Positions 1 to 64,000 of a DNA stretch of 64,000 bases are shown here, piece after piece; positions within the stretch are counted from its first letter, which is position 1; every line of letters starts with the position of its first letter. Source of the stretch: Geothrix sp. PMB-07 (GTDB taxonomy: Bacteria; Acidobacteriota; Holophagae; Holophagales; Holophagaceae); contig NZ_CP132333.1 of NCBI RefSeq assembly GCF_030758935.1, forward strand, positions 1,612,992-1,676,991. Reading direction: 5' to 3'. A program made the position numbers and the translations under genes. The notes below the pieces were generated by a model. It ran no database searches, had not been told where the DNA came from, and saw only the letters and a list, made by a program, of their open reading frames with translations.

Positions 1-1
1 G

Positions 2-430
2 GAAAAGCAGGGCCGGACGGTGCGGGTCAACCGGGCGGGCATCCCCTGGGAATTGCAGGTGGCCCCAGGGCCCCGGCCGGTGCCGGTGCTCAGTCCCCTG
101 GCGCCCGCACCGCCTGCGGTGATGCCGGTGCTGCTGTTGCGGAGCGCGTTTGCGCCGGGGGATCGGGCCCTGGGTCGACGGCTCCTTCTGGAGACCATCG
201 CTCGCCTTGAGGTTGGTACACCCTGGCTTTGTCTGGCCCACCAGGCGGTGGAGCTGTTGGAAGATCCCGGCGCCGTGGCCCTGCTGGAGGGCTTACGGGG
301 GCGGGGCATCCCGGTGCAGGTGTCTGCCGCAAGCCTGGCCCACAGTGGTCAGGAATCCAGTGGTTTCGAGGTGGTTTCGGACGAGGTCTGGCAGAAGCTC
401 CTGGTGCGCGGTGGCGTGACCGTCCTGTAA
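2..430 (+). CDS. YedF-like DsrE-fold protein, C-terminal part (5' end outside window)
   Basis: The reading frame is open to the left edge, so the start lies outside the window; a GTG at 20 is probably internal. The first visible residues (around EKQGRTVRV) resemble the end of a TusA/SirA domain. The rest reads as a DsrE-like domain: a VLLLRS strand, an ALGRRLL helix, then a LLEGLRGRGIPVQV strand near residues 85-100. This TusA-plus-DsrE order is that of YedF, a protein often found in selenium metabolism clusters; no selenium gene is visible here. pgsA follows 42 bp downstream. The family call is inferred from pattern only, because the N-terminal TusA half is not seen. Confidence 0.5.
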   Translation, partial: EKQGRTVRVNRAGIPWELQVAPGPRPVPVLSPLAPAPPAVMPVLLLRSAFAPGDRALGRRLLLETIARLEVGTPWLCLAHQAVELLEDPGAVALLEGLRGRGIPVQVSAASLAHSGQESSGFEVVSDEVWQKLLVRGGVTVL

Positions 431-472
431 AGGAAAAGCGGGTAGGCTGGATCTGGAGCCGATCAGCACCCC

Positions 473-1120
473 ATGAACCTTCCGAACCTTCTTTCGCTCG
501 CCCGGATCCTCATGGTCCCTGTTCTGGTCGTGGTGCTCATGACCAAGGTGACGAACCACGAGGTCATCGGCGTGGTGGTGTTCTGGGTGGCCTCCATCAC
601 GGATTGGCTGGACGGCTACCTGGCCCGGCGCTGGAAGCAGGTGACCACGCTCGGCAAGCTGCTGGATCCCCTCGCAGACAAGCTGCTGGTCTCGGGTGCC
701 CTCATTTCGCTGGTGGAACTGAACCTCGCGCCGGCCTGGATGACCTTCGTCATCGTCGCGCGTGAATTCGCCATCACAGGCCTGCGCGGCATCGCCAGCG
801 AAGAGGGCATGACCATTCCCGCGGGCACCGTGGGCAAGTGGAAGATGGGCTTCCAGGTGGCGGCCATCTCCTGCCTCATCCTCGGCCCAAGGCTCGACTA
901 CTGGCTCTACGAGTGGACCCACAAGGAGATCTTCCACTTCTTCATCCAGCTGAACCGGCCCTACACCTTCTTCTGGGGCATGGGTGTGCTGCTGCTCTGG
1001 GGTGCGGTGATCCTGGCCATCTGGAGCGCCATCTCCTACTTTCACGGCTTCTGGAAGGTGGTGGGCCCGCGCATCATGGCCGGGAACAGCCACCTGACCG
1101 GGCCTGAGGATTCCGAATGA
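473..1120 (+). CDS. pgsA: CDP-diacylglycerol--glycerol-3-phosphate 3-phosphatidyltransferase
   Basis: Makes phosphatidylglycerol phosphate from CDP-diacylglycerol and glycerol 3-phosphate in the inner membrane, the committed step to phosphatidylglycerol and cardiolipin. The CDP-alcohol phosphotransferase signature DG-x2-AR-x8-G-x3-D-x3-D is intact around residues 46-70 (DGYLAR, then GKLLDPLAD). It has several hydrophobic segments and 215 residues, slightly longer than the usual 180-200, with an insert near residues 140-165. The ATG at 473 starts the conserved NLPNLLSLARI segment. The stop overlaps the next start as ATGA, so it is probably translationally coupled to the DUF502 gene. Confidence 0.93.
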   Translation: MNLPNLLSLARILMVPVLVVVLMTKVTNHEVIGVVVFWVASITDWLDGYLARRWKQVTTLGKLLDPLADKLLVSGALISLVELNLAPAWMTFVIVAREFAITGLRGIASEEGMTIPAGTVGKWKMGFQVAAISCLILGPRLDYWLYEWTHKEIFHFFIQLNRPYTFFWGMGVLLLWGAVILAIWSAISYFHGFWKVVGPRIMAGNSHLTGPEDSE

Positions 1121-1731
1121 TCCGAAAGTATCTCCTCGCGGGCCTGTTTACCCTGCTGCCGCTGGTGGTCACGCTGTGGATCCTCAAGGGCATCTTCACG
1201 GCCCTCATCGGCATCTTCCGTGGACCCCTCACGTGGCTCGCCCACCTGATCCATGTGCCCGATCCACCCACCTGGGGCCTGGCGCTCTTCTCGGCCCTGG
1301 CCACGGTGCTGCTGCTGCTCCTGGTGGGCGCTCTGGTGGGTAATTTCATCGGCCGCCAGGTGCTGAGCTGGCTGGACGAGCTGATGATGCACATCCCCGT
1401 GGTGAAGACCATCTACGGCGCCACCCGGCAGCTCATGGGCGCCATCCAATCGGGGCAGGGCGGTAGCTTCAAGGATGTGGTGCTGGTGGAGTGGCCTCAT
1501 CCCGGGTCGTACACTCTTGGTTTCGTGGCCAGCCGCAACTGTTCCTGGGCCATTGAGGGCGGCGAAAGCCTGGTGGCGGTCTACGTGCCCACCTCGCCCA
1601 ACCCCACCTCCGGCTACGTGGTGATGGTGGAGGCGGCCAAGGTGAAGCCCGTGGATCTCAGCGCGGACCAGGCCCTCACCTGGGCCGTGAGTGGCGGGGT
1701 GGTGGTGCCTGATCCCAACCGGGGCCGCTGA
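1117..1731 (+). CDS. DUF502 family membrane protein
   Basis: A 204-residue protein with two strong membrane segments (about residues 5-28 and 52-78), followed by a soluble domain containing HIPVVKTIYGATRQL, a hallmark of the DUF502 family. Family members are widespread inner-membrane proteins with no firmly assigned biochemical role. The start codon overlaps the pgsA stop (ATGA), which suggests co-expression with phospholipid synthesis. The next gene starts 2 bp after its stop, so pgsA, this gene and the SDR form one tight unit. Confidence 0.88.
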   Translation: MIRKYLLAGLFTLLPLVVTLWILKGIFTALIGIFRGPLTWLAHLIHVPDPPTWGLALFSALATVLLLLLVGALVGNFIGRQVLSWLDELMMHIPVVKTIYGATRQLMGAIQSGQGGSFKDVVLVEWPHPGSYTLGFVASRNCSWAIEGGESLVAVYVPTSPNPTSGYVVMVEAAKVKPVDLSADQALTWAVSGGVVVPDPNRGR

Positions 1732-1732
1732 G

Positions 1733-2464
1733 GTGGCCGGGGCCCTGGAAGGCAAGCGGATTCTGGTGACCGGCGCCGGCAGTGGCATCGGCCGCGTGGC
1801 CGCCCGCCTGTTTCAAGAACGTGGGGCCGCCCTGGTGCTGGCGGGCCGACGTCTGGAGGCGCTTCAGGAGACCTCTCCACTGGCTCAGTGCGTGCAGCTG
1901 GATCATGCCGACGAGGCCGCGGTCGCAGGTTTCACCGCCGGGTGCGGTCCCCTGGATGGTCTGTTCCTGGCTGCAGGAGAACTTCGGACAGGCTCTGTCG
2001 AATCGACTTCCACTGCGGATTTTGAGGCCGTCATGGCTGCCAACCTTCGCGGCCCCTGGCTGTTGGCCCATCACCTGGGCCCGCTGCTGCGGGAGGGCGG
2101 CAGCGTGGTGCTGGTGGGCTCCAACATCGGTTTGCGCGCCATCCCTGACAGTGCCGCCTACAGCGTGGCCAAGGCCGGTGTGCACATGCTGGCCAAAGTG
2201 CTGGCCCTGGAGTGGGCGCCGCGCCGCATTCGCTGCAACGCCATCGCACCCGGGCCGGTGCACACGCCCATGGTGGATGCGCGGCTGGCCGTCAGCGCGG
2301 ATCCCGCCCGCGATCTGGCCCGCCTCTCGGAAGTGAACCCCTTGAAGCGCCTGGGGACCGCCGAGGAAGTGGCGGCCCTCGCGGCCCACCTGCTGAGCGA
2401 TGAAAGCGCCTGGACAACCGGGGCCGTCATTCCCATGGATGGCGGCGCCGACGCGGTCTACTGA
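1733..2464 (+). CDS. SDR family NAD(P)-dependent oxidoreductase
   Basis: A classical short-chain dehydrogenase/reductase of 243 residues. Visible motifs are the cofactor loop TGAGSGIG near the N-terminus, the GSN segment carrying the catalytic Ser region, the catalytic Y-x3-K (YSVAK), and NAIAPGPV plus DGG near the C-terminus typical of FabG-like SDRs. The usual NNAG is replaced by LAAG. I chose the GTG at 1733, 2 bp after the DUF502 stop, because it puts KRILVTGAGSG at the normal distance from the N-terminus; a GTG at 1691 would overlap the upstream gene. Substrate unknown. Its 3' end overlaps the convergent MFS gene by 7 bp, an overlap that exists only because of that gene's apparent frameshift. 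Confidence 0.85.
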   Translation: MAGALEGKRILVTGAGSGIGRVAARLFQERGAALVLAGRRLEALQETSPLAQCVQLDHADEAAVAGFTAGCGPLDGLFLAAGELRTGSVESTSTADFEAVMAANLRGPWLLAHHLGPLLREGGSVVLVGSNIGLRAIPDSAAYSVAKAGVHMLAKVLALEWAPRRIRCNAIAPGPVHTPMVDARLAVSADPARDLARLSEVNPLKRLGTAEEVAALAAHLLSDESAWTTGAVIPMDGGADAVY

Positions 2465-3699
2465 ATCCGTATTCGCCCTACTCCACGAAATCGAGATCCC
2501 GCCCCGTGGGTTTCCGGCAGGCCCCAAAGGGCTCCGAAGGCGAGGGCGAAGCAGAGGGCGCCCACCGCCCAGGCTGCGCCCACCATTCCCATCGAGCCCC
2601 GGAAGTACAGGAAGCTCCCGGTGATCAGGGGCACCGCGCCCCGCACGAAATTGGGCACCGTGGTGGCCACTGTGGCCCGCAAGTTGGTGCCGAACTGTTC
2701 GGCGGCGATGGTGACAAACACGGCCCAGTAGCCCGTGGCCAGGCCCAGGTAACCCGCCAGGATGTAGAAAAGTGTCGGGGTGAGGCCGCGCACGCTCAGG
2801 TAGATCACCACGCCTCCCAGTGCCGCGGCGATGGACCAGCCCACCACCTTCTTGCGCGTGTGGTAGGCCTGACTCAGGAAGCCGCTGAGCACGCTGCCGA
2901 GGGTGATGCCGGTGTAGCAGAAGGCCACGGCCGTGCCCGCGTTCACCTTGCCGCTGACCTTCAGCACCGGCGCGAATTCGGGTGAGAAGGTGATGAGGAT
3001 GCCCACCACGAACCAGGTGGGCAGCCCGATGAGAATGCAGCGGATGTAACGCCCAAGCCGGTTCCAGTTGGTGAAGAGGCTGAGGAAGTCGCCCCGTGCC
3101 ACCGTGGCTTCGTGCGTTTTGGCGAACATGAAACTCTCGCGGATGCCCACCCGCAGAAAGAGCAGGGCGATGCCCAAACCGCCGCCGATGGCGTAGGTGA
3201 CGCGCCAGGGAAAGAAATCGCCCACCAGCTTGGCGGTGACGGCTCCGAAGATGCCCACGGCCGCCACGATGGCCGTGCCGTAGCCGCGCAGATCCTTGGG
3301 CAGGATCTCCGACACCATGGTCACCGCCGCGCCCAGTTCGCCCGCCAGACCCAGGCCCGCGAGGAAACGCCATAGCGCGTACGCAGGTACCGAATGGACG
3401 AAGGCATTGGCGAGGTTGGCCATCGAGTAGAGGGCGATGCTGCCGAAGAGGGTGGAGAGGCGGCCCTTCTTGTCGCCCAGCACGCCCCAGAAAATGCCGC
3501 CCAGCAGCATGCCCACCATCTGCCAATTGAGCAGGCTGGCGCCCACTTCGATCTGGAGGGCGGGCGGCACGCCCAGGGCCGTGAGGCTGGGCTGGCGCAC
3601 GATGGGGAAGAGCAGCAGGTCGAACATGTCCACGAAGTAGCCGAGGGCGGCCACGAGGACGGTGAGGTTCAGGACGGTGCGGAGTCGGCTCTGGGTCAT
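2458..3699 (-). CDS. MFS transporter (sialic acid/aromatic acid-symporter-like), C-terminus frameshifted
   Basis: A 413-residue, 12-TM major facilitator. The inter-helix 2-3 loop reads GVLGDKKGRL, the canonical G-x-L-aD-r-x-GRr motif. ALWRFLAGLGLAGELG matches sugar-acid/organic-acid MFS carriers. Substrate unknown. The C-terminus is odd: after LPETHG the frame runs into a low-quality tail (AGSRFRGVGRIRIQ). Dropping one C from the C4 run at 2502-2505 (plus strand) gives GRDLDFVE and a stop at 2478-2480, a normal ending for such carriers. Either the sequence or the gene carries a +1 error there. It is divergent from the GlpD-like gene across 62 bp. Confidence 0.87.
   Translation of the reverse strand: MTQSRLRTVLNLTVLVAALGYFVDMFDLLLFPIVRQPSLTALGVPPALQIEVGASLLNWQMVGMLLGGIFWGVLGDKKGRLSTLFGSIALYSMANLANAFVHSVPAYALWRFLAGLGLAGELGAAVTMVSEILPKDLRGYGTAIVAAVGIFGAVTAKLVGDFFPWRVTYAIGGGLGIALLFLRVGIRESFMFAKTHEATVARGDFLSLFTNWNRLGRYIRCILIGLPTWFVVGILITFSPEFAPVLKVSGKVNAGTAVAFCYTGITLGSVLSGFLSQAYHTRKKVVGWSIAAALGGVVIYLSVRGLTPTLFYILAGYLGLATGYWAVFVTIAAEQFGTNLRATVATTVPNFVRGAVPLITGSFLYFRGSMGMVGAAWAVGALCFALAFGALWGLPETHGAGSRFRGVGRIRIQ
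2478..2508 (-). other. Probable +1 frameshift site at the 3' end of the MFS gene
   Basis: Read on the minus strand, GGGG (plus positions 2502-2505) follows the codons for PETH. With three Gs the frame continues as GRDLDFVE-stop, with the TAG at 2480-2478. With four Gs, as given, the frame reads through for about 20 more bases and overlaps the SDR gene. A homopolymer-length sequencing error and a real strain-specific extension are both possible. Confidence 0.6.
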
Positions 3700-3711
3700 G
3701 GTGACTTTATT

Positions 3712-3741
3712 GAATCACAGCGGCCGGTCACAGAATCACAG
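3712..3741. promoter_or_regulatory. Direct repeats in a divergent promoter region, possible operator
   Basis: The nonamer GAATCACAG occurs at 3712-3720 and again at 3733-3741, 21 bp apart (two helical turns on the same face). It lies in the 62-bp gap between the divergent MFS and GlpD-like genes. The spacing suits a dimeric regulator, but no adjacent regulator gene is present and the function is inferred. Confidence 0.3.
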
Positions 3742-3761
3742 AGACCGGGCACACTGCTTCC

Positions 3762-4994
3762 ATGTCCGAACCGGCCTGGCCCACTCCCCCCACAGGCACC
3801 TGCGCACAGCCTGCCTCCACCGATGTGGACGTGGCCATCCTTGGTGCGGGCATCCATGGCGCGGCCCTGGCCCGGGAACTGACGCTGCGGGGCGTCTCCT
3901 GCGCCCTGGTGGACAAGGGCGAGGTGGGCGGGGGCACCAGCCAGTGGTCCAGTCAGCTGCTGCATGGCGGTATCCGCTACATGCTCACGGGTGACATCAC
4001 GCAGATGCGCGAGGGCCTGGCGGAGCGCGCCACCTGGGCCCGCATCGCGCCCCAGCGCTGCCGCTGGGAGGCCTTCTGGATGCCCCACCGGTTCTGGGCG
4101 GAGGGCCTGGCTCACCGCGTCGGCATCGGCCTCTACGACCACTGGGGCGCGGACCGCCCTGACTGGCCATCAGCCCTGCTGCGTGGCGGCGTTCCCTCCC
4201 GGGTGTTCGAGGCCGATCCCCGCAGCGCGAAGGGACCTTTCCGCGGCGCCACGGCCTATGCCGACCTCATGACCTGGGACCAGGAACTCACCAAGGACCT
4301 CGCGGCTTCCAGTGAGGCCCGCCTGCTGGATTTCCATGAGCCGGGGGCCTTCGTGGAAGAGGGAGGCGCCTTGGTCTCCCTTCAGCTGCGTGATCGGCGG
4401 GATGGAACCGTGCGCACCCTGGCGGCCCGGAAATGGGTGTTCGCCCTGGGGCCCTGGACCGATGGCGCCATGGCTGCCTGGTTCGGCGAAACGCGCAAGC
4501 GGCTCCGCCTCTCTTCGGGCATCCACCTCTGGTTCGACGCCGTCCCAGGCTGTGAACGCCCCTGGGCCATCCGCCGCCCCAAGGGCCGCATCCTCTTCGT
4601 GATTCCCCGCGACGGTTTGCTCCAGGTGGGTACCACTGAGCGCGAAGTGGAGGATGGATGGGTACCCATCCTGGATTCGGAACGAGAGGAGCTGTTCCTG
4701 GCCCTGGAGGAGAACCTGCCCGCCATCGCCTGGCGCCGTTTGCCCATCCGCGTGGAGGAGCTGGGGGTGCGGCCCCTGGTGGCTGCCGGAGGCACCACCA
4801 GCCACCTCAGCCGGGAAGCGGTGCTGGAGCAGCATGCGCGCTTCCATAACCTCACCCTGGTGCTGGGCGGCAAGCTGACCACTGCCCGCGCCCTCATGGA
4901 TCGGCTGGCCACGGAGCTCACCGGTCTGCCCTGCGCAGCCTCCAGAACCAAGCCCCTGCGCCTTTGGGATGGACAGGCCGCCGGAATCCGGTAG
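3762..4994 (+). CDS. GlpD-like FAD-dependent oxidoreductase (short form)
   Basis: The N-terminus holds a Rossmann FAD loop (VAILGAGIHGAALARELTLRG, with DKGEVGGGTS closing the adenine site). Next comes SQLLHGGIRYML-GD and REGLAERATW, the pattern of aerobic glycerol-3-phosphate dehydrogenase (GlpD/GlpA, DAO superfamily). At 410 residues it is about 90 shorter than GlpD and lacks the C-terminal DAO_C helical cap. It ends soon after LVLGGKLTTARALMDRLA, which is where the FAD domain closes. Glycerol 3-phosphate is the default substrate guess, but another 2-hydroxy acid is possible. The tRNA-Arg promoter lies within its last codons. Confidence 0.75.
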   Translation: MSEPAWPTPPTGTCAQPASTDVDVAILGAGIHGAALARELTLRGVSCALVDKGEVGGGTSQWSSQLLHGGIRYMLTGDITQMREGLAERATWARIAPQRCRWEAFWMPHRFWAEGLAHRVGIGLYDHWGADRPDWPSALLRGGVPSRVFEADPRSAKGPFRGATAYADLMTWDQELTKDLAASSEARLLDFHEPGAFVEEGGALVSLQLRDRRDGTVRTLAARKWVFALGPWTDGAMAAWFGETRKRLRLSSGIHLWFDAVPGCERPWAIRRPKGRILFVIPRDGLLQVGTTEREVEDGWVPILDSEREELFLALEENLPAIAWRRLPIRVEELGVRPLVAAGGTTSHLSREAVLEQHARFHNLTLVLGGKLTTARALMDRLATELTGLPCAASRTKPLRLWDGQAAGIR

Positions 4995-4997
4995 AAT
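4970..4997 (+). promoter_or_regulatory. Sigma-70-type promoter of tRNA-Arg
   Basis: A -35 box TGGACA (4970-4975), a 16-bp spacer and a -10 box TAGAAT (4992-4997) lie 14 bp upstream of the first tRNA base. The boxes overlap the last codons and stop of the GlpD-like gene. Confidence 0.55.
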
Positions 4998-5011
4998 CAT
5001 TCTTTCAGTGC

Positions 5012-5088
5012 GGTCCCGTAGCTCAGCTGGATAGAGCACAAGACTACGAATCTTGGGGTCGGGCGTTCGAGTCGCTCCGGGACCACCA
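5012..5088 (+). tRNA. tRNA-Arg(ACG)
   Basis: A complete 77-nt cloverleaf: acceptor arms GGTCCCG and CGGGACC pair perfectly; the D arm is GCTC/GAGC; the anticodon stem CAAGA/TCTTG encloses the loop CTACGAA with anticodon ACG; the T stem GGGCG/CGCTC carries the TTCGAGT loop. The discriminator is A and CCA is encoded. ACG is read as ICG after A34 deamination, so this is the major CGN-arginine tRNA. Confidence 0.96.
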
Positions 5089-5101
5089 CTCACTGGCATG
5101 C

Positions 5102-5138
5102 AAACCCCCTGAAGCCTTCTGCTGACGGGGTTTTTTTG
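5102..5138 (+). terminator. Rho-independent terminator after tRNA-Arg
   Basis: AAACCCC pairs with GGGGTTT across an 18-nt loop and is followed by a run of seven Ts, 14 bp after the tRNA CCA end. Confidence 0.7.
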
Positions 5139-5140
5139 CA

Positions 5141-6100
5141 TCAAGGGGCTTGGGCCTGGAGGCGGTGCAGCACCTCCCAATCCGGGCTGGTCTGAGGCAC
5201 CATCGTCTGGCGGAAGTGCCAGTAGAATCCCCCGCCCACGAAGGCGGGCACGCTGGGTACGCGATAGCCATACATGCGTCGCAGCAGGTCAGATCGGGTG
5301 GAGAAGGCGGCCGGAATGCCGCCGCCCCAGCCGAATTCTCCGAAGGCCAGCCGGGCCTTGGGGAACCGGACGGCCAGGCCGCGGAACAGCCTGCCGAGCT
5401 CCTTCGGGGTGAGCCGGTGCCCCTGGTTCTGATCCTCGTAATAGCTCACCAGCACCAGGCTCACGCCTTTCCGCAGGCGATGCCCCTTCGGGAAGTTGGC
5501 ATCGATCCAGGGAAGGAGGCCGTGGCCCTTCGGCGGGGCGACTTCGTAGTAGAAGGTGATTGCCGAGGGTTTGCCCGCGGCCGTCACGGCATCGAACATG
5601 GCCTCGACCTTGGGCACGACCTCGGAGCCGAGCCAGTTCCCGTTGACCTCGTTGCCCACCTCCCAGATGGCCACGAAGGGGCTCAGCGCTTCCAGGTATT
5701 CGGCGATGCGGCGTCGAACCGTCGGAAGGTCCATCGAAGCCATGGCCGAGGAGTCCAGGGGAAGGCCCATGATCTCCGCTGCCGTGGCCAGAGCCTGTGT
5801 GGCGGGCACGTAGTCCGTGGCTGTGGGATGCCCTTCGGCGGGTGGGTCGAACACCACGCGCAGGGTGGTGCGGTGGGGCAGGGCCTTCAGCGCCTCAATC
5901 TGGCGGGGGGTGTCGAGGGTGGGGTCGTCGGTGGTGAGGCCCCAGACCCGGGGGGCCGGGACGGCGGCTTTGGGTCGATCCGCGGCCACCCCAGATGCCA
6001 GGGACAGCGCGGTCAGGAGCCACCCCAGTCCGAGGCGACGCCAGAACCAGGGCCAGGGCTCGCTGGCCGGATGGAGTTGTCTCGCAGATGCCTGGATCAT
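5141..6100 (-). CDS. Secreted/anchored glycoside hydrolase-like TIM-barrel protein
   Basis: 319 residues with an N-terminal hydrophobic segment (about residues 24-40, ending near VAA) serving as signal peptide or anchor. The mature part reads like a clan GH-A barrel: IWEVGNEVNG puts an Asn-Glu pair (N150-E151) at the end of strand 4, the usual acid/base, and LAFGEFGW puts E255 at the strand-7 nucleophile position. Family number not assigned. It is divergent from nfrB across 446 bp, so it probably belongs to the exopolysaccharide locus and may trim or release the polymer in the periplasm or at the surface. That role is inference from position. Confidence 0.7.
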   Translation of the reverse strand: MIQASARQLHPASEPWPWFWRRLGLGWLLTALSLASGVAADRPKAAVPAPRVWGLTTDDPTLDTPRQIEALKALPHRTTLRVVFDPPAEGHPTATDYVPATQALATAAEIMGLPLDSSAMASMDLPTVRRRIAEYLEALSPFVAIWEVGNEVNGNWLGSEVVPKVEAMFDAVTAAGKPSAITFYYEVAPPKGHGLLPWIDANFPKGHRLRKGVSLVLVSYYEDQNQGHRLTPKELGRLFRGLAVRFPKARLAFGEFGWGGGIPAAFSTRSDLLRRMYGYRVPSVPAFVGGGFYWHFRQTMVPQTSPDWEVLHRLQAQAP

Positions 6101-6316
6101 GACCGTCTCGATGGAATGGAAAACGGGGACTTAGTGTGACGGCAGCGGAGGGCGTCATTTCTAGACAAATCAATGGGGTGAAGGCGATTTGCTGATTTGG
6201 TTGTCTGAGTGAAAACCTCCGAAAAACCTGGAAGGATTCCGAATTCATTTGTGTTAACGATGTAAATATTAATTCAATAAACATTGATGTTAGCAAAATA
6301 AATATGAGTGGATCTA

Positions 6317-6345
6317 TTGACAGGTTTTTTCCGCTACTCGATGAT
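6317..6345 (+). promoter_or_regulatory. Predicted sigma-70 promoter of the nfrB operon
   Basis: Perfect TTGACA (6317-6322), a 17-bp spacer, then GATGAT (6340-6345, four of six matches to TATAAT). It predicts a start near 6352 and a 5' leader of almost 200 nt. Confidence 0.45.
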
Positions 6346-6470
6346 CAAAAAACGGGAATACCGTGAAGGTTGTTCAAATGCTGGTTGTCACAGCGTAAAC
6401 AAGATTACCTGCACATCCACTGATTTCTTTCCGTTCCGTGTTCCGGGACCGGAGGGAATCGTCTTCTCAA

Positions 6471-6492
6471 GCGGCCCCCCGGTGGGGGCCGC
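6471..6492 (+). promoter_or_regulatory. GC-rich hairpin in the nfrB leader
   Basis: Perfect 9-bp arms GCGGCCCCC and GGGGGCCGC around the tetraloop CGGT, ending 54 bp before the nfrB ATG. No T-run follows, so it is not a standard terminator. It could be a stabilising or attenuating leader structure. Confidence 0.55.
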
Positions 6493-6546
6493 CATCGGCC
6501 TAACTCTAAAAAAGGAAGGGCTCGCATTCAAAGCGGGTAACTGCCC

Positions 6547-9132
6547 ATGGACCTCATGCTTCAAGTGATCTTTGGCCTCGCTGTTTTCGTGAATGTCCTG
6601 GTGTTCGTGAGCAGCTGCGATGATGCGTTCATCGACGGCTATTTCTGGATCCGTCAGGCTTTTCGGAAGCTGACGATCCAGCGCAAGCATCCTCGCTTCC
6701 GCCTGGAGGACCTTCACGAAAGGGTGGAAGCCCCTTTCGCCATCATGGTTCCCGCCTGGAAGGAATTCGACGTCATCGCCAAGATGATCGAAAACACCAA
6801 CGCCACCATGGAGTACCGGAACTACCAGATTTTTGTCGGGACCTACCTCAACGATGGCGAAACCCAGGCCGAAGTGGACCGGATGGCCCGGCGGTACAAA
6901 AACGTTCAGCGTGTGGATGTCCCGCATTTTGGCCCCACCTGCAAGGCCGACTGCCTGAACTCGATCGTCGATGCCGTGTTCCGTCACGAGAAGGAAACGA
7001 ATCAGGCCTTTGCCGGGTTGGTGATCCACGATTCGGAGGATGTCATTCATCCCCTGGAGTTGAAGGTCTTCAACCACCTGATTGACCGCAAGGACCTCAT
7101 CCAGCTTCCCGTGCTCAGCCTGGAGCGCGACTGGCATCAGTGGGTGGCAGGCACCTACCAGGATGATTTCGCGGAATGGCACTCCAAGGATCTGGTGGTT
7201 CGGGAGAGCCTGACGGGTCTGGTGCCCTGCGCGGGCACGGGCATGTGCTACTCGCGCCGTGCCCTGGGGGCGCTCATGGAGGAGACCGGCGAGGCCCCCT
7301 TCAACACCTCCACCCTGACCGAAGACTACGATTTCAGCTTCCGCCTGAAGAAGTTTGGATTGAAGCAGGCGTTTGTGAAGATCCCCTTGCAGTACAGCAA
7401 GCACATCAAGGATTGGCGCGGTGAACGTACCGTCGAACGCCACGACCTCCTGGGCGTTCGGGAGTTCTTTCCCTCCACCTTCCGCACGGCCTACCGCCAG
7501 CGGGCCCGTTGGATTCTGGGCATCGGCCTGCAGGGTTGGGAGACCATGGGTTGGAAGGGGGATCTGAAAGCGAAGTATTTCATGTTCCGGGACCGCAAAG
7601 GCCTCTTCACCAGCCTGGTCACCATTCTGGCCTACCTGCTGTTCACGGCCCTGGGTTCGATTCTCATCTTCCAGCACCTTGGAATCGGCGGCGCACACCT
7701 TTCTGCCGGATTCCGGCCAGGCGGCTGGCTCATGCGCCTCATGCAGGTGAACGCGGTGTTCATGCTGAACCGCCTGGTGCAGCGGTTCATCTTCGTCCGC
7801 AGGCTCTACGGTACGGTTCATGGGCTGCTCGCCATCCCGAGGATCCTGGTGAGCAACCTGGTCAATTTCGCAGCGGCTGTGCGGGCCTGGCGGCAGTACG
7901 TCGGCCACCGTGTCTCGGGCCGTGCCCTGACCTGGGACAAGACCGCCCATGCCTACCCGACCAGCGCAGACATGCAGCCCTTCCGCCGGAAGCTGGGGGA
8001 AATTCTGATCCAGTGGAACGAGCTCGACAAACAGCGCCTCGACGAGGCTCTCAGCGAACAGGAGAAGACGGGTCGACGACTGGGGACCATCCTGATGGAG
8101 CGCTACGGCCTTTCCGAGGCCAATCTGGCGGACGCGATCGCCAGCCAGTCAAACCTTCCGCGCAGTCTGCTCCACCTGGACTCGCTCGAACAGACTCAGT
8201 CCCTGCTGCCGCATGCCCTGGCTGTCCAGCACGGCTGGGTGCCCTTGGGCGTCGGGGAAAAGGAGGAACTGCTGATCGGTGTTTCTGCGCCGCCTTCCGA
8301 AGAAGCAAAAGCCGAAGCTCTCAAACACCTCCGAGTGGCCCCGAAGTTCTTCATCCTGACGGAGAGCGAAACAGCTCGCGCTTTGGCGTTCCTCATCACG
8401 GGCAGCGCCGCCACAGGTGTCGCAGGTTCCACGGATTCCGGCCGGTTGGGGCAATTCCTCGATCTGAAGTTGGGCGAGATCCTGATTCAGTGGAATCAAC
8501 TCGATGAGCACCAGCTGCAAGCCGCGCTTGAAGAACATGGCAACACTGGCGAACGCATTGGCCGTGTGCTCATGGAACGGCAAGGCCTGTCCGAGGCCAG
8601 CCTCGCTGACGCCATCGCCTTCCAGGCCAACCTTCCGCGCAAGCAGCTCGACATGGGCGTGGTCGAGCAGCTGCACGCCTTCCTGCCGCGGACCCTGGCC
8701 CTTCAGCATGGATGGATCCCTCTCGGCATCGGGAACAACCACGAACTCCTGATCGGAGCTGCCAATCCCCCGACGAAACAGGCCATGGCCGAGTTCCGTG
8801 ATCGATTCACCGTGATGCCTCAGTTTTTCATCCTGACGGAAAGCGAAGTCGCCTGTGCTTTGGCCTACCTGATCCTCGGTGAGGCCTCAGCAGAGGACAT
8901 TGGGTCGGTGGTGGGAACGCAGCTCAACCTGGGGTTCTCCTTCCGGAAGGGCCGCTCCGCGGTCCAGTTGAGAGATGTCCTGGCTGGCTACTGCTATGCC
9001 AAGCACGGGAGCCTGCGCGCCTTCCTGGAGGACCGGGGGCTTGTCGAGTCAGTATCGACGGAGCGCTCCCAGGCTGAAGTCCGCCTGTCCGCCATCGGGC
9101 TCCAACTTTCAACCGCTGCCAAATCCTGCTGA
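6547..9132 (+). CDS. nfrB: NfrB-like glycosyltransferase with two C-terminal MshEN domains
   Basis: 861 residues. After an N-terminal TM (about 5-23) comes a GT2 domain with VPAWKE (68-73), the acidic pair HDSED (161-165), TED (258-260) and Q-x2-RW (QRARW, 318-322), the signature of processive synthases. Membrane segments follow at about 355-378 and 425-447. Residues 480-615 and 641-770 are two MshEN (GspE_N-like) repeats, each with paired LGEIL...L-x4-L blocks, the fold that binds c-di-GMP. In E. coli, NfrB is the inner-membrane synthase of the phage N4 receptor glycan and is switched on by c-di-GMP. E. coli NfrB is roughly 745 residues with one such domain; here there are two. nfrA starts 35 bp downstream. 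Confidence 0.9.
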   Translation: MDLMLQVIFGLAVFVNVLVFVSSCDDAFIDGYFWIRQAFRKLTIQRKHPRFRLEDLHERVEAPFAIMVPAWKEFDVIAKMIENTNATMEYRNYQIFVGTYLNDGETQAEVDRMARRYKNVQRVDVPHFGPTCKADCLNSIVDAVFRHEKETNQAFAGLVIHDSEDVIHPLELKVFNHLIDRKDLIQLPVLSLERDWHQWVAGTYQDDFAEWHSKDLVVRESLTGLVPCAGTGMCYSRRALGALMEETGEAPFNTSTLTEDYDFSFRLKKFGLKQAFVKIPLQYSKHIKDWRGERTVERHDLLGVREFFPSTFRTAYRQRARWILGIGLQGWETMGWKGDLKAKYFMFRDRKGLFTSLVTILAYLLFTALGSILIFQHLGIGGAHLSAGFRPGGWLMRLMQVNAVFMLNRLVQRFIFVRRLYGTVHGLLAIPRILVSNLVNFAAAVRAWRQYVGHRVSGRALTWDKTAHAYPTSADMQPFRRKLGEILIQWNELDKQRLDEALSEQEKTGRRLGTILMERYGLSEANLADAIASQSNLPRSLLHLDSLEQTQSLLPHALAVQHGWVPLGVGEKEELLIGVSAPPSEEAKAEALKHLRVAPKFFILTESETARALAFLITGSAATGVAGSTDSGRLGQFLDLKLGEILIQWNQLDEHQLQAALEEHGNTGERIGRVLMERQGLSEASLADAIAFQANLPRKQLDMGVVEQLHAFLPRTLALQHGWIPLGIGNNHELLIGAANPPTKQAMAEFRDRFTVMPQFFILTESEVACALAYLILGEASAEDIGSVVGTQLNLGFSFRKGRSAVQLRDVLAGYCYAKHGSLRAFLEDRGLVESVSTERSQAEVRLSAIGLQLSTAAKSC

Positions 9133-9167
9133 ACGTCTCCGATCCCGCCCTCATTCGAGTCCCTCTC

Positions 9168-10853
9168 ATGCCACGATGCTCCACCGGTCTTCTGTTCGCG
9201 TTCCTTGCCTGCCCAATTCTCCATGCCCAGGCGCCCCTCCCCTTGGAGGGCGAACCTTACCGTTTGGCGGAAGAGGCCTACCGGCTGCAGCAGAACCAGG
9301 ATGTGAACGGCGCCTTGCATGCAGTGGACGGCGCTCTGGCTTTGGCGCCCGGCCACCCTCAACTGCTGGCGATCAAGCGTGAGCTGTTGTTTGCGTCGGG
9401 GCGTCTGGATGAATCCGACACGGTGAATCACAGCATCCTGGCGCAGCAGCCGGGGAATGCCGAAGCCCGTCTCTTTCTGGTTTACCTGAGACAGCGCCAG
9501 AGCCGATTCGCCGAAGCGCTTGAGGCCGCTGGCCGAATCTCCAGCGATCCGGCCACTCCGAAAGACGTCCATCAGAAAACGCGCTCTGCGATGGTCGATC
9601 TGTTGCAGGCCATGGGGCGCCCGGCGGAGGCGCTGACCGCATTGGAGACCCTCGAAGGGGAGCCCAGTCTGGTGGATCAATCCCGGCGGGCCTTCCTGGT
9701 GCTTGCGTGCGGTCGACCGGAAGCGGCCTGTCCGGAGTTTGAAAAGGCTCTGGCGATGGCACCGCCCGCAGAGCAGCGGCGCACGCTTCTTCAGGGACTT
9801 TGCGATGCAGCCCGTGGCGCCAAGAAACCCGATCTGGAGTTGAAGGCCTTGGAGGCCCTGCGTGCCCAGGGTCCGAAGGACCATCGCGTGGCCCTGGATC
9901 TGGCCTATGCCTACCTGGGCCACCAACGTGACCGCGAGGCGCTGGAACAATTCCGCGTGGCCCTGGATTCTGCGAGTCCCTCCGGTGCCTGGTTGGATGC
10001 CGGTTATGCCGCCAAGAGGGCGGGGAAGAATGCCGAGGCTGCCGGTTACTTCTCCAAGGGCATCGAAGCCCGAGCGAAGGCTGGTGAGCGCGAACCCGTG
10101 CTGGATTTCGGCCTTCGCCGTGAAGTGGAGAGCCTGAGCCGGAGTTGGGGCTTGGTCTCGGGCACGGCTTACCGTCAAGGTGGCTTGCTTCCGGGCATCG
10201 AATCCGAGCAGAAGGTTCTGCAGCAGGGCCTTGAAGCCTATTGGCAGCCCGAGTTCCTCACGCGGGACGGCCGGATGGTTCAGATCTTCGCCCAGGCCTT
10301 TGAAAACCTCTATTCCGCCAGCGCCAGCACCACGGGGGGGCCCACCCTGCAGGGGGCCGCCGGCATCCGGGTCAAGCCTCTTTCTTCACAAAACCTTGTC
10401 CTGACCGCAGAGAAGCTCATCAAGGTCGGCCGGTTCGCCATGGATGACTGGATGTTCAGGGCGGCCTATTCGCTGGATCAGGGGCTCGACCTGCGCCCCT
10501 GGCAGTCTGATTGGAACTACTGGAGCCTTTACACCGAGGCGGCCTCCTTCGCCAAGACCGGCCAGTACGTCCACCAGTTGGAACTGCGTGCGGGCCATTC
10601 CTGGCGAATTCCAGTCAGCGATGGCCGGAATGTGCTTTCGCCGCACTTCGTGCTGGCCGGGGATTACGACAACCGGTTGCTGGAGACATCTGCGGCTGGC
10701 CTGGGGGCGGGGGCTTCCTTGCGCCACTGGTTCCGGGAGGATCGGAGCCACGCTCCTGCCAGTTGGGTTGAACTGACCATCCAGGGGCGCACGAAGCTCA
10801 ACAGCGCCAGCCGCGGTGGCGGCGTGTTCGTCACCCTCTCCTGCTGGTTCTAG
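9168..10853 (+). CDS. nfrA: NfrA-like outer-membrane protein with TPR repeats
   Basis: 561 residues with a signal peptide ending near ILHAQ. Residues 30-300 are tetratricopeptide-like helical pairs (AEEAYRLQQNQDVNGAL, AYLGHQRDREALEQF, and so on). Residues 320-561 match the C-terminal domain of phage N4 adsorption protein A: DDWMFRAAYS, WNYWSLYTEAASF, LVL-GDYDNR, ASLRHWFRED, with a terminal aromatic residue as in outer-membrane barrels. The TPR-plus-barrel plan is that of exporters such as NfrA, BcsC and PgaA, so it probably carries the NfrB polymer through the periplasm and outer membrane. It is half the length of E. coli NfrA, mainly through fewer repeats. It lies between nfrB and wecB in one operon. 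Confidence 0.83.
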   Translation: MPRCSTGLLFAFLACPILHAQAPLPLEGEPYRLAEEAYRLQQNQDVNGALHAVDGALALAPGHPQLLAIKRELLFASGRLDESDTVNHSILAQQPGNAEARLFLVYLRQRQSRFAEALEAAGRISSDPATPKDVHQKTRSAMVDLLQAMGRPAEALTALETLEGEPSLVDQSRRAFLVLACGRPEAACPEFEKALAMAPPAEQRRTLLQGLCDAARGAKKPDLELKALEALRAQGPKDHRVALDLAYAYLGHQRDREALEQFRVALDSASPSGAWLDAGYAAKRAGKNAEAAGYFSKGIEARAKAGEREPVLDFGLRREVESLSRSWGLVSGTAYRQGGLLPGIESEQKVLQQGLEAYWQPEFLTRDGRMVQIFAQAFENLYSASASTTGGPTLQGAAGIRVKPLSSQNLVLTAEKLIKVGRFAMDDWMFRAAYSLDQGLDLRPWQSDWNYWSLYTEAASFAKTGQYVHQLELRAGHSWRIPVSDGRNVLSPHFVLAGDYDNRLLETSAAGLGAGASLRHWFREDRSHAPASWVELTIQGRTKLNSASRGGGVFVTLSCWF

Positions 10854-10881
10854 GTCACCACCCATGGTGAGCGGAGGGGCA

Positions 10882-11997
10882 GTGGCGAAGAGAGTCGTGT
10901 GTGTCATGGGCACGAGGCCCGAAGTGATCAAGATGGCCCCCGTGGTGAAGGCGCTCCAATCCTCTGGGCTGGACGCCAGGGTTCTGGCGACGGCCCAGCA
11001 CCGGGGCATGCTTGACCAGATGATGGAAACATTCCAGCTGAAGACCGACTGGGATCTGGATGCCATGCGTCCGGGCCAGACCCTGCCTGACCTCACGGGC
11101 CGCCTGATTCCCGCCTTGGCGGACGTGTTCCAATCCTCGGGCGCTCAGGCGGTGCTGGCCCAGGGGGATACGACGACTGTGTTCTGCGCGGCGCTGGCCG
11201 CTTACTTTGTGGGAATTCCGTTCGGCCATGTGGAGGCAGGTCTCCGCAGCGGCGACCTGCTCTCGCCTTTTCCCGAAGAAGGCATGCGGCGGCTCACGGC
11301 GCCGCTGGCCAGGTGGCATTTCGCTCCTACCGAAACTTCACGCACGGCCTTGTTGCGGGAAGGGACCGCAGATTCAAGCATCCACGTGGTTGGCAACACG
11401 GTCATCGACGCGCTTCTTGCCACGGTGGCGCGACCCGATCTGTGCCTTCCTCCGGTGGTTCGCTCCTTGAAGGAAGGAGAGCGTCGGGTGTTGGTGACGC
11501 TTCATCGCCGCGAGAACTTCGGTGAGCCCCTCGAGCGCATTCTCGGGTCGCTGCGGCGCTTCGCCCAGCGCCACCCCGAGGCGAGTCTGGTCTACCCCGT
11601 CCATCCCAACCCCAACGTGCTTGGGCCGGCGCAGGATCTTTTGGGGGGCCTGTCAAACGTCCAGCTGATCGATCCCCTCGATTACCCGGGACTGGTCGCG
11701 GTCATGAGGGAAGCCTACCTGGTGCTTACAGACAGCGGCGGCATCCAGGAAGAGGCTCCAGCCATCGGACGGCCTGTGCTCGTCTTCCGGGACGTGACGG
11801 AGCGTCCGGAGGCCGTGGAGGCAGGCGGCGTGCGTCTGGTCGGCAGTGACCCTGACCGTTTCGATCAGGAGGTCGAGGCGCTTTGGAATGATTCGAAGGC
11901 CTACGCGGACATGGCTCGGCCCCGGTTCCCCTACGGCGACGGAAGCTCGGCTCAGCGCATCGCCTCCATCCTCAAGCGGGATGTGGCTGGAGGCTGA
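10882..11997 (+). CDS. wecB: UDP-N-acetylglucosamine 2-epimerase (non-hydrolysing)
   Basis: Interconverts UDP-GlcNAc and UDP-ManNAc in the cytoplasm. Landmarks are MGTRPEVIKMAPVV at the N-terminus, QGDTTT, HVEAGLRSGD, PFPEEGMRRL, LHRRENFG and TDSGGIQEEAP, covering the acidic and His active-site residues of the family. From the GTG at 10882 the protein has 371 residues (E. coli WecB 376); GGAGG at 10873-10877 supports this start, and an ATG at 10864 is the alternative. It follows nfrA directly, so it most likely feeds UDP-ManNAc to NfrB, as WecB does in the E. coli Nfr pathway. Confidence 0.92.
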   Translation: MAKRVVCVMGTRPEVIKMAPVVKALQSSGLDARVLATAQHRGMLDQMMETFQLKTDWDLDAMRPGQTLPDLTGRLIPALADVFQSSGAQAVLAQGDTTTVFCAALAAYFVGIPFGHVEAGLRSGDLLSPFPEEGMRRLTAPLARWHFAPTETSRTALLREGTADSSIHVVGNTVIDALLATVARPDLCLPPVVRSLKEGERRVLVTLHRRENFGEPLERILGSLRRFAQRHPEASLVYPVHPNPNVLGPAQDLLGGLSNVQLIDPLDYPGLVAVMREAYLVLTDSGGIQEEAPAIGRPVLVFRDVTERPEAVEAGGVRLVGSDPDRFDQEVEALWNDSKAYADMARPRFPYGDGSSAQRIASILKRDVAGG

Positions 11998-12116
11998 GAC
12001 TCTGGAGCAGCCGGGCCTTTCGTCGTCTGATCGGTCGATGGACACCAGCTATCTTCAGCGCACCTTCTCTTCCATGATGGATGTGATGGATCGTTCTGGC
12101 TGAGGCGGGTGAGGGC

Positions 12117-13739
12117 ATGCGGCTTCATGGTTGGTTTTGTGGCTTGGCGCTCCTGCTCCTGCCGGTTTTTGGGATGGCGGCCCCCGGGCCTGTCCCCGGC
12201 CCTGGCTTAGCGGTCGACGCTGCCGAACCCCAGGTGCTCGCCATCCTGAATCTGCCGGAATCAGAGATCGAAAAGCAGGCCAATATCCTGGCGATTCTTC
12301 TGGGGCATTTTTCGACCAGGGTGACGTTGGTGAAAGCCCAGGCATTCATCCCGCCGGAGGGGTGTGGCCCCTCGCACGTGGTCTACTTTGGAGGGCAAGG
12401 CACCGAGATGCCAGGTCGCGTGGTGGATTTTCTCCAGAAGCGGCAGGGCCGTACGCTCTTCATCGGCCACGGCATCGAGAACGTGCCGTGGGCGGCGAGC
12501 CGGATGCTCGCCGCAACCGATGCGCTGTACGACGGCCTGCAGGCAGGTGAGGGGACGCTCAAGTCCCAACTGGAAGTCACGCACCTGATGAAGCGCATCG
12601 AGGCGAGGCCCGGTGTGGCTCTGACGGTTCATGCCCAGGCCTTTTTCTCGGGGGTAAGCACACCCTTTTGTGCCTCGGCGGGTGACCTGTTCAGCCTGGC
12701 GCCCGTGGCCCTGGATCAAGAGATCCTGCCCATCGTCGGGGAGGTTCTCTTTGCCTTTTTCGAGCAGTCCGGAGCAAGGACCTTTCCCCTCGTCTATCTC
12801 CGCCTGGAGGACATCCACCCCAATGCCGACGCCCAGAAACTGTTCGCCATCGGAAGGTATCTGAAAGGGAAAAAGATTCCGTACATGGTGGGTGTCATTC
12901 CGACCTACCGGCATCCGGAGACGGGCCGCATCAAGCAGCTCTCGGAGGCTCCTGAGGTGGTCAAGGCCCTGCGATTCATGCAGGATAATGGCGCTTCGAT
13001 CCTCCTGCATGGCCATACCCATCAATACCGGAATGCAGAAACGGGTGAGGGCTTTGAATTCTGGGATGTGGAGAATGACCGCCCGATCTATCAAGGCCCG
13101 ATGGAGCCTGCGAACGTTCCGGCGGATCCCAAGGACGCGCCGGAGTGGTTGAGGAGGGGGCAAGCCTACGAGAAGGCCTATATCCATTCGCACCTCCAGC
13201 AAGGAGTGCAGGCCCTGGTTGCGCAGCGGCTTTATCCCCTGGCTTTCGAGGCGCCGCATTACGCCATGTCCCAGGCTGGCTATCGCTACCTTTCGGAATC
13301 CTTCTCCAGCTGTGTGGGGCATCTGCAGGTGTCCGATGTCACCTGGAAGAACCAGATCTCCAGCTTGCACCTCAGCCGACCGGCCTTCCTGAATGGCATG
13401 GTGGCCTACCCAGAGAACCTGGGTTTCGTGCTGGGCAATCAGCCAGACTCTGCAGTCAGGATCCGTGAAATGACCATGGCTCGGTCCAAGTACCGCGATG
13501 CCTTGCTGGGCGTGTTCTACCACCCCTATCTCGGCTTGGAGAAGCTGCAGGGACTCGTCGCTGAGCTGGAGAAAGTTCCGGGGATCCACTGGGTGGACCT
13601 CAAACACGAGGAGAACTGGGTGCGAGTCCCGGGCCTTTCGATCCGTTCAGGCCTGCATGGCATCACGGTCGACGCTGACCGCGCACAGGGCGCTTCGAGG
13701 AAAGCCCGTCCAACGCTCAGGGAGAATCCGAAATCCTAA
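12117..13739 (+). CDS. DUF2334 polysaccharide-deacetylase-like secreted protein
   Basis: 540 residues with a signal peptide (cleavage near GMAA). Residues 35-200 form an alpha/beta domain with ILLGHFSTRVTLV and VYFGGQGTEMP. Residues 222-470 form a DUF2334 domain, a divergent NodB/CE4-like fold. LRLEDIHP supplies the metal-binding Asp, HGHTHQY (298-304) the His pair and EAPHY (about 380) a further conserved site. This N-domain plus DUF2334 order resembles Bacillus YdaL, encoded in a c-di-GMP-linked exopolysaccharide operon. It starts 119 bp after wecB on the same strand, so the likely job is removing acetyl groups from, or otherwise processing, the NfrB product in the periplasm. Activity is inferred. 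Confidence 0.75.
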   Translation: MRLHGWFCGLALLLLPVFGMAAPGPVPGPGLAVDAAEPQVLAILNLPESEIEKQANILAILLGHFSTRVTLVKAQAFIPPEGCGPSHVVYFGGQGTEMPGRVVDFLQKRQGRTLFIGHGIENVPWAASRMLAATDALYDGLQAGEGTLKSQLEVTHLMKRIEARPGVALTVHAQAFFSGVSTPFCASAGDLFSLAPVALDQEILPIVGEVLFAFFEQSGARTFPLVYLRLEDIHPNADAQKLFAIGRYLKGKKIPYMVGVIPTYRHPETGRIKQLSEAPEVVKALRFMQDNGASILLHGHTHQYRNAETGEGFEFWDVENDRPIYQGPMEPANVPADPKDAPEWLRRGQAYEKAYIHSHLQQGVQALVAQRLYPLAFEAPHYAMSQAGYRYLSESFSSCVGHLQVSDVTWKNQISSLHLSRPAFLNGMVAYPENLGFVLGNQPDSAVRIREMTMARSKYRDALLGVFYHPYLGLEKLQGLVAELEKVPGIHWVDLKHEENWVRVPGLSIRSGLHGITVDADRAQGASRKARPTLRENPKS

Positions 13740-13743
13740 GGAC

Positions 13744-15102
13744 TCAGAAACGGGATTTGAACGTGTAAGTGAGCTCGAAGCGCAGGAAGTGGCCTGAGTC
13801 ATCCCCGGAGTAGAACGAGCCAGGCGTGAAGTGCTCATAGAGCACGTGGCCTTTCAGGGAGGGGCTGAACCGGTAGTCGGCACGGGCCTGCCAGAGGAGC
13901 CCGCGCTTCTTGCCCGTGCTGAAGATGGGCCCTGGTGTCAGCGCAGGAGCCTCCATGGCGGCCATCTGGTAGAGGGTGCCGCGGAGATCCAGGGCCTGCG
14001 TCGGGCTGCATTTGACTTCAGCTTCCCACATGCGGGTGTTGGTGGCGTAGCCGATGGCCTTTTCCGGTGCCGTGGAGATGACATAGAACTCGCTCCACTT
14101 GGGCCAGCGGCTGAAAAGCGGATCCCAGGCTGTGATCTTGTCGGAGCTGCGATCCTGCCCGGATTGGGCGATGCAAGCCAGGGAAACCGAGGGTTTCCAG
14201 TCCGCCTCGAAGCCCTTCTTGGCGCGAGCATAGCCGCCCCAGGCGCGGATGCTTTTGGACGGCTCCGGCGTGCCAGGGTGGCCGTCCTGGGTGCCCCGTT
14301 GGCCCGCGGCTTCTGCGCTCAACGTCCAGCCGCTTTGCAGATCCTGCACCACTCGCCCGCCCAGGGTATGCAGGCGGCGGTCGGGCTGGAAGGCCGGTGA
14401 CGTGACCGCCCGGTAATCCTTCTTCTCGGTCTTGTAGAAGTAGTAGCCCTCCAAGCTGGTTCCCGGTATTTCCTGGCCGGTGCAGTAGAGGCCAAGGGCC
14501 TGTTCATCCCATTCGTTGAGCAGAATTTTTTCCGCAGGATTCTTGATTTCATTGATCACCGGAAGCTGGTCTTCCTTGGGATCGGAAATGACCAGGAACT
14601 CCAGCTTGGACTTGCTCCAGGCGAAGGTGGCATCGATGGCGTTGAAGTACGTGGTGCGGGAACCATCACCGGAACTGCCATCGAAAAGCACGAAACCCTC
14701 GCCGCGCATCAGGTTCTGGCGCCCCACCCGCACGGAAAAGGCCTGGGAGAACCTGTAGTCGAGGTAGAGCGTGTCGAAGATGACTTCGCGACCGTTGTAT
14801 CGGAAATTATCCGGGCGGGTGGTCTTGCGGTTCTCGTTGCAGAGGCCCGCAGAGACTTCGAGATCCTGGGCCAGGTTGGCGGTGAGCCAGGCTCGGCTTC
14901 GGAAGCGGTAGTGCGTGCGGTAGTCCACCTTGGCATCGTTGTGATCGGCGATGTTGTCCCAGTCTTCGGAGCGAACGCGTTCTTCGAAACCGAATTCGGC
15001 TTTGGCGCCACTGGGAAGGGACTGGCCCAGGCTTGGCAAGGCGGCCAGGAACGAAAGGAACGTGGTTGCGGCCAGGGCTGCATGAGGGCGCTTGGGTGCC
15101 AA
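13744..15102 (-). CDS. Alginate-export-family outer-membrane porin
   Basis: 452 residues with a signal peptide (about 28 residues, ending LPSLGQS) and a beta-barrel pattern typical of the AlgE/Alginate_exp family: VDYRTHYRFRSRAWLTANL, DTLYLDYRFSQAFSVRVGRQNL, RGEGFVLFDGSSGDGSRTTYFNAIDA, and a terminal Phe. The start is TTG at 15102 with GGGAG seven bases upstream. It converges with the DUF2334 gene, with 4 bp between their stops. It may be a second outer-membrane exit for a charged polysaccharide or an uptake channel for its fragments; these cannot be told apart from sequence. Confidence 0.75.
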   Translation of the reverse strand: MAPKRPHAALAATTFLSFLAALPSLGQSLPSGAKAEFGFEERVRSEDWDNIADHNDAKVDYRTHYRFRSRAWLTANLAQDLEVSAGLCNENRKTTRPDNFRYNGREVIFDTLYLDYRFSQAFSVRVGRQNLMRGEGFVLFDGSSGDGSRTTYFNAIDATFAWSKSKLEFLVISDPKEDQLPVINEIKNPAEKILLNEWDEQALGLYCTGQEIPGTSLEGYYFYKTEKKDYRAVTSPAFQPDRRLHTLGGRVVQDLQSGWTLSAEAAGQRGTQDGHPGTPEPSKSIRAWGGYARAKKGFEADWKPSVSLACIAQSGQDRSSDKITAWDPLFSRWPKWSEFYVISTAPEKAIGYATNTRMWEAEVKCSPTQALDLRGTLYQMAAMEAPALTPGPIFSTGKKRGLLWQARADYRFSPSLKGHVLYEHFTPGSFYSGDDSGHFLRFELTYTFKSRF

Positions 15103-15373
15103 GGAGAATCTCCCGGGGGATGTGGTTCAAGGTTCAGGCAGGCAGCTCGGTTATCCGATTTCGAGGAGATGCCTGGATTCCAGGGAGAGGCCCGGATCTT
15201 CTGAAGGGTCGCCCAGACGCGGCGGTCCAACGACCCCATGCTAAATCGGCCTTCGTGAGGCATGGATCACCTCGGCAGCTGGCCGCCATCGAGGGCTGAG
15301 AAAGATGGTTTCAGAGATCTCACCCAGCAGGCGTTCCAAGCCGATACAGAGGTCTCGCCGCAGGGAGGTTCTC

Positions 15374-16174
15374 ATGTCCATCCGAATCGGTACGGCTGTG
15401 GCAGCGACGCTGGGCCTGGTTGCCTGCACTTCCAGCACCACCAGTGAGATCCAGGTGAAGAACACCGATGCCGCCTCTTTGAAGGCCTCGCCCGCCGGTG
15501 TGGCCACCACGGTGTTCACGGATCTGGAAAGCATCCGCCCCGACAACCTGGCCACGGGCACCTCCAGCAGCGGCTGTGTCACGGTGAGCCCCCTCAGCCC
15601 GACCAGCTTCCGGTACACCTTCAATGGCTGCCAGTCAGCCAACGGCGGCACCATGACTGGCACGGTCACCGTCACAACCTCGGGGACGGGTACGGTGGTG
15701 AACAATGCCCTCTTTGATGTGGTTGTGACCGACGCCACAAGTTCCTGGCATTACGCAGGGACCAAGGTCATCACGCTCAATGCCTCGGCAAGGACCGCCT
15801 CCCTCACGGTCCCCGATGGCCAACCCTTCACCGTTTCCCACCAGGTCACGGCCGACGCTTCCAAGAACAAGGCCTGGACGTATACCACCAGCCTGCAGGC
15901 GGATTGGTCGAATGCCAGCGCCGTGAGGTTCTGGGGCGAGTACGCCTTCCATCAGGCCCAGCCGGTGGGTGACACCATGACGGTGACCATCCCGCAGGTC
16001 ATGCCGCTCACCTGGTCGCCTGGTTGCGCCTATCCCAGCGCGGGTGTGTTGAACCTTTCCCTTCCACCGGCCAGTGCAGAGGTGCGCTTCAACACCTCCA
16101 TCACCGATGCGACGGTGCAGCAGGGCTGCGGCGTGATCACCATCAATGGCTACCGGCTGGCCTTGGGGCAGTGA
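15374..16174 (+). CDS. Putative lipoprotein of unknown function
   Basis: 266 residues. The N-terminus MSIRIGTAVAATLGLVAC has a lipobox (LVAC, Cys at 18), so it should be a lipid-anchored envelope protein. The rest is Thr/Ser-rich and beta-strand-like (TMTGTVTVTTSGTGTVV) with four further Cys residues that could form disulphides. No family recognised. I preferred the ATG at 15374 to the upstream in-frame ATG at 15305 because GGGAGG stands 7 bp before it and the lipobox then lies at the right distance. A bidirectional terminator hairpin follows. Confidence 0.7.
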   Translation: MSIRIGTAVAATLGLVACTSSTTSEIQVKNTDAASLKASPAGVATTVFTDLESIRPDNLATGTSSSGCVTVSPLSPTSFRYTFNGCQSANGGTMTGTVTVTTSGTGTVVNNALFDVVVTDATSSWHYAGTKVITLNASARTASLTVPDGQPFTVSHQVTADASKNKAWTYTTSLQADWSNASAVRFWGEYAFHQAQPVGDTMTVTIPQVMPLTWSPGCAYPSAGVLNLSLPPASAEVRFNTSITDATVQQGCGVITINGYRLALGQ

Positions 16175-16190
16175 AGCCCATGGCGTCATG

Positions 16191-16219
16191 AACAGGCCCC
16201 GCCGATGCGGGGCCTGTTG
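16191..16219. terminator. Bidirectional terminator hairpin
   Basis: AACAGGCCCCGC pairs with GCGGGGCCTGTT across the tetraloop CGAT, in the gap between the convergent lipoprotein and outer-membrane protein genes. It could serve both strands. Confidence 0.7.
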
Positions 16220-16239
16220 CTGGATGCAACGGCTCGAGA

Positions 16240-17019
16240 CTAGAAGCGCAGGACAACGCCAAAGCCGGTACCCTGGCGGTCCAGCCGGATCTCGAGGTCG
16301 TCCTTGACCGAGCCATTGGGCACATCCAATTTTTCCGTATCCGTGAACACCCGCACTCCCAGCCATCGCACCGGGAAATAGCGCAGGTCGGCGCCGACGT
16401 GATGGTAAGTGGCTCCCTTTGCGCTGAGCAGGTGGTAGTAGCCCTTGGCGATGATCCGTTTGTCGAAGGCGTTGAAGCCTGTGGAGAGTCCGATCTGCGG
16501 GATGGGCAGGGGCACCTTCTCGGTGACGGGGGGGACATAGGCCGTGGTCAGCGGTTCATAGGCAGAGGCGGTCATGTCGAGGTCCCACACACGTGCCCCG
16601 AGATCGATGCCGATCCAGAACTGGGGCCAGGTGAGGGCGCGGATGGTCCAGTTGAAGGTGTAGTCCTTGAGCTTGACGTTGGAGTCGACCAGGGCCCCCG
16701 CATGGAAGGTGGTGCCATTGAGCTGCACATCTTTCTGGATGAAGTTGTGGCCACGATAGTCCTGCTCTTCGCCTGAGAATTCAACGCCGAAGCGGGGCCC
16801 TTGGTACTCCAGGCTGAGGCCAAGCTTCGTGGAATCCTTCTGGAGGCCGAAGTCGTCCTGGAGATCTACCCTCAGGGGTTTTCCGTCCTGAATGCCCTTG
16901 AAGTGGCCTTCGAAAGTGGGTCCCACGCGATGCAGATCGAACTGGAAGGTGCGATCCAGGTCGCCGGAGAGCAATGGCACACAGGAGATGAGGCCTAGCA
17001 TCAGGCCGGTCCGGTTCAT
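16240..17019 (-). CDS. Putative outer-membrane beta-barrel protein
   Basis: 259 residues from the ATG at 17019, which follows AAGGAG by 6 bp; a longer frame to 17292 has no support. It has a signal peptide (LMLGLISCVPLLSG), then alternating hydrophobic strands (TKLGLSLEYQGPRFGVEFSG, YTFNWTIRALTW, QFWIGIDLGARVWDLDM) and a final Arg-Phe, the usual BAM recognition ending. It is probably a small barrel of 8-10 strands. No specific family or ligand recognised. Confidence 0.65.
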   Translation of the reverse strand: MNRTGLMLGLISCVPLLSGDLDRTFQFDLHRVGPTFEGHFKGIQDGKPLRVDLQDDFGLQKDSTKLGLSLEYQGPRFGVEFSGEEQDYRGHNFIQKDVQLNGTTFHAGALVDSNVKLKDYTFNWTIRALTWPQFWIGIDLGARVWDLDMTASAYEPLTTAYVPPVTEKVPLPIPQIGLSTGFNAFDKRIIAKGYYHLLSAKGATYHHVGADLRYFPVRWLGVRVFTDTEKLDVPNGSVKDDLEIRLDRQGTGFGVVLRF

Positions 17020-17341
17020 GGTGGGCTCCTTGTCGATACTCCCGAATCGGCACCGGAGGAGTCCGGCATGCATTCTGGCCCGAATGAGGCGGGGCGCCAT
17101 TGGAGGGCCGTCCGCTGCGAGCCGAAATGGCCAAAAGCCCCGTAGAATGGGCGTTTTGAGGGCATCGGATAGGCCTTCGTAGCGGCTCACCTGCGGGATT
17201 CCTGCATCCCCGGCCAAACGATTTGCATTCTGAATGCTTGATCTCATCCAGATTTGAGGCAATATCCAAGCGGCAAGGCGTTCGCGCCCCACCCATCAAC
17301 AACCCGCGCCCGATGGCGCTTTCACACACAGGAGGCCTCTC
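17020..17341. other. Intergenic region upstream of HU
   Basis: 322 bp between the divergent outer-membrane protein and HU genes. An imperfect inverted repeat at 17132-17158 (CAAAAGCCC versus GGGCGTTTTG, one-base bulge) encloses a TAGAAT. Nearer HU, TTGATC (17238-17243) and CAATAT (17260-17265) at 16-bp spacing form only a weak promoter match. No gene seen. Confidence 0.4.
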
Positions 17342-17668
17342 TTGGCCGAAAACCTCTCCAAGGCTGAAATCGTCGATGTGGTCGCCAAGGCCGCCGACAT
17401 CACCAAAACGGCTGCTGCCACGGCGATCAACTGTGTCCTCGAGACCATCGCCACCCACGTGAACAAGGGTGGAAAGGTCGCTCTCGTCGGCTTCGGCACC
17501 TTCAGCCAGAAGAGCCGCAAGGCTCGCACGGGCCGCAACCCCCAGACGGGCGAGCCCATCAAGATCGCCGCCTCGAAGTCCATGAGCTTCAAGGCCTCGA
17601 AGGCTGCCAAGGCTGCCAAGCCCAAGGCGAAGGCTGCCAAGCCCGCCAAGGCTGCCAAGAAGAAGTAA
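17342..17668 (+). CDS. HU-family DNA-binding protein with Lys/Ala-rich tail
   Basis: Histone-like nucleoid protein. Residues 1-85 are a normal HU fold: NLSKAEIVDVVAKAA, then VGFGTFSQKSRKARTGRNPQTGEPIKI with the DNA-intercalating arm. Residues 86-108 are an added Lys/Ala/Pro tail made of KAAK, KPKAK and KPAK units, like the basic tails on some actinobacterial and acidobacterial HU proteins, which strengthen non-specific DNA binding. The start is TTG at 17342, supported by AGGAGG 8 bp upstream. A strong terminator follows, so it is monocistronic. Confidence 0.9.
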   Translation: MAENLSKAEIVDVVAKAADITKTAAATAINCVLETIATHVNKGGKVALVGFGTFSQKSRKARTGRNPQTGEPIKIAASKSMSFKASKAAKAAKPKAKAAKPAKAAKKK

Positions 17669-18206
17669 GCACCTCTTCGCTGCAGGAAAGGGGCCTCATG
17701 GCCCCTTTTTTTGCGCCCGCCCGCGGCGCCGCGGTACTCGCCTTCAGGCGGTGCGACCGGTTCGGATTGAACCGGCCGCATCGACCACGCACCTCGCCCG
17801 GAACCTGCTTCGGATTTGCCACATGGTCAAAACGCAGAGGAGCTTGGCTGTAAATTATGTATTACCGCTCGACGCCCTTATGCCTAAGGCCCATAAGCTG
17901 GTTTTCAGCCAGTTGGGTACATGCCGAATGAGGGAATTTTCCGCATCCCTGCCAAGAGGTGTTTAGACCAGGCACCTTTTTATAACACCTTTGTTTCCAA
18001 AAAATCACATAAACACGTGCATCTAAGTGGGCTTTGCTACACACTTGGTCAACTCTTCTGCCGTTTTTGATGGACTCAGGCTGGACGCCCGTTTAGCTTG
18101 AATTCGTCTGTTACAGCCCAGCGACCGGTGCCCCATTTCCTCAGGTCTTCTGGTGCGTGTCCCCTTTCCCCTTGTCCCCTAACCCCCACTCATATGGAGT
18201 CCAACC
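17669..18206. other. Long intergenic region upstream of the porin
   Basis: 538 bp without a convincing gene. It holds the HU terminator, a perfect 7-bp inverted repeat CCGGTTC/GAACCGG (17757-17775, 5-nt loop), and an AT-rich stretch (about 17830-18080) with a weak AGGTG/CACCT hairpin followed by Ts (17957-17980). The AT-rich stretch probably holds the porin promoter. The open frame 17751-17966 lacks a ribosome site and family features. Confidence 0.45.
17687..17713 (+). terminator. Rho-independent terminator of the HU gene
   Basis: AAAGGGGCC, a TCAT loop, GGCCCC and seven Ts, 19 bp after the HU stop. Confidence 0.88.
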
Positions 18207-19517
18207 ATGAAGATCACCCGCATCGCCGGTATCGCAGCGCTGCTCGCCGCCGGGTTCACCCAGGCCCAGGCCCAGACTCCCGCCGTCAAGTTCGACGGCG
18301 CCCTGATCGAGTTCTGGTACACCCAGATGCTCGACAACAACCTGCGCTACAACTCCCCGGCCAAGTCCTACTACGACGGCCTGAGCTCCTCCCAGGCCAA
18401 CGTCGGCAACGCCCAGGGCAGCCTGGGCCGGTTCCAGGAGAACACCTTCGCCATCAAGCGCTCCGAGGTCTACCTCAGCGGCAAGGTGTCGGATGACGTC
18501 AGCTGGAACGTGATGTTCGATCCCAACAACAGCGCCAACGGCACCGGCAACAACGTGCTGCAGGACGCGGTGGTGACTTGGGCTTTCGCCAAGGGCTTCA
18601 CCCTGAAGGCCGGCCAGTTCAAGATGCCGACCACCTATGAATCCACACTGGTCTCGGCCCGCGAGATCCTCTTCTTCGACCGCACCCAGTTGAGCCGTCT
18701 CCTCGGTGAGCGCCGCGACCGGGGTGCCTGGTTCAGCTACGGCTATGGCGATGCCGCCGGTTTCCAGGGCAAGCTCAATGTCGCCATCTCCAACGGCACC
18801 TCCGATGACGGCAGCACCGGCAAGAACAACGATGCCAATGCCCAGAAGGATTGGACCTTCCGCTTTGATGGCGGCTACGGCACCGCCCACAAGTTCGGTT
18901 TCTGGTATCGCGAAGGCGAGACCGGCCTGAAGAGCAGCGCCACCGTGGCGGGCACCACCGCCGCCTGGGGCGCCACTGGCGCGACGGCCGCGCAGATCCT
19001 GGACAACCGGGACAAGACCACGGCCCAGGGTGTGTTCTATGCCTATGACGACAGCACCTGGCACGCCGATTTCGAGTACGCCACCGGTCTCCTGGGCCGC
19101 CGCTTCCCCACCCTCTATGACACGACTGCCTCGGCCGTGAAGCGCGAGCACCTCGACCAGAAGTTCACCGGCTACGCCCTCACCGGCGTCTATAAGATGG
19201 GCGCCCACTGGCTGACCGCCCGTTACGACCTGATGAACTACAACTCCGGCGACAAGTGGTACACGGCCTTCAACCCCTACAAGGAAAGCGCCGTGGGCAC
19301 ACCCCTGCTCGTGAACGGCGCCCCCGTGGACTACACGCCCAAGTACACCGAGATCACCGTGGGTTACAACTACCTCTTCGTGCCCACCAAGCAGACGGCG
19401 GGCAAGCTGAAGCTGGACTACATCACGCGCAGCAAGAACTTCCTGATTCCCCGTGCTGGCCAGACGGGCGAGCAGGGCGGCAACAGCCTCGTCGCTTCTC
19501 TGATGGTCGCCTTCTGA
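18207..19517 (+). CDS. Phosphate-selective porin O/P-like outer-membrane protein
   Basis: 436 residues with a signal peptide ending AQAQ and a 16-strand-type barrel ending in Phe. The OprO/OprP family pattern is visible: IKRSEVYLSGKVSDDVSWNVMFDP, then LKAGQFKMPTTYESTLVSAREILFFDRTQLSRLLGERRDRGAWF, and GYNYLFVPTKQTAGKLKLDYI near the end. Codon choice is strongly biased to GC-ending preferred codons, more than in neighbouring genes, which points to high expression. It has its own long upstream region and its own terminator. In this family the ion may be phosphate or another anion, so the substrate is not fixed. Confidence 0.82.
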   Translation: MKITRIAGIAALLAAGFTQAQAQTPAVKFDGALIEFWYTQMLDNNLRYNSPAKSYYDGLSSSQANVGNAQGSLGRFQENTFAIKRSEVYLSGKVSDDVSWNVMFDPNNSANGTGNNVLQDAVVTWAFAKGFTLKAGQFKMPTTYESTLVSAREILFFDRTQLSRLLGERRDRGAWFSYGYGDAAGFQGKLNVAISNGTSDDGSTGKNNDANAQKDWTFRFDGGYGTAHKFGFWYREGETGLKSSATVAGTTAAWGATGATAAQILDNRDKTTAQGVFYAYDDSTWHADFEYATGLLGRRFPTLYDTTASAVKREHLDQKFTGYALTGVYKMGAHWLTARYDLMNYNSGDKWYTAFNPYKESAVGTPLLVNGAPVDYTPKYTEITVGYNYLFVPTKQTAGKLKLDYITRSKNFLIPRAGQTGEQGGNSLVASLMVAF

Positions 19518-19552
19518 TTTGACGTAACAGGCTGATTTCTTTTCAGCTGCGG

Positions 19553-19599
19553 AACCACGGGATACCTGGGTCACAACCCATGGGTCCCGTGGTTTTTTT
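19553..19599 (+). terminator. Rho-independent terminator of the porin gene
   Basis: CCACGGGA pairs with TCCCGTGG around an inner imperfect hairpin (CTGGGT/ACCCATGG) and is followed by seven Ts. Confidence 0.85.
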
Positions 19600-19661
19600 G
19601 ATGGGGATAGGTGTAGACTCCCGGACACCATCCATCCATACCATTTTGATCGGGAGCACCC

Positions 19662-20807
19662 ATGCGAAAGCACCTCCTGGCCCTGGGCGTTGCCACGGCC
19701 CTCTCTCCTTGCCTGATGGCCCAGAAGATCGGCGTCATCAACACCATGAGCGGTGCCGAAGCGCCCATCGGCGAAAACATCACCAACGGCATCAAGTTGG
19801 CCGAAGAGGATCTGAAGAAGAAGGGCTACAACCTGCACCTGGTATGGGAGGACGACACGGGCAAGCCGCAGATCTCCATGAGCGCCATGGAGAAGCTGGC
19901 CACCCGCGACAACGTGGCGGGCGTGGTGGGGCCTTACACGTCCGCTTGCTCCAATGCCGTGGCCAAGCTGGCGGAGAAGTACAAGGTGCCGCTTCTGATT
20001 CCCGCCGCCGCCAAGGAGGAGATCACCCGTCAGGGTCTCAAGTTCGTCTTCCGCATGAACGCACCGGCGGACAAGTATGCCTCCAGCCTCATCGATGCGG
20101 CCCTGACGCTCGGCAAGGCGAAGACCATCGCCTTCGTGTACGAGAATACCGACTTCGGCACCTCCACCTCGAAGACGGCCAAGGACTATGTGGCCAAGAA
20201 AGGCCTCCAGGTGGTGGGCGATGTGGCCTACCCCAAGGGGTCCGCGGACTACCGTTCGAGCTTGGCCCAGATCAAATCGAAGAATCCGGATCTGGTCTTC
20301 ATGGTGTCCTACGTGGCCGATGCCATCTTGCTCATGCGGCAGTCCAAGGAAGTGGGGCTCCAGCCCCAGGCTTTCCTCGGCGCGGGTGCCGGTTTCACCA
20401 CGGTCGAGTTCGCCAAGGAGAAGGCCATCTCAGAGGGCGTCATCTCCTGCACCCAGTGGACCGATGATGTGAATTGGCCGGGCGCCAAGGATTTTGGTGC
20501 CCGCTACAAGGCCAAATTCGGCAAGGAACCCACCTATCACGCAGCCTGCGCCTACGCTTCCATGGTGATCATGGCGGAGACCGCGAAGAACGCGGGCGGC
20601 GACCGAGCCAAGACCCGTGATGGGCTCAAGGGCGGCAAGTGGAACGGCATCATGGGCGAGGTGCAATTCGCCGACTACGACGGGTTCAACAACCAGAACA
20701 ACCACACGATGCTGGTGCAGCAGATCATCGCGGGGAGCTACGAAACGATCCTGCCCGCACCGTTCGCGACGAAGAAGGCGGTCTATCCCTTCCCCAAGTG
20801 GAAGTGA
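19662..20807 (+). CDS. livK: Branched-chain amino-acid ABC transporter substrate-binding protein
   Basis: 381-residue periplasmic binding protein of the Leu/Ile/Val (PBP type I) class. It has a signal peptide cleaved near LMAQ, then KIGVINTMSGAEAPIGENITNGIKLAEEDL, the usual first lobe. VVGPYTSACSNAVAKLAEKYKVP and AFVYENTDFGTSTSKTAKDY match LivJ/K landmarks. There is no lipobox. It heads a complete liv operon with both permeases and both ATPases in order. The exact ligand (Leu, Ile, Val or a related amide) is not decided by sequence. Confidence 0.9.
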   Translation: MRKHLLALGVATALSPCLMAQKIGVINTMSGAEAPIGENITNGIKLAEEDLKKKGYNLHLVWEDDTGKPQISMSAMEKLATRDNVAGVVGPYTSACSNAVAKLAEKYKVPLLIPAAAKEEITRQGLKFVFRMNAPADKYASSLIDAALTLGKAKTIAFVYENTDFGTSTSKTAKDYVAKKGLQVVGDVAYPKGSADYRSSLAQIKSKNPDLVFMVSYVADAILLMRQSKEVGLQPQAFLGAGAGFTTVEFAKEKAISEGVISCTQWTDDVNWPGAKDFGARYKAKFGKEPTYHAACAYASMVIMAETAKNAGGDRAKTRDGLKGGKWNGIMGEVQFADYDGFNNQNNHTMLVQQIIAGSYETILPAPFATKKAVYPFPKWK

Positions 20808-20869
20808 TGGACTTTCTGCCAAGACCCACTGAACCGAACCGGGGCTGACACCACGGAGGTGAAGCGTCC

Positions 20870-21739
20870 ATGGCCGTCTTCATGCAATCGCTCCTCAGCG
20901 GCATCCTCATCGGAGGGGTGTACGCGCTCATCGGCATCGGCCTGACCCTGATCTTCGGCGTCATGCGGGTCATCAACTTCGCCCACGGCGACATCCTCAT
21001 GGTGGGGATGTATCTCACCTACATTTTGTTCAGTTGGCTGCACATCGACCCCTTCATGTCGGTGCTTATCACCTTCCCGCTGATGTTCCTCTTCGGGGGC
21101 TTCCTCCAGAAGGTGTTCATCAACCGGGTGCTCAACGCCCTCGCCCAGAACCAGATTCTGCTGACCATTGGTCTGGGATTGGTCATGAGCAACACCGTGA
21201 TGCTCATCTTCACCTCCGACTACAAGATCATCTCCACCTCCTACTCCTCCTCCACCATCCAGGTCGGAGGTGGCGTGGCGGTGTCCACACCGCTGCTCAT
21301 CTCCTTCTGCATCACCGCCGCCATCACCGCGGCGCTGTACTGGTTCCTGCTCAAAACGGACACGGGCCAGGCCATCCGAGCCACGGCCCAGGACCGCGAA
21401 GCCGCCCAACTCATGGGCATCAACGTGAAGCGCATGTCCATCATCGCCTTCGGCCTTGGCGCCGCCTTCGCGGGAACGGCCGGGGCCCTGATCTCGCCCA
21501 CCTACTACATCTTCCCCCAGGTGGGCGGGGTGTTCACGCTGAAGGCCTTCGTCATCACGGTGCTGGGCGGCATGGGCAGCGTGGTGGGGGCCACCCTGGG
21601 CGGCATCCTCATCGGCATCACGGAATCCCTGAGTGCGGTTTACATCTCCTCGGGCTGGAAGGATGTGGTGGTCTTCGTCCTCTTCCTGCTGGTGCTCCTG
21701 TTCAGGCCCGCGGGCTTGATGGGCAAGTCCCGGACCTGA
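20870..21739 (+). CDS. livH: Branched-chain amino-acid ABC transporter permease LivH
   Basis: 289 residues, eight or so membrane segments. SLLSGILIGGVYALIGIGLTLIFGVMRVINFAHGDILM is the textbook LivH N-terminus. The EAA-like coupling loop falls at QAIRATAQDREAAQLMGINV. The ATG at 20870 has GGAGGTG 9 bp upstream. It pairs with LivM to form the membrane channel. Confidence 0.94.
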   Translation: MAVFMQSLLSGILIGGVYALIGIGLTLIFGVMRVINFAHGDILMVGMYLTYILFSWLHIDPFMSVLITFPLMFLFGGFLQKVFINRVLNALAQNQILLTIGLGLVMSNTVMLIFTSDYKIISTSYSSSTIQVGGGVAVSTPLLISFCITAAITAALYWFLLKTDTGQAIRATAQDREAAQLMGINVKRMSIIAFGLGAAFAGTAGALISPTYYIFPQVGGVFTLKAFVITVLGGMGSVVGATLGGILIGITESLSAVYISSGWKDVVVFVLFLLVLLFRPAGLMGKSRT

Positions 21740-21749
21740 GGAGGACGCC

Positions 21750-22799
21750 ATGACCAACAGCCTCCTCAAACCCTCCGCGGGCATCCTGATCCTGGCCATT
21801 CTTTTTGCCCTGCCCAGGTTCGTGGAGAGCCCCTACGCGCTGCACATGATGATCCTTCTGTTTCTGAGCGTCTCTCAGGGCCAGAGCTGGAACATCCTCG
21901 GTGGTTACGCGGGTCAACACTCCGTGGGCCATGCGGCCTACTTCGGCGTGGGCGCCTACACCACCATGATGCTCATGCACACGAAGCAGATCGCCCCCTG
22001 GATCGGCGTCTGGGCTGGCGTGGGGCTGGTGGTTCTGGTGGCCCTGGTCATCGGCAGCATCTGCTTCCGCCTGCGCGGTCCCTACTTCGTGCTGGCTTCC
22101 ATCGCCGTGGCGGAGATCCTCCGACTGTCAGCCATCAACCTGACCACCCTCACCAATGGCGCCGAGGGCATTCTGGCCACGGAGCTGCCACCCTTCAAGG
22201 TGGGCGCCACCTTGATCACCGACTTCTCCACCAAGGTGCCCTTCTACCACATCGGCCTGGTGCTGGCCCTGGCCACCATCGCCATCACCTATTGGGTGCA
22301 GCACTCCAAACTCGGCTACTTCCTGCAGGCCATCCGGGAGGATCAGGATGCCGCCCACTCCCTGGGCATTCCCATCTCGCGCTACAAGAACATCGCCCTG
22401 GTGATCTCCGCGGTGCTCACCTCGCTGGCGGGCAGCTTCTACGGCATCTACGTGGGGTTCGTCGATCCCCCCACGGTGCTGGGGCTGGATGTCTCCGTCC
22501 AGATCATGCTCATCTGCATCATCGGCGGCATGGGCACGCTCTGGGGGCCGGTGCTGGGCTCCCTGGTGCTGGTGCCGCTGTCGGAGGCCCTGCGGAGCAA
22601 CCTGATCACCGAGGCCCTGGTGAAGGTGGGCGCAGTGAACGCGGATTCCCGCACAGGCCTGTTCCTGAAGGAGAACCTCTCGCACGCCCACGTGCTGCTC
22701 TACGGGATCCTGGTGGTGCTGGTGATCCTCTTCATGCCCGATGGCCTCATGGGCTTCTTCCGGAGGCTGACCGCACGCCGTCAGCGGGAGGCGGTTTGA
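21750..22799 (+). CDS. livM: Branched-chain amino-acid ABC transporter permease LivM
   Basis: 349 residues, multiple TM segments. NILGGYAGQHSVGHAAYFGVGAYTTMML and the coupling loop LQAIREDQDAAHSLGIPISRYK identify LivM. It starts 10 bp after livH with GGAGGA as ribosome site, and its TGA overlaps the livG ATG. A short insert (LITEALVKVGAVNADSRTG) precedes the last membrane segment, at a position that varies in the family. Confidence 0.93.
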   Translation: MTNSLLKPSAGILILAILFALPRFVESPYALHMMILLFLSVSQGQSWNILGGYAGQHSVGHAAYFGVGAYTTMMLMHTKQIAPWIGVWAGVGLVVLVALVIGSICFRLRGPYFVLASIAVAEILRLSAINLTTLTNGAEGILATELPPFKVGATLITDFSTKVPFYHIGLVLALATIAITYWVQHSKLGYFLQAIREDQDAAHSLGIPISRYKNIALVISAVLTSLAGSFYGIYVGFVDPPTVLGLDVSVQIMLICIIGGMGTLWGPVLGSLVLVPLSEALRSNLITEALVKVGAVNADSRTGLFLKENLSHAHVLLYGILVVLVILFMPDGLMGFFRRLTARRQREAV

Positions 22800-23518
22800 T
22801 GGCCATCCTCGAGATCCAGAAGGTCAGCAAGTTCTTCGGTGGCCTGGCCGCCAATTCCAATGTGTCCTTCTCCGTAGAGGAGGGCAGCATCATGGGCCTC
22901 ATCGGACCCAACGGGGCGGGCAAGACCACCCTCTTCAACTGCATCACGGGCTACTACCCCCCATCGAGGGGGGAGATCCTCTTCGATGGCCGCCGCATGA
23001 ATGGCCTCGATCCCGACAAGGTCTGCATGCTGGGCATGGTGCGCACCTGGCAGAAGGTACGGCCCCTGGCGAAGCTTTCTGTGGTGGACAACGTCATGGT
23101 GGGGGCCCTGGCTCGCACCGCCTCGCTGAAGGTCGCCCGGGCCTTGGCCATGGAACAGCTCCGAGTGGTGCGCATGGAGCACAGGGCTGATTTCCCGGCT
23201 GGGGGCCTGCCCATCGGAGAGCGAAAGAAGCTGGAGGTGGCGCGCTCCCTGGCCACGCAGCCGAAGCTCCTGCTGTTGGATGAGGTCATGGGCGGCCTGA
23301 ATCCGGCGGAGAGTGAGGAGATCATCCAGCTCATCCTCGACATCAAGGCGCGCGGCCTCACACAGATGGTCATCGAGCACGACATGAAGGCCATCATGCG
23401 CATCTCGGACCGCATCGTGGTGCTGGCCTCGGGCGAAAAGCTCATGGAAGGATCGCCCCAGGAAGTCGTCAGCCATCCGGAAGTGATCAGCGCCTACCTG
23501 GGTGAGAGCCATGCTTAG
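22799..23518 (+). CDS. livG: Branched-chain amino-acid ABC transporter ATPase LivG
   Basis: 239 residues. Walker A GPNGAGKT, Q-loop region RTWQKVRPL and Walker B LLLLDEVMGG are present. The ABC signature is changed to PIGERKKLEVAR where LivG usually has Y/L-GQQRR. The frame is open far upstream, but the ATG at 22799 overlaps the livM stop (TGATG) and gives the standard length. Couples ATP hydrolysis to uptake together with LivF. Confidence 0.93.
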   Translation: MAILEIQKVSKFFGGLAANSNVSFSVEEGSIMGLIGPNGAGKTTLFNCITGYYPPSRGEILFDGRRMNGLDPDKVCMLGMVRTWQKVRPLAKLSVVDNVMVGALARTASLKVARALAMEQLRVVRMEHRADFPAGGLPIGERKKLEVARSLATQPKLLLLDEVMGGLNPAESEEIIQLILDIKARGLTQMVIEHDMKAIMRISDRIVVLASGEKLMEGSPQEVVSHPEVISAYLGESHA

Positions 23519-24215
23519 GGTCGAGAAGCTCACCTTCGCCTACGGTGACCTCAAGGTGCTTTGGGACGTGGATCTGGAGGTGAAGGAAGGCGAGATCGTC
23601 ACGGTGGTGGGCGCCAACGGCGCCGGGAAATCCACCACGCTCAAGAACATCTCCCGGCTGGTGAAGCCCACTTCGGGCAGCCTCATCTTCCAGGGGCGCG
23701 ACCTCACCCGGCTGCAGCCCCATCAGGTGGTGGAGGCGGGCGTGGTGCAAGTGCCTGAAGGCCGCCGCATCTTCCCCGAGATGACGGTGCTGGAGAACCT
23801 CCGCATGGGTTCTTATGTGAAGGCCACCCGGGCGGATCGTCAGAAAAACATTGATTGGGTGTTCGAGCTGTTTCCCCGGCTCAAGGAAAGGGAGAAGCAG
23901 CTGGGTGGGACGATGTCCGGCGGGGAGCAGCAGATGCTGGCCATCGCCCGGGGGCTCATGGCCAATCCCAAAATCCTGCTCCTGGACGAGCCCTCTTTGG
24001 GGCTTTCCCCCTTGCTTGTCAAAAACATTTTCGACATCATCATCGGCATTAACCAGCTGGGCGTTACCATCCTTCTGGTGGAGCAGAACGTCTACCAGTC
24101 CCTCCGCATCTCGCACCGGGCCTACGTGATGGAAACCGGGCGGGTCGTGCTCACGGGCAAGGGGGATGAGCTGCTCAACAACGACCACATCAAAAAAGCC
24201 TTCCTAGGCATGTAA
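23511..24215 (+). CDS. livF: Branched-chain amino-acid ABC transporter ATPase LivF
   Basis: 234 residues from the ATG at 23511, which overlaps the end of livG by 8 bp. Walker A GANGAGKS, intact signature MSGGEQQMLAIARGL, Walker B ILLLDEPSLGLSP and the switch region VEQNV are present, as expected for LivF. The C-terminal KKAFLGM is close to the family ending. Last of the five transporter genes. Confidence 0.94.
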   Translation: MLRVEKLTFAYGDLKVLWDVDLEVKEGEIVTVVGANGAGKSTTLKNISRLVKPTSGSLIFQGRDLTRLQPHQVVEAGVVQVPEGRRIFPEMTVLENLRMGSYVKATRADRQKNIDWVFELFPRLKEREKQLGGTMSGGEQQMLAIARGLMANPKILLLDEPSLGLSPLLVKNIFDIIIGINQLGVTILLVEQNVYQSLRISHRAYVMETGRVVLTGKGDELLNNDHIKKAFLGM

Positions 24216-24239
24216 GCCCGACCATGTGAGGAGCATCCG

Positions 24240-24662
24240 ATGGCCACCGTCCAGCAGTGGATGACCAAGAATCCCATCACCATCGATCAGGACGCCTCCA
24301 TCATCGAGGCCATCCACCTCATGAAGGAGAAGGGCATTCGCCGCCTGCCGGTCATGGCCAAGGGGGTGTTCACGGGCCTGATTACGGAACGGATGATCAA
24401 GGACTACACGCCGGGCAAGGCCACCTCTCTGGATACCTGGGAGGTCCACTACCTCCTATCCAAAACGCCTGTGAAGGACGTGATGAACCCGGCCCCCCGG
24501 CGCGTGACGCCGGACACTGATTTGGCCACGGCCGCGCAGGAAATCCTGGACCACAAGCTCTATGGCCTTTGCGTGGTGGATGCCAAGGGCGAGCTGGTGG
24601 GCATCATGTCTGTGGGGGACATGCTCAGAGCGGTTGTGGAATTCGCAAGGGCCGCCAAATAG
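24240..24662 (+). CDS. CBS-domain pair protein
   Basis: 140 residues made of two CBS motifs. The first (residues 5-60) has WMTKNPITIDQDASIIEAIHLMKEKGIRRLPVM; the second (80-135) has VMNPAPRRVTPDTDLATAAQEILDHKLYGLCVVD. Such Bateman modules bind adenine nucleotides or SAM and sense energy state. It starts 24 bp after livF with GAGGAG upstream, so it probably shares the liv transcript. A link to transporter or amino-acid control is plausible but not shown by sequence. Confidence 0.87.
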   Translation: MATVQQWMTKNPITIDQDASIIEAIHLMKEKGIRRLPVMAKGVFTGLITERMIKDYTPGKATSLDTWEVHYLLSKTPVKDVMNPAPRRVTPDTDLATAAQEILDHKLYGLCVVDAKGELVGIMSVGDMLRAVVEFARAAK

Positions 24663-24764
24663 GTTTCTCGTCTCACCGCAAGGCCGGGCCCAGGGCGGCC
24701 TGGTCGATGTTCCTGGCCCTTTCCATTCCGGGTTGACCACCACGACGAAACCCCGGGAAGATCG

Positions 24765-26069
24765 ATGGGCAGTCCCCTTTCCGGAGGCACCTTGGGCTTC
24801 GCTCAGCGTTTGCAAGACATCCGCCATGGATTCGAGCGGCCCTTCTGGGTGGCCAACATCAGTGAGTTGTTCGAGCGCCTCTCGTACTACGCGGCCTTCG
24901 CCTCTCTGGCCCGGTACCTCAATGAATCGCTTGGGTTCCCGGCCCAGGATGCGAGCAGCCTTACGGGTGTTTTCGGCGGTCTGGTGTGGTTCATGGCGGC
25001 CTTTGGGGGCGCCGTGGCGGATCGCCTGGGATTTCGCCGGGCCCTGTCCCTGGCCTACCTGATCCTCAGCAGTTCGTATTTCCTGCTGGGATCGCTGGGT
25101 GCCTCGTGGATGGTCCCGGTGCGCGGCGCCGTGCCCCTGGGGGCCCTGGTGGTCTTCCTGCTGATGCTGCCCGCGCTGGGCGTGGCCTTGGTGAAGCCCG
25201 CGGTGGTGGGGACGACGGCCCGGGCCTCCAAGGAAAATGTGCGCACCATCGGCTATTCCATTTACTACACCCTGGTGAACATCGGTGGCGCAGCTGGCCC
25301 CTTCGTGGCCTCGTATGTCCACCGTCACATGAGCGTCGAGAATGTGTTCCGTGTGGCCGCGGTCAGTGTCTTTGCCATGTTCTTTGCCGTGCTTCTGCTC
25401 TTTAAAGAACCGCGACGGGAGGGCGATGCGCCGCCGCCGTCCCTGGTGGAAACGGGGAAGAACTTCCTTACCGTGATTTCCAACCCGAAGTTCATGCTGT
25501 TCCTGATCATTTTCACGGGCTACTGGGTGGTGTACTGGCAGGAGTTCATCACGCTTCCTCTCTATGTGGTGAAGTACATCGACCCCAAGGCGGACACGGA
25601 ACTTCTGCTGATGACCGGGCCGCTCGTCGTGATCTCGCTGACGGTTCTGCTCAACCTCGCCACGCAAAAGATCGCCTCCATGAAGGCTGTGACACTGGGC
25701 ACCCTGATTTCATCCCTCGCCTGGATCGTGCTGGTCTTCAAACCGACCGTGACGGGAGTGATCATCACCCTCGTCTGCGTGGCGCTCGGCGAGATTGTCC
25801 AGTCTCCCCGCTACTACGAGTACATTTCCCGGCTGGCCCCGGCAGGCCAGCAGGGCACCTACATGGGGTTCGCCTTCCTCCCGATCGGACTCGGCTCCAT
25901 CATTGGCGGCTGGTTCGGCGGAAAGCTGATGCACCATTTCGGCGAAGTGAAGCATCAGCCTACGGGCATGCTTTGGACCATCATCGGCGTGGGTTTGCTC
26001 ACGGCCGTGTTGCTATGGGTGTACGACCGCATGCTGTCCGCGGGAAGGGGCGGACAGACGAACGGTTGA
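24765..26069 (+). CDS. POT/PTR-family proton-dependent peptide transporter
   Basis: 434 residues, about 12 membrane segments. The family motif E-x2-ER-x-S/A-YY occurs as ELFERLSYY (about residues 33-41), which in POT carriers takes part in proton coupling. GGAVADRLGFRRAL is the MFS loop motif, and SPRYYEYISRLAP resembles the POT helix-10 signature. Likely imports di/tripeptides with protons. It faces the S9 dipeptidyl peptidase gene, giving a sensible pair of peptide trimming and uptake. No regulatory site seen. Confidence 0.83.
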   Translation: MGSPLSGGTLGFAQRLQDIRHGFERPFWVANISELFERLSYYAAFASLARYLNESLGFPAQDASSLTGVFGGLVWFMAAFGGAVADRLGFRRALSLAYLILSSSYFLLGSLGASWMVPVRGAVPLGALVVFLLMLPALGVALVKPAVVGTTARASKENVRTIGYSIYYTLVNIGGAAGPFVASYVHRHMSVENVFRVAAVSVFAMFFAVLLLFKEPRREGDAPPPSLVETGKNFLTVISNPKFMLFLIIFTGYWVVYWQEFITLPLYVVKYIDPKADTELLLMTGPLVVISLTVLLNLATQKIASMKAVTLGTLISSLAWIVLVFKPTVTGVIITLVCVALGEIVQSPRYYEYISRLAPAGQQGTYMGFAFLPIGLGSIIGGWFGGKLMHHFGEVKHQPTGMLWTIIGVGLLTAVLLWVYDRMLSAGRGGQTNG

Positions 26070-26095
26070 GCCCAGAGTCTATGGGTTGATGGGCC

Positions 26096-28255
26096 CTACA
26101 GGTTCTTCAAGAGGAACTCCCACTTGGCCTGATTCACCGCCCAGACCTGTTCCGGGGTCCGGGGTCCGTGCTCGGCGCCGGGAAGCAGGACAAACTGGAG
26201 CTGGTGCCCGGCCTTCTGCAGCGCGTCGATGAGCATCACGCTGTTCTGGGGATGCACGTTGTCATCCAGGGTGCCGTGGAAGAGCAGCAGCTTGCCCGAG
26301 AGATCCTTGGCGGCTTTCTGCACGGAGCTGGATTCATAGCCGGTCTTGTTTTCGCTGGGCAGGCCCATGTACCGCTCGGTGTAGATGCTGTCGTAGAGGC
26401 TCCAGTCGGTGACCGGGGCGCCGGCGATGCCCAGCTTCCAGGCTTTGCTGTGGGTGAGGGCGTAGGTGACCATGAAGCCGCCGTAGCTCCAGCCATTAAG
26501 GCAGAGGCGGTCCATGTCCGCCCAGCCCTGGGCCTTCAGCCAGGCGTGTCCATCCAGCTGGTCCTGCAGCTCCTGGGCACCGAGGTGGTGGTGCACCCCG
26601 AAGGCGCTGGTGCCCTTGGCGGAGGCGCTGCGGTTGTCGCAGACCCAAACCGCGATGCCCTGCTGGGCGAGGAACTGGTACCACAGCATGTCCCGGCCGA
26701 AGGCGTTGCGCACCGATGCCGCGCCGGGGCCGCTGTAGAGGTACTGGAACACGGGGTATTTCTTGGATGGATCAAAGGGTGTGGGCAGCACCAGCATGGT
26801 TTCCATGGGGAAGCCATCGCGGGTCTTCACCTGTTGGAAGCTGACCTTGCCGAGGGCGAGTTCCTTCAGTTTCTCGCTGGGGTTGGCGTCGATGAGGCGC
26901 AGGCTCTTGCCAGAGGCATCGTGCAGGCTCTGCTGGGCGGGGGTCAGGGCGTCGCTCCAGGTATCCAGGAAGGCCGTGAAGGTCGCGTTGAAACGGACCC
27001 GGTGGGTGCCGGCTTTCTCCGTGAGGCGCGTGAGGCCTTTGCCGTCCAGGCCGATGCGGTAGGCATCCAGGCCGATGGGGCTGCGCTCGGTGGCCTCGAA
27101 ATAGACCTGCTTGGTTTTGGGATCCACGCCATGCACGCGGCGCACATCCCAGGTCCCGGCGGTGACCGGTCCCAGAATCTGGCCCGTCGGGCTGTAGTGG
27201 TAGACGTGGTGGAAGCCCGTGCGCTGGGATTCCCAAAGGAAGCTCCCGTCCGGCAGATACTGGGGCAGGGGCAGGCGCTCCTGCCAGGCCTTGCTCGCTT
27301 CGCGGATCAGCACCGAGGACGCCGATCCCTCATAGCGGCGCAGGTCCAGCCAGGACTGCACGCGGTCCTGGTGGGCCGCGAGGAGGTGCCCGGTGGGATC
27401 CCAACCCACCTGGACAATGAGTGTTTCCTTCCCGGGATACGGCTCGGTCATCCAGGTGGTGTGCCCCGCGAGGTCGACCACGCCGAGCCGGGCGATGGGA
27501 TTGGGATCTCCCGCCTTGGGATAGCGGGCCTTGTGGGCCTGCTGCGGCTGAAACCGGTCATCCATCAAGGTGAAGACGGGCACCTTGGTTTCGTCGAGGC
27601 TTAGGTAGGCGAGGCGCTTGGAATCCGGCGCCCACCAGAAGGCCTTGAAGCTGCCCCGGCCATACACCTCCTCCTGGTACACCCAGTCCAGGCGGCCGTT
27701 GAACACGGTCTCGTTGCCGCCGGACGTGAGCCGGGTTTCCTTGCCGGTGGCCACGTCCGCACAGTACAGATCGTTCCCCCGGAGAAAGGCCACATGCGCA
27801 CCATCGGGGCTGAGGGAGGGCTCATCAGGTTTGCCGCTGGCCACCAGCTTGGCGCTGGCGGCTTTCACATCCACGACAAAGAGCTGGTCCTTCACCTCCA
27901 GCAGGAAGGCGGTGCGCCCTTCATTCCAGTCGAACTGGCCCCGGCCCAGGGCGGTCTTCGCATCCGCCTCCGGCGCGCCAGCGGCCATCAGAGCTGCCTG
28001 GAGCGGCGCCGCTTCCAGCAGGGGCTTGGCTTCCCAGGTTGAGGGATCCACCCGCAAGAGGGCCACCTGGTCCTTATCCCGCTTGGTTTGCAGGAGGGCC
28101 CCATCTGGAAGCCATTCCAGGCGGGTCGTGGGCATGCCCACATAGGGTTTCTTAAGGGTGGGATGGGCGAGGGCCTCCAGGGTGAGGCGCTCGGTGCCCT
28201 GGCCCAGAAGACAGGAGGCAAGGAGGAAAGTGGCCAGGCCGGTACGGATGGACAT
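26096..28255 (-). CDS. S9-family (dipeptidyl peptidase IV-like) serine peptidase
   Basis: 719 residues with a signal peptide (LATFLLASCLLGQG). Residues 30-480 form a beta-propeller (DPPIV_N). The C-terminal alpha/beta-hydrolase domain carries the nucleophile in GWSYGGF, the Asp in GTLDDNVH and the His in GAEHGPRTP. The propeller contains WVYQEEVYGRG, the double-Glu motif that anchors the substrate amino terminus in DPP IV, which supports release of N-terminal dipeptides. Expected location is the periplasm. Convergent with the POT carrier gene. Confidence 0.92.
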   Translation of the reverse strand: MSIRTGLATFLLASCLLGQGTERLTLEALAHPTLKKPYVGMPTTRLEWLPDGALLQTKRDKDQVALLRVDPSTWEAKPLLEAAPLQAALMAAGAPEADAKTALGRGQFDWNEGRTAFLLEVKDQLFVVDVKAASAKLVASGKPDEPSLSPDGAHVAFLRGNDLYCADVATGKETRLTSGGNETVFNGRLDWVYQEEVYGRGSFKAFWWAPDSKRLAYLSLDETKVPVFTLMDDRFQPQQAHKARYPKAGDPNPIARLGVVDLAGHTTWMTEPYPGKETLIVQVGWDPTGHLLAAHQDRVQSWLDLRRYEGSASSVLIREASKAWQERLPLPQYLPDGSFLWESQRTGFHHVYHYSPTGQILGPVTAGTWDVRRVHGVDPKTKQVYFEATERSPIGLDAYRIGLDGKGLTRLTEKAGTHRVRFNATFTAFLDTWSDALTPAQQSLHDASGKSLRLIDANPSEKLKELALGKVSFQQVKTRDGFPMETMLVLPTPFDPSKKYPVFQYLYSGPGAASVRNAFGRDMLWYQFLAQQGIAVWVCDNRSASAKGTSAFGVHHHLGAQELQDQLDGHAWLKAQGWADMDRLCLNGWSYGGFMVTYALTHSKAWKLGIAGAPVTDWSLYDSIYTERYMGLPSENKTGYESSSVQKAAKDLSGKLLLFHGTLDDNVHPQNSVMLIDALQKAGHQLQFVLLPGAEHGPRTPEQVWAVNQAKWEFLLKNL

Positions 28256-28380
28256 GAGGCTCCCGGAGAATGTCTCTATGTATATCGCAAGGCGAGGTGT
28301 TTGGCATGGGTGATGGGGGAAATTGAGAAGGAGGGCCCGTGCTCCGATGGATGGGGAGTGACCTTTTCTAACGAGGCTTC

Positions 28381-29973
28381 ATGTCGACATGGCTGGATCG
28401 ATGGACCCCCCGCTCCCTGGCGGGGAAGATTCTTCTGGTGGGGCTCGGCCCCCTGGGCATGGTGTTCCTGGTGTCCTGGCTGGTGTTGGTGCCGGCCGTG
28501 GAAGATGGGTTTCTCAGAGCCCGCAAGGATGAGATCCGCAACCTGACAGACACCGCCTTGGGGCTTCTCGCCTCCCAGGAGGCGCAGGCCGCGGCGGGCA
28601 CCATCACCCGGGAAGAGGCCCAGAAACGGGCCTTGGCGGTCATCCAGTCCACTCGATACGCTGGGGGCAACTACTTTTACGTGTTCACCCCTGAGCCTCG
28701 CATCGTCACGGTGCCCATCCGTCCCGAAATGGCTGGGAAGCTGGTGGATGATTTCACCGACAAGCAGGGCACGCGCATCTACGTGGAGTTGAACCGCCTG
28801 GGAGGCCAACCTGAGGGCGGCTACCTCAAGCTCTGGTTCGGGAAGCCCGGCGTGGAAGGTGTGTTCCCCAAGCTGAACTACGTGAGACGTTACGAACCCT
28901 GGGGCTGGAACATCGGCACCGGCGTCTACATCGATGATTTGCAGGCCGAGGTCCGTCGGTACACCTGGTCCATCCTGGGTGGGCTGCTGCTTCTATCCGG
29001 CTTGCTGTTCTTCGTGGTGCGAAGCGGCGCGCGACGCATGACACGCCCCCTGGCGGACCTGGTGGATGGCCTGCAGAACAGCGATCTCACGCGGGAGATT
29101 CGCATCGACAGCCAGGATGAGATCGGCGCCGCGGCAAGGGCCTTCAACCTCTACAACGCCGGATTGCGGAGCCGCATCCTGGAGGTGTCCGGTTTTGCGG
29201 CACGGGTGGCTTCGGGCAGCACCGAGCTGGCGGCCAGCTCGGAGCAGATGACCCGGGCCGTGGATGAGATCGCCCAGGTCAGCGAAGAGCTGAAACAGGC
29301 GGGTGAGCGCGTGGCTCAGGCCATGGCAGGGCTTTCCCAGGAGTCACGGATGGTGGTGCAGCACAGCCAGGAAGGTGGCCAGGAGGGCCAGGCTGCGGTG
29401 GCGGAAACGTTGCGAAGTGCGGAGGCCGGGCAGGCCGCCGTGAACGGCATGGGGGAAATCCAGGGTGCCACGGCCCAGATCGTTCAAGCGGTTCGGGTCA
29501 TCCAGGAAATTGCCCGACAGACGAATCTGCTGAGCCTCAATGCGGCCATCGAGGCCGCCAAGGCCGGGTCCATGGGCAAGGGGTTCGCGGTGGTCGCCGA
29601 AGAAGTGCGGAAGTTGGCAGAGCGCAGCCGCACCTCGGCCAAGGAGATCGAGGAACTCATCCAACACGCCCAGGACGCCGTCGAAGGCGGCGTCGAGAGC
29701 GTGCAGGGCACCATGCAGAGCCTCGAAGCCATCCGGGAACGCATCCAGCAGGTGGCCAGCCGGGTGTCCCAGATCGGCACCTTCGCTCAAGGGCAGGCGG
29801 GCACCAGTGCGGAAGTCACGCAGATGATGGATCAGACCAGCCAGGGACTTGCCCAGAACGCCACGGCCACGCACGAACTGGCCGCCACCGTCCAGGAGAT
29901 CGCCAAGACCTCCGAGGATCTCGCCCAGGTGGCCGAGGGCCTGCGCGCCTTGGCTGGCAGTTTCAAACTCTAG
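28381..29973 (+). CDS. Methyl-accepting chemotaxis protein with Cache sensor
   Basis: 530 residues. TM1 at about 16-38; residues 45-190 form a single-Cache (sCache_2-like) periplasmic sensor ([31 protein letters not shown]). TM2 at about 198-220, HAMP to about 270, then the signalling domain with the hairpin tip ([37 protein letters not shown]) intact. No C-terminal CheR-docking pentapeptide. The ligand is probably a small organic acid, by family tendency. The ATG at 28381 has GAGG 6 bp upstream. Confidence 0.92.
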
Positions 29974-30808
29974 GATCGCCCTCTGGGAGGCGGATCTCCA
30001 CCCAGGCCCGGGTGCCGCCGGTGATCGATTCGAGTCCCATGCGGCCGCCGAGCAGGTCTAGGATGCCTGCGGCCAGAGGAAGCCCGATGCCCAGGCCGCC
30101 CCGGCGGCGCCGGAAGCCCTGCTCCTCCTGTTCGAAGGGACGGAGCAGACGCTCCCAATCCAGAGCGATGCCGGGACCCTGGTCCGTGATCTCGAACCGC
30201 AGGAACCAGTCGGATCCTTCTGGACGGGCCTTCAAGGTGAAACCGATGGTGCCGCGGTCCGTGAAGCCGATGGCGTTGTCCAGCAGTGCATCGAGGGCCT
30301 GGCACAGCCTTGAGGCATCGCAGTGCAGCGGCTTTGGGAGGGGGTCAAAGGCGGTGCTCAGATCAAGCCCCTTCTCAGCGGCTTTGGCCGCGGAAGCCCG
30401 GGCCAGCCAAGTGAGGTGAGGCCCGAGATCCGTCAGGGCGGTGCGGGTGGGAAGGGTGCCGTGGGCCAGGCTGGAAAGGTCGAGCAGGCCCTGCACCAGG
30501 CGACCGAGTTGCGTGGCCGTGGTTTGGGCCAGCCGAAGGATCTGCTCCTGCTCCGGCCTCGGATCCATGTCCTGCAGCAGTTGCAGGTGGCTGGCCAGGA
30601 TCTGCAAAGGTGTCCGCAGCTCATGGTGCGCGTTGTCTGTGAACGATTCCTGGGCCCTGCGCAGCCGCTGCTCGGCTTCGAGAGCCCGTTTCTGTTCACG
30701 GATGATGCGGGATTTGGCCGTGACCACGCTGAAGAGCGTAAGCCAGGCCATCATCACGCCGCCGAGGGTGGCGAGTACGAAGATCAGGACGAGGTGGGTT
30801 TCGGACAC
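29963..30808 (-). CDS. Sensor histidine kinase
   Basis: 281 residues from a GTG at 30808 (a longer frame starts at 30868 inside the upstream gene). One membrane segment (about 6-28), a short coiled region, then HisKA with the phospho-acceptor in NAHHELRTP (H62). HATPase_c has DNAIGF, DQGPGI and GGLGIGLPL (N, G1, G2 boxes). No PAS or HAMP domain and no adjacent response regulator. The upstream gene, a multi-TM protein whose end overlaps this start, could be its sensory partner. The 3' end overlaps the chemoreceptor gene by 11 bp. Confidence 0.85.
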
Positions 30809-31458
30809 AGGAACACTTTGGCCATAAGGAAGTAATACATCACATAGACAACATTCACAGCCACCCAAGGAATGGGCAGCAGGTCATGGGTCAGTGTGCG
30901 CAGGAAGTAATTGGAGGTGGCATTGAACAGCAAGGAGCCGGAAGCGAAAACCAGCAGCGCAGAGAAAAACCAGAATTCAGGCCGGGCCGCTACGGGGACA
31001 TCATCCTCGATCATCAGAATCCAGCGTAATTCAATGCTGGAAACGATCAGGTAGATCAGGCTTTGAACCGTGGTGAACACCGAATTGCGGTAGGCGGGGG
31101 TATCCAAGGCGTAACCCATGGCGGCGGCGAGCAGGCCCAAGCCCATGGCGACCAGGTACCAGTTTCGTCGTAGCCTGGACATCGCGGGGATCTGCAGTAC
31201 CACCAGAAGGGTGGCGACAAAAGTCAGCGGCCGGGTGAGGTGTAAGAGTCCTACGTTCGGGATACCTGCAAATGCAAGTCCCGTCCCAAGCACCCCGAAG
31301 GAGGCTTCCAGAAATTCCCTGGGTACGGCTCCAGGCAGGCCTATCGGTTTCGCATAAGTGCCCCGATACCGACTCCACAGATAGGCGGCAACGGGAACCA
31401 GCAGCGTCGGATTGAGGACGTAGACGACGAGGAATCGCCAGACCTTAAAGTGAATCAC
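30784..31458 (-). CDS. Multi-pass membrane protein of unknown function
   Basis: 224 residues from a GTG at 31458, 14 bp after the preceding stop; the open frame runs to 31602, but that would overlap the upstream gene heavily. About six membrane segments (VWRFLVVYVLNPTLLVPVAAYLW, YLVAMGLGLLAAAMGYAL, SLIYLIVSSIEL, WFFSALLVFASGSLLF, and so on). No recognised domain. The stop overlaps the kinase start by 25 bp, so the two are probably made together, suggesting that it senses or anchors for the kinase. Confidence 0.6.
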   Translation of the reverse strand: MIHFKVWRFLVVYVLNPTLLVPVAAYLWSRYRGTYAKPIGLPGAVPREFLEASFGVLGTGLAFAGIPNVGLLHLTRPLTFVATLLVVLQIPAMSRLRRNWYLVAMGLGLLAAAMGYALDTPAYRNSVFTTVQSLIYLIVSSIELRWILMIEDDVPVAARPEFWFFSALLVFASGSLLFNATSNYFLRTLTHDLLPIPWVAVNVVYVMYYFLMAKVFLCPKPTSS

Positions 31459-31471
31459 TTCGCGGTCGGGT

Positions 31472-31819
31472 TCAGGAAACGAGGATCGATCCACCGCAGA
31501 AGGGCGGGCACTCGTGACCGTTCTGGATAAACACAGATTGTGCAGAATCCAAATCCTTGCCAGCGTTATCCACCGCGACCATAACCATGGTGGGCGAACC
31601 ATCCTTGTGCTTCGCGTGGTAGATGCGGATGCCCGCTGCTCCCGGCTGCGCCAGCAGGTGCTCGAAGGCGCTCCGATTGAAGGCGGACGCGTGATGGAGG
31701 GGGGCCTGGGCGCCGGCCTTCAGCGCGGCCTTGGCGGCGGACTGATGGGCTTGGACGAGCGTGGCAGCCTCGTCCCGGGTGATGCGGTGCTCACGTTTGA
31801 CGTCGAAAGCCTCAGACAT
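31472..31819 (-). CDS. Conserved small protein with C-terminal CPPFCG motif
   Basis: 115 residues; the ATG at 31819 is preceded by AAGGAG. The core, AAGIRIYHAKHKDGSPTMVMVAVDNAGKDL, followed by a Cys-Pro-Pro-x-Cys ending, resembles a family of short uncharacterised proteins I associate mainly with Bacteroidota genomes. The two Cys could bind a metal or form a disulphide. No signal peptide. It leads a three-gene unit with a membrane protein and a histidine kinase. Function unknown. Confidence 0.65.
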   Translation of the reverse strand: MSEAFDVKREHRITRDEAATLVQAHQSAAKAALKAGAQAPLHHASAFNRSAFEHLLAQPGAAGIRIYHAKHKDGSPTMVMVAVDNAGKDLDSAQSVFIQNGHECPPFCGGSILVS

Positions 31820-31870
31820 GCTTGCTCCTTGGAAGTGGTGCGGTTGCTGGGGGCTTTTGGTGCGGAAGGC

Positions 31871-33181
31871 TCAGCGGGGCAGGTGCGGCCTCGTGAGATT
31901 GCGATGTCCGGTGCGAGTCACCAGCAGATTGTCCTCAATGCGGATGCCGCCGCAAGGGGTCAACTCATCGATCAGGGACCAATTGAAGGCTGCTTGATGT
32001 TCGTTTCCACGGAATGGGCGAAGCAGCATGGGGATGAAGTAGAGGCCCGGTTCCACTGTGAACACCTGGTTCACATCGATGTTGCGCGTGGTGCGCAGGG
32101 TGGGGTGCTGGGGCGGCGGCGGTGCGGGCGTGCTTTCGGGTGATCCCTGCCGGCCAGCGACGTCATGCACCTGGATGCCCAGGTGATGCCCCAGGCCGTG
32201 GGGGAAGAAGGGGCGTGTGAGCCCCTTGTCGACGGCTTCCTCAGGGGCCGCTTTCAGGATGCCGCTCTCCTGCAATAGCCCGGCAATGAGCAGGTGGCCC
32301 TGGTGATGGAGTTCGCCGTAGGGCATCCCGGGTTTCACCAGATCACAGAGCTTCAGTTCGATGGTCTCCATGCCCTTGATGAGGGCCGCGAACCGACTGT
32401 CGCAATGGGGCGCCGCCACGGTGCGGGTGATGTCCGAGGCGTAGCCATGCACCTGGGCACCTGCGTCGATGAGCAGCACCGCGCCGTTCCGTTCCTTCCG
32501 CTTGCCTTCGTAGTGGAGGATGGCGCCCTTTTCGTTGAGGGCCACGATGCTGCCGTAGGGCATCTCGTGATCCACGATGCCTGCAGCCTGAATGTAGGCG
32601 TGATGGATGTCCAGTTCGCTGCCCCCGGCCAGGAAGGCGGCCCTGGCAGCTTCGTGGCCCCGGGCCGCGATGACCGTGGCAGCTTCGATGCAGTGCACCT
32701 CATAGGCGGATTTGGTGGTGCGGTTCCAATCCAGATGGGCGGTCAGCAAGGCTGGGTTCACCTCGAGACCGGCGGCCTGGGCGCGATCCGTTTCGTTGCC
32801 GATGTAGGCGGCTTTCTGGAGGGTGCCCAGCCGTTTCCAAACGTCTTCGACGGTGCCCACTTCTTCAATGTCGAATTCCGAGGCCCAGAAGGGCTGGCCC
32901 AGGGGGGCCTGTTCGTACCAGAAATCCTCGGGGGCAAAGCGGATCAGCCGGGGGCGCTGGCCTGGCCGCACCACCAGCACGTGGTGGGGTCCGGTCAGGG
33001 GGCACCAGTGGGCGAAGTGGGGCGTGGGATGGAAGGGAGCGTCCTGATCGTCGGCGAAGTGGGTGTAGACCTTCCCGCTGGAGATCACCAGAGCGTCGAA
33101 GCTGGTCCTAGCCAGGGCCTCGGCTGTGGTGCGCTGACGTTCGGCAGCGTGGGCGTGGAAGAGGGGCGAAAGGTCAGTCAT
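31871..33181 (-). CDS. pepQ: Xaa-Pro dipeptidase
   Basis: 436 residues, near the length of E. coli PepQ (443). The pita-bread metallopeptidase domain shows its five metal ligands: LIDAGAQVHGYASDITRTV (two Asp), PHGLGHHLGIQVHD (His), VFTVEPGLYF (Glu) and GGIRIEDNLLV (Glu). The N-terminal domain (DALVISSGKVYTHFADDQDAPFHPTPHF) is PepQ-type. Cleaves Xaa-Pro dipeptides in the cytoplasm, complementing the peptide import and DPP IV genes a few kb away. Confidence 0.92.
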   Translation of the reverse strand: MTDLSPLFHAHAAERQRTTAEALARTSFDALVISSGKVYTHFADDQDAPFHPTPHFAHWCPLTGPHHVLVVRPGQRPRLIRFAPEDFWYEQAPLGQPFWASEFDIEEVGTVEDVWKRLGTLQKAAYIGNETDRAQAAGLEVNPALLTAHLDWNRTTKSAYEVHCIEAATVIAARGHEAARAAFLAGGSELDIHHAYIQAAGIVDHEMPYGSIVALNEKGAILHYEGKRKERNGAVLLIDAGAQVHGYASDITRTVAAPHCDSRFAALIKGMETIELKLCDLVKPGMPYGELHHQGHLLIAGLLQESGILKAAPEEAVDKGLTRPFFPHGLGHHLGIQVHDVAGRQGSPESTPAPPPPQHPTLRTTRNIDVNQVFTVEPGLYFIPMLLRPFRGNEHQAAFNWSLIDELTPCGGIRIEDNLLVTRTGHRNLTRPHLPR

Positions 33182-33232
33182 GGGCCGTCCTGGTGAGGGT
33201 TCAGGGTGTCAGAGATGGGGGTGTTAAAAAGG

Positions 33233-34042
33233 TCACAGAAACCGCAGGGGTTTTTCTTCGGGGGCGAAACCGTGGCGCACGGCTTTCTCGAAGAACAGTG
33301 CCAGGCTTTCCCGCTCGGCCTCGCCGAGCGTGTAGCTGATGTTCTCCGTGAGGTATTCCTGCAGTTCGATCTTGGTCCAGCCGATGGTGCGCCGGGCCTC
33401 CTCCACGATGACGGGCAGCTGAGCCAAGCCAATCTCCAGGCTCTTGTGGAAGAAGGGGGCCACGCCGCCGGGAACGGGCAGCTCGGGGGCATCCTGGCGC
33501 ACGAGCCAAAGGGCGAAGACGAAGGGTAGCCCCGTCCAGGCATGCCACTCCTCAGCCAGGTCCAGCACGAACAGCCCCTGCCTGGGTGCGCGCATGGCTG
33601 CATCGCCGATCATCAGGGCTGCGTCGTTGGCTTCCAGCATGGCGGGCAGGTCCGGGCCCATGTCCACCACCGACGGCGTGACACCGTAGCGTTCCCGCAG
33701 CAGCAGCTGGGCCAGCACGACGCTGGTGCGGCTGGAGGTGTCCAGGGCCAGGCTGCGGATCTGCTCCGGGGGCACCTTGGAGAGGATGACCACGCTGCGC
33801 ACCCGCTTGGGCGAGGCAATGCAGAGCCCCGGCACGATCCGCAGGTTGGGAATGCGCAGATACTCGATGGAGCTCACGATGCCCGCATCCACCTCGCCGT
33901 CGCGCAGGCGGTCCGCGCAGGCGGACGGGTAATGGAATTTCAGGTGGAAATGCTCCCAGCCCAGCCCGTGCTTGAAACCATGGTTCAGGGGGGCGGCATT
34001 CAGGTAGTCGATGATGGACAGGCGGAAGGGTGAGGCGACCAT
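33233..34042 (-). CDS. mqnA: Chorismate dehydratase, futalosine pathway
   Basis: 269 residues of the MqnA/MqnD periplasmic-binding fold. RLSIIDYLNAAPLNHGF, FHYPSACADRLRDGEVDAGIVSSIEYLRIP and SVVILSKVPPEQIRSLALDTSSRTSVVLAQLLL are family hallmarks. It converts chorismate to 3-enolpyruvylbenzoate, the first step of the alternative menaquinone route, implying the organism makes menaquinone without the classical Men pathway. Its ATG overlaps the region immediately upstream of the divergent Ogt-like gene, leaving only 37 bp between the starts. Confidence 0.9.
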   Translation of the reverse strand: MVASPFRLSIIDYLNAAPLNHGFKHGLGWEHFHLKFHYPSACADRLRDGEVDAGIVSSIEYLRIPNLRIVPGLCIASPKRVRSVVILSKVPPEQIRSLALDTSSRTSVVLAQLLLRERYGVTPSVVDMGPDLPAMLEANDAALMIGDAAMRAPRQGLFVLDLAEEWHAWTGLPFVFALWLVRQDAPELPVPGGVAPFFHKSLEIGLAQLPVIVEEARRTIGWTKIELQEYLTENISYTLGEAERESLALFFEKAVRHGFAPEEKPLRFL

Positions 34043-34079
34043 GGCACCAGTCTATGCGAGTCCATGCGATGATTCCCTC

Positions 34080-34544
34080 ATGCTCCTCTGGCACTACGAG
34101 CTGAACACCCCCATGGGGCTCATGCGCGCCGCCTTCGACGGCCGGGGCAGGCTGTTGGAATTGGTGCTGGCCGCCTTCGATCCGCGCCAGACCAGCCCCC
34201 TGCCGCCGCGCGAGCAACGGGAGGCCAAACGGTTTTTGGACCGGCAGGTGGAGGCCTATCTCCGCGGCACCCTCCGCACCTTCACGGTGCCCCTGGATCC
34301 GCAGGGAAGGCCCAACGAGTTGCTGGTCTGGGACACGGTGCGCACCATTCCCTACGGCCAGACGCGCCAACCCGCGGACCTGGCGGCCTGGCTGGGCCTG
34401 GACGAAGATTTGATCGTCATGGCCTGCGTGGCCAACCCCATCACGCTGCTGATCCCCTCCCACCGCGTGATCCTGCCCGGGGACGGGCCCCTGCCCAGGG
34501 CCCTGCGGGATCTGGAATCAGGCCTGGGCTGGCGGAACCCGTGA
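34080..34544 (+). CDS. Ogt/ATL-like protein with active-site Cys replaced by Ser
   Basis: 154 residues from the ATG at 34080; upstream in-frame ATGs at 34041 and 34011 run into mqnA. The fold matches O6-alkylguanine-DNA alkyltransferases: FLDRQVEAYLRG, VPLDPQGRP, WDTVRTIPYGQTR. The catalytic PCHR is PSHR here (Ser127). The recognition-helix region before it (VMACVANPITLL) is also changed compared with the RANGANPISIL of its neighbours and lacks their Arg. It cannot accept an alkyl group through Cys, so it may act like alkyltransferase-like proteins that flag lesions for other repair, or it may be decaying. It is first in a run of alkylation-repair genes. Confidence 0.75.
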   Translation: MLLWHYELNTPMGLMRAAFDGRGRLLELVLAAFDPRQTSPLPPREQREAKRFLDRQVEAYLRGTLRTFTVPLDPQGRPNELLVWDTVRTIPYGQTRQPADLAAWLGLDEDLIVMACVANPITLLIPSHRVILPGDGPLPRALRDLESGLGWRNP

Positions 34545-34586
34545 ATGGGTGCTTCTGCACCCATTTAAAAAGCTCGGGATTCTGAC

Positions 34587-35111
34587 ATGCTGATGGGCAT
34601 GCCAGGAGTCTTCCATCTGATCGAAACGCCCACGGGAGATCTGGGTGCGGAGTTCAATTCAGAGGGGAAACTGGTTCAGCTCATCCGCTTCCATGGGGCC
34701 AAGCCTCCGCTCGCGGCGGGCCCGGTGCCCAAGAGCCTGCCCTATCTGAAGCGGCAGTTGGAGGCTTATTTTTCGGGGAATTTGAGGAATTTCAACATCC
34801 CCTTCGAGGCCGAAGGCACGGAGTTCCAGCGCCGGGTCTGGAAGGAGCTCCAGAAGATCCCCTATGGCCAGGCCATCTCGTACCTGGAGCTGGCACGCCG
34901 TCTGGGCGACGAGCACTGCATCCGCGCCGCGGCCCGGGCCAATGGGGCCAACCCCATTTCCATCCTCATTCCCTGTCACCGCGTCATCGGCTCCGATGGT
35001 TCCCTCGTGGGCTACGGCGGGGGGCTGGACATGAAGGAATTCCTGCTCCGCCTGGAAGGCGTGCTGCCCAAAGCGCCGCCTCAGCCGCGGCTGCCGCTGG
35101 AGTGGGAGTAA
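34587..35111 (+). CDS. ogt: Methylated-DNA--[protein]-cysteine S-methyltransferase
   Basis: 174 residues. The catalytic motif ILIPCHRVIG has Cys130, preceded by RAAARANGANPIS, the recognition helix with its Arg, and by WKELQKIPYGQAISY. Directly removes O6-alkyl groups from guanine by suicidal transfer to the Cys. It lies 42 bp after the Ser-variant paralogue, which looks like tandem duplication followed by divergence. The C-terminal PKAPPQPRLPLEWE extends past the usual domain end. Confidence 0.92.
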   Translation: MLMGMPGVFHLIETPTGDLGAEFNSEGKLVQLIRFHGAKPPLAAGPVPKSLPYLKRQLEAYFSGNLRNFNIPFEAEGTEFQRRVWKELQKIPYGQAISYLELARRLGDEHCIRAAARANGANPISILIPCHRVIGSDGSLVGYGGGLDMKEFLLRLEGVLPKAPPQPRLPLEWE

Positions 35112-35139
35112 CCACCGGAACCCAGAGGACGCGGAAATT

Positions 35140-35215
35140 CCGCAGAGGGCACAGAGGGAAAGGCTGGATTCAGGCCCTTTTCTGTGTCTTCTGCGGCTCT
35201 CTGTGCCCTCTGCGG
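35140..35215. repeat. 17-bp perfect inverted repeat, intergenic palindromic element
   Basis: CCGCAGAGGGCACAGAG (35140-35156) is repeated as its exact reverse complement at 35199-35215, 42 bp apart, with a partial direct copy of the right arm (CTGTGTCTTCTGCGG) at about 35182-35196. The GCAGAGG/CACAGAG composition resembles dispersed intergenic repeats of other genomes. It fills most of the 191-bp gap between ogt and the Ada-AlkA gene. Confidence 0.75.
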
Positions 35216-35302
35216 TCCTGTTATTCCAGAGCCAGGGTGGTAAGAAAATTCCAGCGGCGGCCTTCGGAGGACATCGCCCACCCAGGCTCTTAGCATGGGG
35301 TC

Positions 35303-36718
35303 ATGCGCTGGTCGGATGAGCACCTCTACGAGCGGATCCTGGCGAAGGACGCGTCCTTCAACGGCCGGGTTCTGACGGGCGTTCTCACCACCGGGATCTA
35401 CTGCCTGCCTTCCTGCACCGCGCGCAAGCCCCTGGCCGTCAACGTCCGCTTCTTCGAGGACGAGGCGGCGGCCCAGGCAGCGGGGCTCAGGCCCTGCAAG
35501 CGGTGCAAGCCGGATGCCTTCTACCGGGGCGAGGATGCCGATCTGGCCCGCCTGGAAACCACGCTGGCGCAGGCAGCGGCCGATCCCGCCGCCTTTCCCG
35601 AGGTGGAGGCCCTGGCGGAGGGCGTGGGTGTGGGCGTCACGAAGCTGAAGGATCTGTTCCGCGACCACGTCCACTTCCAACCAGCGGCCTTTCTCCAGCG
35701 GGTGCGCATCCAGAGGGCCTGCGTCCTCCTGGCGGCAGGAGCGACAGGGCTGTCGGATCTGGCCTTTGCTTGTGGCTATGAAAGCGCCTCGGGGTTCCAC
35801 GAGGCCTTCCGCCGCCAGACGGGCCTGAGCCCCGGGGCCTATCGATCCATGCTTGGCGCGGATCGCTTCGTGCTGCCCAGGCCCGAAAGGCTGCGGGTGG
35901 AGGATGTGCTGGCCTTCCATGGACGCGATCCCCTGAGCGTTTCCGAGCGGGTGGAGGGTCGGGTGCTCCGCAAAGCCTTCCTGTTTGAAGGGCGGCCCGC
36001 CGTGCTCCGTCTCGCCTTTGGCGAGTCCGATATCGAGGTGACCTTGACCGGGGCCACCGGCGCCGCGGCCATGGCCAAGGCGCATGGGGCGACCCTGCGG
36101 TTGCTGGGCTGGACCGGCGATCCCGCCGCCTTCGAGGCAGCCCACCCCCAACTGGCGCACGGGCGCGAGGGGTTGCGGGTGCTGTTCACGCTGGATCCCT
36201 TCGAGGCCCTGGTGTGGGCCATTCTGGGCCAGCAGGTGAACCTGGCCTTCGCCTATGCCATGCGCCGCGACCTCATCCGTCTGGCTGGGATCCCAGCGGC
36301 GGAAGGCCTCATCGCCCATCCCGACGCCAACCACCTGGCGGCCCTGAAGGTGGAGGAACTCCAGGCCCTGCGCTTCTCCCGGCGCAAGGCCGAGTATCTG
36401 CTCCACGCGGCGGGAGAGGTGGCCAGTGGCCGGCTGCGGCTGGAGGACTTGGCCACGGCCACGGGCGCCGCCAAAGCCCTGGAATCCCTGCGGGGCTGCG
36501 GTCCCTGGACTGCCCAGTACGTGCTGATGCGGGGCCTGGGCTTTCGGGACTGCGTGCCCGTGGGCGACGCGGGCCTCACACTTGCACTGCAACGCTGGTT
36601 CCACCTCGAAACTCGCCCCGACGCTTTGGAAACCTTGCGCCTGATGACGCCTTTCGCGCCCCACCGCAGCCTGGCCACCTTCCACCTCTGGGCCAGCCTG
36701 AAAGGAACCCCCGCATGA
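35303..36718 (+). CDS. Ada N-domain/AraC/AlkA fusion: alkylation-response regulator and 3-methyladenine glycosylase
   Basis: 471 residues in three parts. Residues 1-75: Ada zinc domain with GIYCLPSC and CKRC (C34, C38, C65, C68); the first Cys takes methyl from DNA phosphotriesters in Ada. Residues 85-178: AraC-type helix-turn-helix (LSDLAFACGYESASGFHEAFRRQTGLSPGAYR). Residues 185-471: AlkA N-domain and HhH-GPD glycosylase with ILGQQVN, GCGPWTAQYVLMR and the catalytic Asp in PVGDAGL. It should sense methylation, activate genes and excise alkylated bases. The alkyltransferase domain of E. coli Ada is missing here but encoded by the next gene, joined by an ATGA overlap. Confidence 0.92.
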   Translation: MRWSDEHLYERILAKDASFNGRVLTGVLTTGIYCLPSCTARKPLAVNVRFFEDEAAAQAAGLRPCKRCKPDAFYRGEDADLARLETTLAQAAADPAAFPEVEALAEGVGVGVTKLKDLFRDHVHFQPAAFLQRVRIQRACVLLAAGATGLSDLAFACGYESASGFHEAFRRQTGLSPGAYRSMLGADRFVLPRPERLRVEDVLAFHGRDPLSVSERVEGRVLRKAFLFEGRPAVLRLAFGESDIEVTLTGATGAAAMAKAHGATLRLLGWTGDPAAFEAAHPQLAHGREGLRVLFTLDPFEALVWAILGQQVNLAFAYAMRRDLIRLAGIPAAEGLIAHPDANHLAALKVEELQALRFSRRKAEYLLHAAGEVASGRLRLEDLATATGAAKALESLRGCGPWTAQYVLMRGLGFRDCVPVGDAGLTLALQRWFHLETRPDALETLRLMTPFAPHRSLATFHLWASLKGTPA

Positions 36719-37218
36719 GCGGACTCCATACCCTCGATACGTCTCTCGGCCCCATCCAGGCGGCCTTTGATGCCGAAGGCGCGGTCATCTACCTGGGCTT
36801 CGCCGATCACGAATTCCGAGAGGCCCTGATGGCCAAGGTGGCTCGCCTGGGCCCGGTCTCGCGGCCTGATGCCGTGGCGTTGGAGCGACTGCGCGAGCAG
36901 CTGGAGGCCTATGGTGCCGGGCAGCGCAGGGTCTTCGAGGTGCCCTTCCGCCTCCATGGCAGCCCCTTCGAGCAGCGGGTCTGGGCGGCGCTGCAGCGCA
37001 TCCCCTTTGGTGAGATCCGCAGCTACGGGCAACTGGCCGCGGACCTGGGGGATCGCAACCTGAGCCGGGCCGTGGGTCGCGCCAATGGGGCCAATCCGGT
37101 CTCGATCCTGGTGCCCTGCCACCGCGTGATCGGCGCCAACGGCACGCTCACGGGCTATGCCGGCGGCTTGGCCCGCAAGGAGCACCTGTTGAGGCTGGAG
37201 GGTGCGCTCAAACAGTGA
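36715..37218 (+). CDS. Methylated-DNA--[protein]-cysteine S-methyltransferase (second active copy)
   Basis: 167 residues from the ATG at 36715, which overlaps the upstream stop (ATGA); the longer open frame to 36214 is a shadow within the AlkA domain. ILVPCHRVIG carries Cys135, preceded by RAVGRANGANPVS and WAALQRIPFGEIRSYGQLA. It corresponds to the C-terminal domain of E. coli Ada, here as a separate protein translated with the sensor-glycosylase. The last 11 bp overlap the convergent speD gene. Confidence 0.93.
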   Translation: MSGLHTLDTSLGPIQAAFDAEGAVIYLGFADHEFREALMAKVARLGPVSRPDAVALERLREQLEAYGAGQRRVFEVPFRLHGSPFEQRVWAALQRIPFGEIRSYGQLAADLGDRNLSRAVGRANGANPVSILVPCHRVIGANGTLTGYAGGLARKEHLLRLEGALKQ

Positions 37219-37567
37219 TGGGTTTCAAGGGGCCCCGTTCCAAAGCCAGGCGGGTTTCCCCTTCGGCGCCCAGGGCCTGCTTCAGCATGGCCAGACCCCG
37301 CTCCATGTCCACCTGGCCACAGGTGAAGAAATCCACCGCCGCGAAGCGATGCTCGGGCCAGGTGTGGATGGCCAGGTGGCTTTCGGCGATGATCACGGCG
37401 CCACTGACGCCGTAGGGGCTGAAGTGGTGGAAGCTGTGGGTCACCACCCTGGCGCCGGAGGCCTCGGCGGCACGGAGCATGGCGTCCGTGACGAGCTGGA
37501 GATCCGCCAGGGCGGTTGCGTCGCAGCCGGTGAACTCGGCCAGCAGGTGATGCCCCAGGGCGGTCAT
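37208..37567 (-). CDS. speD: S-adenosylmethionine decarboxylase proenzyme (prokaryotic class)
   Basis: 119 residues from the ATG at 37567. The self-cleavage site is E62-S63 in AESHLAIHTWPE, giving the pyruvoyl cofactor on Ser63. His68 and Cys83 (FFTCGQ) sit at the positions reported as essential in the Thermotoga enzyme. It supplies decarboxylated SAM for spermidine synthesis. The start overlaps the stop of the upstream RNA methyltransferase gene (ATGA), so translation is probably coupled. Confidence 0.92.
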   Translation of the reverse strand: MTALGHHLLAEFTGCDATALADLQLVTDAMLRAAEASGARVVTHSFHHFSPYGVSGAVIIAESHLAIHTWPEHRFAAVDFFTCGQVDMERGLAMLKQALGAEGETRLALERGPLKPITV

Positions 37568-38796
37568 GGGCGCTTGGTCATCAGGGCCACGCATTCCACG
37601 TGGGTGGTGAGGGGGAAGAGGTCGAGCACCGCCAGCTGGTCCAGAGACCAAGCGGGCGCGAGGCGTTTCAGATCGCGGCAGAAGGCGGCGCCATCGCAGC
37701 CCACCAGCACCAGCGTGCCTGCACCGGCCGTGAGAAGGCGGTCGCAGAGGGCGGGTTCCAGACCGGCCCGGGGTGGATCGAGCAGGATGACATCCGCGGC
37801 CTGGCCAAGCCCCTCGGGCACCCAGGCGGCCACGTCGGCCACCAGGCATTCCGAAGCCAGTCCGGCGGCTTCCAGATTCTTGCGGGCCCAGGCCACGGCC
37901 GCCTCGCCGGATTCCACCAGGATGCGGTGCTGAAAGCGCTCGCCCAGCAGGACGGAAAACAGGCCCACGCCGCCGTAGAGATCGAACAGAGTGGCGCCCT
38001 TCACATCCCAGGTGTTCAGCAGACCGCCGAAGGCTTCGGCGGCCCAGGGCGGGCTCACCTGGAAGAAGGCCCCGGGCTCGTGGCGGAGGGCGGCTTCTCC
38101 AAGGCGATGCCGAATGGGTTCGTCGCTGCGGTGCCAGCCATCGGGCTCCAGCATCCAGGTGCGCCCGCGCTCGTCGGTGGCCCAGACCGTGTTGGCCGGG
38201 CTGTCCGTGGACAGCTCCCAGCGCCCGCGTCGGCCCGGCAGCACCCGGCCTTCCATGGCGGCCTGGAGGCGCGGGATGGCCGCAGACAGGGGATCCGTTG
38301 CGGCAGGGCAGGTGGAAATGGGCACCAGGGCGTGGCTGTGGCGGCGGAAATAACCCAGGGCCGCTCCATCCCAGTGCAGCTGGATGCGGTGGCGACGGGC
38401 CGAGTCCGGCGCGGGGTGCCAGGTCCAGGGGACATCTTCACCCAGCTGACGACGGAGCAGGTCGGTGACCATCTGCTGTTTGAGGTCGGCGGCGTGACGG
38501 CCCGCCTCCCAGAGGTCGCAGCCGCCGCAGGTTTCGGCCACGGGGCAGGCGGCCTGGGCGCGCTTGGGGTCGCGGGTGATCCAGCGCGACACGCGGCCCT
38601 CGCCATGGCGGGCCTTCCAGATGACGGTGGCCTCCACCACCTCACCGGGGAACAGGGCCAAAGGGGCTTCCAGGAGCAGGAGACGACCATCCTCGGCATG
38701 GGCCACCCCCTTGCCTCCCCAGGCCAGCCGTTCGATGGGCCCCTTCCAGCTTTCAGCCGGGGCCGGGGAATTCCGATAAGCTGGCCTTCCCTTCAC
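37564..38796 (-). CDS. 23S/tRNA m5U methyltransferase (TrmA/RlmD family)
   Basis: About 410 residues using a GTG at 38796; an ATG at 38844 is the alternative but lies inside the divergent HD-GYP gene. It begins with a TRAM-like segment (IERLAWGGKGVAHAEDGRLLLL). The iron-sulphur Cys set appears as CPVAETCGGCDLW with a later STCPA. The SAM domain has LFDLYGGVGLFSVLL, ILLDPPRAGLEP and VGCDGAAFCRDL, where the Cys is the catalytic nucleophile. RlmD and RlmC targets cannot be separated by eye. Start uncertain. Confidence 0.85.
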   Translation of the reverse strand: MKGRPAYRNSPAPAESWKGPIERLAWGGKGVAHAEDGRLLLLEAPLALFPGEVVEATVIWKARHGEGRVSRWITRDPKRAQAACPVAETCGGCDLWEAGRHAADLKQQMVTDLLRRQLGEDVPWTWHPAPDSARRHRIQLHWDGAALGYFRRHSHALVPISTCPAATDPLSAAIPRLQAAMEGRVLPGRRGRWELSTDSPANTVWATDERGRTWMLEPDGWHRSDEPIRHRLGEAALRHEPGAFFQVSPPWAAEAFGGLLNTWDVKGATLFDLYGGVGLFSVLLGERFQHRILVESGEAAVAWARKNLEAAGLASECLVADVAAWVPEGLGQAADVILLDPPRAGLEPALCDRLLTAGAGTLVLVGCDGAAFCRDLKRLAPAWSLDQLAVLDLFPLTTHVECVALMTKRP

Positions 38797-38824
38797 GTTC
38801 GGATTCCTGGAGCCTGATTCCCGC

Positions 38825-40549
38825 TTGCGATTCACTGTCGCCATCCCCCCAGAGCACCGTAACACCGTCCTGGACCGGGTTGCCGGGGAGATGCGGCGTG
38901 CCCTGGTCTTCCAGGATGCCCCGGCAGTGGATGGGCCGGCGGACGTGGTGTTGGGCCTGGACGGGGAGGGGCAGTTCGCCTCCTGCGCCACCTGGCCCGG
39001 GGCCGATGCGGCCCTGGCCCTGGTGAAGGCTGGCTGGGAACGATTCAAAGACCGCCGCTCCATGGAGCGGCTGCACGAGGTGGGCCGGGCGCTGGCATCG
39101 GAGCAGAACCTCGATCGCCTCATGGATCTCATCCTCACTCAGGCGCGGGAGCTGCTCCAGGCCGAGGCGGGCTCCATCTACCTGCTGAGCGGCGAAGCCC
39201 CGAAGCGGGAGATGCTGTTCGCCCACACCCAGAACGCCAAGGTGAAGCTGCCCTTCCACCGGGTGACCATGCCCGTCTCCCTGCGCACCCTGGCGGGATT
39301 TGTCGCGCTCACGGGACAGTGCCTGAACATCGAGGATGTCTACCGCATCCCGGCGGATTCGCCATTCACCTTCAATGACAGTTTCGACCGGCAGGCGGGC
39401 TACCGCACCACCTCGGTGTTGGTGGTGCCCATGCAGGACACCGAAGGCGAGGTGTTGGGCATCCTGCAACTGCTGAACCGGGTGGAGGAGGATGCCGGTG
39501 GCATCGGGACCTTCTCCGCCGAGGACGAACGCCTAGCTCAGAGCCTGGCGGGGCAGGCGGCGGTGGCCGTGCGGAACGCCCAGCTGCGGGAGGAGATCGA
39601 ACAGCTCTTTGAGGGTTTTGTGGCGGCTTCGGTGACGGCCATCGAGGCACGCGATCCCGTCACCAGCGGTCACTCCGGCCGGGTGGCCGACCTGACCGTG
39701 GGCCTGGCCGAAGCGGTCAACGCCACGCCCAACGGTGTTTACGGCGAGCTGCTGTTCACGGACCGGCAGCTGCGGGAGATCCGCTATGCCAGCCTGTTGC
39801 ATGATTTCGGCAAGGTGGGCGTACGGGAGCAGGTGCTGGTGAAGGCCAAGAAGCTGGAACCCAGCCAGCTGGAGATCATCCTGCAGCGGCTCCGCCAGCG
39901 GGAGCTGGAGCAGGCCTTGGACCTGCTGTCCGGAGCCTGGAAGGGGGGAGAAGCCTTCGACCGGACCCGCTGGGACCAGGTCATCGGGGACCGCCAGGCC
40001 GAAACCGAGCGCCTCATGCAGCTCATCCGCCAGAGCAACGAACCCACGGTGATGGCCCAGGGTGTGGCCGAAGGGCTGGGGCTGCTGGAGGAGCTGACCT
40101 TCACGCATTGGTCGGGGGAACGGCGGGGGCTGGTGGAATCCGAGGACGTGGCCCGGCTGCGGATTCGCAAGGGCAGCCTGTCGGAGGCCGAGCGTCTCGA
40201 GATTGAAAGCCATGTCACTCATACCTTCCGGTTCCTGGAGCGCATCCCCTGGACCCGGGATCTCGCTGGAGTGCCCGAGATCGCCTATGCCCACCACGAG
40301 CGCCTGAGCGGGAAGGGTTATCCCCGCCAACTGGGGGAGCCGGAAATCCCCGTGCAGAGCCGGGCCATGGCCATTGCCGATGTGTTCGATGCCCTCACGG
40401 CCCGGGATCGGCCCTACAAAGGGGCGGTGCCCCTGGATCGCAGCTTGTCCATCCTCGAGGAAGAGGCCCGGGAAGGGGCCATCGACCGGCCCTTGCTGGA
40501 CCTGTTCATCGAGGCCAAGGTTTTCGAGCGGACGGTGCCCAGGGGCTGA
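38825..40549 (+). CDS. GAF-HD-GYP domain cyclic-di-GMP phosphodiesterase
   Basis: 574 residues. The GAF domain (about 80-260) has LMDLILTQARELLQAEAGSIYLL and ILQLLNRVEE. The HD-GYP domain (about 270-560) has SGHSGRVADL, LLHDFGKVGV (about 325) and HHERLSGKGYP (about 490), close to the HHExxDGxGYP consensus. About 110 residues are inserted between the HD and GYP parts, where family members have a shorter link. Likely hydrolyses c-di-GMP, with GAF sensing an unknown ligand. The TTG at 38825 is the best start and overlaps possible starts of the divergent methyltransferase. It could oppose the c-di-GMP control of nfrB at a distance. Confidence 0.87.
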   Translation: MRFTVAIPPEHRNTVLDRVAGEMRRALVFQDAPAVDGPADVVLGLDGEGQFASCATWPGADAALALVKAGWERFKDRRSMERLHEVGRALASEQNLDRLMDLILTQARELLQAEAGSIYLLSGEAPKREMLFAHTQNAKVKLPFHRVTMPVSLRTLAGFVALTGQCLNIEDVYRIPADSPFTFNDSFDRQAGYRTTSVLVVPMQDTEGEVLGILQLLNRVEEDAGGIGTFSAEDERLAQSLAGQAAVAVRNAQLREEIEQLFEGFVAASVTAIEARDPVTSGHSGRVADLTVGLAEAVNATPNGVYGELLFTDRQLREIRYASLLHDFGKVGVREQVLVKAKKLEPSQLEIILQRLRQRELEQALDLLSGAWKGGEAFDRTRWDQVIGDRQAETERLMQLIRQSNEPTVMAQGVAEGLGLLEELTFTHWSGERRGLVESEDVARLRIRKGSLSEAERLEIESHVTHTFRFLERIPWTRDLAGVPEIAYAHHERLSGKGYPRQLGEPEIPVQSRAMAIADVFDALTARDRPYKGAVPLDRSLSILEEEAREGAIDRPLLDLFIEAKVFERTVPRG

Positions 40550-40637
40550 CCCCCGGAGCTGGCCCCGGAGCCGACCTTGGGCCCCCCAGGCTGGAGGATG
40601 GAAGCCGGACGGGTTAGGCTAGAGGATTGGAGTGTCC

Positions 40638-41102
40638 ATGTCTGAACGTGAGCCACGCATCATCGACCTGCAGGGAATCATGGACCTGCTGCCCCACCGC
40701 TACCCCATTCTGCTGGTGGACCGGATCCTTGATTACGAGCGCAAGGAATGGATTCGCGGCCTGAAGAACATCAGCTTCAACGAAGAGATCTTCCAGGGTC
40801 ACTTCCCCAGTCGGCCGGTGTTCCCGGGCGTCTACATCGTGGAGGCCATGGCTCAGACCGGCGGCTGCCTTCTCATGCAGGAGTACGAGGACCGGGCCCG
40901 GAAGGTCATCTACTTCATGGGCATCGACGCGGTGAAGTTCCGCAAGCCGGTGCTGCCCGGTGATCAGCTGGTCATGGAAGTGAAAGTCGTGCAGTTCAAG
41001 GGCCGCATCTGCAAAATGCGGGGCGAGGCCTTCGTGGGCGGCCAGAAGGTCGCCGAAGCGGAATTCATGTCCATGCTGATGGACCTGGCAGAGGGAGAAT
41101 GA
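40638..41102 (+). CDS. fabZ: 3-hydroxyacyl-[acyl-carrier-protein] dehydratase FabZ
   Basis: 154 residues from the ATG at 40638 (an in-frame GTG lies 6 bp upstream). Hot-dog fold with LLPHRYPILLVDRI and the catalytic His/Glu segments GHFPSRPVFPGVYIVEAMAQ. Dehydrates 3-hydroxyacyl-ACP in fatty acid elongation and competes with LpxC for the same pool. Its stop overlaps the lpxA start (ATGA), the common fabZ-lpxA order of Gram-negatives. Confidence 0.95.
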   Translation: MSEREPRIIDLQGIMDLLPHRYPILLVDRILDYERKEWIRGLKNISFNEEIFQGHFPSRPVFPGVYIVEAMAQTGGCLLMQEYEDRARKVIYFMGIDAVKFRKPVLPGDQLVMEVKVVQFKGRICKMRGEAFVGGQKVAEAEFMSMLMDLAEGE

Positions 41103-41890
41103 CCATGGGCGCGCAGATTCATCCGAGCAGCGTGGTCAGTCCGGAAGCCCGCCTGGGCGAGGGCGTGGTGGTGGGTCCCTTCTGTGTCATCGAGGGCAAC
41201 GCGGTCATTGGGGCGCGCACCCTGCTGCGGAGCCACGTGGTCATCGGACCCCATACGGAACTGGGCGAGGACAACGACATCTACCCGCATGCCACCCTGG
41301 GCATGGGGCCGCAGGATCTCAAGTTCAAGGGTGCTCCCACCCGCCTGCAGGTGGGCCACCGCAACGTGATCCGGGAAGGCTGCACCCTCCACCGGGGCAC
41401 CGAAGGCGGCGGCGGCTTGACCACCCTGGCCGATGACAACTTCCTGATGACGGGTTCCCACGTCGCCCACGATTGCCATGTGGGCAGCAAGAACATCTTC
41501 GCCAACTGCGCCACTCTGGCGGGCCACGTGGAAGTGGGCGATGGCTGCAACATCGGGGCCTTCTCGGCCGTCCACCAGTTCTGCCGGGTGGGCGACCACG
41601 CATTCATGGGCGGCTTCACCGTGGCCACCCAGGACGTGCTGCCCTTCATGAAGACGGTCGGCGCCCGGGACACCAAGAGCTACGGGGTGAACAACATCGG
41701 CTTGCAGCGGAAGGGCTTCTCCGTCGACGTGATCGAGGGGCTGAAGAAGGCCCACCGCCTGCTCTTCCACGCGGGGCTCCTGCGCGACGAAGCCATGGCC
41801 CAAGTCGAAAAGGAGCTGGGCCAGATCGCCGAGGTGGCCTACCTCCTAAAATTTATCCGGGAAGCCAAGCGGGGCGTGCATCGTGGCTGA
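41099..41890 (+). CDS. lpxA: UDP-N-acetylglucosamine acyltransferase LpxA
   Basis: 263 residues of left-handed beta-helix hexapeptide repeats (VVSPEARLGEGVVVGPFCVIEGNAVIG onward). The catalytic His region is MTGSHVAHDCHVG, and GGFTVATQDVLPF with VGLQRKGFS-like NIGLQRKGFSVDVI matches LpxA. It adds the first acyl chain of lipid A and shows that the organism makes LPS. The ATG at 41099 couples to fabZ; its 3' end overlaps era by 8 bp. Confidence 0.95.
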   Translation: MTMGAQIHPSSVVSPEARLGEGVVVGPFCVIEGNAVIGARTLLRSHVVIGPHTELGEDNDIYPHATLGMGPQDLKFKGAPTRLQVGHRNVIREGCTLHRGTEGGGGLTTLADDNFLMTGSHVAHDCHVGSKNIFANCATLAGHVEVGDGCNIGAFSAVHQFCRVGDHAFMGGFTVATQDVLPFMKTVGARDTKSYGVNNIGLQRKGFSVDVIEGLKKAHRLLFHAGLLRDEAMAQVEKELGQIAEVAYLLKFIREAKRGVHRG

Positions 41891-42800
41891 GTCCACGCGC
41901 CGCCACGCCACCCTCGCCATCATCGGCCTGCCCAACGCCGGGAAGTCCACGCTGCTGAACGCCCTTCTCGGGCAGAAGCTGGCGGCCACCAGCCAGGTTC
42001 CCCAGACCACCCGCACGCGGGTGCTGGGTGTGGTGGATCGCGGCGATGTGCAGCTGGCTTTCCTGGATACGCCGGGCATCCACCTGCCCAAGCACGCCCT
42101 CAATGAGCGGATGATGGCTCACGTGGAGCAGGCCCTTGAGGAAGCGGACATGCTCTTGTGGGTGGTGGATGCCGACGACTACCTGGGTACGGGCGAACAC
42201 GCCTTGGCCAAGCGGTTGCGTAAGCTGGGACGCCCCACCTACCTCCTGTTGAACAAGATCGACCTGCTGTCCAAGGGACGTCTGCTGGAGAAGATCGCCA
42301 CCTACAAGGATCTGCTCCCCTTCCAGGAGATCGTTCCCATCGGCGCGAAGATGGGCCTGAATCTGGATCCGCTCTGGACCATCCTGGAGCGGGATGCGGT
42401 CCAGCCCGGTTGGCTGCACGATGAGGAAGTCTTCACGGATCAGACTGAGCGCTCGCTCGCTGCGGAATTCATTCGCGAGAAGGTGCTCCGCAAGACCCGC
42501 GAGGAAGTGCCCCATGGCGTGGCCGTGCTCATCGAGCAGTGGCTGGAACCCGGTCACGAGGATTACCCCGAGGATCTTGGCCCCGAGGGCGTGCTCATCG
42601 CGGCGCAGATCCTTGTGGACCGCGATGGCCACCGGAAGATCATCCTGGGCAGCGGCGGCGAGATGATCAAGGACATCCGTCAGAGCGCCCAGCGGGAGCT
42701 GCGCAAGCTGTTGCAGCACCCCGTGCGGCTCGAACTCTTCGTGAAAGTGGATGAGGGCTGGCGCGATCGGCCCGAACGCCTGGACCGTCTGTCGATTTAA
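41883..42800 (+). CDS. era: GTPase Era
   Basis: 305 residues from a GTG at 41883. G1 GLPNAGKS, G3 DTPGIH and G4 NKID are visible, with the Era-specific switch region QTTRTRVLG. The C-terminal KH domain contains EEVPHGVAVLIEQW and ILGSGGEMIKDIRQSAQRELRKLL. Acts in 16S rRNA maturation and small-subunit assembly. The coding end lies in a perfect 20-bp palindrome shared with the convergent carbonic anhydrase gene. Confidence 0.96.
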   Translation: MAESTRRHATLAIIGLPNAGKSTLLNALLGQKLAATSQVPQTTRTRVLGVVDRGDVQLAFLDTPGIHLPKHALNERMMAHVEQALEEADMLLWVVDADDYLGTGEHALAKRLRKLGRPTYLLLNKIDLLSKGRLLEKIATYKDLLPFQEIVPIGAKMGLNLDPLWTILERDAVQPGWLHDEEVFTDQTERSLAAEFIREKVLRKTREEVPHGVAVLIEQWLEPGHEDYPEDLGPEGVLIAAQILVDRDGHRKIILGSGGEMIKDIRQSAQRELRKLLQHPVRLELFVKVDEGWRDRPERLDRLSI

Positions 42801-42808
42801 ATCGACAG
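42789..42808. repeat. Perfect 20-bp palindrome at the era/can convergent stops
   Basis: CTGTCGATTT followed by its exact reverse complement, centred between 42798 and 42799. Both genes stop inside it (TAA on each strand, 4-bp overlap), so both proteins end in Leu-Ser-Ile. The cruciform or RNA hairpin could help terminate both transcripts. Confidence 0.9.
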
Positions 42809-43465
42809 ATCCGTGGCGCGGTGCTGCTCCGTGAGGGGGGCCAGTCCATCCGTGCCCGTGACGGAGGTGTACTGGCCCCGGGCCGGATCAAAGGCGAAGA
42901 CCTCACCCGTCTCGATCTTGTAGACCCAGGCGTGGAGGTGCAGCATGCCGTTCGCCACGGCCTTGGCCACGGCCGGGTGGCTGCGGAGGTTGTCCAGCTG
43001 CACAAGGACATTCTCCTCCACCGTGGCGTGGAGCAGCTCATGGCCCTGCAGGTGGCCGTAGCTTTCCCACATGATCCGCTCGGTGGCGCGGGCGTGGGCC
43101 AGCCAGGCCTTAGTGGCGGGCAGTTCGCTGAGCTGTTCGGGTTCGAGCAGGGCCCGCATGGCTCCGCAGTTGGAGTGGCCGCAGATGATGATGTCCTTCA
43201 CCTGGAGGCTGGAAACCGCGAATTCGATGCCCGCCGCCATGCCGCCCGTGCTGTCGTAGGGCGGAATGAGGTTGCCCACGTTGCGCAGGATGAACAATTC
43301 GCCAGGCTGCGTCTGTGTGATCAGGTTCGGGCTGATGCGCGAATCCGAGCAGGTGATGAACAGGGTTTCCGGCGTCTGGTCCTTGTCCAGCCGCTCAAAG
43401 AGATCCTTGTGGGAGCTGAAGATCTGCGTCTGGAAGTGGTGGATGCCTTGGACAAGTTTCTGCAT
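42797..43465 (-). CDS. can: Beta-class carbonic anhydrase
   Basis: 222 residues, the length of E. coli Can. Zinc-binding residues appear in TCSDSRISP (Cys, with the Asp-Arg dyad) and GHSNCGAM (His and Cys). Interconverts CO2 and bicarbonate in the cytoplasm for biosynthetic carboxylations. The ATG at 43465 begins MQKLVQGIHHFQ, close to the family N-terminus. The gene is alone on its strand before the ABC ATPase. Confidence 0.95.
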   Translation of the reverse strand: MQKLVQGIHHFQTQIFSSHKDLFERLDKDQTPETLFITCSDSRISPNLITQTQPGELFILRNVGNLIPPYDSTGGMAAGIEFAVSSLQVKDIIICGHSNCGAMRALLEPEQLSELPATKAWLAHARATERIMWESYGHLQGHELLHATVEENVLVQLDNLRSHPAVAKAVANGMLHLHAWVYKIETGEVFAFDPARGQYTSVTGTDGLAPLTEQHRATDLSI

Positions 43466-43504
43466 TCGATGATTCTACCGGAGGTCAGCGACCCGGAATC
43501 AGAA

Positions 43505-44236
43505 TCAAAGGCTCAGATTCGCCATGTGCTCTTCAGGCGTGATGGGAACGTTGGGTTCGTCATGAATGATCTTGCCATCGCGAAGTTTCACGATGCGGTG
43601 GGCGTGGCGGGCAATGTCCTCTTCGTGGGTGACGAGGATGATGGTGTTGCCCTTCTGGTACAGCTCCTCGAAGAGGGCCATGATTTCGATGCTGGTCTTG
43701 GAGTCCAGGGCACCCGTGGGTTCGTCTGCCAGCAGGATGGAGGGGTCGTTGACCAGGGCACGGGCGATGGCCACACGCTGCCGCTGGCCGCCGGAGAGCT
43801 GGTTGGGCATGTGGTCGCTGCGGCTGCCCAGGCCCACATTCTCAAGGGCTTTCAGGGCCATCTGGTGACGCTCGGCCGGGGTTTTGCCCGCATAGATCAG
43901 GGGCAGCTCCACGTTCTGAAGCGAGGTGGTGCGGGCCAGGAGGTTGAAGGTCTGGAAGACGAAGCCGATTTCCTCGTTGCGGATCTGGGCCAAGTCATCG
44001 TCGGTCATGGCCGAGGCCAGCTTCCCGTTCAGTTCATAGGTGCCATCCGTGGGGGTGTCCAGGCAGCCGATGACATTCATCATGGTGGATTTGCCTGAAC
44101 CCGAGGGGCCCATGATGGCCACATATTCGCCGCGCTGGATCTCCATGGAGACGCCATCCAGGGCCCGCACCTCCATGTCACCCATCTGGTAGATCTTGGT
44201 GATGTCGGTCAGGCGGATCAGGGGTGAATCGGTCAT
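43505..44236 (-). CDS. LolD/MacB-type ABC transporter ATPase
   Basis: 243 residues. Walker [10 protein letters not shown]-loop [14 protein letters not shown], signature [15 protein letters not shown], Walker [17 protein letters not shown] and switch THEEDIA match the type VII (LolD/MacB/FtsE-like) exporters. The N-terminal [14 protein letters not shown]-type start and the length favour MacB/YknY. No permease gene is adjacent, so its partner lies outside this cluster or window. It could serve macrolide/peptide efflux or lipoprotein release. Confidence 0.88.
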
Positions 44237-44388
44237 GAGGCCCTCGCATGAAACCCTGGCAGGTTACCTCACTATACTTCGCATCGGGGCTGCAGCGGTT
44301 TAGGGCTTGGAAAAGTTTCCCGCTACAATCCCGAATTCCTACTTGCCCGGGCGATGAGCCCGCCATTGCTGTCAGGTCCTGAATCCCG

Positions 44389-47028
44389 ATGATTGCTTCC
44401 CTGATTCGAACGCTGGGTCGGCCGCTGTTGCGGCTGCGGTACCGCATCCACCAGGAGGGTGGATTGCCTCCGGCCGCCGGACGCCGGGGCAGGGACAAGG
44501 ACGGAATCCTGTTTCTGGCCACCCATCCCTCACTGGTGGATCCGTTTCTCTTGATCTCGGAACTGCACCACCGCTTCACCCCCACCCTGGTGGCCGGGCG
44601 CGATCACGCGGCCCCCGCCCCCCTGCGCTGGCTGGCCCGGCTCTTGGGCGCGCGGGCCCTGCCGGATCCCACGCAGCATGGGGCCGCTTGCCGGGAGGTG
44701 CTGAACGCCGAATTGATGGGCCTCGCCCGGGCCCTCACCCAGGGACGGAACCTGCTGCTGTTTCCGGGCGGACGTCTGGCCCGCCAGAAGACCGAAGATC
44801 TCGCCGACAACAGCGTGGTGGAGGCGATCCTGCGCCAGGCTCCGGGCACCCGGGTGGTGGTTGTCCGCCTGCAGGGCCTGTGGGGAAGCCGATTCAGCGC
44901 CGCTTCGGGAAGGAGGCCTGCCCTGGGGCTGGAGCTGATCAAGAGCCTGGGCTACCTCTGGGCCAACGCGCTGTTCTTCATGCCCCGGCGGGAAGTCCGC
45001 CTCGCCTTCGAAGAGATCGAGCTGCCCCTTCCGCAAGGCCGGGCGGCGGTGAACCAGGCCCTCGCGAGGGCCCTGAACCGGGACGCTGCGCCCAGAACCT
45101 TCGTGCCCTACCTGGTGTGGAAAGATCATGCGCCGCGGACGCTGCCCGAGCCTCCAAGGCCGAAGATCGAGGGGAATCCGCGCAACGTGCCTCCCCAGGT
45201 GCGGGAGGCTGTGCGCAAGCATCTGCAGGCCCTCACAGGACGCAAGGACATTCAGGAAACCCAGTCCCTCGTGGGTGACCTGGGGCTGGATGCCCTCGAC
45301 CACCGGGAGCTGGAGCTGTGGATTCAGCGGGCCTATGGCTACGCCTGCAGCGACCCCGCTTCGATCCAGACCGTAGCGGACGTGCAGCTCGCGGCTACCG
45401 GGGCGGCCGTGTCCCTGCGGCAGGGTGAACTCAAGGCCGTGCCCCACGCCTGGTTCCATTCCCGCACCGACCTTCCCATCGACCTGCCTCATGGGGACAC
45501 CATTCCCGAAGTCTTTCTCAAGCAGGCCAAGCGCGATCCCCGCCGGGTGGTGCTGGCGGACCAGCTGGGCGGCGTGAAGACCTACCGCGATGTGCTCACC
45601 GCCATCCTGGTATTGAAGCCCATCTTCGAGGGCCTGGAGGGAAGCCACGTCGGGCTGATGCTGCCCGCTTCCGGCGGCGCCAGCATCCTCTACCTTGCCT
45701 TGCTCTTCGCTGGGAAGACGCCGGTATTGGTGAACTGGACGGCGGGCTCCCGCAGCATGGCTTATGGGCTAGACCTGGTGGGGGTCAAGCATGTCATCAG
45801 CGTGTCCACCCTCATCAGCCGATTGGATGCCCGGGGGGTGGACCTTGCGGCCGTCAAGGAGCGCCTCCTGCTGTTGGACGAGGTCGGGAAAAAAATCCAT
45901 CTGTCCACCAAGTTGGCGGCGGCCTTCCGCGCCCGCTTCAACTGGACGTCCCTTCTCGATGTGAAACCTCCCGAAGTGGCCGCCGTGCTGTTCACGAGTG
46001 GCAGCGAAAGCCACCCGAAGGCCGTGCCCCTCACCCACGGGAACATCCTGGCCAACATCCGCGACGCCGCCCAGGCCCTGAACTTCAAGGAAGACGAACG
46101 GGTGATGGGCTGCCTGCCACCCTTCCACGCCTTCGGCCTCACCACCACCACCATCCTGCCGCTCCTGCTGGGCCTGCGCGTGGTCTACCACCCCAACCCC
46201 ACCGAAGGGCGCATGCTGGCCCGCATCATCGAGGCCTACCACGCCACCCTGCTGGTGGGCACACCCACCTTCCTCGGGGGCATTCTCCGCACGGCCGAGG
46301 ATCGCCACCTGGAATCCCTGAGAATCGTGGTGTCCGGGGCGGAGAAGTGCCCCGAGCAGATATACGCCACCCTGGCCCGGCGCTGGCCGAAAACCACGGT
46401 GCTGGAGGGCTATGGCATCACCGAGTGCTCACCGGTGGTCTCCGTGAACCGGGAGGATGATCCGAGAACCGGCACCATTGGCAAGCCCCTGCTTTCGGTG
46501 GAGTGGGCTGTGGTGGATCTGGAATCGGGACGCCGCGTCGAGCCCGGGCAGCCCGGCATGCTGCTGGTGCGTGGCCCCAGCGTGTTCTCCGGCTACCTGA
46601 ACCAGAACGTCGAGTCGCCCTTTGAAACCTTCGAGGGGCGCCAGTGGTACCGCACGGGGGATCTCGTGTATCAGGACCGCGGTGTGCTGGTGTTCTCAGG
46701 CCGGCTCAAGCGCTTCGTCAAACTGGGCGGCGAAATGGTGTCGTTGCCCGCTATTGAGGAGGCCCTGTCCCGGCGTTTCCAGGGCGACGAGGAGACCGAA
46801 CCCCTGCTGGCAGTGGAATCTTCGCCGGAGGAGCTGAACCCGGATCTGATCCTCTTCTCGGTGGCGGGCATCGCACGGGATGAGGCCAATGCGGTCATCC
46901 GGGCGGCAGGGCTCTCCTCGTTGCATAACATTCGCGTGGTGCGCCAGATCGATCAGATCCCCACCCTGGGCACGGGCAAGACCGATTACCGGGCCTTGAA
47001 GGCGCTGTTGGCGGAAACCGCCGTCTAA
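44389..47028 (+). CDS. Fused 1-acyl-glycerol-phosphate acyltransferase / ACP-like / acyl-AMP ligase
   Basis: 879 residues. Residues 1-230: PlsC-like acyltransferase with H-x4-D as HPSLVD and LLLFPGGRLARQ. Residues 265-345: an ACP-like helical bundle (LVGDLGLDALDHRELELWI), but the Ser that normally takes phosphopantetheine (DSL) is Ala (DAL). Residues 365-879: AMP-binding ligase with LFTSGSESHPKAVPLTHGN, EGYGITECSPVVSVN, YRTGDLVYQDRGVLVFSGRLKRFVKLGGEMVS and a C-terminal catalytic Lys in GTGKTDYRAL. The layout recalls E. coli Aas, which reacylates lysophospholipids, with the ACP-like insert added. Likely a membrane-associated phospholipid repair enzyme. Confidence 0.85.
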   Translation: MIASLIRTLGRPLLRLRYRIHQEGGLPPAAGRRGRDKDGILFLATHPSLVDPFLLISELHHRFTPTLVAGRDHAAPAPLRWLARLLGARALPDPTQHGAACREVLNAELMGLARALTQGRNLLLFPGGRLARQKTEDLADNSVVEAILRQAPGTRVVVVRLQGLWGSRFSAASGRRPALGLELIKSLGYLWANALFFMPRREVRLAFEEIELPLPQGRAAVNQALARALNRDAAPRTFVPYLVWKDHAPRTLPEPPRPKIEGNPRNVPPQVREAVRKHLQALTGRKDIQETQSLVGDLGLDALDHRELELWIQRAYGYACSDPASIQTVADVQLAATGAAVSLRQGELKAVPHAWFHSRTDLPIDLPHGDTIPEVFLKQAKRDPRRVVLADQLGGVKTYRDVLTAILVLKPIFEGLEGSHVGLMLPASGGASILYLALLFAGKTPVLVNWTAGSRSMAYGLDLVGVKHVISVSTLISRLDARGVDLAAVKERLLLLDEVGKKIHLSTKLAAAFRARFNWTSLLDVKPPEVAAVLFTSGSESHPKAVPLTHGNILANIRDAAQALNFKEDERVMGCLPPFHAFGLTTTTILPLLLGLRVVYHPNPTEGRMLARIIEAYHATLLVGTPTFLGGILRTAEDRHLESLRIVVSGAEKCPEQIYATLARRWPKTTVLEGYGITECSPVVSVNREDDPRTGTIGKPLLSVEWAVVDLESGRRVEPGQPGMLLVRGPSVFSGYLNQNVESPFETFEGRQWYRTGDLVYQDRGVLVFSGRLKRFVKLGGEMVSLPAIEEALSRRFQGDEETEPLLAVESSPEELNPDLILFSVAGIARDEANAVIRAAGLSSLHNIRVVRQIDQIPTLGTGKTDYRALKALLAETAV

Positions 47029-48164
47029 TCCTCGGTTTCGATCAGCACGGCCAGGCCCAGGCCGCCACCAATGCCGATGGTGGCGACGCCGAGCCCGCCG
47101 CCGCGCTGTCTCAACTGATGGACCAGGGTGCAGACAATGCGGGCCCCGGAGGCCCCGATGGGGTGGCCCAGGGCCACGCCTCCACCCGCTACATTCAGAC
47201 GCTCCGGGGGGAGGTTCAGCTGGCGTTGGCAGACGAGCAGCTGCGCGGAAAACGCTTCGTTGAGCTCCCAGAGGTCGATGTCCGCCACAGCCAGACCCTG
47301 ATCGGCCAGCAGGCGCTTCACGGCGAATGCGGGGGCTTCGCCCATGTCCATGGGATCCACACCGACCTCGCTCCAGCCCAGGATGCGGGCCAGAGGCCTG
47401 GTGCCGTCGACCTGATCGCGCCGCGCCAGCAACAGGGCCGCGGCGCCATCGGATAGGGCGGAGGCGTTGCCTGCCGTGATCTGACCTTCATGATCAAAGA
47501 CCGGGGCCAGCCGGGCCAGCTCGCTTGCGGAAACTCCGGGCCGCACCGACTCGTCGTGATCGAGTTCGGGATGAGGCACCAGCTCCGTGCTGAAGTCACC
47601 GAGCGCAGCCCGACGGTGGCTTTCGGCGGCCCAGGCATCGGCTTCGATGCGAGTGATCCCGCGCTTGCGCACCAAGGCCTCAATGGTTTCACCCATGAGC
47701 AGCCCCGTCACCGGGCAACGGAGGCCATCCTGATGCATCACATCCGGCAGCTGGCGGTGCCCCATGCGGAAGCCCCAGCGCAGGCCCGGCACCAGGTGAG
47801 GCGTGTCGGACATGGCCTCACTGCCGCCCACGAGGATGGGGGCTTCGGCCTCCGCCAGGCGCTGGCAGCCAAGGATGAGGGCCTGGAGGCTGGAGCCGCA
47901 GGCCATGTTGAGGGTGAAGGCGGTGGTGTCGTGGGGCAGGCCGGCTTTCAGCGCGAGGGTGCGGGCCGGGTTCATGCCCTGGGTGTGGCTGCGCGCCATG
48001 CCCCAAAGCAGGCTGGTCGGACGGGGCAGGGCGGGGTGCCTGGTCAGAGCCTCCACCACGGCCAGGCCCAGGCCCACGGCCCCCACCCCGGCCAGGCTGC
48101 CGCCATAGCGGCCCTGGGGCAGCCGTCGGGCGGCGAGGATGACACTGTCATTGGCCTGCTTCAT
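47025..48164 (-). CDS. Thiolase-family protein with altered second catalytic Cys
   Basis: 379 residues of acetyl-CoA acetyltransferase fold. The nucleophile is present in NMACGSSLQA; NEAFSAQ and GGGVALGHPIGASGAR (His) are intact. The C-terminal CIGGG, whose Cys acts as acid/base, reads GIGGG (ATIGIGGGLG). A single base change (TGC to GGC) would explain it. It may have weak condensing activity or a different role. The start overlaps the DUF218 stop (ATGA); the 3' end overlaps the ligase fusion by 4 bp. Confidence 0.83.
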   Translation of the reverse strand: MKQANDSVILAARRLPQGRYGGSLAGVGAVGLGLAVVEALTRHPALPRPTSLLWGMARSHTQGMNPARTLALKAGLPHDTTAFTLNMACGSSLQALILGCQRLAEAEAPILVGGSEAMSDTPHLVPGLRWGFRMGHRQLPDVMHQDGLRCPVTGLLMGETIEALVRKRGITRIEADAWAAESHRRAALGDFSTELVPHPELDHDESVRPGVSASELARLAPVFDHEGQITAGNASALSDGAAALLLARRDQVDGTRPLARILGWSEVGVDPMDMGEAPAFAVKRLLADQGLAVADIDLWELNEAFSAQLLVCQRQLNLPPERLNVAGGGVALGHPIGASGARIVCTLVHQLRQRGGGLGVATIGIGGGLGLAVLIETED

Positions 48165-48844
48165 CGAACGGGATCCCAGTCATCGGGGGTGGGTTCGCGG
48201 GGGCCCAGCCGGGCATTGGGTGGGAACCAGGCGTCCCAGAGCGCCAGATGCCGGGCCACGTACTCGCGGCCCCAGAACCGCAGGCGTGCGGCCCAGGGGC
48301 GGTCATCGGTGCGGGCGGGCACGCCCCAGGCCTGCAGTCCCATGGAATCGGCCAGGTAGAGGGCCCGGGGCAGGTGGAAGTCTGAGGTCACAATCACGAC
48401 CTGTTTCTGTCCGAAGACCGCCTGGGCCCGCCGCAGGCTGTCCCAGGTGCGGTTTCCCGCGTAGTCGCTGACGATGTGGGTGGGGGGAACACCTTGTTTC
48501 ACCAGCCAGCGTCGCATGGCCTGGGGTTCGTTGTAGGTGGCATGACGGTTATCTCCCGAGACCAGGAACCACCGGATCTTGCCAGTCCGGTAGAGCTCCA
48601 GGGCTGTGCGCAGACGACCTTCGAGAATGGAGGTGGGTTCCCCATCTCCGTAGACACCTGCCCCCAGCACCAGGACAGGCCCACCCACCGCGGGAAGGCG
48701 GTCGGCGGGAAAGGTCTGCAGATGATGCATGGCGGGGAACCTTCCCAGGGTCCAGAGCAAATCTCCCAGGAGGACCAGCGTCGGGACCAGGATCAGAGGC
48801 CACCGGCGTTGCCAGCAGCGATGAAGGAAGGCGGAGATCGGCAT
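48161..48844 (-). CDS. DUF218 (SanA/YdcF-like) membrane protein
   Basis: 227 residues with one N-terminal membrane segment (about 15-33). The DUF218 core has VLVLGAGVYGDGEPTSILEGRLRTALELYRTGKIRWFLVSGDN, then EPQAMRRWLVKQGVPPTHIVSDYAGNRTWDSLRRA and VVIVTSDFHLPRALYLA. This is closest to SanA, linked in E. coli to envelope barrier function (vancomycin exclusion at high temperature). Biochemical activity in the family is not settled. Probably co-transcribed with the thiolase. Confidence 0.86.
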   Translation of the reverse strand: MPISAFLHRCWQRRWPLILVPTLVLLGDLLWTLGRFPAMHHLQTFPADRLPAVGGPVLVLGAGVYGDGEPTSILEGRLRTALELYRTGKIRWFLVSGDNRHATYNEPQAMRRWLVKQGVPPTHIVSDYAGNRTWDSLRRAQAVFGQKQVVIVTSDFHLPRALYLADSMGLQAWGVPARTDDRPWAARLRFWGREYVARHLALWDAWFPPNARLGPREPTPDDWDPVR

Positions 48845-48880
48845 CGTGAGTTAGCATAGACCTTTCGTCCGCCCAGCCCC

Positions 48881-51800
48881 ATGGACCTCCGATTTTTGCG
48901 AGCCCCGTTGATGAACATGAGCCCCTATTCCGCAGCCTCCCCTTTCCGGGGTGCCCTGACCGGCCATCTAAGGCTGCTGATGCCCCTCACCCTGGTTCTG
49001 GTGGCGGGAAGCACCGGCTGCTTCCGGGCCACGGGCATCTCAAGGCCCGCAGTGGCGGTCGAAGAAATCCCCGCCACGGGTGGGGATCGGATCGCCGGTC
49101 TCAAGGCGACATCCGGCCCCGGGGACTTCTTCCTCGGCAATGATTCCGTGCAGCTGGCGGTGGATGGCGCGGCCTTTGGCGACCGTGAGGGGCAATTCGG
49201 CGCTCCTTCCGGTGGAGCCATCCTGGACGTGGGTTCCATCGCCCTCGATCAGAGCTTCCATCGGGTGTCCATGCCCACGGACCTGCTTGAGCGGCTGGGC
49301 CCTGTGGCGAACCAGGACCCGGATCTGCCGCTGGTGTTTGACCGCTTCGTCCCGACCACGAGCAACAACTCCGTCCGCCTTGACATGCAGGGCTATCTGC
49401 TGGATCGCAAAGGGAAACTGGGCGCCGCCACGGACGCTTCCGGCCGCGTGAACGGGGTCTCCGTGCAGCACCGGATCACCCTCAACAAGGGGGAGCTGTT
49501 CTTCACGCTGGAAACCACGTTGACCAACGGCAGCGGCGCGACATTGTCCCTTCGAAACCTGGGAGACCACCTCTCCCAGCACGGGGGAGGGTTCCGCTTC
49601 AATGTGCCTGCCATTTCAGATTTTTCGGGGGCCCCCATCAATACCTGGGGCGTTGAAATTCCCGGATCGGACTTTACAAAGCCTCTAGCCACCAGCGTGG
49701 TCGCGCCCATGGTGGGCCTCATGGGGGCGGAGTCGGCCGGGAACACGTTTGATTCCCATTCATCCCTGGGCATCATGCCTCTGGATGTGGATTCCTTGCT
49801 GGTGGCCTCAGATCCCCAGCATGCCCTGACGGAAAACCGCCCCCTGTTCCCCGCCCGGCTGGTGGTTGGTAGCCCTGCGGTTGCCAGTCTTGGGGATGGT
49901 CAGTCGCTTCAGTACCGTCGCCGCCTCTACGTTGTTGGTGGGGCGAGCGCCGCCTCGATCGTGCCCGCCCAGGCCACTGCCGTGATGAACGAAATGGCGC
50001 AGGCGAGGGCTGGATTCAAGGGGCAGGACGTGGGGTTCCTGGGCTACATGTCTTTTGGCACTGCGGCCACCAACGGGCCACTGCAGACTGAATTCCGCTT
50101 TGAGCGCTACATCTATGCCGGGGCCGATCCGGACAAGTCAGTCAACCTCACGAATGCCGCGAACTGGCAATTGGAGCGGGTGGAGTGGCGGGAACCGGCG
50201 GATGTGTCGTCCACCTCTTCGACGATCGGATTGCTTCTCCCGGCGATTGCGGATGGGTCCACTGGGCAAAACCAGCGCTACCGCCTTTCCGCACGCAATC
50301 GATTTGAACAGAGCCCCTACCTTTACTTGGGCACCAACACCCTGGACACCACCCGTCCTTACCTGCCTACGCCCATCACGCCCTCAAAGACCCAGCCATG
50401 GAATGTGAACGAGCCATTGAGCCCTGAGCGGGCGGATGTGTTGGATCCCGCGGGCAATGTCATTAAGAACCGGCAAACCGTCCATGTCTTTAGTGCAAGA
50501 CAAGCTGGAACCCAGGAAACCAGTGGGATGAATCCTCTGCGATTCACCTTCCAAGGTGTTGGAACCGCTGACCCTGCCATGCAGCGCATCCGTCAGGTTT
50601 CCAGCATCTACAGTGAGGTGCTCAAGGCCAAACTTCCGGTGGGGTCATTCCCGAAATACGGAGCCTACCAATACACGGCTGGCAACCAAATATTCGGTGC
50701 GGCATTTGGTCCTTACAACGCGCAATCTCTGATGGACTTCGCTCCGGGTGACTATGTGGCTTATGCCACCCGGGGGCCCATGTCCCACCTGGATTCCTTG
50801 CCGCTGAATGCTTCGGATGGCCAGCTGAATACTTCGCACCCGTTCGTGGTATTCACGCCGACCCTTCCTTCCGGCTGGACCTCCTTCGATGTGCCTGGTC
50901 CCACCCAGGCGACCACCGGCGGCTTCAATCCCGGCGAGATGCTGAGTTCCGCCCTGGCCGAAGGTGTGCAGGTGGTGGGCCGGACCGAAGAGGATGTGCT
51001 CACCGACCCCAAGGCCCTGCGCGACGAATTCCGAGCGGAGATCGATACCCCCTTGGTGTCGGATGCCCAGCGCGCGCCGCTGGGGTTGGATCCTTTCGTG
51101 GTGGGTGCCCGCAGCTCCGCACTTGCGGATGGATTTGTCACTGCCCTCTTCACCCCGACGCCCACCACGGATCGCAACGGTGGGGCCCGGCCATCCAAGG
51201 GATGGAACCTGGCCGAATTCATTGCCCAAGCCGAGGGTGGCTATACCGTCATTCACCGCCCCCGCGGTCCCCAGGGCCTGTTCACGGTGAGGGGGTTTGA
51301 CCCCACGGTGGCCATTGGCACGGGTGTGAACAGCTGGTGGACGCAGACGGGCCCGGCCTCCCTTGGCAAGCATGTCGGTGATTTCGACGCGTTGGAACTG
51401 CTGCGCGCCGAAGGCTGTGATCCCGCCAATCCAACCGCGTGGTATGCCGAGTATTCCGCCGTTCGATCCGACTGGTTTGCCCTCCTCAATCAGCAGACTC
51501 CGACCGCCTTCACCAAGGGCCTGGGCCTCTCCTCGGCACGATTCAGCCTGGACACACCCGTGGGTTTGGCGCGCACGTATCTCAAGGTCGGTAGCGCCAC
51601 CCTCGATCAGACGGCCCTCGGTCCAGTGTTGACGGCCCTCCAGACCGGTGCCGCCGTGGCCTCCACCGGGCCGCTTCTGGATGTGTCGGTCAACGGCATT
51701 GGGCCGGGAGGATTGGTGGCGGGGCCTGCCACGAGCGTCACGCTCAGCATCTCGCTTTACGCGCCCGATTGGGTGCCCGTGGATGAGGTGCGCGTGGTGG

Positions 51801-52096
51801 TCAATGGTGGCACTCCCATTCAGGTGCCGCTGGCCAGCTTTACGGCTTCGACCGCGGACACCCGGCTGCGCACCGCCACAGTGAACGTGCCCATGCCTGT
51901 CGGGAAGGACGCCTGGCTGGTGGTCGAAGCGGGAGTCTCCCGGGCTCAGACGGGGCCCTACCAGGGCGAGTCGTCACCCGGAAAGAATGACGGAACCCCC
52001 TGGAACAAGATCATGAAGGGGATCTATCCCATCGCCATCACCAATCCCATCTTTGTGGATGTGACTGGCGGCGGCTACACTCCTCCGGGACTCTGA
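48881..52096 (+). CDS. Very large lipoprotein with CehA/McbA-like C-terminal region
   Basis: 1071 residues. A basic/hydrophobic leader (LLMPLTLVLVAGSTGC) with Cys at about 47 suggests a lipoprotein; the true start may be a downstream Met (about residue 11 or 13). The N-terminal half is beta-rich (FFLGNDSVQLAVDGAAFGD, GELFFTLETTLTNGSG). The C-terminal third (AEGVQVVGRTEEDVL, GAAVASTGPLLDVSVNGIGPGG, ending IAITNPIFVDVTGGGYTPPGL) resembles the tail of CehA/McbA PHP-type metallohydrolases. The metal-binding His residues of active members are not obvious. Function unknown. Confidence 0.7.
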   Translation: MDLRFLRAPLMNMSPYSAASPFRGALTGHLRLLMPLTLVLVAGSTGCFRATGISRPAVAVEEIPATGGDRIAGLKATSGPGDFFLGNDSVQLAVDGAAFGDREGQFGAPSGGAILDVGSIALDQSFHRVSMPTDLLERLGPVANQDPDLPLVFDRFVPTTSNNSVRLDMQGYLLDRKGKLGAATDASGRVNGVSVQHRITLNKGELFFTLETTLTNGSGATLSLRNLGDHLSQHGGGFRFNVPAISDFSGAPINTWGVEIPGSDFTKPLATSVVAPMVGLMGAESAGNTFDSHSSLGIMPLDVDSLLVASDPQHALTENRPLFPARLVVGSPAVASLGDGQSLQYRRRLYVVGGASAASIVPAQATAVMNEMAQARAGFKGQDVGFLGYMSFGTAATNGPLQTEFRFERYIYAGADPDKSVNLTNAANWQLERVEWREPADVSSTSSTIGLLLPAIADGSTGQNQRYRLSARNRFEQSPYLYLGTNTLDTTRPYLPTPITPSKTQPWNVNEPLSPERADVLDPAGNVIKNRQTVHVFSARQAGTQETSGMNPLRFTFQGVGTADPAMQRIRQVSSIYSEVLKAKLPVGSFPKYGAYQYTAGNQIFGAAFGPYNAQSLMDFAPGDYVAYATRGPMSHLDSLPLNASDGQLNTSHPFVVFTPTLPSGWTSFDVPGPTQATTGGFNPGEMLSSALAEGVQVVGRTEEDVLTDPKALRDEFRAEIDTPLVSDAQRAPLGLDPFVVGARSSALADGFVTALFTPTPTTDRNGGARPSKGWNLAEFIAQAEGGYTVIHRPRGPQGLFTVRGFDPTVAIGTGVNSWWTQTGPASLGKHVGDFDALELLRAEGCDPANPTAWYAEYSAVRSDWFALLNQQTPTAFTKGLGLSSARFSLDTPVGLARTYLKVGSATLDQTALGPVLTALQTGAAVASTGPLLDVSVNGIGPGGLVAGPATSVTLSISLYAPDWVPVDEVRVVVNGGTPIQVPLASFTASTADTRLRTATVNVPMPVGKDAWLVVEAGVSRAQTGPYQGESSPGKNDGTPWNKIMKGIYPIAITNPIFVDVTGGGYTPPGL

Positions 52097-52112
52097 TTCG
52101 GCGGGAGTGGCC

Positions 52113-53486
52113 ATGGCGGACTGGCTTCCGGAACGGCTTCCGGAGGATATCGACGCAGAGCGGTCCTTCTTGGCCACCTGCTGCGCTCCTGGCGCTGGCT
52201 TCATCGCCAGCGAGGCGGTCTTTTCGCTGTCGGAGGAGGATTTCGTCCACCCGGCCCACCGGGCGGTGTTTCGGGCGCTGAAAACGCTCATCGAGGCCCA
52301 GGTCGAGGTCAACTCCCTCACCTTGAAGGATGCGCTCGATCAGGACGATAGCCTCAACAAGGTGGGCGGCTATCCAGGCCTGGTGGAATTGCTTGCCGGC
52401 GAGGATGTGGAACGCCCTCAGGTGCTGGCTGACGTCATCCGCCGCAAAGCCAAGCTGCGCCGGCTCGTGCATCTCGGCGCCCAGCTGGTCCGGCAGGCTG
52501 CCGAGGAAGACGAGGCGCCGGAGATCCTGGTGGATCAAACGGCCCAGAGCCTCTTCCACCTGGCCCAGGGCGATGCCAAGGCCAAGGGGCTGCTGTCGAT
52601 CCAGTCGGTGGCCGACGATGCAATGGAGCGGCTGTCGGATCGCATGGAAGGCCGCCTCTCGCCGGGCATCCGTGTGGGTTTCAGTCGCTTCGATGAACTG
52701 ACGCAGGGATTCCAGCCGGGCAACCTCATCGTGCTCGCGGCTCGCCCGGGCATCGGCAAGACCGCTCTGGCGCTGAATTGGATCCTGCGGGCGGCCGAAG
52801 AGCGGAATGGCCAGCCAGGGCACTGCGGGGCTTTCTTCAGCCTGGAAATGAGCCATGAGGAAGTCTTCATGCGCCTGCTCTCCGCCAAGAGTCAGACGAA
52901 CATGAAAGATCTGCAGTCCGGCCGGGCCACCGGGCGCATGGATCACGTGCTGAAGACCCGCGATGAACTGGCCCAGCTGCCGCTGTTCATCTGCGACCTG
53001 GCCTCCATCACCGTGCCCCAGATCCGGAACATGATCGTGAAGCAGGGCAGCCAGAGCAATCGGAAGATCGACTTCGTCATCGTGGACTACCTGCAGCTGC
53101 TGAGCAGCCCCGAAGGCAGCCGTGGCGCCAAGCAGAACGAGGCGGTGCGCATCGGCGAGATCAGCCGCGGCCTCAAGATCATGGCCAAGGATTTCGGCAT
53201 CCCCGTGGTGGTGCTGTCGCAGCTGAACCGCGAGGTGGAACACCGCACGGGTGGCCGTCCCCAGCTCAGCGACCTCCGCGATTCCGGCGCCATCGAGCAG
53301 GATGCCGACATGGTGGCCTTCATCCACCGGAAGATGATGCCCTCGGCCACGGAGGAACCGGATCCCTCCGCAGAGCTCATCGTGGCGAAACATCGCAACG
53401 GCCCCACGGCCATCATCCAGCTCCACTTCCAGGGCGAGTTCGCCATGTACCGGGAGCTGGTGCGGGAAACCTCCTATAACGGCTAA
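52113..53486 (+). CDS. dnaB: Replicative DNA helicase
   Basis: 457 residues from the ATG at 52113, preceded by GGGAG; a GTG at 52107 is less likely. The N-terminal domain has DIDAERSFLATCC and VHPAHRAVFRALKTL. The RecA-like core has Walker A ARPGIGKTALA, FFSLEMSHEEVFMRLLS, Walker B DFVIVDYLQLL and SQLNREVEHR-x-GG-x-PQLSDLRDSGAIEQDAD, all standard for DnaB. No intein. Unwinds DNA at the fork. Ends before a strong hairpin. Confidence 0.96.
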   Translation: MADWLPERLPEDIDAERSFLATCCAPGAGFIASEAVFSLSEEDFVHPAHRAVFRALKTLIEAQVEVNSLTLKDALDQDDSLNKVGGYPGLVELLAGEDVERPQVLADVIRRKAKLRRLVHLGAQLVRQAAEEDEAPEILVDQTAQSLFHLAQGDAKAKGLLSIQSVADDAMERLSDRMEGRLSPGIRVGFSRFDELTQGFQPGNLIVLAARPGIGKTALALNWILRAAEERNGQPGHCGAFFSLEMSHEEVFMRLLSAKSQTNMKDLQSGRATGRMDHVLKTRDELAQLPLFICDLASITVPQIRNMIVKQGSQSNRKIDFVIVDYLQLLSSPEGSRGAKQNEAVRIGEISRGLKIMAKDFGIPVVVLSQLNREVEHRTGGRPQLSDLRDSGAIEQDADMVAFIHRKMMPSATEEPDPSAELIVAKHRNGPTAIIQLHFQGEFAMYRELVRETSYNG

Positions 53487-53514
53487 CAAAAACGGCGGCC
53501 GGTGGCCGCCGTTT
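53487..53514. terminator. Bidirectional terminator hairpin after dnaB
   Basis: AACGGCGGCC and GGCCGCCGTT pair across a GGT loop, flanked by A-rich and T-containing sequence, between the convergent dnaB and E2 genes. Confidence 0.78.
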
Positions 53515-53533
53515 GCTGGTGATTTCCCGGGGA

Positions 53534-54868
53534 CTATTCGAGCCCGAAGGTGGAATTCTCCAGTTCCTTTTTGACGAAGGCCATGAACAGGTCGCCGGTG
53601 GCGCCGTCAATGATCCGGTGATCGAAGCCCAGGCTGCTGAACATCATCTGGCGGATGGCGATGAAGTCGGTGCCGTCGGGGCCGGTGATGACCACGGGGC
53701 GCTTCACGATGGCGCCCACGCCCTGGATGGCCACCTGGGGCTGGTTGATGATGGGCAGGCCGAAGGTGTCGCCGTAGACGCCAGGATTCGTGATGGTGAA
53801 AGTGCCGCCGCTGATCTCGTCGGGCTTGAGCTGCTTGGTGCGGGCGCGCTCGGCCAGGTCGTTGAGGCTGCGGGCCAGGCCGCCCAGGTTCATCATGTCG
53901 GCGTTCTTGATCACCGGTACGATGAGGCCCCAGTCCAGGCTCACGGCGATGCCGAGGTTGAGGTCCTGCTTGTAGACGATGTTGTCGCCGTCCACGGAGG
54001 CGTTGGCCACGGGGTAGGCGCGGAGGGCCTTGCAGGCGGCCATCATGATGAAGGGCATGAAGCTGAGCTTGGTGCCGAACTGGGCCTCGAAGGCTTTCTT
54101 GTGCTTGTTGCGCAGCTGGGCCACGTGGGTCATGTCGATCTCGAAGACCGTGTAGACATGAGCCGAGGTGCGTCGGCTGGCCACCATGCCATCGGCGATG
54201 ATCTTGCGCATGCGCGTCATGGGCTCGACCTTCACCCGCTCACCCGCAGCGAAAGCTGGCACGGCGGGGGCGGGGGGCACGGATAGCGCGGGCGTCAGGC
54301 CCATGGTGGGCGCGGAGGGGTCGTGCACGGCCGGGAGGGAAGGAGCGATGCTGGCGGGAGCGGGTGCAGCTGGGGCAGGTCCCTTGGCGAGGTAGGCTTC
54401 AAGATCCTCCTTGGTGACACGGCCAGCCTGGCCGGTGCCCTGGACCCGCGCGAGGTCCACACCGTGCTGCTTGGCCATCTCCCGAACCAGCGGGCTGCTC
54501 TTGGTGCGCAGGCGGCCCTCGAGGCTGTTGTCATCCTCTTCGGCGACCCGGGCCGCGGCGGGGATCGCGGCGGCGGCAGGAGCTGCTGTGGCGGCCACGG
54601 GGGAGGCGGCCGCACCTGCTGGCTTCTCCGAGGCATCGCCGATGCGGGCGACCACGGTGCCTACGGGCACGGTGACGTTCACATCCACGAGAATCTCCAG
54701 CAGCGTGCCTGCCGCCGGGGCGGGAATTTCAGCATCCACTTTGTCGGTGCTGATTTCGTAGAGGGTATCGTCCTTGGCGATGACGTCGCCCACCTGCTTG
54801 TGCCACTTCAGCACGGTGGCTTCGGCAATGCTTTCGCCCATCTGGGGCATGACGACGTCAAAGGCCAT
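53534..54868 (-). CDS. 2-oxoacid dehydrogenase E2 (dihydrolipoamide acyltransferase)
   Basis: 444 residues from the ATG at 54868 with CAGGAG upstream; the frame open further upstream lies in gatA. A lipoyl domain (1-76) has the lipoylated Lys43 in STDKVDAEI. An Ala/Pro-rich linker leads to an E3-binding domain (SSPLVREMAKQHGVDLARVQGTGQAGRVTKEDL), a second linker, and the catalytic domain ending in LGFDHRIIDGATGD with the active-site His. The substrate (pyruvate, 2-oxoglutarate or branched-chain oxoacid) cannot be decided by eye. E1 and E3 genes are not here. Its start overlaps gatA by 11 bp. Confidence 0.92.
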   Translation of the reverse strand: MAFDVVMPQMGESIAEATVLKWHKQVGDVIAKDDTLYEISTDKVDAEIPAPAAGTLLEILVDVNVTVPVGTVVARIGDASEKPAGAAASPVAATAAPAAAAIPAAARVAEEDDNSLEGRLRTKSSPLVREMAKQHGVDLARVQGTGQAGRVTKEDLEAYLAKGPAPAAPAPASIAPSLPAVHDPSAPTMGLTPALSVPPAPAVPAFAAGERVKVEPMTRMRKIIADGMVASRRTSAHVYTVFEIDMTHVAQLRNKHKKAFEAQFGTKLSFMPFIMMAACKALRAYPVANASVDGDNIVYKQDLNLGIAVSLDWGLIVPVIKNADMMNLGGLARSLNDLAERARTKQLKPDEISGGTFTITNPGVYGDTFGLPIINQPQVAIQGVGAIVKRPVVITGPDGTDFIAIRQMMFSSLGFDHRIIDGATGDLFMAFVKKELENSTFGLE

Positions 54869-56333
54869 GATTCGCTCCTGTGCGGAAAAGGGGTGGCGTG
54901 TCTCGGTGGTGGTGGGTGATGGACTGGAAGGCGTGCGCCGTTTCCAACAGCATGACGTCGAAGAGCGCGGGCCCGATGAGTTGGATGCCAACTGGAAGCG
55001 CATTGGTGAAGCCTGCTGGCATGGACAGGCAGGGGAGGCCCGCCAGGGGGGCTGTCACGGTGTAGGCATCCGCCAGGTACATGGCCAGCGGGTCGTCGGT
55101 TTTCGATCCAAAAGGGAAGGCTGTGCCGGGGCTCACGGGCGTGGCCAGGACATCCACGGTTTCAAACGCCTTCTCGAAATCCTGGGTGATGAGGGTGCGG
55201 GCTTTCATGGCCTTCAGGTAAAAGGCATCGTAGTAGCCCTTGGAGAGGCAGAAGGCCCCGAGCAGGATGCGGCGCTTGACCTCTGAACCCAGACCCTGGT
55301 CCCGGGTGTCGGCGATCATATCCGTGAGCCTGGTGGCTGAGGCCCGATGCCCGAATCGGACACCGTCGAAGCGGCTGAGATTGCTGGACACTTCGCTGGT
55401 GCAAAGCAAGTAGTAGGTGTCGATCGCGTATCTGGTGTGGGGAAGGCTGACCTCACGGAGCTCAGCGCCCTGGTCAGAGAGCACCTTCAAGGCCGCTTCG
55501 AGGGTGCTCCGCACGCCGGGCTCAAGCCCTTCGGAGAAATATTCTTTCGGCAGGCCGATGCGAAGCCCCTTGAGTTCCCGCGGCTGCAAGTGGGTCAGGC
55601 CTTCGGTGCGGGGGAGATCCACCGAGGTGCTGTCCATGGGATCCCGGCCAGCCATCACCTGAAGGGCCAGGGCGATGTCGGCGGCGGATCGGGCGATGGG
55701 TCCGACCTGATCAAGGCTGGAGGCCATGGCGCTCAGGCCGTAACGGCTCAGCACGCCAAAGGTGGGCCTGAGGGCGGTGACGTTGCAGAAGCTGGCCGGC
55801 AGCCGCACAGATCCACCCGTATCGCTTCCCAGGGCCAGGGGCGCGTAACCTGCGGCGACGGACACCACCGAGCCGCTGCTGCTGCCGCCGGGCACCCGTG
55901 CAGTGTCCCAGGGATTCCTGGCGGCGCCGAAGGCGCTGTATTCGCCGCTGGAGCCCATGGCGTACTCATCCAGGTTGGCCTTGGCCACGGGGACCGCGCC
56001 GGCGGCCAGCAGCCGCGCCACCACAGTGGCATCGTAGGGAGCCTGGTAGCCTTCCATGATCCGGGAGCCGCAGGAGACTTGAAGGCCCGACCAGTTCAGA
56101 TTGTCTTTCAGGATGAAGGGCAGCCCCAGCACGGGGGATCGCTCTCCGGCGCGCAGGCGGTCATCGGCTTTTCGGGCCAGGGCGAGGCTTATGGATTCAT
56201 CCAGGGCGAGGATGGCTCGCAGGCGACCCTCGCCAGAGGTGATCCAGTCCAGAGACTGCTGAACCAGGGCTTCAGAGGACAGGTCGCCGGCATCAAGCCC
56301 CTCGCGCCAATCCACCGCCATGCCCACTGCCAT
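54858..56333 (-). CDS. gatA: Aspartyl/glutamyl-tRNA amidotransferase subunit A
   Basis: 491 residues from the ATG at 56333, which has GGAGG 8 bp upstream. Amidase-signature triad: Lys in PFILKDNL, and two Ser in [15 protein letters not shown] and [29 protein letters not shown] and [27 protein letters not shown]-like segments are GatA-specific. Releases ammonia from glutamine for GatB to amidate misacylated tRNA. gatB and gatC are not in the window. It overlaps the downstream E2 gene, an unusual pairing. Confidence 0.92.
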   Translation of the reverse strand: [491 protein letters not shown]

Positions 56334-56544
56334 GCTTATGCCTCCAGAGCCTTCTACTTTGCCATCGAGCAGGGGCCACAACCAGCCCGGATCCGTGGGA
56401 ATGAACCCGCTTTCCCAGGGGCCCCTGCTCCTTTCTGAAGCTCAGGGCCTGCGTTCAGGATGGAAATAGGCTACCATCCTCATGCTCAAGCCCTGTCCCT
56501 CCATCCTGTTCGATGCGCCGGTCACGGGCCTTCCCTGGAATGCC

Positions 56545-57264
56545 ATGAATCCATTCACTGTGCTGGAAATTTCACCGGACGCCTCCCCGGACGACATCAA
56601 GGCCGCTTATCACCGGCTCGCGAAGCGGTGGCATCCCGACCGCTATACCGGCGATGAGAAGGTCGAGGCCGAGAACCGGTTCCGCGAACTGGCGGAAGCC
56701 TTCAGCGTGCTGAAGGACCCCGCGAAACGGCTCACGTTCCAGCAACAGCAGCCCAGGCCCCAAGCAGGTTCCGTGGCCTTAGAGGTGGACACCCCCCAGG
56801 AGCGCACCTCCGAAGACTGGGCGGTCATGGCCAAGGCCGCTTTTGAAGAGGGCAACAATGATCAGGCCCGGGCGCTTATTTACTACGCGATCCGGATGGA
56901 TGGGGAAAAGCCGCAATACCATTCCCTGCTCGCCTCCATCCTTGAAAAGGAGGGTGGCGATCTCCGGGCTGTCGTGAAAGCCCTCGAAACGGCAGTGAGG
57001 CTGGCTCCGCGGGATGTGGACAGTCACATCCGTCTGGCTCTTCACTTCCAGACGCTGGGCATGGCGGCCCGGTCGCAGCGGCACCTGCAAGCGGCCCGGG
57101 AGATTTCCCCCAACCATCCCAAACTGCGGACGCCACTGCCAAAGGGTCCGAAGGGCACCAAAACCCAGGCTGCGGCGGGTCAGAAGGGCAAGCTTCCCGC
57201 TCCGCCACCGGGACTCCTGGATCAACTTAAGGACCTGTGGGGCCGATTGACGGGAAAGGGTTGA
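56545..57264 (+). CDS. J-domain protein with TPR-like C-terminus
   Basis: About 239 residues from the ATG at 56545; the frame opens 63 bp earlier at 56482, so the start is uncertain. Residues 2-65 are a J domain (NPFTVLEISPDASPDDIKAAYHRLAKRWHPDRYTG) with the HPD motif needed to stimulate DnaK. Residues 90-200 contain TPR-like helical repeats (AKAAFEEGNNDQARALIYYAIRMD, ALHFQTLGMAARSQRHLQAAREISPNHP). No Gly/Phe or zinc region, so it is a type III co-chaperone. The PP2C gene starts 3 bp after its stop. Confidence 0.8.
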   Translation: MNPFTVLEISPDASPDDIKAAYHRLAKRWHPDRYTGDEKVEAENRFRELAEAFSVLKDPAKRLTFQQQQPRPQAGSVALEVDTPQERTSEDWAVMAKAAFEEGNNDQARALIYYAIRMDGEKPQYHSLLASILEKEGGDLRAVVKALETAVRLAPRDVDSHIRLALHFQTLGMAARSQRHLQAAREISPNHPKLRTPLPKGPKGTKTQAAAGQKGKLPAPPPGLLDQLKDLWGRLTGKG

Positions 57265-57266
57265 TC

Positions 57267-58034
57267 ATGGACATTCGCGCTGCGGGCATCTCGGATGTGG
57301 GCTGTGTCCGCAAACAGAATGAAGACAGTTTCCTGGTGGACCCGGCCCTGGGCCTGTTCGTGGTGGCGGATGGGCTGGGCGGCCACGCGGCGGGTGAAAT
57401 CGCCAGCCAGATCGTGGTGGAGACCGTGGCCCGCTTTGTGGCTGAAACGGTGGAGTCGGACCGCACCTGGCCCGTGGAATACGATCCAACGCTCTCCTAC
57501 GACGGGAACCGGTTGAAGGTGGCTCTGCTGCTCTCGGACCAGGCCATCGCCGATGATATTCGCCAGAATCCCGAACGGGAAACCATGGGATCCACCGTGG
57601 TGGCCGGGTTGTTTCACGGCCAGAGCCTCACCTTGGCCCACGTGGGCGATAGCCGGGCCTACTTGCTGGACCGGGAGGGCATCCGCCAGGTGACCCGGGA
57701 CCATAGCTGGGTCGCGGAACAGGTGGCCAACGGCATCCTGACGCCATCTGAGGCCCGCGTGCACCCTTTCCGGAACGTCATCACCCAGGCCTTGGGCAAT
57801 GGGGGGGACTTGGATGTGGAGATTCAAACCCTTGAGCTCTCCAAATCGGAGCGACTCTTGCTATGCTCCGATGGCCTGTCAGGAATGATCGGCGATAAAC
57901 AGATCTGGGATATCGTTGCTCAAGCTAAAGATATCCAACAGGCAGTCGAATCATTGATTTCCAAGGCCAGGGAACACGGGGGGGAAGACAATATCACCGC
58001 TGTTCTGGTGGGTTGGGATTCGGAAGAAGTCTGA
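57267..58034 (+). CDS. PP2C-family serine/threonine protein phosphatase
   Basis: 255 residues from the ATG at 57267. Metal-binding motifs are in order: SDVGCVRKQNEDSF, VVADGLGGHAAGEIAS, GSTVVAGLF, LAHVGDSRAYLL, LLLCSDGLSGMIGD and GGEDNITAVLV. A soluble PrpC/Stp1-type phosphatase opposing Hanks-type kinases; no kinase is adjacent. It sits just ahead of the pilus operon, behind the J-domain gene. Confidence 0.93.
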   Translation: MDIRAAGISDVGCVRKQNEDSFLVDPALGLFVVADGLGGHAAGEIASQIVVETVARFVAETVESDRTWPVEYDPTLSYDGNRLKVALLLSDQAIADDIRQNPERETMGSTVVAGLFHGQSLTLAHVGDSRAYLLDREGIRQVTRDHSWVAEQVANGILTPSEARVHPFRNVITQALGNGGDLDVEIQTLELSKSERLLLCSDGLSGMIGDKQIWDIVAQAKDIQQAVESLISKAREHGGEDNITAVLVGWDSEEV

Positions 58035-58051
58035 CGCAAGCACAGTAAACC

Positions 58052-58079
58052 TTGACCTAATTCATTCCCGCGATACTCT
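58052..58079 (+). promoter_or_regulatory. Predicted promoter of pilMNOPQ
   Basis: TTGACC (58052-58057), 16-bp spacer, TACTCT (58074-58079) in the 79-bp gap before pilM. Confidence 0.35.
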
Positions 58080-58113
58080 TTCCATTACCTAAATTCTCCA
58101 AGTGAGGCATCCG

Positions 58114-59196
58114 GTGGGTCTTTTCGGAAGCAAAACCAAAAGTCTTGTCGGCTTGGACATTGGCTCCAGCTCCGTCAAAGTCTGTGAACTCCAGCAGATG
58201 GGCAAAGGGAGCAATGTCCGCTACCGCCTCCAAAAACTGGGGCAGGTGGGCCTTCCTTCTGATGCGATCGTGGATGGCGACATCATGGATAGCAACGCCG
58301 TAGCGTCGGCTATCCGGCAGGTTCTCGCAGAACAGAAAATCAAAGCCAAGGAAGTGGCCATCTCCTTGTCGGGTCAGCAGGTGATGGTCAAAAAAGTGAC
58401 ATTCCCCCTCATGAGTCAGGCCGAACTCGCTGAGTCGGTCCGCTGGGAAGCCGAAAGCTTCTTCCCGGCGGGGCAGGGGTTGGACTCCTACGCTCTGGAC
58501 TATTACCTCATCGAGGAGCGGGCTGGCGAAGGGAACATGGATGTGGTGCTTGTGGCCTGTCGGAAGGACAAGCTGGAGGCCTATGTCAGCTGCGTGGCCC
58601 AGGCTGGCTGCAGCCCCAAAGTGGTGGACGTGGACGTGTTCGCGGTCCAGAACGCCTATGAGATCAACTCGGCTGGTGGCAGCAGGGATGAAGTGGTGGC
58701 CCTGGTCAACATGGGTGCAACCTTCACCAATCTCACCATGATGGTGGGCGGCAAGTCGGTGTTCTGGCGGGACATGGCCTGGGGCAGTGGCCGCTATTCG
58801 GAAAAACTGGTGGAGGACTGGGGTCTTTCTCGGGAGGCGGCCGAGTCTTTGAAGCGAAACAAGGCTGCCGAGGGCCGGGAGCCCGAGGAAATTCAGCCTT
58901 CTATCAATGCGGTTTCCGATGCCTTTGCTGATGAACTGACCCGAACACTGGATTTCTTCAAAAGCAGCTTCAAGGTGGATCGCTTGGACCGCGTGCTGGT
59001 CTGCGGCGGCGGCTCCATGATCCATGGCCTTCTGGATGTGCTCGGCGACCGTCTGCGGGTTTCCGTGGACCGCTTCAATCCCTTCCAACTCATTGAAGTG
59101 GATGGCCGCACCGAAGATCCTGTCACGGTCCGTGAGATCGGCGGCGGCGCGGCGGTCGTCGTTGGGCTGGCCTTGCGCCAAGTGGGGGACCGATGA
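58114..59196 (+). CDS. pilM: Type IV pilus assembly protein PilM
   Basis: 360 residues from a GTG at 58114, chosen because TGAGG lies 6 bp upstream and MGLFGSKTKSLVGLDIGSSSVK matches PilM N-termini; a GTG at 58102 is the alternative. Actin/FtsA-like fold: LDIGSSSVKV (phosphate 1), VNMGATFTNLTMM (phosphate 2), VCGGGSMIHGL (adenosine). It binds the cytoplasmic tail of PilN and joins the pilus motor to the inner-membrane alignment complex. The stop overlaps pilN (ATGA). Confidence 0.93.
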   Translation: MGLFGSKTKSLVGLDIGSSSVKVCELQQMGKGSNVRYRLQKLGQVGLPSDAIVDGDIMDSNAVASAIRQVLAEQKIKAKEVAISLSGQQVMVKKVTFPLMSQAELAESVRWEAESFFPAGQGLDSYALDYYLIEERAGEGNMDVVLVACRKDKLEAYVSCVAQAGCSPKVVDVDVFAVQNAYEINSAGGSRDEVVALVNMGATFTNLTMMVGGKSVFWRDMAWGSGRYSEKLVEDWGLSREAAESLKRNKAAEGREPEEIQPSINAVSDAFADELTRTLDFFKSSFKVDRLDRVLVCGGGSMIHGLLDVLGDRLRVSVDRFNPFQLIEVDGRTEDPVTVREIGGGAAVVVGLALRQVGDR

Positions 59197-59792
59197 TCAA
59201 GATCAACCTGCTCGGTGATGCCCTGGCCCAGGCCGGGGGAAAAAAGGGAGGCGATAAGTCCGCCTCAGAGCCAGTCCAGGTGTATACCGGCGAAGGCGGA
59301 AGCCGTGCCAGCCTGCCCATTGCGGGTGTGGTGGTTGGTCTGCTCTTCACGGCCCTTGGCGGTGTCTACTACCTTTGGCTGAATGGAGAGTTCACCAAGG
59401 CCGAAAAGAGAAAGGCTGACCTGGAGCGGGACAAGAAGCAGTACGAGCCCTACATCGCACTGGAGAAGAAATTCCGCGAGAAAAAGGATGCCCTCCAGAA
59501 GAAGGAAGAGGTGATGACCACCCTCAAGCGTCAGCAGGCTCTGCCGGTGCATCTGCTTGAGGAATTGGCGAACAGTCTGCCTGACGATGTCTGGTTCAAG
59601 AAAGTCACCCAGAAGGGCATGGCCATCACCATCGAAGGCGAGGGCCGGAACTTTGAATCCATCAATTCGTTCTACGGGAATCTCCAGTCCCGCACCCGGT
59701 GGTTCAAGAAGATCAATTACCCTGGTGCCAAGCGCAACGCGGGTGGATCTTTCGAATTCACCATCTCCTTCGAACTCCAGAACGCCGTCTGA
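59193..59792 (+). CDS. pilN: Type IV pilus assembly protein PilN
   Basis: 199 residues. IKINLLGD at the N-terminus is the PilM-binding motif. One TM at about residues 46-66, then a coiled coil (KAEKRKADLERDKKQYEPYIALEKK) and a ferredoxin-like domain (LLEELANSLPDDVWFKKVTQKG). Dimerises with PilO in the periplasm. A Gly/Lys-rich insert of about 25 residues separates the INLLG motif from the TM. Confidence 0.92.
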   Translation: MIKINLLGDALAQAGGKKGGDKSASEPVQVYTGEGGSRASLPIAGVVVGLLFTALGGVYYLWLNGEFTKAEKRKADLERDKKQYEPYIALEKKFREKKDALQKKEEVMTTLKRQQALPVHLLEELANSLPDDVWFKKVTQKGMAITIEGEGRNFESINSFYGNLQSRTRWFKKINYPGAKRNAGGSFEFTISFELQNAV

Positions 59793-59801
59793 GGGTAGGC
59801 C

Positions 59802-60410
59802 ATGAATCCCCAACTTCAGAAACAGATCGGCGTGGGTGCCCTGATTGGCATTGTCCTGGCGGGTTTGGTTTATTTCCTGCTCGGCGGCAAGCGGTCCGAT
59901 TTGGAAGCTGTCAACGCCGATGTCAAGGTTCTCCAGGCGGATGTGGACAAGGGCAAGTTGCTGAAGGCCAGCTACGAAAAGCTACGCGAAGAGGTGGCCC
60001 GGCAGGACAAGCGCATCGAAGAACTGATCAAAATCATGCCCTCGGATGCGGATTACGGTGAGATCCCCTACCGCATCAAAAAGCTCGCGGACGATGCAGG
60101 CATCGATCAGGTTTCTTTCTCATTGAAGCCCGAGCGGAAGGACACCTACTACACCGAAAAGCCAGTGGAATTTGAATTCCGAGTGGGCTATCACTCCTTC
60201 GGCCAGTTCGCTTCGCTCCTTTCCGGCTACGACAAGATCATCAACATCTCCAACATTGAATTCAGCCGGAAGACGGACACACGCAGCCTCTATCCGGCGA
60301 CCGTGAAGTGCCTCATCAGCGCGTTCGTCTACAATCCCGAGCCTCCCCCTGCGGAAGCCGTGAACAAACCCGCCGCCCCGGCCCCGAAGGCCGGCAGCAG
60401 AGAGGACTGA
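59802..60410 (+). CDS. pilO: Type IV pilus assembly protein PilO
   Basis: 202 residues with one TM (about 10-28), a coiled coil (AVNADVKVLQADVDKGKLLKASYEKLREEVARQDKRIEEL) and a periplasmic ferredoxin-like domain with EIPYRIKKLADDAGIDQVSFS and FRVGYHSFGQFASLLSGYDKIINISNIEF. Pairs with PilN and recruits PilP. A Pro/Ala-rich tail ends the protein. pilP begins 9 bp later. Confidence 0.92.
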   Translation: MNPQLQKQIGVGALIGIVLAGLVYFLLGGKRSDLEAVNADVKVLQADVDKGKLLKASYEKLREEVARQDKRIEELIKIMPSDADYGEIPYRIKKLADDAGIDQVSFSLKPERKDTYYTEKPVEFEFRVGYHSFGQFASLLSGYDKIINISNIEFSRKTDTRSLYPATVKCLISAFVYNPEPPPAEAVNKPAAPAPKAGSRED

Positions 60411-60419
60411 GGGACTGCC

Positions 60420-60872
60420 ATGCTGCGACGAATCTCCTCAATGCTCATGGCCGCAGGCGTTGCGCTGCTGGCTGAGGCTCCGCCAAAGGCCGCTCAAGCC
60501 CCCCCAGCCGTCACCCCCGCGGGAGTCAGCACCGAGGATGTGGCCCTCATCAAGGCTGTTCCCTACCGGCCCTCCATCCAACGTGATCCTTTTTCTGCGC
60601 CGAGGGAAGATCGCCCGGTGGACGCCCTTGATCTCTTGGATGACATCGGAGTCAAAGGCATGATCCGCAAGGATGGCAAGAATTTCGCTGTAGTCACTGA
60701 CAGCCGTGGAAATGCCCGTTGGCTGCCCGTGGGCCATCGTTTCAAGGATGGCGAAATTTCTGACATCACTGATAAGGAAGTGGTCTTCCACCAATGGGAT
60801 GTCAATACCACCAACCGTTCTGTGTTCCGAACCATCAAGAAAACGTTCAAGCGTGAGGAGGGTAAACGATGA
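60420..60872 (+). CDS. pilP: Type IV pilus assembly protein PilP
   Basis: 150 residues. PilP is usually a lipoprotein, but no lipobox Cys is present here; the N-terminus MLRRISSMLMAAGVALLAEA looks like a plain signal peptide or anchor. RDPFSAPRED leads into a small beta domain (GVKGMIRKDGKNFAVVTD, LPVGHRFKDGEISDITDKEVVF) that docks on the secretin. The stop overlaps pilQ (ATGA). Confidence 0.88.
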   Translation: MLRRISSMLMAAGVALLAEAPPKAAQAPPAVTPAGVSTEDVALIKAVPYRPSIQRDPFSAPREDRPVDALDLLDDIGVKGMIRKDGKNFAVVTDSRGNARWLPVGHRFKDGEISDITDKEVVFHQWDVNTTNRSVFRTIKKTFKREEGKR

Positions 60873-62896
60873 ATGCTCGCCTGAGTTCCTTGCTGGTCGC
60901 AGGGGGCGTGGTCCTGGCGGGGATCCACACGGGGTCCCTCCATGCCTCGCCTGTCCTAGAGGGGGCGGCCAAGGCCAGCCTTCTATCCACCTCCTTGGAA
61001 GCTGATGGGGCCGGGGCCACCCTGTTCCTTCGGGTGCCAGGCTTGGCTTCACAACCGGGCGTCCAGGTGCTCTCCAATCCGCATCGTGTGGTTCTGGACC
61101 TTCCAGGGGTGGATCGCGGCGCCCTGGTCACCCGTAAGGAATTGGCCCAGCTGGTTCACCCTCTGATCCAGAAGGCTCGTCTGGCACAATTTGCCACGGA
61201 GCCGAAACCCATCACCCGTTTGGTGTTGGAGGTGACCGCAGGGACCCAGGTGGTCGTGCGCACAAGCCCAGAGGGCGTGCAGTTGCACTTGACACCGGGT
61301 AGCGGCCGGATCCAAGCCCAGTTTGAAGGTGAGTTCCAGCCGGTAGTCCCAGCCAATTCATTTCGGACGCAGCAGGCTTCAGCACCCTCCCAAGCCGTGT
61401 CCACGTCCAGCGCCGGACCGGTCTCGGTGGCCAAATCCTTGGCGCCTCTTCCGGGGGCTGTCAGCACCTTCCAGGCCCTTCCCCAACTCCTCGGGATGAC
61501 CATTCTCACGGCTGCGGCTCCAGAGGCAATTCAGTTACCTGAGGGCTCCAAGCCGAATCTTCCCGTTGCGAGCCACACTGGAACCCGGACCCTGGGTGAG
61601 GGTGGCCCCAAGTACTCCGGGTCAAAGATCACGATTGCTCTGGCCAACACAGACATTCGTGAGTTCCTGCAGATCATTGCCGACACCGGCAAATTGAATC
61701 TGGTCCTCGATCCTGATGTCCAGGGGACCTATGGCTACCGCTTCACCGAGACCCCCTGGGATCAGGTTTTGGATGTCACGCTGAAGAATGCCGGCCTCGG
61801 CAAGGAAATCCAGAATGGAGTCCTTCGCGTGGCCAAAATCGAGAAACTTCAAAAGGAAGAAGAAGAACGGAAGAAGCTGGATGAGACCAAGGCATTGGCC
61901 GGGGATCTCCAAACCATCACCCGCCCCTTGTCCTATGCCAAGGTCGGGGATGTTCAGAAGATCCTCAAGGACATGCTCTCCAAGCGTGGTTCGGTGATCC
62001 TGGATGACCGCACCAACACGCTGATCATCACAGATCTACCCCGGCACATTTCGGTGGTTTCTGATCTGATTGATACCCTGGATGTTCAGATTCAACAGGT
62101 CCAGATTGAGGCCCGGGTCGTTGAAGCGAATAAAAATTGGCAACAGCAGTTTGGTGTGAAGTGGCCTACCTCAAATAGTGGGTCAGTGGCCATTACGGGT
62201 TCAGGTTCAAGTACAAGTAATCCTCCGTGGGTTGGGCCCAATGCCCCGTTCTGGAATGGTGTAAATATCAATAATCCCGATTCCAAGAACCAGGCCTGGG
62301 CTGCATTTACCCCCGGCAAGGACGGATCGACCTCTATCGCCGCACCCTCTGGTGAATTGTGGCTGAGCTTCCTGAGCAATCGATTTAGCATCAACGCTGT
62401 TCTTCAAGCCATGGAAAGCGAGGGCACACTTAAAATTGTGTCATCACCCAAAGTCGTGACGCAGAACAACAAGAAAGCCACGATCCTCAGCGGCGAAAAG
62501 ATTCCTTACCCCACCCAGCAGGGTGGCGCTTCTGGTGGCGCCATCACGGTGGCCTTCATCGATGCCAACTTGCAACTTGATGTGACGCCCCAGATCACCA
62601 ACGAAGGTACCATCATCATGGACTTGAAGGTCGAGAAGGCGGAAGCCGATTTCGGCCGCACGGTGAATGGAACACCAACCATTCTTCGAAAGTCCATCGA
62701 GACTCAGGTCTTGGTTCGGGATGGCGGTACCGCTGTGTTGGGCGGTGTTTACATTACGAATACTGCTACTGGAACGAACGGCGTTCCCTTCCTCTCCAAG
62801 ATCCCTTTGATTGGATTCCTGTTCCGGAACAACACCAAGCAGGATCAGAACGCCGAACTTCTGATCTTCATCACCCCGCGCATTCTTCGCCAATAG
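60869..62896 (+). CDS. pilQ: Type IV pilus secretin PilQ
   Basis: 675 residues with a signal peptide. An AMIN domain (about 45-140; PHRVVLDLPGV) for peptidoglycan binding is followed by a Pro/Ser linker. Then come an STN/N0 domain (ITIALANTDIREFLQIIADTGKLNLVLDPDVQGTY), an N1 domain (ISVVSDLIDTLDVQIQQVQIEARVVE) and the secretin core ending VPFLSKIPLIGFLFRNN and LLIFITPRIL. An insert of about 60 Ser/Asn/Trp residues sits near 430-490 in the core. Forms the outer-membrane pore for the pilus. Last gene of the operon; a terminator follows. Confidence 0.95.
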   Translation: MNARLSSLLVAGGVVLAGIHTGSLHASPVLEGAAKASLLSTSLEADGAGATLFLRVPGLASQPGVQVLSNPHRVVLDLPGVDRGALVTRKELAQLVHPLIQKARLAQFATEPKPITRLVLEVTAGTQVVVRTSPEGVQLHLTPGSGRIQAQFEGEFQPVVPANSFRTQQASAPSQAVSTSSAGPVSVAKSLAPLPGAVSTFQALPQLLGMTILTAAAPEAIQLPEGSKPNLPVASHTGTRTLGEGGPKYSGSKITIALANTDIREFLQIIADTGKLNLVLDPDVQGTYGYRFTETPWDQVLDVTLKNAGLGKEIQNGVLRVAKIEKLQKEEEERKKLDETKALAGDLQTITRPLSYAKVGDVQKILKDMLSKRGSVILDDRTNTLIITDLPRHISVVSDLIDTLDVQIQQVQIEARVVEANKNWQQQFGVKWPTSNSGSVAITGSGSSTSNPPWVGPNAPFWNGVNINNPDSKNQAWAAFTPGKDGSTSIAAPSGELWLSFLSNRFSINAVLQAMESEGTLKIVSSPKVVTQNNKKATILSGEKIPYPTQQGGASGGAITVAFIDANLQLDVTPQITNEGTIIMDLKVEKAEADFGRTVNGTPTILRKSIETQVLVRDGGTAVLGGVYITNTATGTNGVPFLSKIPLIGFLFRNNTKQDQNAELLIFITPRILRQ

Positions 62897-62912
62897 GCTG
62901 GATACTTGACAT

Positions 62913-62940
62913 GGAAACGGCCCCTTGCGGGGCCGTTTCC
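62913..62940. terminator. Bidirectional terminator hairpin after pilQ
   Basis: GGAAACGGCCCC pairs perfectly with GGGGCCGTTTCC across TTGC, between the convergent pilQ and zinc-ribbon genes. Confidence 0.85.
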
Positions 62941-62960
62941 ATGTTTGAAGCAAGCGGGAA

Positions 62961-63161
62961 TTACTTGGCGATGGGCAGGGTCCGCACCAGGCGCTTGCAG
63001 CTGTTGCAGAGGATGGTGAAGTTGTCGGCCTGCTCGAAGTGGTATTTGAAGCCGGGATCCTCGTCGACCTTCTCCAGGCGACCGAAGCGGTACTCGGCAA
63101 TGCGCACGCTCTGGGGGGCGGTCAGATCGGCGCCGCAGTGGGTGCAGGAGATGGCGGCCAT
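62961..63161 (-). CDS. Small zinc-ribbon protein
   Basis: 66 residues from the ATG at 63161 with AAGGAG upstream. Two Cys pairs, CTHCG near the N-terminus and CNSCK near the C-terminus, should bind one zinc. The middle is charged and aromatic (YRFGRLEKVDEDPGFKYHF). Partner unknown. It lies downstream of the 49-residue membrane protein gene, on the same strand. Confidence 0.75.
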   Translation of the reverse strand: MAAISCTHCGADLTAPQSVRIAEYRFGRLEKVDEDPGFKYHFEQADNFTILCNSCKRLVRTLPIAK

Positions 63162-63186
63162 GCTTGCTCCTTGGGAAGGCTGTGCT

Positions 63187-63336
63187 TCATAGGTGGAAGA
63201 ATTTCCAGAGCCCCCAGCTTATCAGAGCCAGCGCGGCCAGGCCGACGAAGACCCGCAGCAGCACCTTGCCGAGGTGATATGCGACATAGATCACGATGAG
63301 CGCGGCCAGAATGGCCAGAATCAGTGTTGGGGTCAT
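63187..63336 (-). CDS. 49-residue single-pass or hairpin membrane protein
   Basis: Read on the minus strand from the ATG at 63336: MTPTLILAILAALIVIYVAY, then HLGKVLLRVFVGLAALALI and the end SWGLWKFFHL. Two hydrophobic stretches (about 3-20 and 27-42) are separated by a short basic turn. The ATG overlaps the stop of the hydroxyacyl-CoA dehydrogenase gene (ATGA), which supports real translation. No family recognised. The zinc-ribbon gene begins 25 bp further on. Confidence 0.65.
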   Translation of the reverse strand: MTPTLILAILAALIVIYVAYHLGKVLLRVFVGLAALALISWGLWKFFHL

Positions 63337-64000
63337 GAAGTCCGCCTGCCTTCCTTATTCCAATGGTGGAACCCCTTCTGCGCTGTGATTCCCGTATGGC
63401 CTGCATCGACCAGGGCCCTGAGGAGGGCGGGGGGCTGAAAGCGCGCTTCACCCGCAGCAGTGAGCCCTTCGGCGATGCGCAGCCGCAAATCGAGCCCCAC
63501 CCGGTCGGACAGTTCCAGGGGGCCTACGGGGTGGCCATAGCCCAGGGTCATGAGGGCGTCCAAATCCTCGGCGGAGGCGACACCAGCCTCCACGAGCCGC
63601 ATGGCTTCGAGTCCCTGGGCCAGGGCCATCCGTGCTGCGGCGAAGCCCGGTTGATCGCGAACCTGGACCACGCGCTTCCCCAGGGCTTTGCCCAGATCCC
63701 TGGCCTGCTCCACACACTTGGGCAGGGTGCCGGGCGCCACGGCCATTTCAACAACCGCCATGCGTGGCACGGGCACGAAGAGGTGGAATCCAACCAGTCG
63801 GCCGACGAGCCCTGATCGCCGGGCCAATTCCGTGATGGGGAGTGCCGATGTGCCTGATAGAAGCAACACGTCTTTCGGCCCCCACTCGCCTGCGGCGGCA
63901 AGGACAGGATGTTTGACCTCGATGTTTTCGGGGAGCGCCTCCAGGAAGGTAGCGGCTCCCTGCAAGGCCTCTGGGCCAAAGGCGGCGGCCGACAGCCGCC
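63333..64000 (-). CDS. 3-hydroxyacyl-CoA dehydrogenase-like protein, C-terminal part (5' end outside window)
   Basis: The frame is open at the right edge; only the last 222 or so residues are visible. LLLSGTSALPITELA and GRLVGFHLFVPVPRMAVVEMAVAPGT match the end of the NAD-binding domain; the C-terminal domain follows (DQPGFAAARMALAQGLEAMRLVEAG, MTLGYGHPVGPLELSDRVGLD). Two catalytic Asn positions are changed: HFFN reads HLFV and PGF-x2-NR reads PGFAAAR, so normal dehydrogenase activity is doubtful. The last bases overlap a 49-residue membrane protein gene. Confidence 0.82.
   Translation of the reverse strand, partial: RLSAAAFGPEALQGAATFLEALPENIEVKHPVLAAAGEWGPKDVLLLSGTSALPITELARRSGLVGRLVGFHLFVPVPRMAVVEMAVAPGTLPKCVEQARDLGKALGKRVVQVRDQPGFAAARMALAQGLEAMRLVEAGVASAEDLDALMTLGYGHPVGPLELSDRVGLDLRLRIAEGLTAAGEARFQPPALLRALVDAGHTGITAQKGFHHWNKEGRRTS

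Follow-up and report, generated by a model that had tools for sequence, protein, structure and literature searches.

The window analysed here, a stretch of 64,000 nucleotides of the Geothrix sp. PMB-07 genome, encodes a homologue of O6-alkylguanine-DNA alkyltransferase (AGT/Ogt), recognised by sequence comparison, that has lost its active site and nevertheless persists throughout the genus. We refer to this protein as S and to the two active Ogt-type enzymes encoded beside it as A2 and A3. S is a vertical orthologue of an active PCHR enzyme found beside mqnA in sister genera, and it was disabled in the Geothrix stem. Judged from its sequence, S is very probably non-catalytic and not an alkyltransferase-like (ATL) protein. 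Our best explanation, which we hold with about even confidence, is that S is a genus-wide pseudo-alkyltransferase retained for a role that is non-catalytic and probably involves protein binding.

AGTs are regarded as suicide enzymes made of a single polypeptide, and the Cys-less branch that has been described consists of the ATL sensors. A Cys-less clade that lacks lesion recognition, is strongly selected and has its constraint shifted to the N-terminal domain would represent a third branch. S would also provide a natural handle on the role of the poorly understood AGT N-terminal domain, since this domain is conserved in S while catalysis is not. In the literature searched, which lay mostly outside subscription titles, we found neither a Geothrix alkyltransferase nor an AGT pseudo-enzyme described.

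Loss of the active site across the genus

The initial annotation reported that the PCHR motif reads PSHR in S (residues 126-129), with Ser in place of the suicide Cys, while the two cluster paralogues A2 and A3 retain PCHR and RANGANP. Both observations hold, codon 127 being TCC (Table 1). The segment preceding PSHR, also described there as altered, turned out to be part of a wider change that includes the positions of the base-flipping Tyr and the Arg finger as well as the loop following PSHR. In a column alignment to the active paralogues, Tyr158 and Gly160 are deleted along with this active-site loop. S retains the hinge Asn137 (in all 41 full-length orthologues), His146 and Arg147. The match of S to Pfam PF01035 passes the cut-off of 27 bits and covers only positions 6-56 of the 81-position profile, because the active-site loop is absent. 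Against the NCBIfam model TIGR00589 'ogt', S scores 33.4 bits, under the cut-off of 46.4. An in-frame ATG is present upstream at 34011; in relatives, the conserved protein begins at 34080.

Table 1. Positions within the window of S, its landmarks and the neighbouring genes
Feature	Position	Strand	Remarks
S, pseudo-alkyltransferase ORF	34080..34544	+	154 aa; PF01035 36.3 bits
S N-terminal domain, residues 1-82	34080..34325	+	more constrained part
S C-terminal HTH / former active-site domain, residues 83-154	34326..34541	+	
S Pro98	34371..34373	+	register of base-flipping Tyr (hAGT Tyr114)
S Asp110	34407..34409	+	register of Arg finger (hAGT Arg128)
S Cys116	34425..34427	+	hAGT Met134 register; invariant in 41/41 orthologues
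S Ser127 (TCC)	34458..34460	+	suicide Cys position
S tail GxGPLPxALRxLExGxGW	34479..34532	+	clade-specific, conserved; in place of active-site loop
Long antisense ORF at S	33552-34463		
mqnA (menaquinone biosynthesis), divergent from S	33233..34042	-	PF02621; conserved neighbour, marks ancestral slot
A2, PCHR alkyltransferase (Ogt-type)	34587..35111	+	directly downstream of S in Geothrix loci read
Ada-type metal-binding/AraC-HTH/AlkA glycosylase fusion	35303..36718	+	
A3, second PCHR alkyltransferase (Ogt-type)	36715..37218	+	

The AlphaFold2 (AF2) model of S has the complete two-domain AGT fold (pLDDT 88, pTM 0.83). This model was built from an alignment of S with the cluster paralogues and Ogts from viral contigs and is biased toward the AGT fold because active paralogues were included; a 21-row alignment of S alone gave a pLDDT of 44. 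The best structural match is DNA-bound M. tuberculosis OGT (4wx9_A; VIA Z 19.7, rmsd 2.2 over 147 residues). Like M. tuberculosis OGT (PDB 4wx9, 4bhb) and bacterial Ogt/Ada-C proteins, S has the two-domain fold over its full length (29% identity), PxHR, the Asn hinge, and the His and Glu of the triad region. Unlike these active enzymes, S lacks the suicide Cys (in 38 of 41 orthologues) as well as the Tyr, the Arg finger and the loop of the active site, carries an acidic recognition helix, and is constrained mainly in its N-domain.

A search of 47 Geothrix genomes found full-length orthologues of S, with 60-92% identity, in the majority of them. When an S profile was run against 396 Acidobacteriota genomes, full-length Geothrix orthologues scored at least 235 bits and proteins of other genera at most 163 bits; no S orthologue was found outside Geothrix in this sample, and the matches outside the genus that were examined are ordinary PCHR enzymes. 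At the suicide Cys position, the 41 full-length orthologues carry Ala (24), Ser (8), Thr (5), Cys (3) or Val (1), and a partial copy at a contig edge, additional to the 41, carries Asp; position 127 has changed at least 12 times on the tree. In the Tyr114 register, 34 copies of S have Pro, three Ser, two Val, and one each Ile and Met, compared with Tyr in 41/41 copies of A2. Likewise, the Arg128 register is Asp (25), Glu (13), Gly (2) or Ala (1) in S and Arg in 41/41 copies of A2. On average, the HTH stretch carries a net charge of -2.4 in S, compared with -0.1 in its PCHR orthologues and +1.9 in A2. Ser itself is therefore not the defining trait of S; the constant trait is the wider loss of Tyr, Arg finger and loop.

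A Cys codon (TGC) is found at the active-site position of S in three loci (L024, L025 and L029, from genomes G013, G004 and G049). These copies form one nested group among Ser, Ala and Thr copies and still lack the Tyr, Arg finger and loop, and we therefore take the Cys as a chance return. In the well-assembled genome G040 (L079:2977-3093), an in-frame internal deletion has cut S to ~39 codons with A2 intact, so that S is dispensable in this genome. In G015, what looks like an internal deletion in S is a scaffold gap (Ns) and not real.

The ancestral slot beside mqnA

In the phylogeny, the S proteins form a single clade (100% support), and their sister group consists of the PCHR enzymes from genera g3, g4, g5, g7, g8 and g10, most of which adjoin mqnA and so occupy the same slot as S. 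It is this clade, together with the shared slot, that identifies S as the old enzyme of the slot. A tree from the N-domain alone again places S and the sister PCHR enzymes in one clade (98/95), and a tree from the C-domain alone does not decide for or against this grouping. The stem branch of S is long. The PCHR alkyltransferases at the mqnA slot of sister Holophagaceae (L069-L076) resemble S in slot (for most), clade and N-domain (60%), and differ in retaining the Cys, the active-site loop and Tyr158. In genus g6 and genome G054, A2-type enzymes stand alone at the mqnA slot, with neither S nor its PCHR orthologue present, and A2 is thus an older paralogue and no recent copy of S.

Some of the sister enzymes are themselves altered. 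In L069, L071, L075, L076 and L077, the Arg-finger position is His or Gln with the suicide Cys kept, and in some of these the Tyr is replaced by Cys or Phe, which suggests that erosion of the lesion-flipping residues may have started ahead of the loss of the Cys.

At all Geothrix loci read, A2 comes directly after S on the same strand, and this order persists in loci without the Ada-AlkA and A3 genes. In G. limicola (L037:4512-5544), the Ada-AlkA gene is absent with A2 and A3 back to back, and four further Geothrix loci (L041, L045, L047, L054) have neither Ada-AlkA nor A3 at the cluster site. Since the gene order on the mqnA side is ancestral, the adjacency of S and A2 says little on its own. 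A scan for promoters and terminators across the cluster gave nothing informative. Five PF01035 loci are present in the genome as a whole, namely S, A2, A3, another protein with PCHR and a PWHRV protein of 116 aa. The last of these keeps the ATL Tyr and Arg and is a canonical ATL, a protein that is present in 30/30 good-quality Geothrix genomes.

Purifying selection and domain constraint

Selection was estimated from 12 independent sister pairs as uncorrected Nei-Gojobori proportions, with bootstrapping over codons. Overall pN/pS is 0.144 for S (95% bootstrap 0.111-0.180) and 0.155 for A2 (0.117-0.200), and none of the 41 full-length copies of S contains a frameshift or stop. The two proteins differ in where the constraint lies. 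In S, pN/pS is 0.106 for the N-domain and 0.185 for the C-domain, whereas in A2 the values are 0.242 and 0.069, and the ratio of these N/C ratios, S versus A2, is 0.16 (0.07-0.34). Identity to the sister PCHR enzymes follows the same pattern, with 60% in the N-domain and 41% in the C-domain of S, as opposed to 41% and 63% in A2. Across the 41 copies of S, 58/154 positions are invariant (39/82 in the N-domain and 19/72 in the C-domain). The domain constraint is therefore inverted, with the N-domain conserved in S and the catalytic domain conserved in A2. The idea that A2 lost its N-domain constraint by handing this function over to S is unsupported, because in genus g6, which has no S, the N-domain of the A2-type enzymes is likewise the less constrained part, in a comparison with synonymous sites near saturation.

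The initial annotation had proposed searching for PSHR orthologues under purifying selection, and had named a strain-specific Ser under relaxed selection, or Cys in relatives, as counter-evidence. The orthologues are indeed under strong purifying selection and S is not specific to this strain, but Ser is not conserved (8 of 41 copies) and three relatives carry Cys. Its alternative suggestion of a pseudo-enzyme is supported, given that the Cys position varies among small residues, that Tyr, Arg finger and loop were lost together, and that purifying selection is strong.

Possible roles of S

In the scenario we favour, S lost its nucleophile, base-flipping Tyr, Arg finger and active-site loop in the Geothrix stem, with the active A2 directly behind it, and has been kept folded under strong purifying selection acting mostly on the N-domain. 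Such a protein would transfer no alkyl groups and flip no bases, and would instead act through protein contacts of its N-domain and rebuilt C-terminal tail. Its constant neighbour A2 suggests a candidate target, for which S may serve as a non-catalytic assembly or regulatory subunit. The N-terminal domains of AGTs contribute to cooperative assembly and stabilised DNA binding (PMC10779285, PMC5751216), and a partnership of this kind would be the simplest role that fits S. We nevertheless regard it as a tentative proposal that falls short of an even chance. A2-type enzymes occur without S in g6 and G054, which indicates that A2 has no general need of a partner, and G040 keeps A2 after losing most of S. 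The broader idea of a two-subunit O6-alkylguanine repair system, in which the dead ancestral orthologue would be a non-catalytic subunit dedicated to an active alkyltransferase encoded with it, is more doubtful still. We found no description of a pseudo-enzyme and enzyme pair of this type in the literature searched.

S could alternatively be a folded protein unrelated to alkylation repair, such as a small-molecule, RNA or protein binder, that sits beside A2 through the old slot. We consider this a sizeable minority possibility. The ancestral gene order next to mqnA, the persistence of S where the Ada-AlkA regulator is absent, and the new conserved tail and invariant Cys116 are all consistent with it, but at all the Geothrix loci read S lies directly upstream of A2 on the same strand, and S is also missing from the three genomes that have no clade A2 gene (G027, G030 and G043), which assembly gaps may explain. 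That S is instead a decaying, non-functional relic of the old alkyltransferase is barely credible: the lost active site, the in-frame deletion in one genome and the long stem branch would agree with decay, yet 41 full-length copies free of frameshifts and stops, the low pN/pS and the many invariant positions would not. Only marginally less improbable is a moved nucleophile, whereby Cys116, on the recognition helix and near the old pocket, would have taken over alkyl acceptance. This residue is invariant in 41/41 copies while position 127 drifts, and hAGT residue 134 is near the substrate cleft. However, E. coli Ada has a Cys in this register as well, in addition to its usual active Cys, and with Tyr, Arg finger and loop gone from S, lesion flipping for a Cys116-based reaction would need another way.

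The initial annotation had further raised the possibility of a new ATL type, meaning that S would bind DNA at O6-alkylguanine, leave the base unrepaired and pass the lesion to UvrABC. We judge this unlikely, although S has no conserved Cys, retains the AGT fold and the His and Arg of PxHR, and lies within an alkylation-repair cluster of a genome that encodes UvrA. The ATLs of E. coli, S. pombe (Atl1) and V. parahaemolyticus share with S the AGT C-domain fold (VIA Z about 8-9) and a replaced Cys, as S does in all but three orthologues. ATLs are defined by a retained Tyr and Arg finger, an absent N-terminal domain and a lost Asn hinge (PMC10779285), and they have a lesion-capping loop. S is the opposite in each respect: it lacks the Tyr, the Arg finger and the lesion-pocket loop, its N-domain is present and the most conserved part, and its Asn hinge is retained. 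The acidic recognition helix also argues against an ATL, and the genus already possesses a canonical ATL. On the three failed defining features (Tyr/Arg finger, N-domain and Asn hinge), S was rejected as an ATL.

Two other AGT-like proteins were encountered. The Geothrix genome G036 encodes a second ATL copy, 64% identical (contig C376:1723-2031). The Holophagaceae genus g9 has a separate degenerate AGT-like protein (L085, about 2986-3474; L087, about 2965-3459, minus strand; L115:7986-8483) with PSHR or PTHR. Like S, this protein has lost the Cys, Tyr and Arg finger and has a shortened loop. It differs from S in lying at another locus (downstream of an ABC-F gene in L115) and being distant on the tree, and its loss of AGT function appears independent of that in S.
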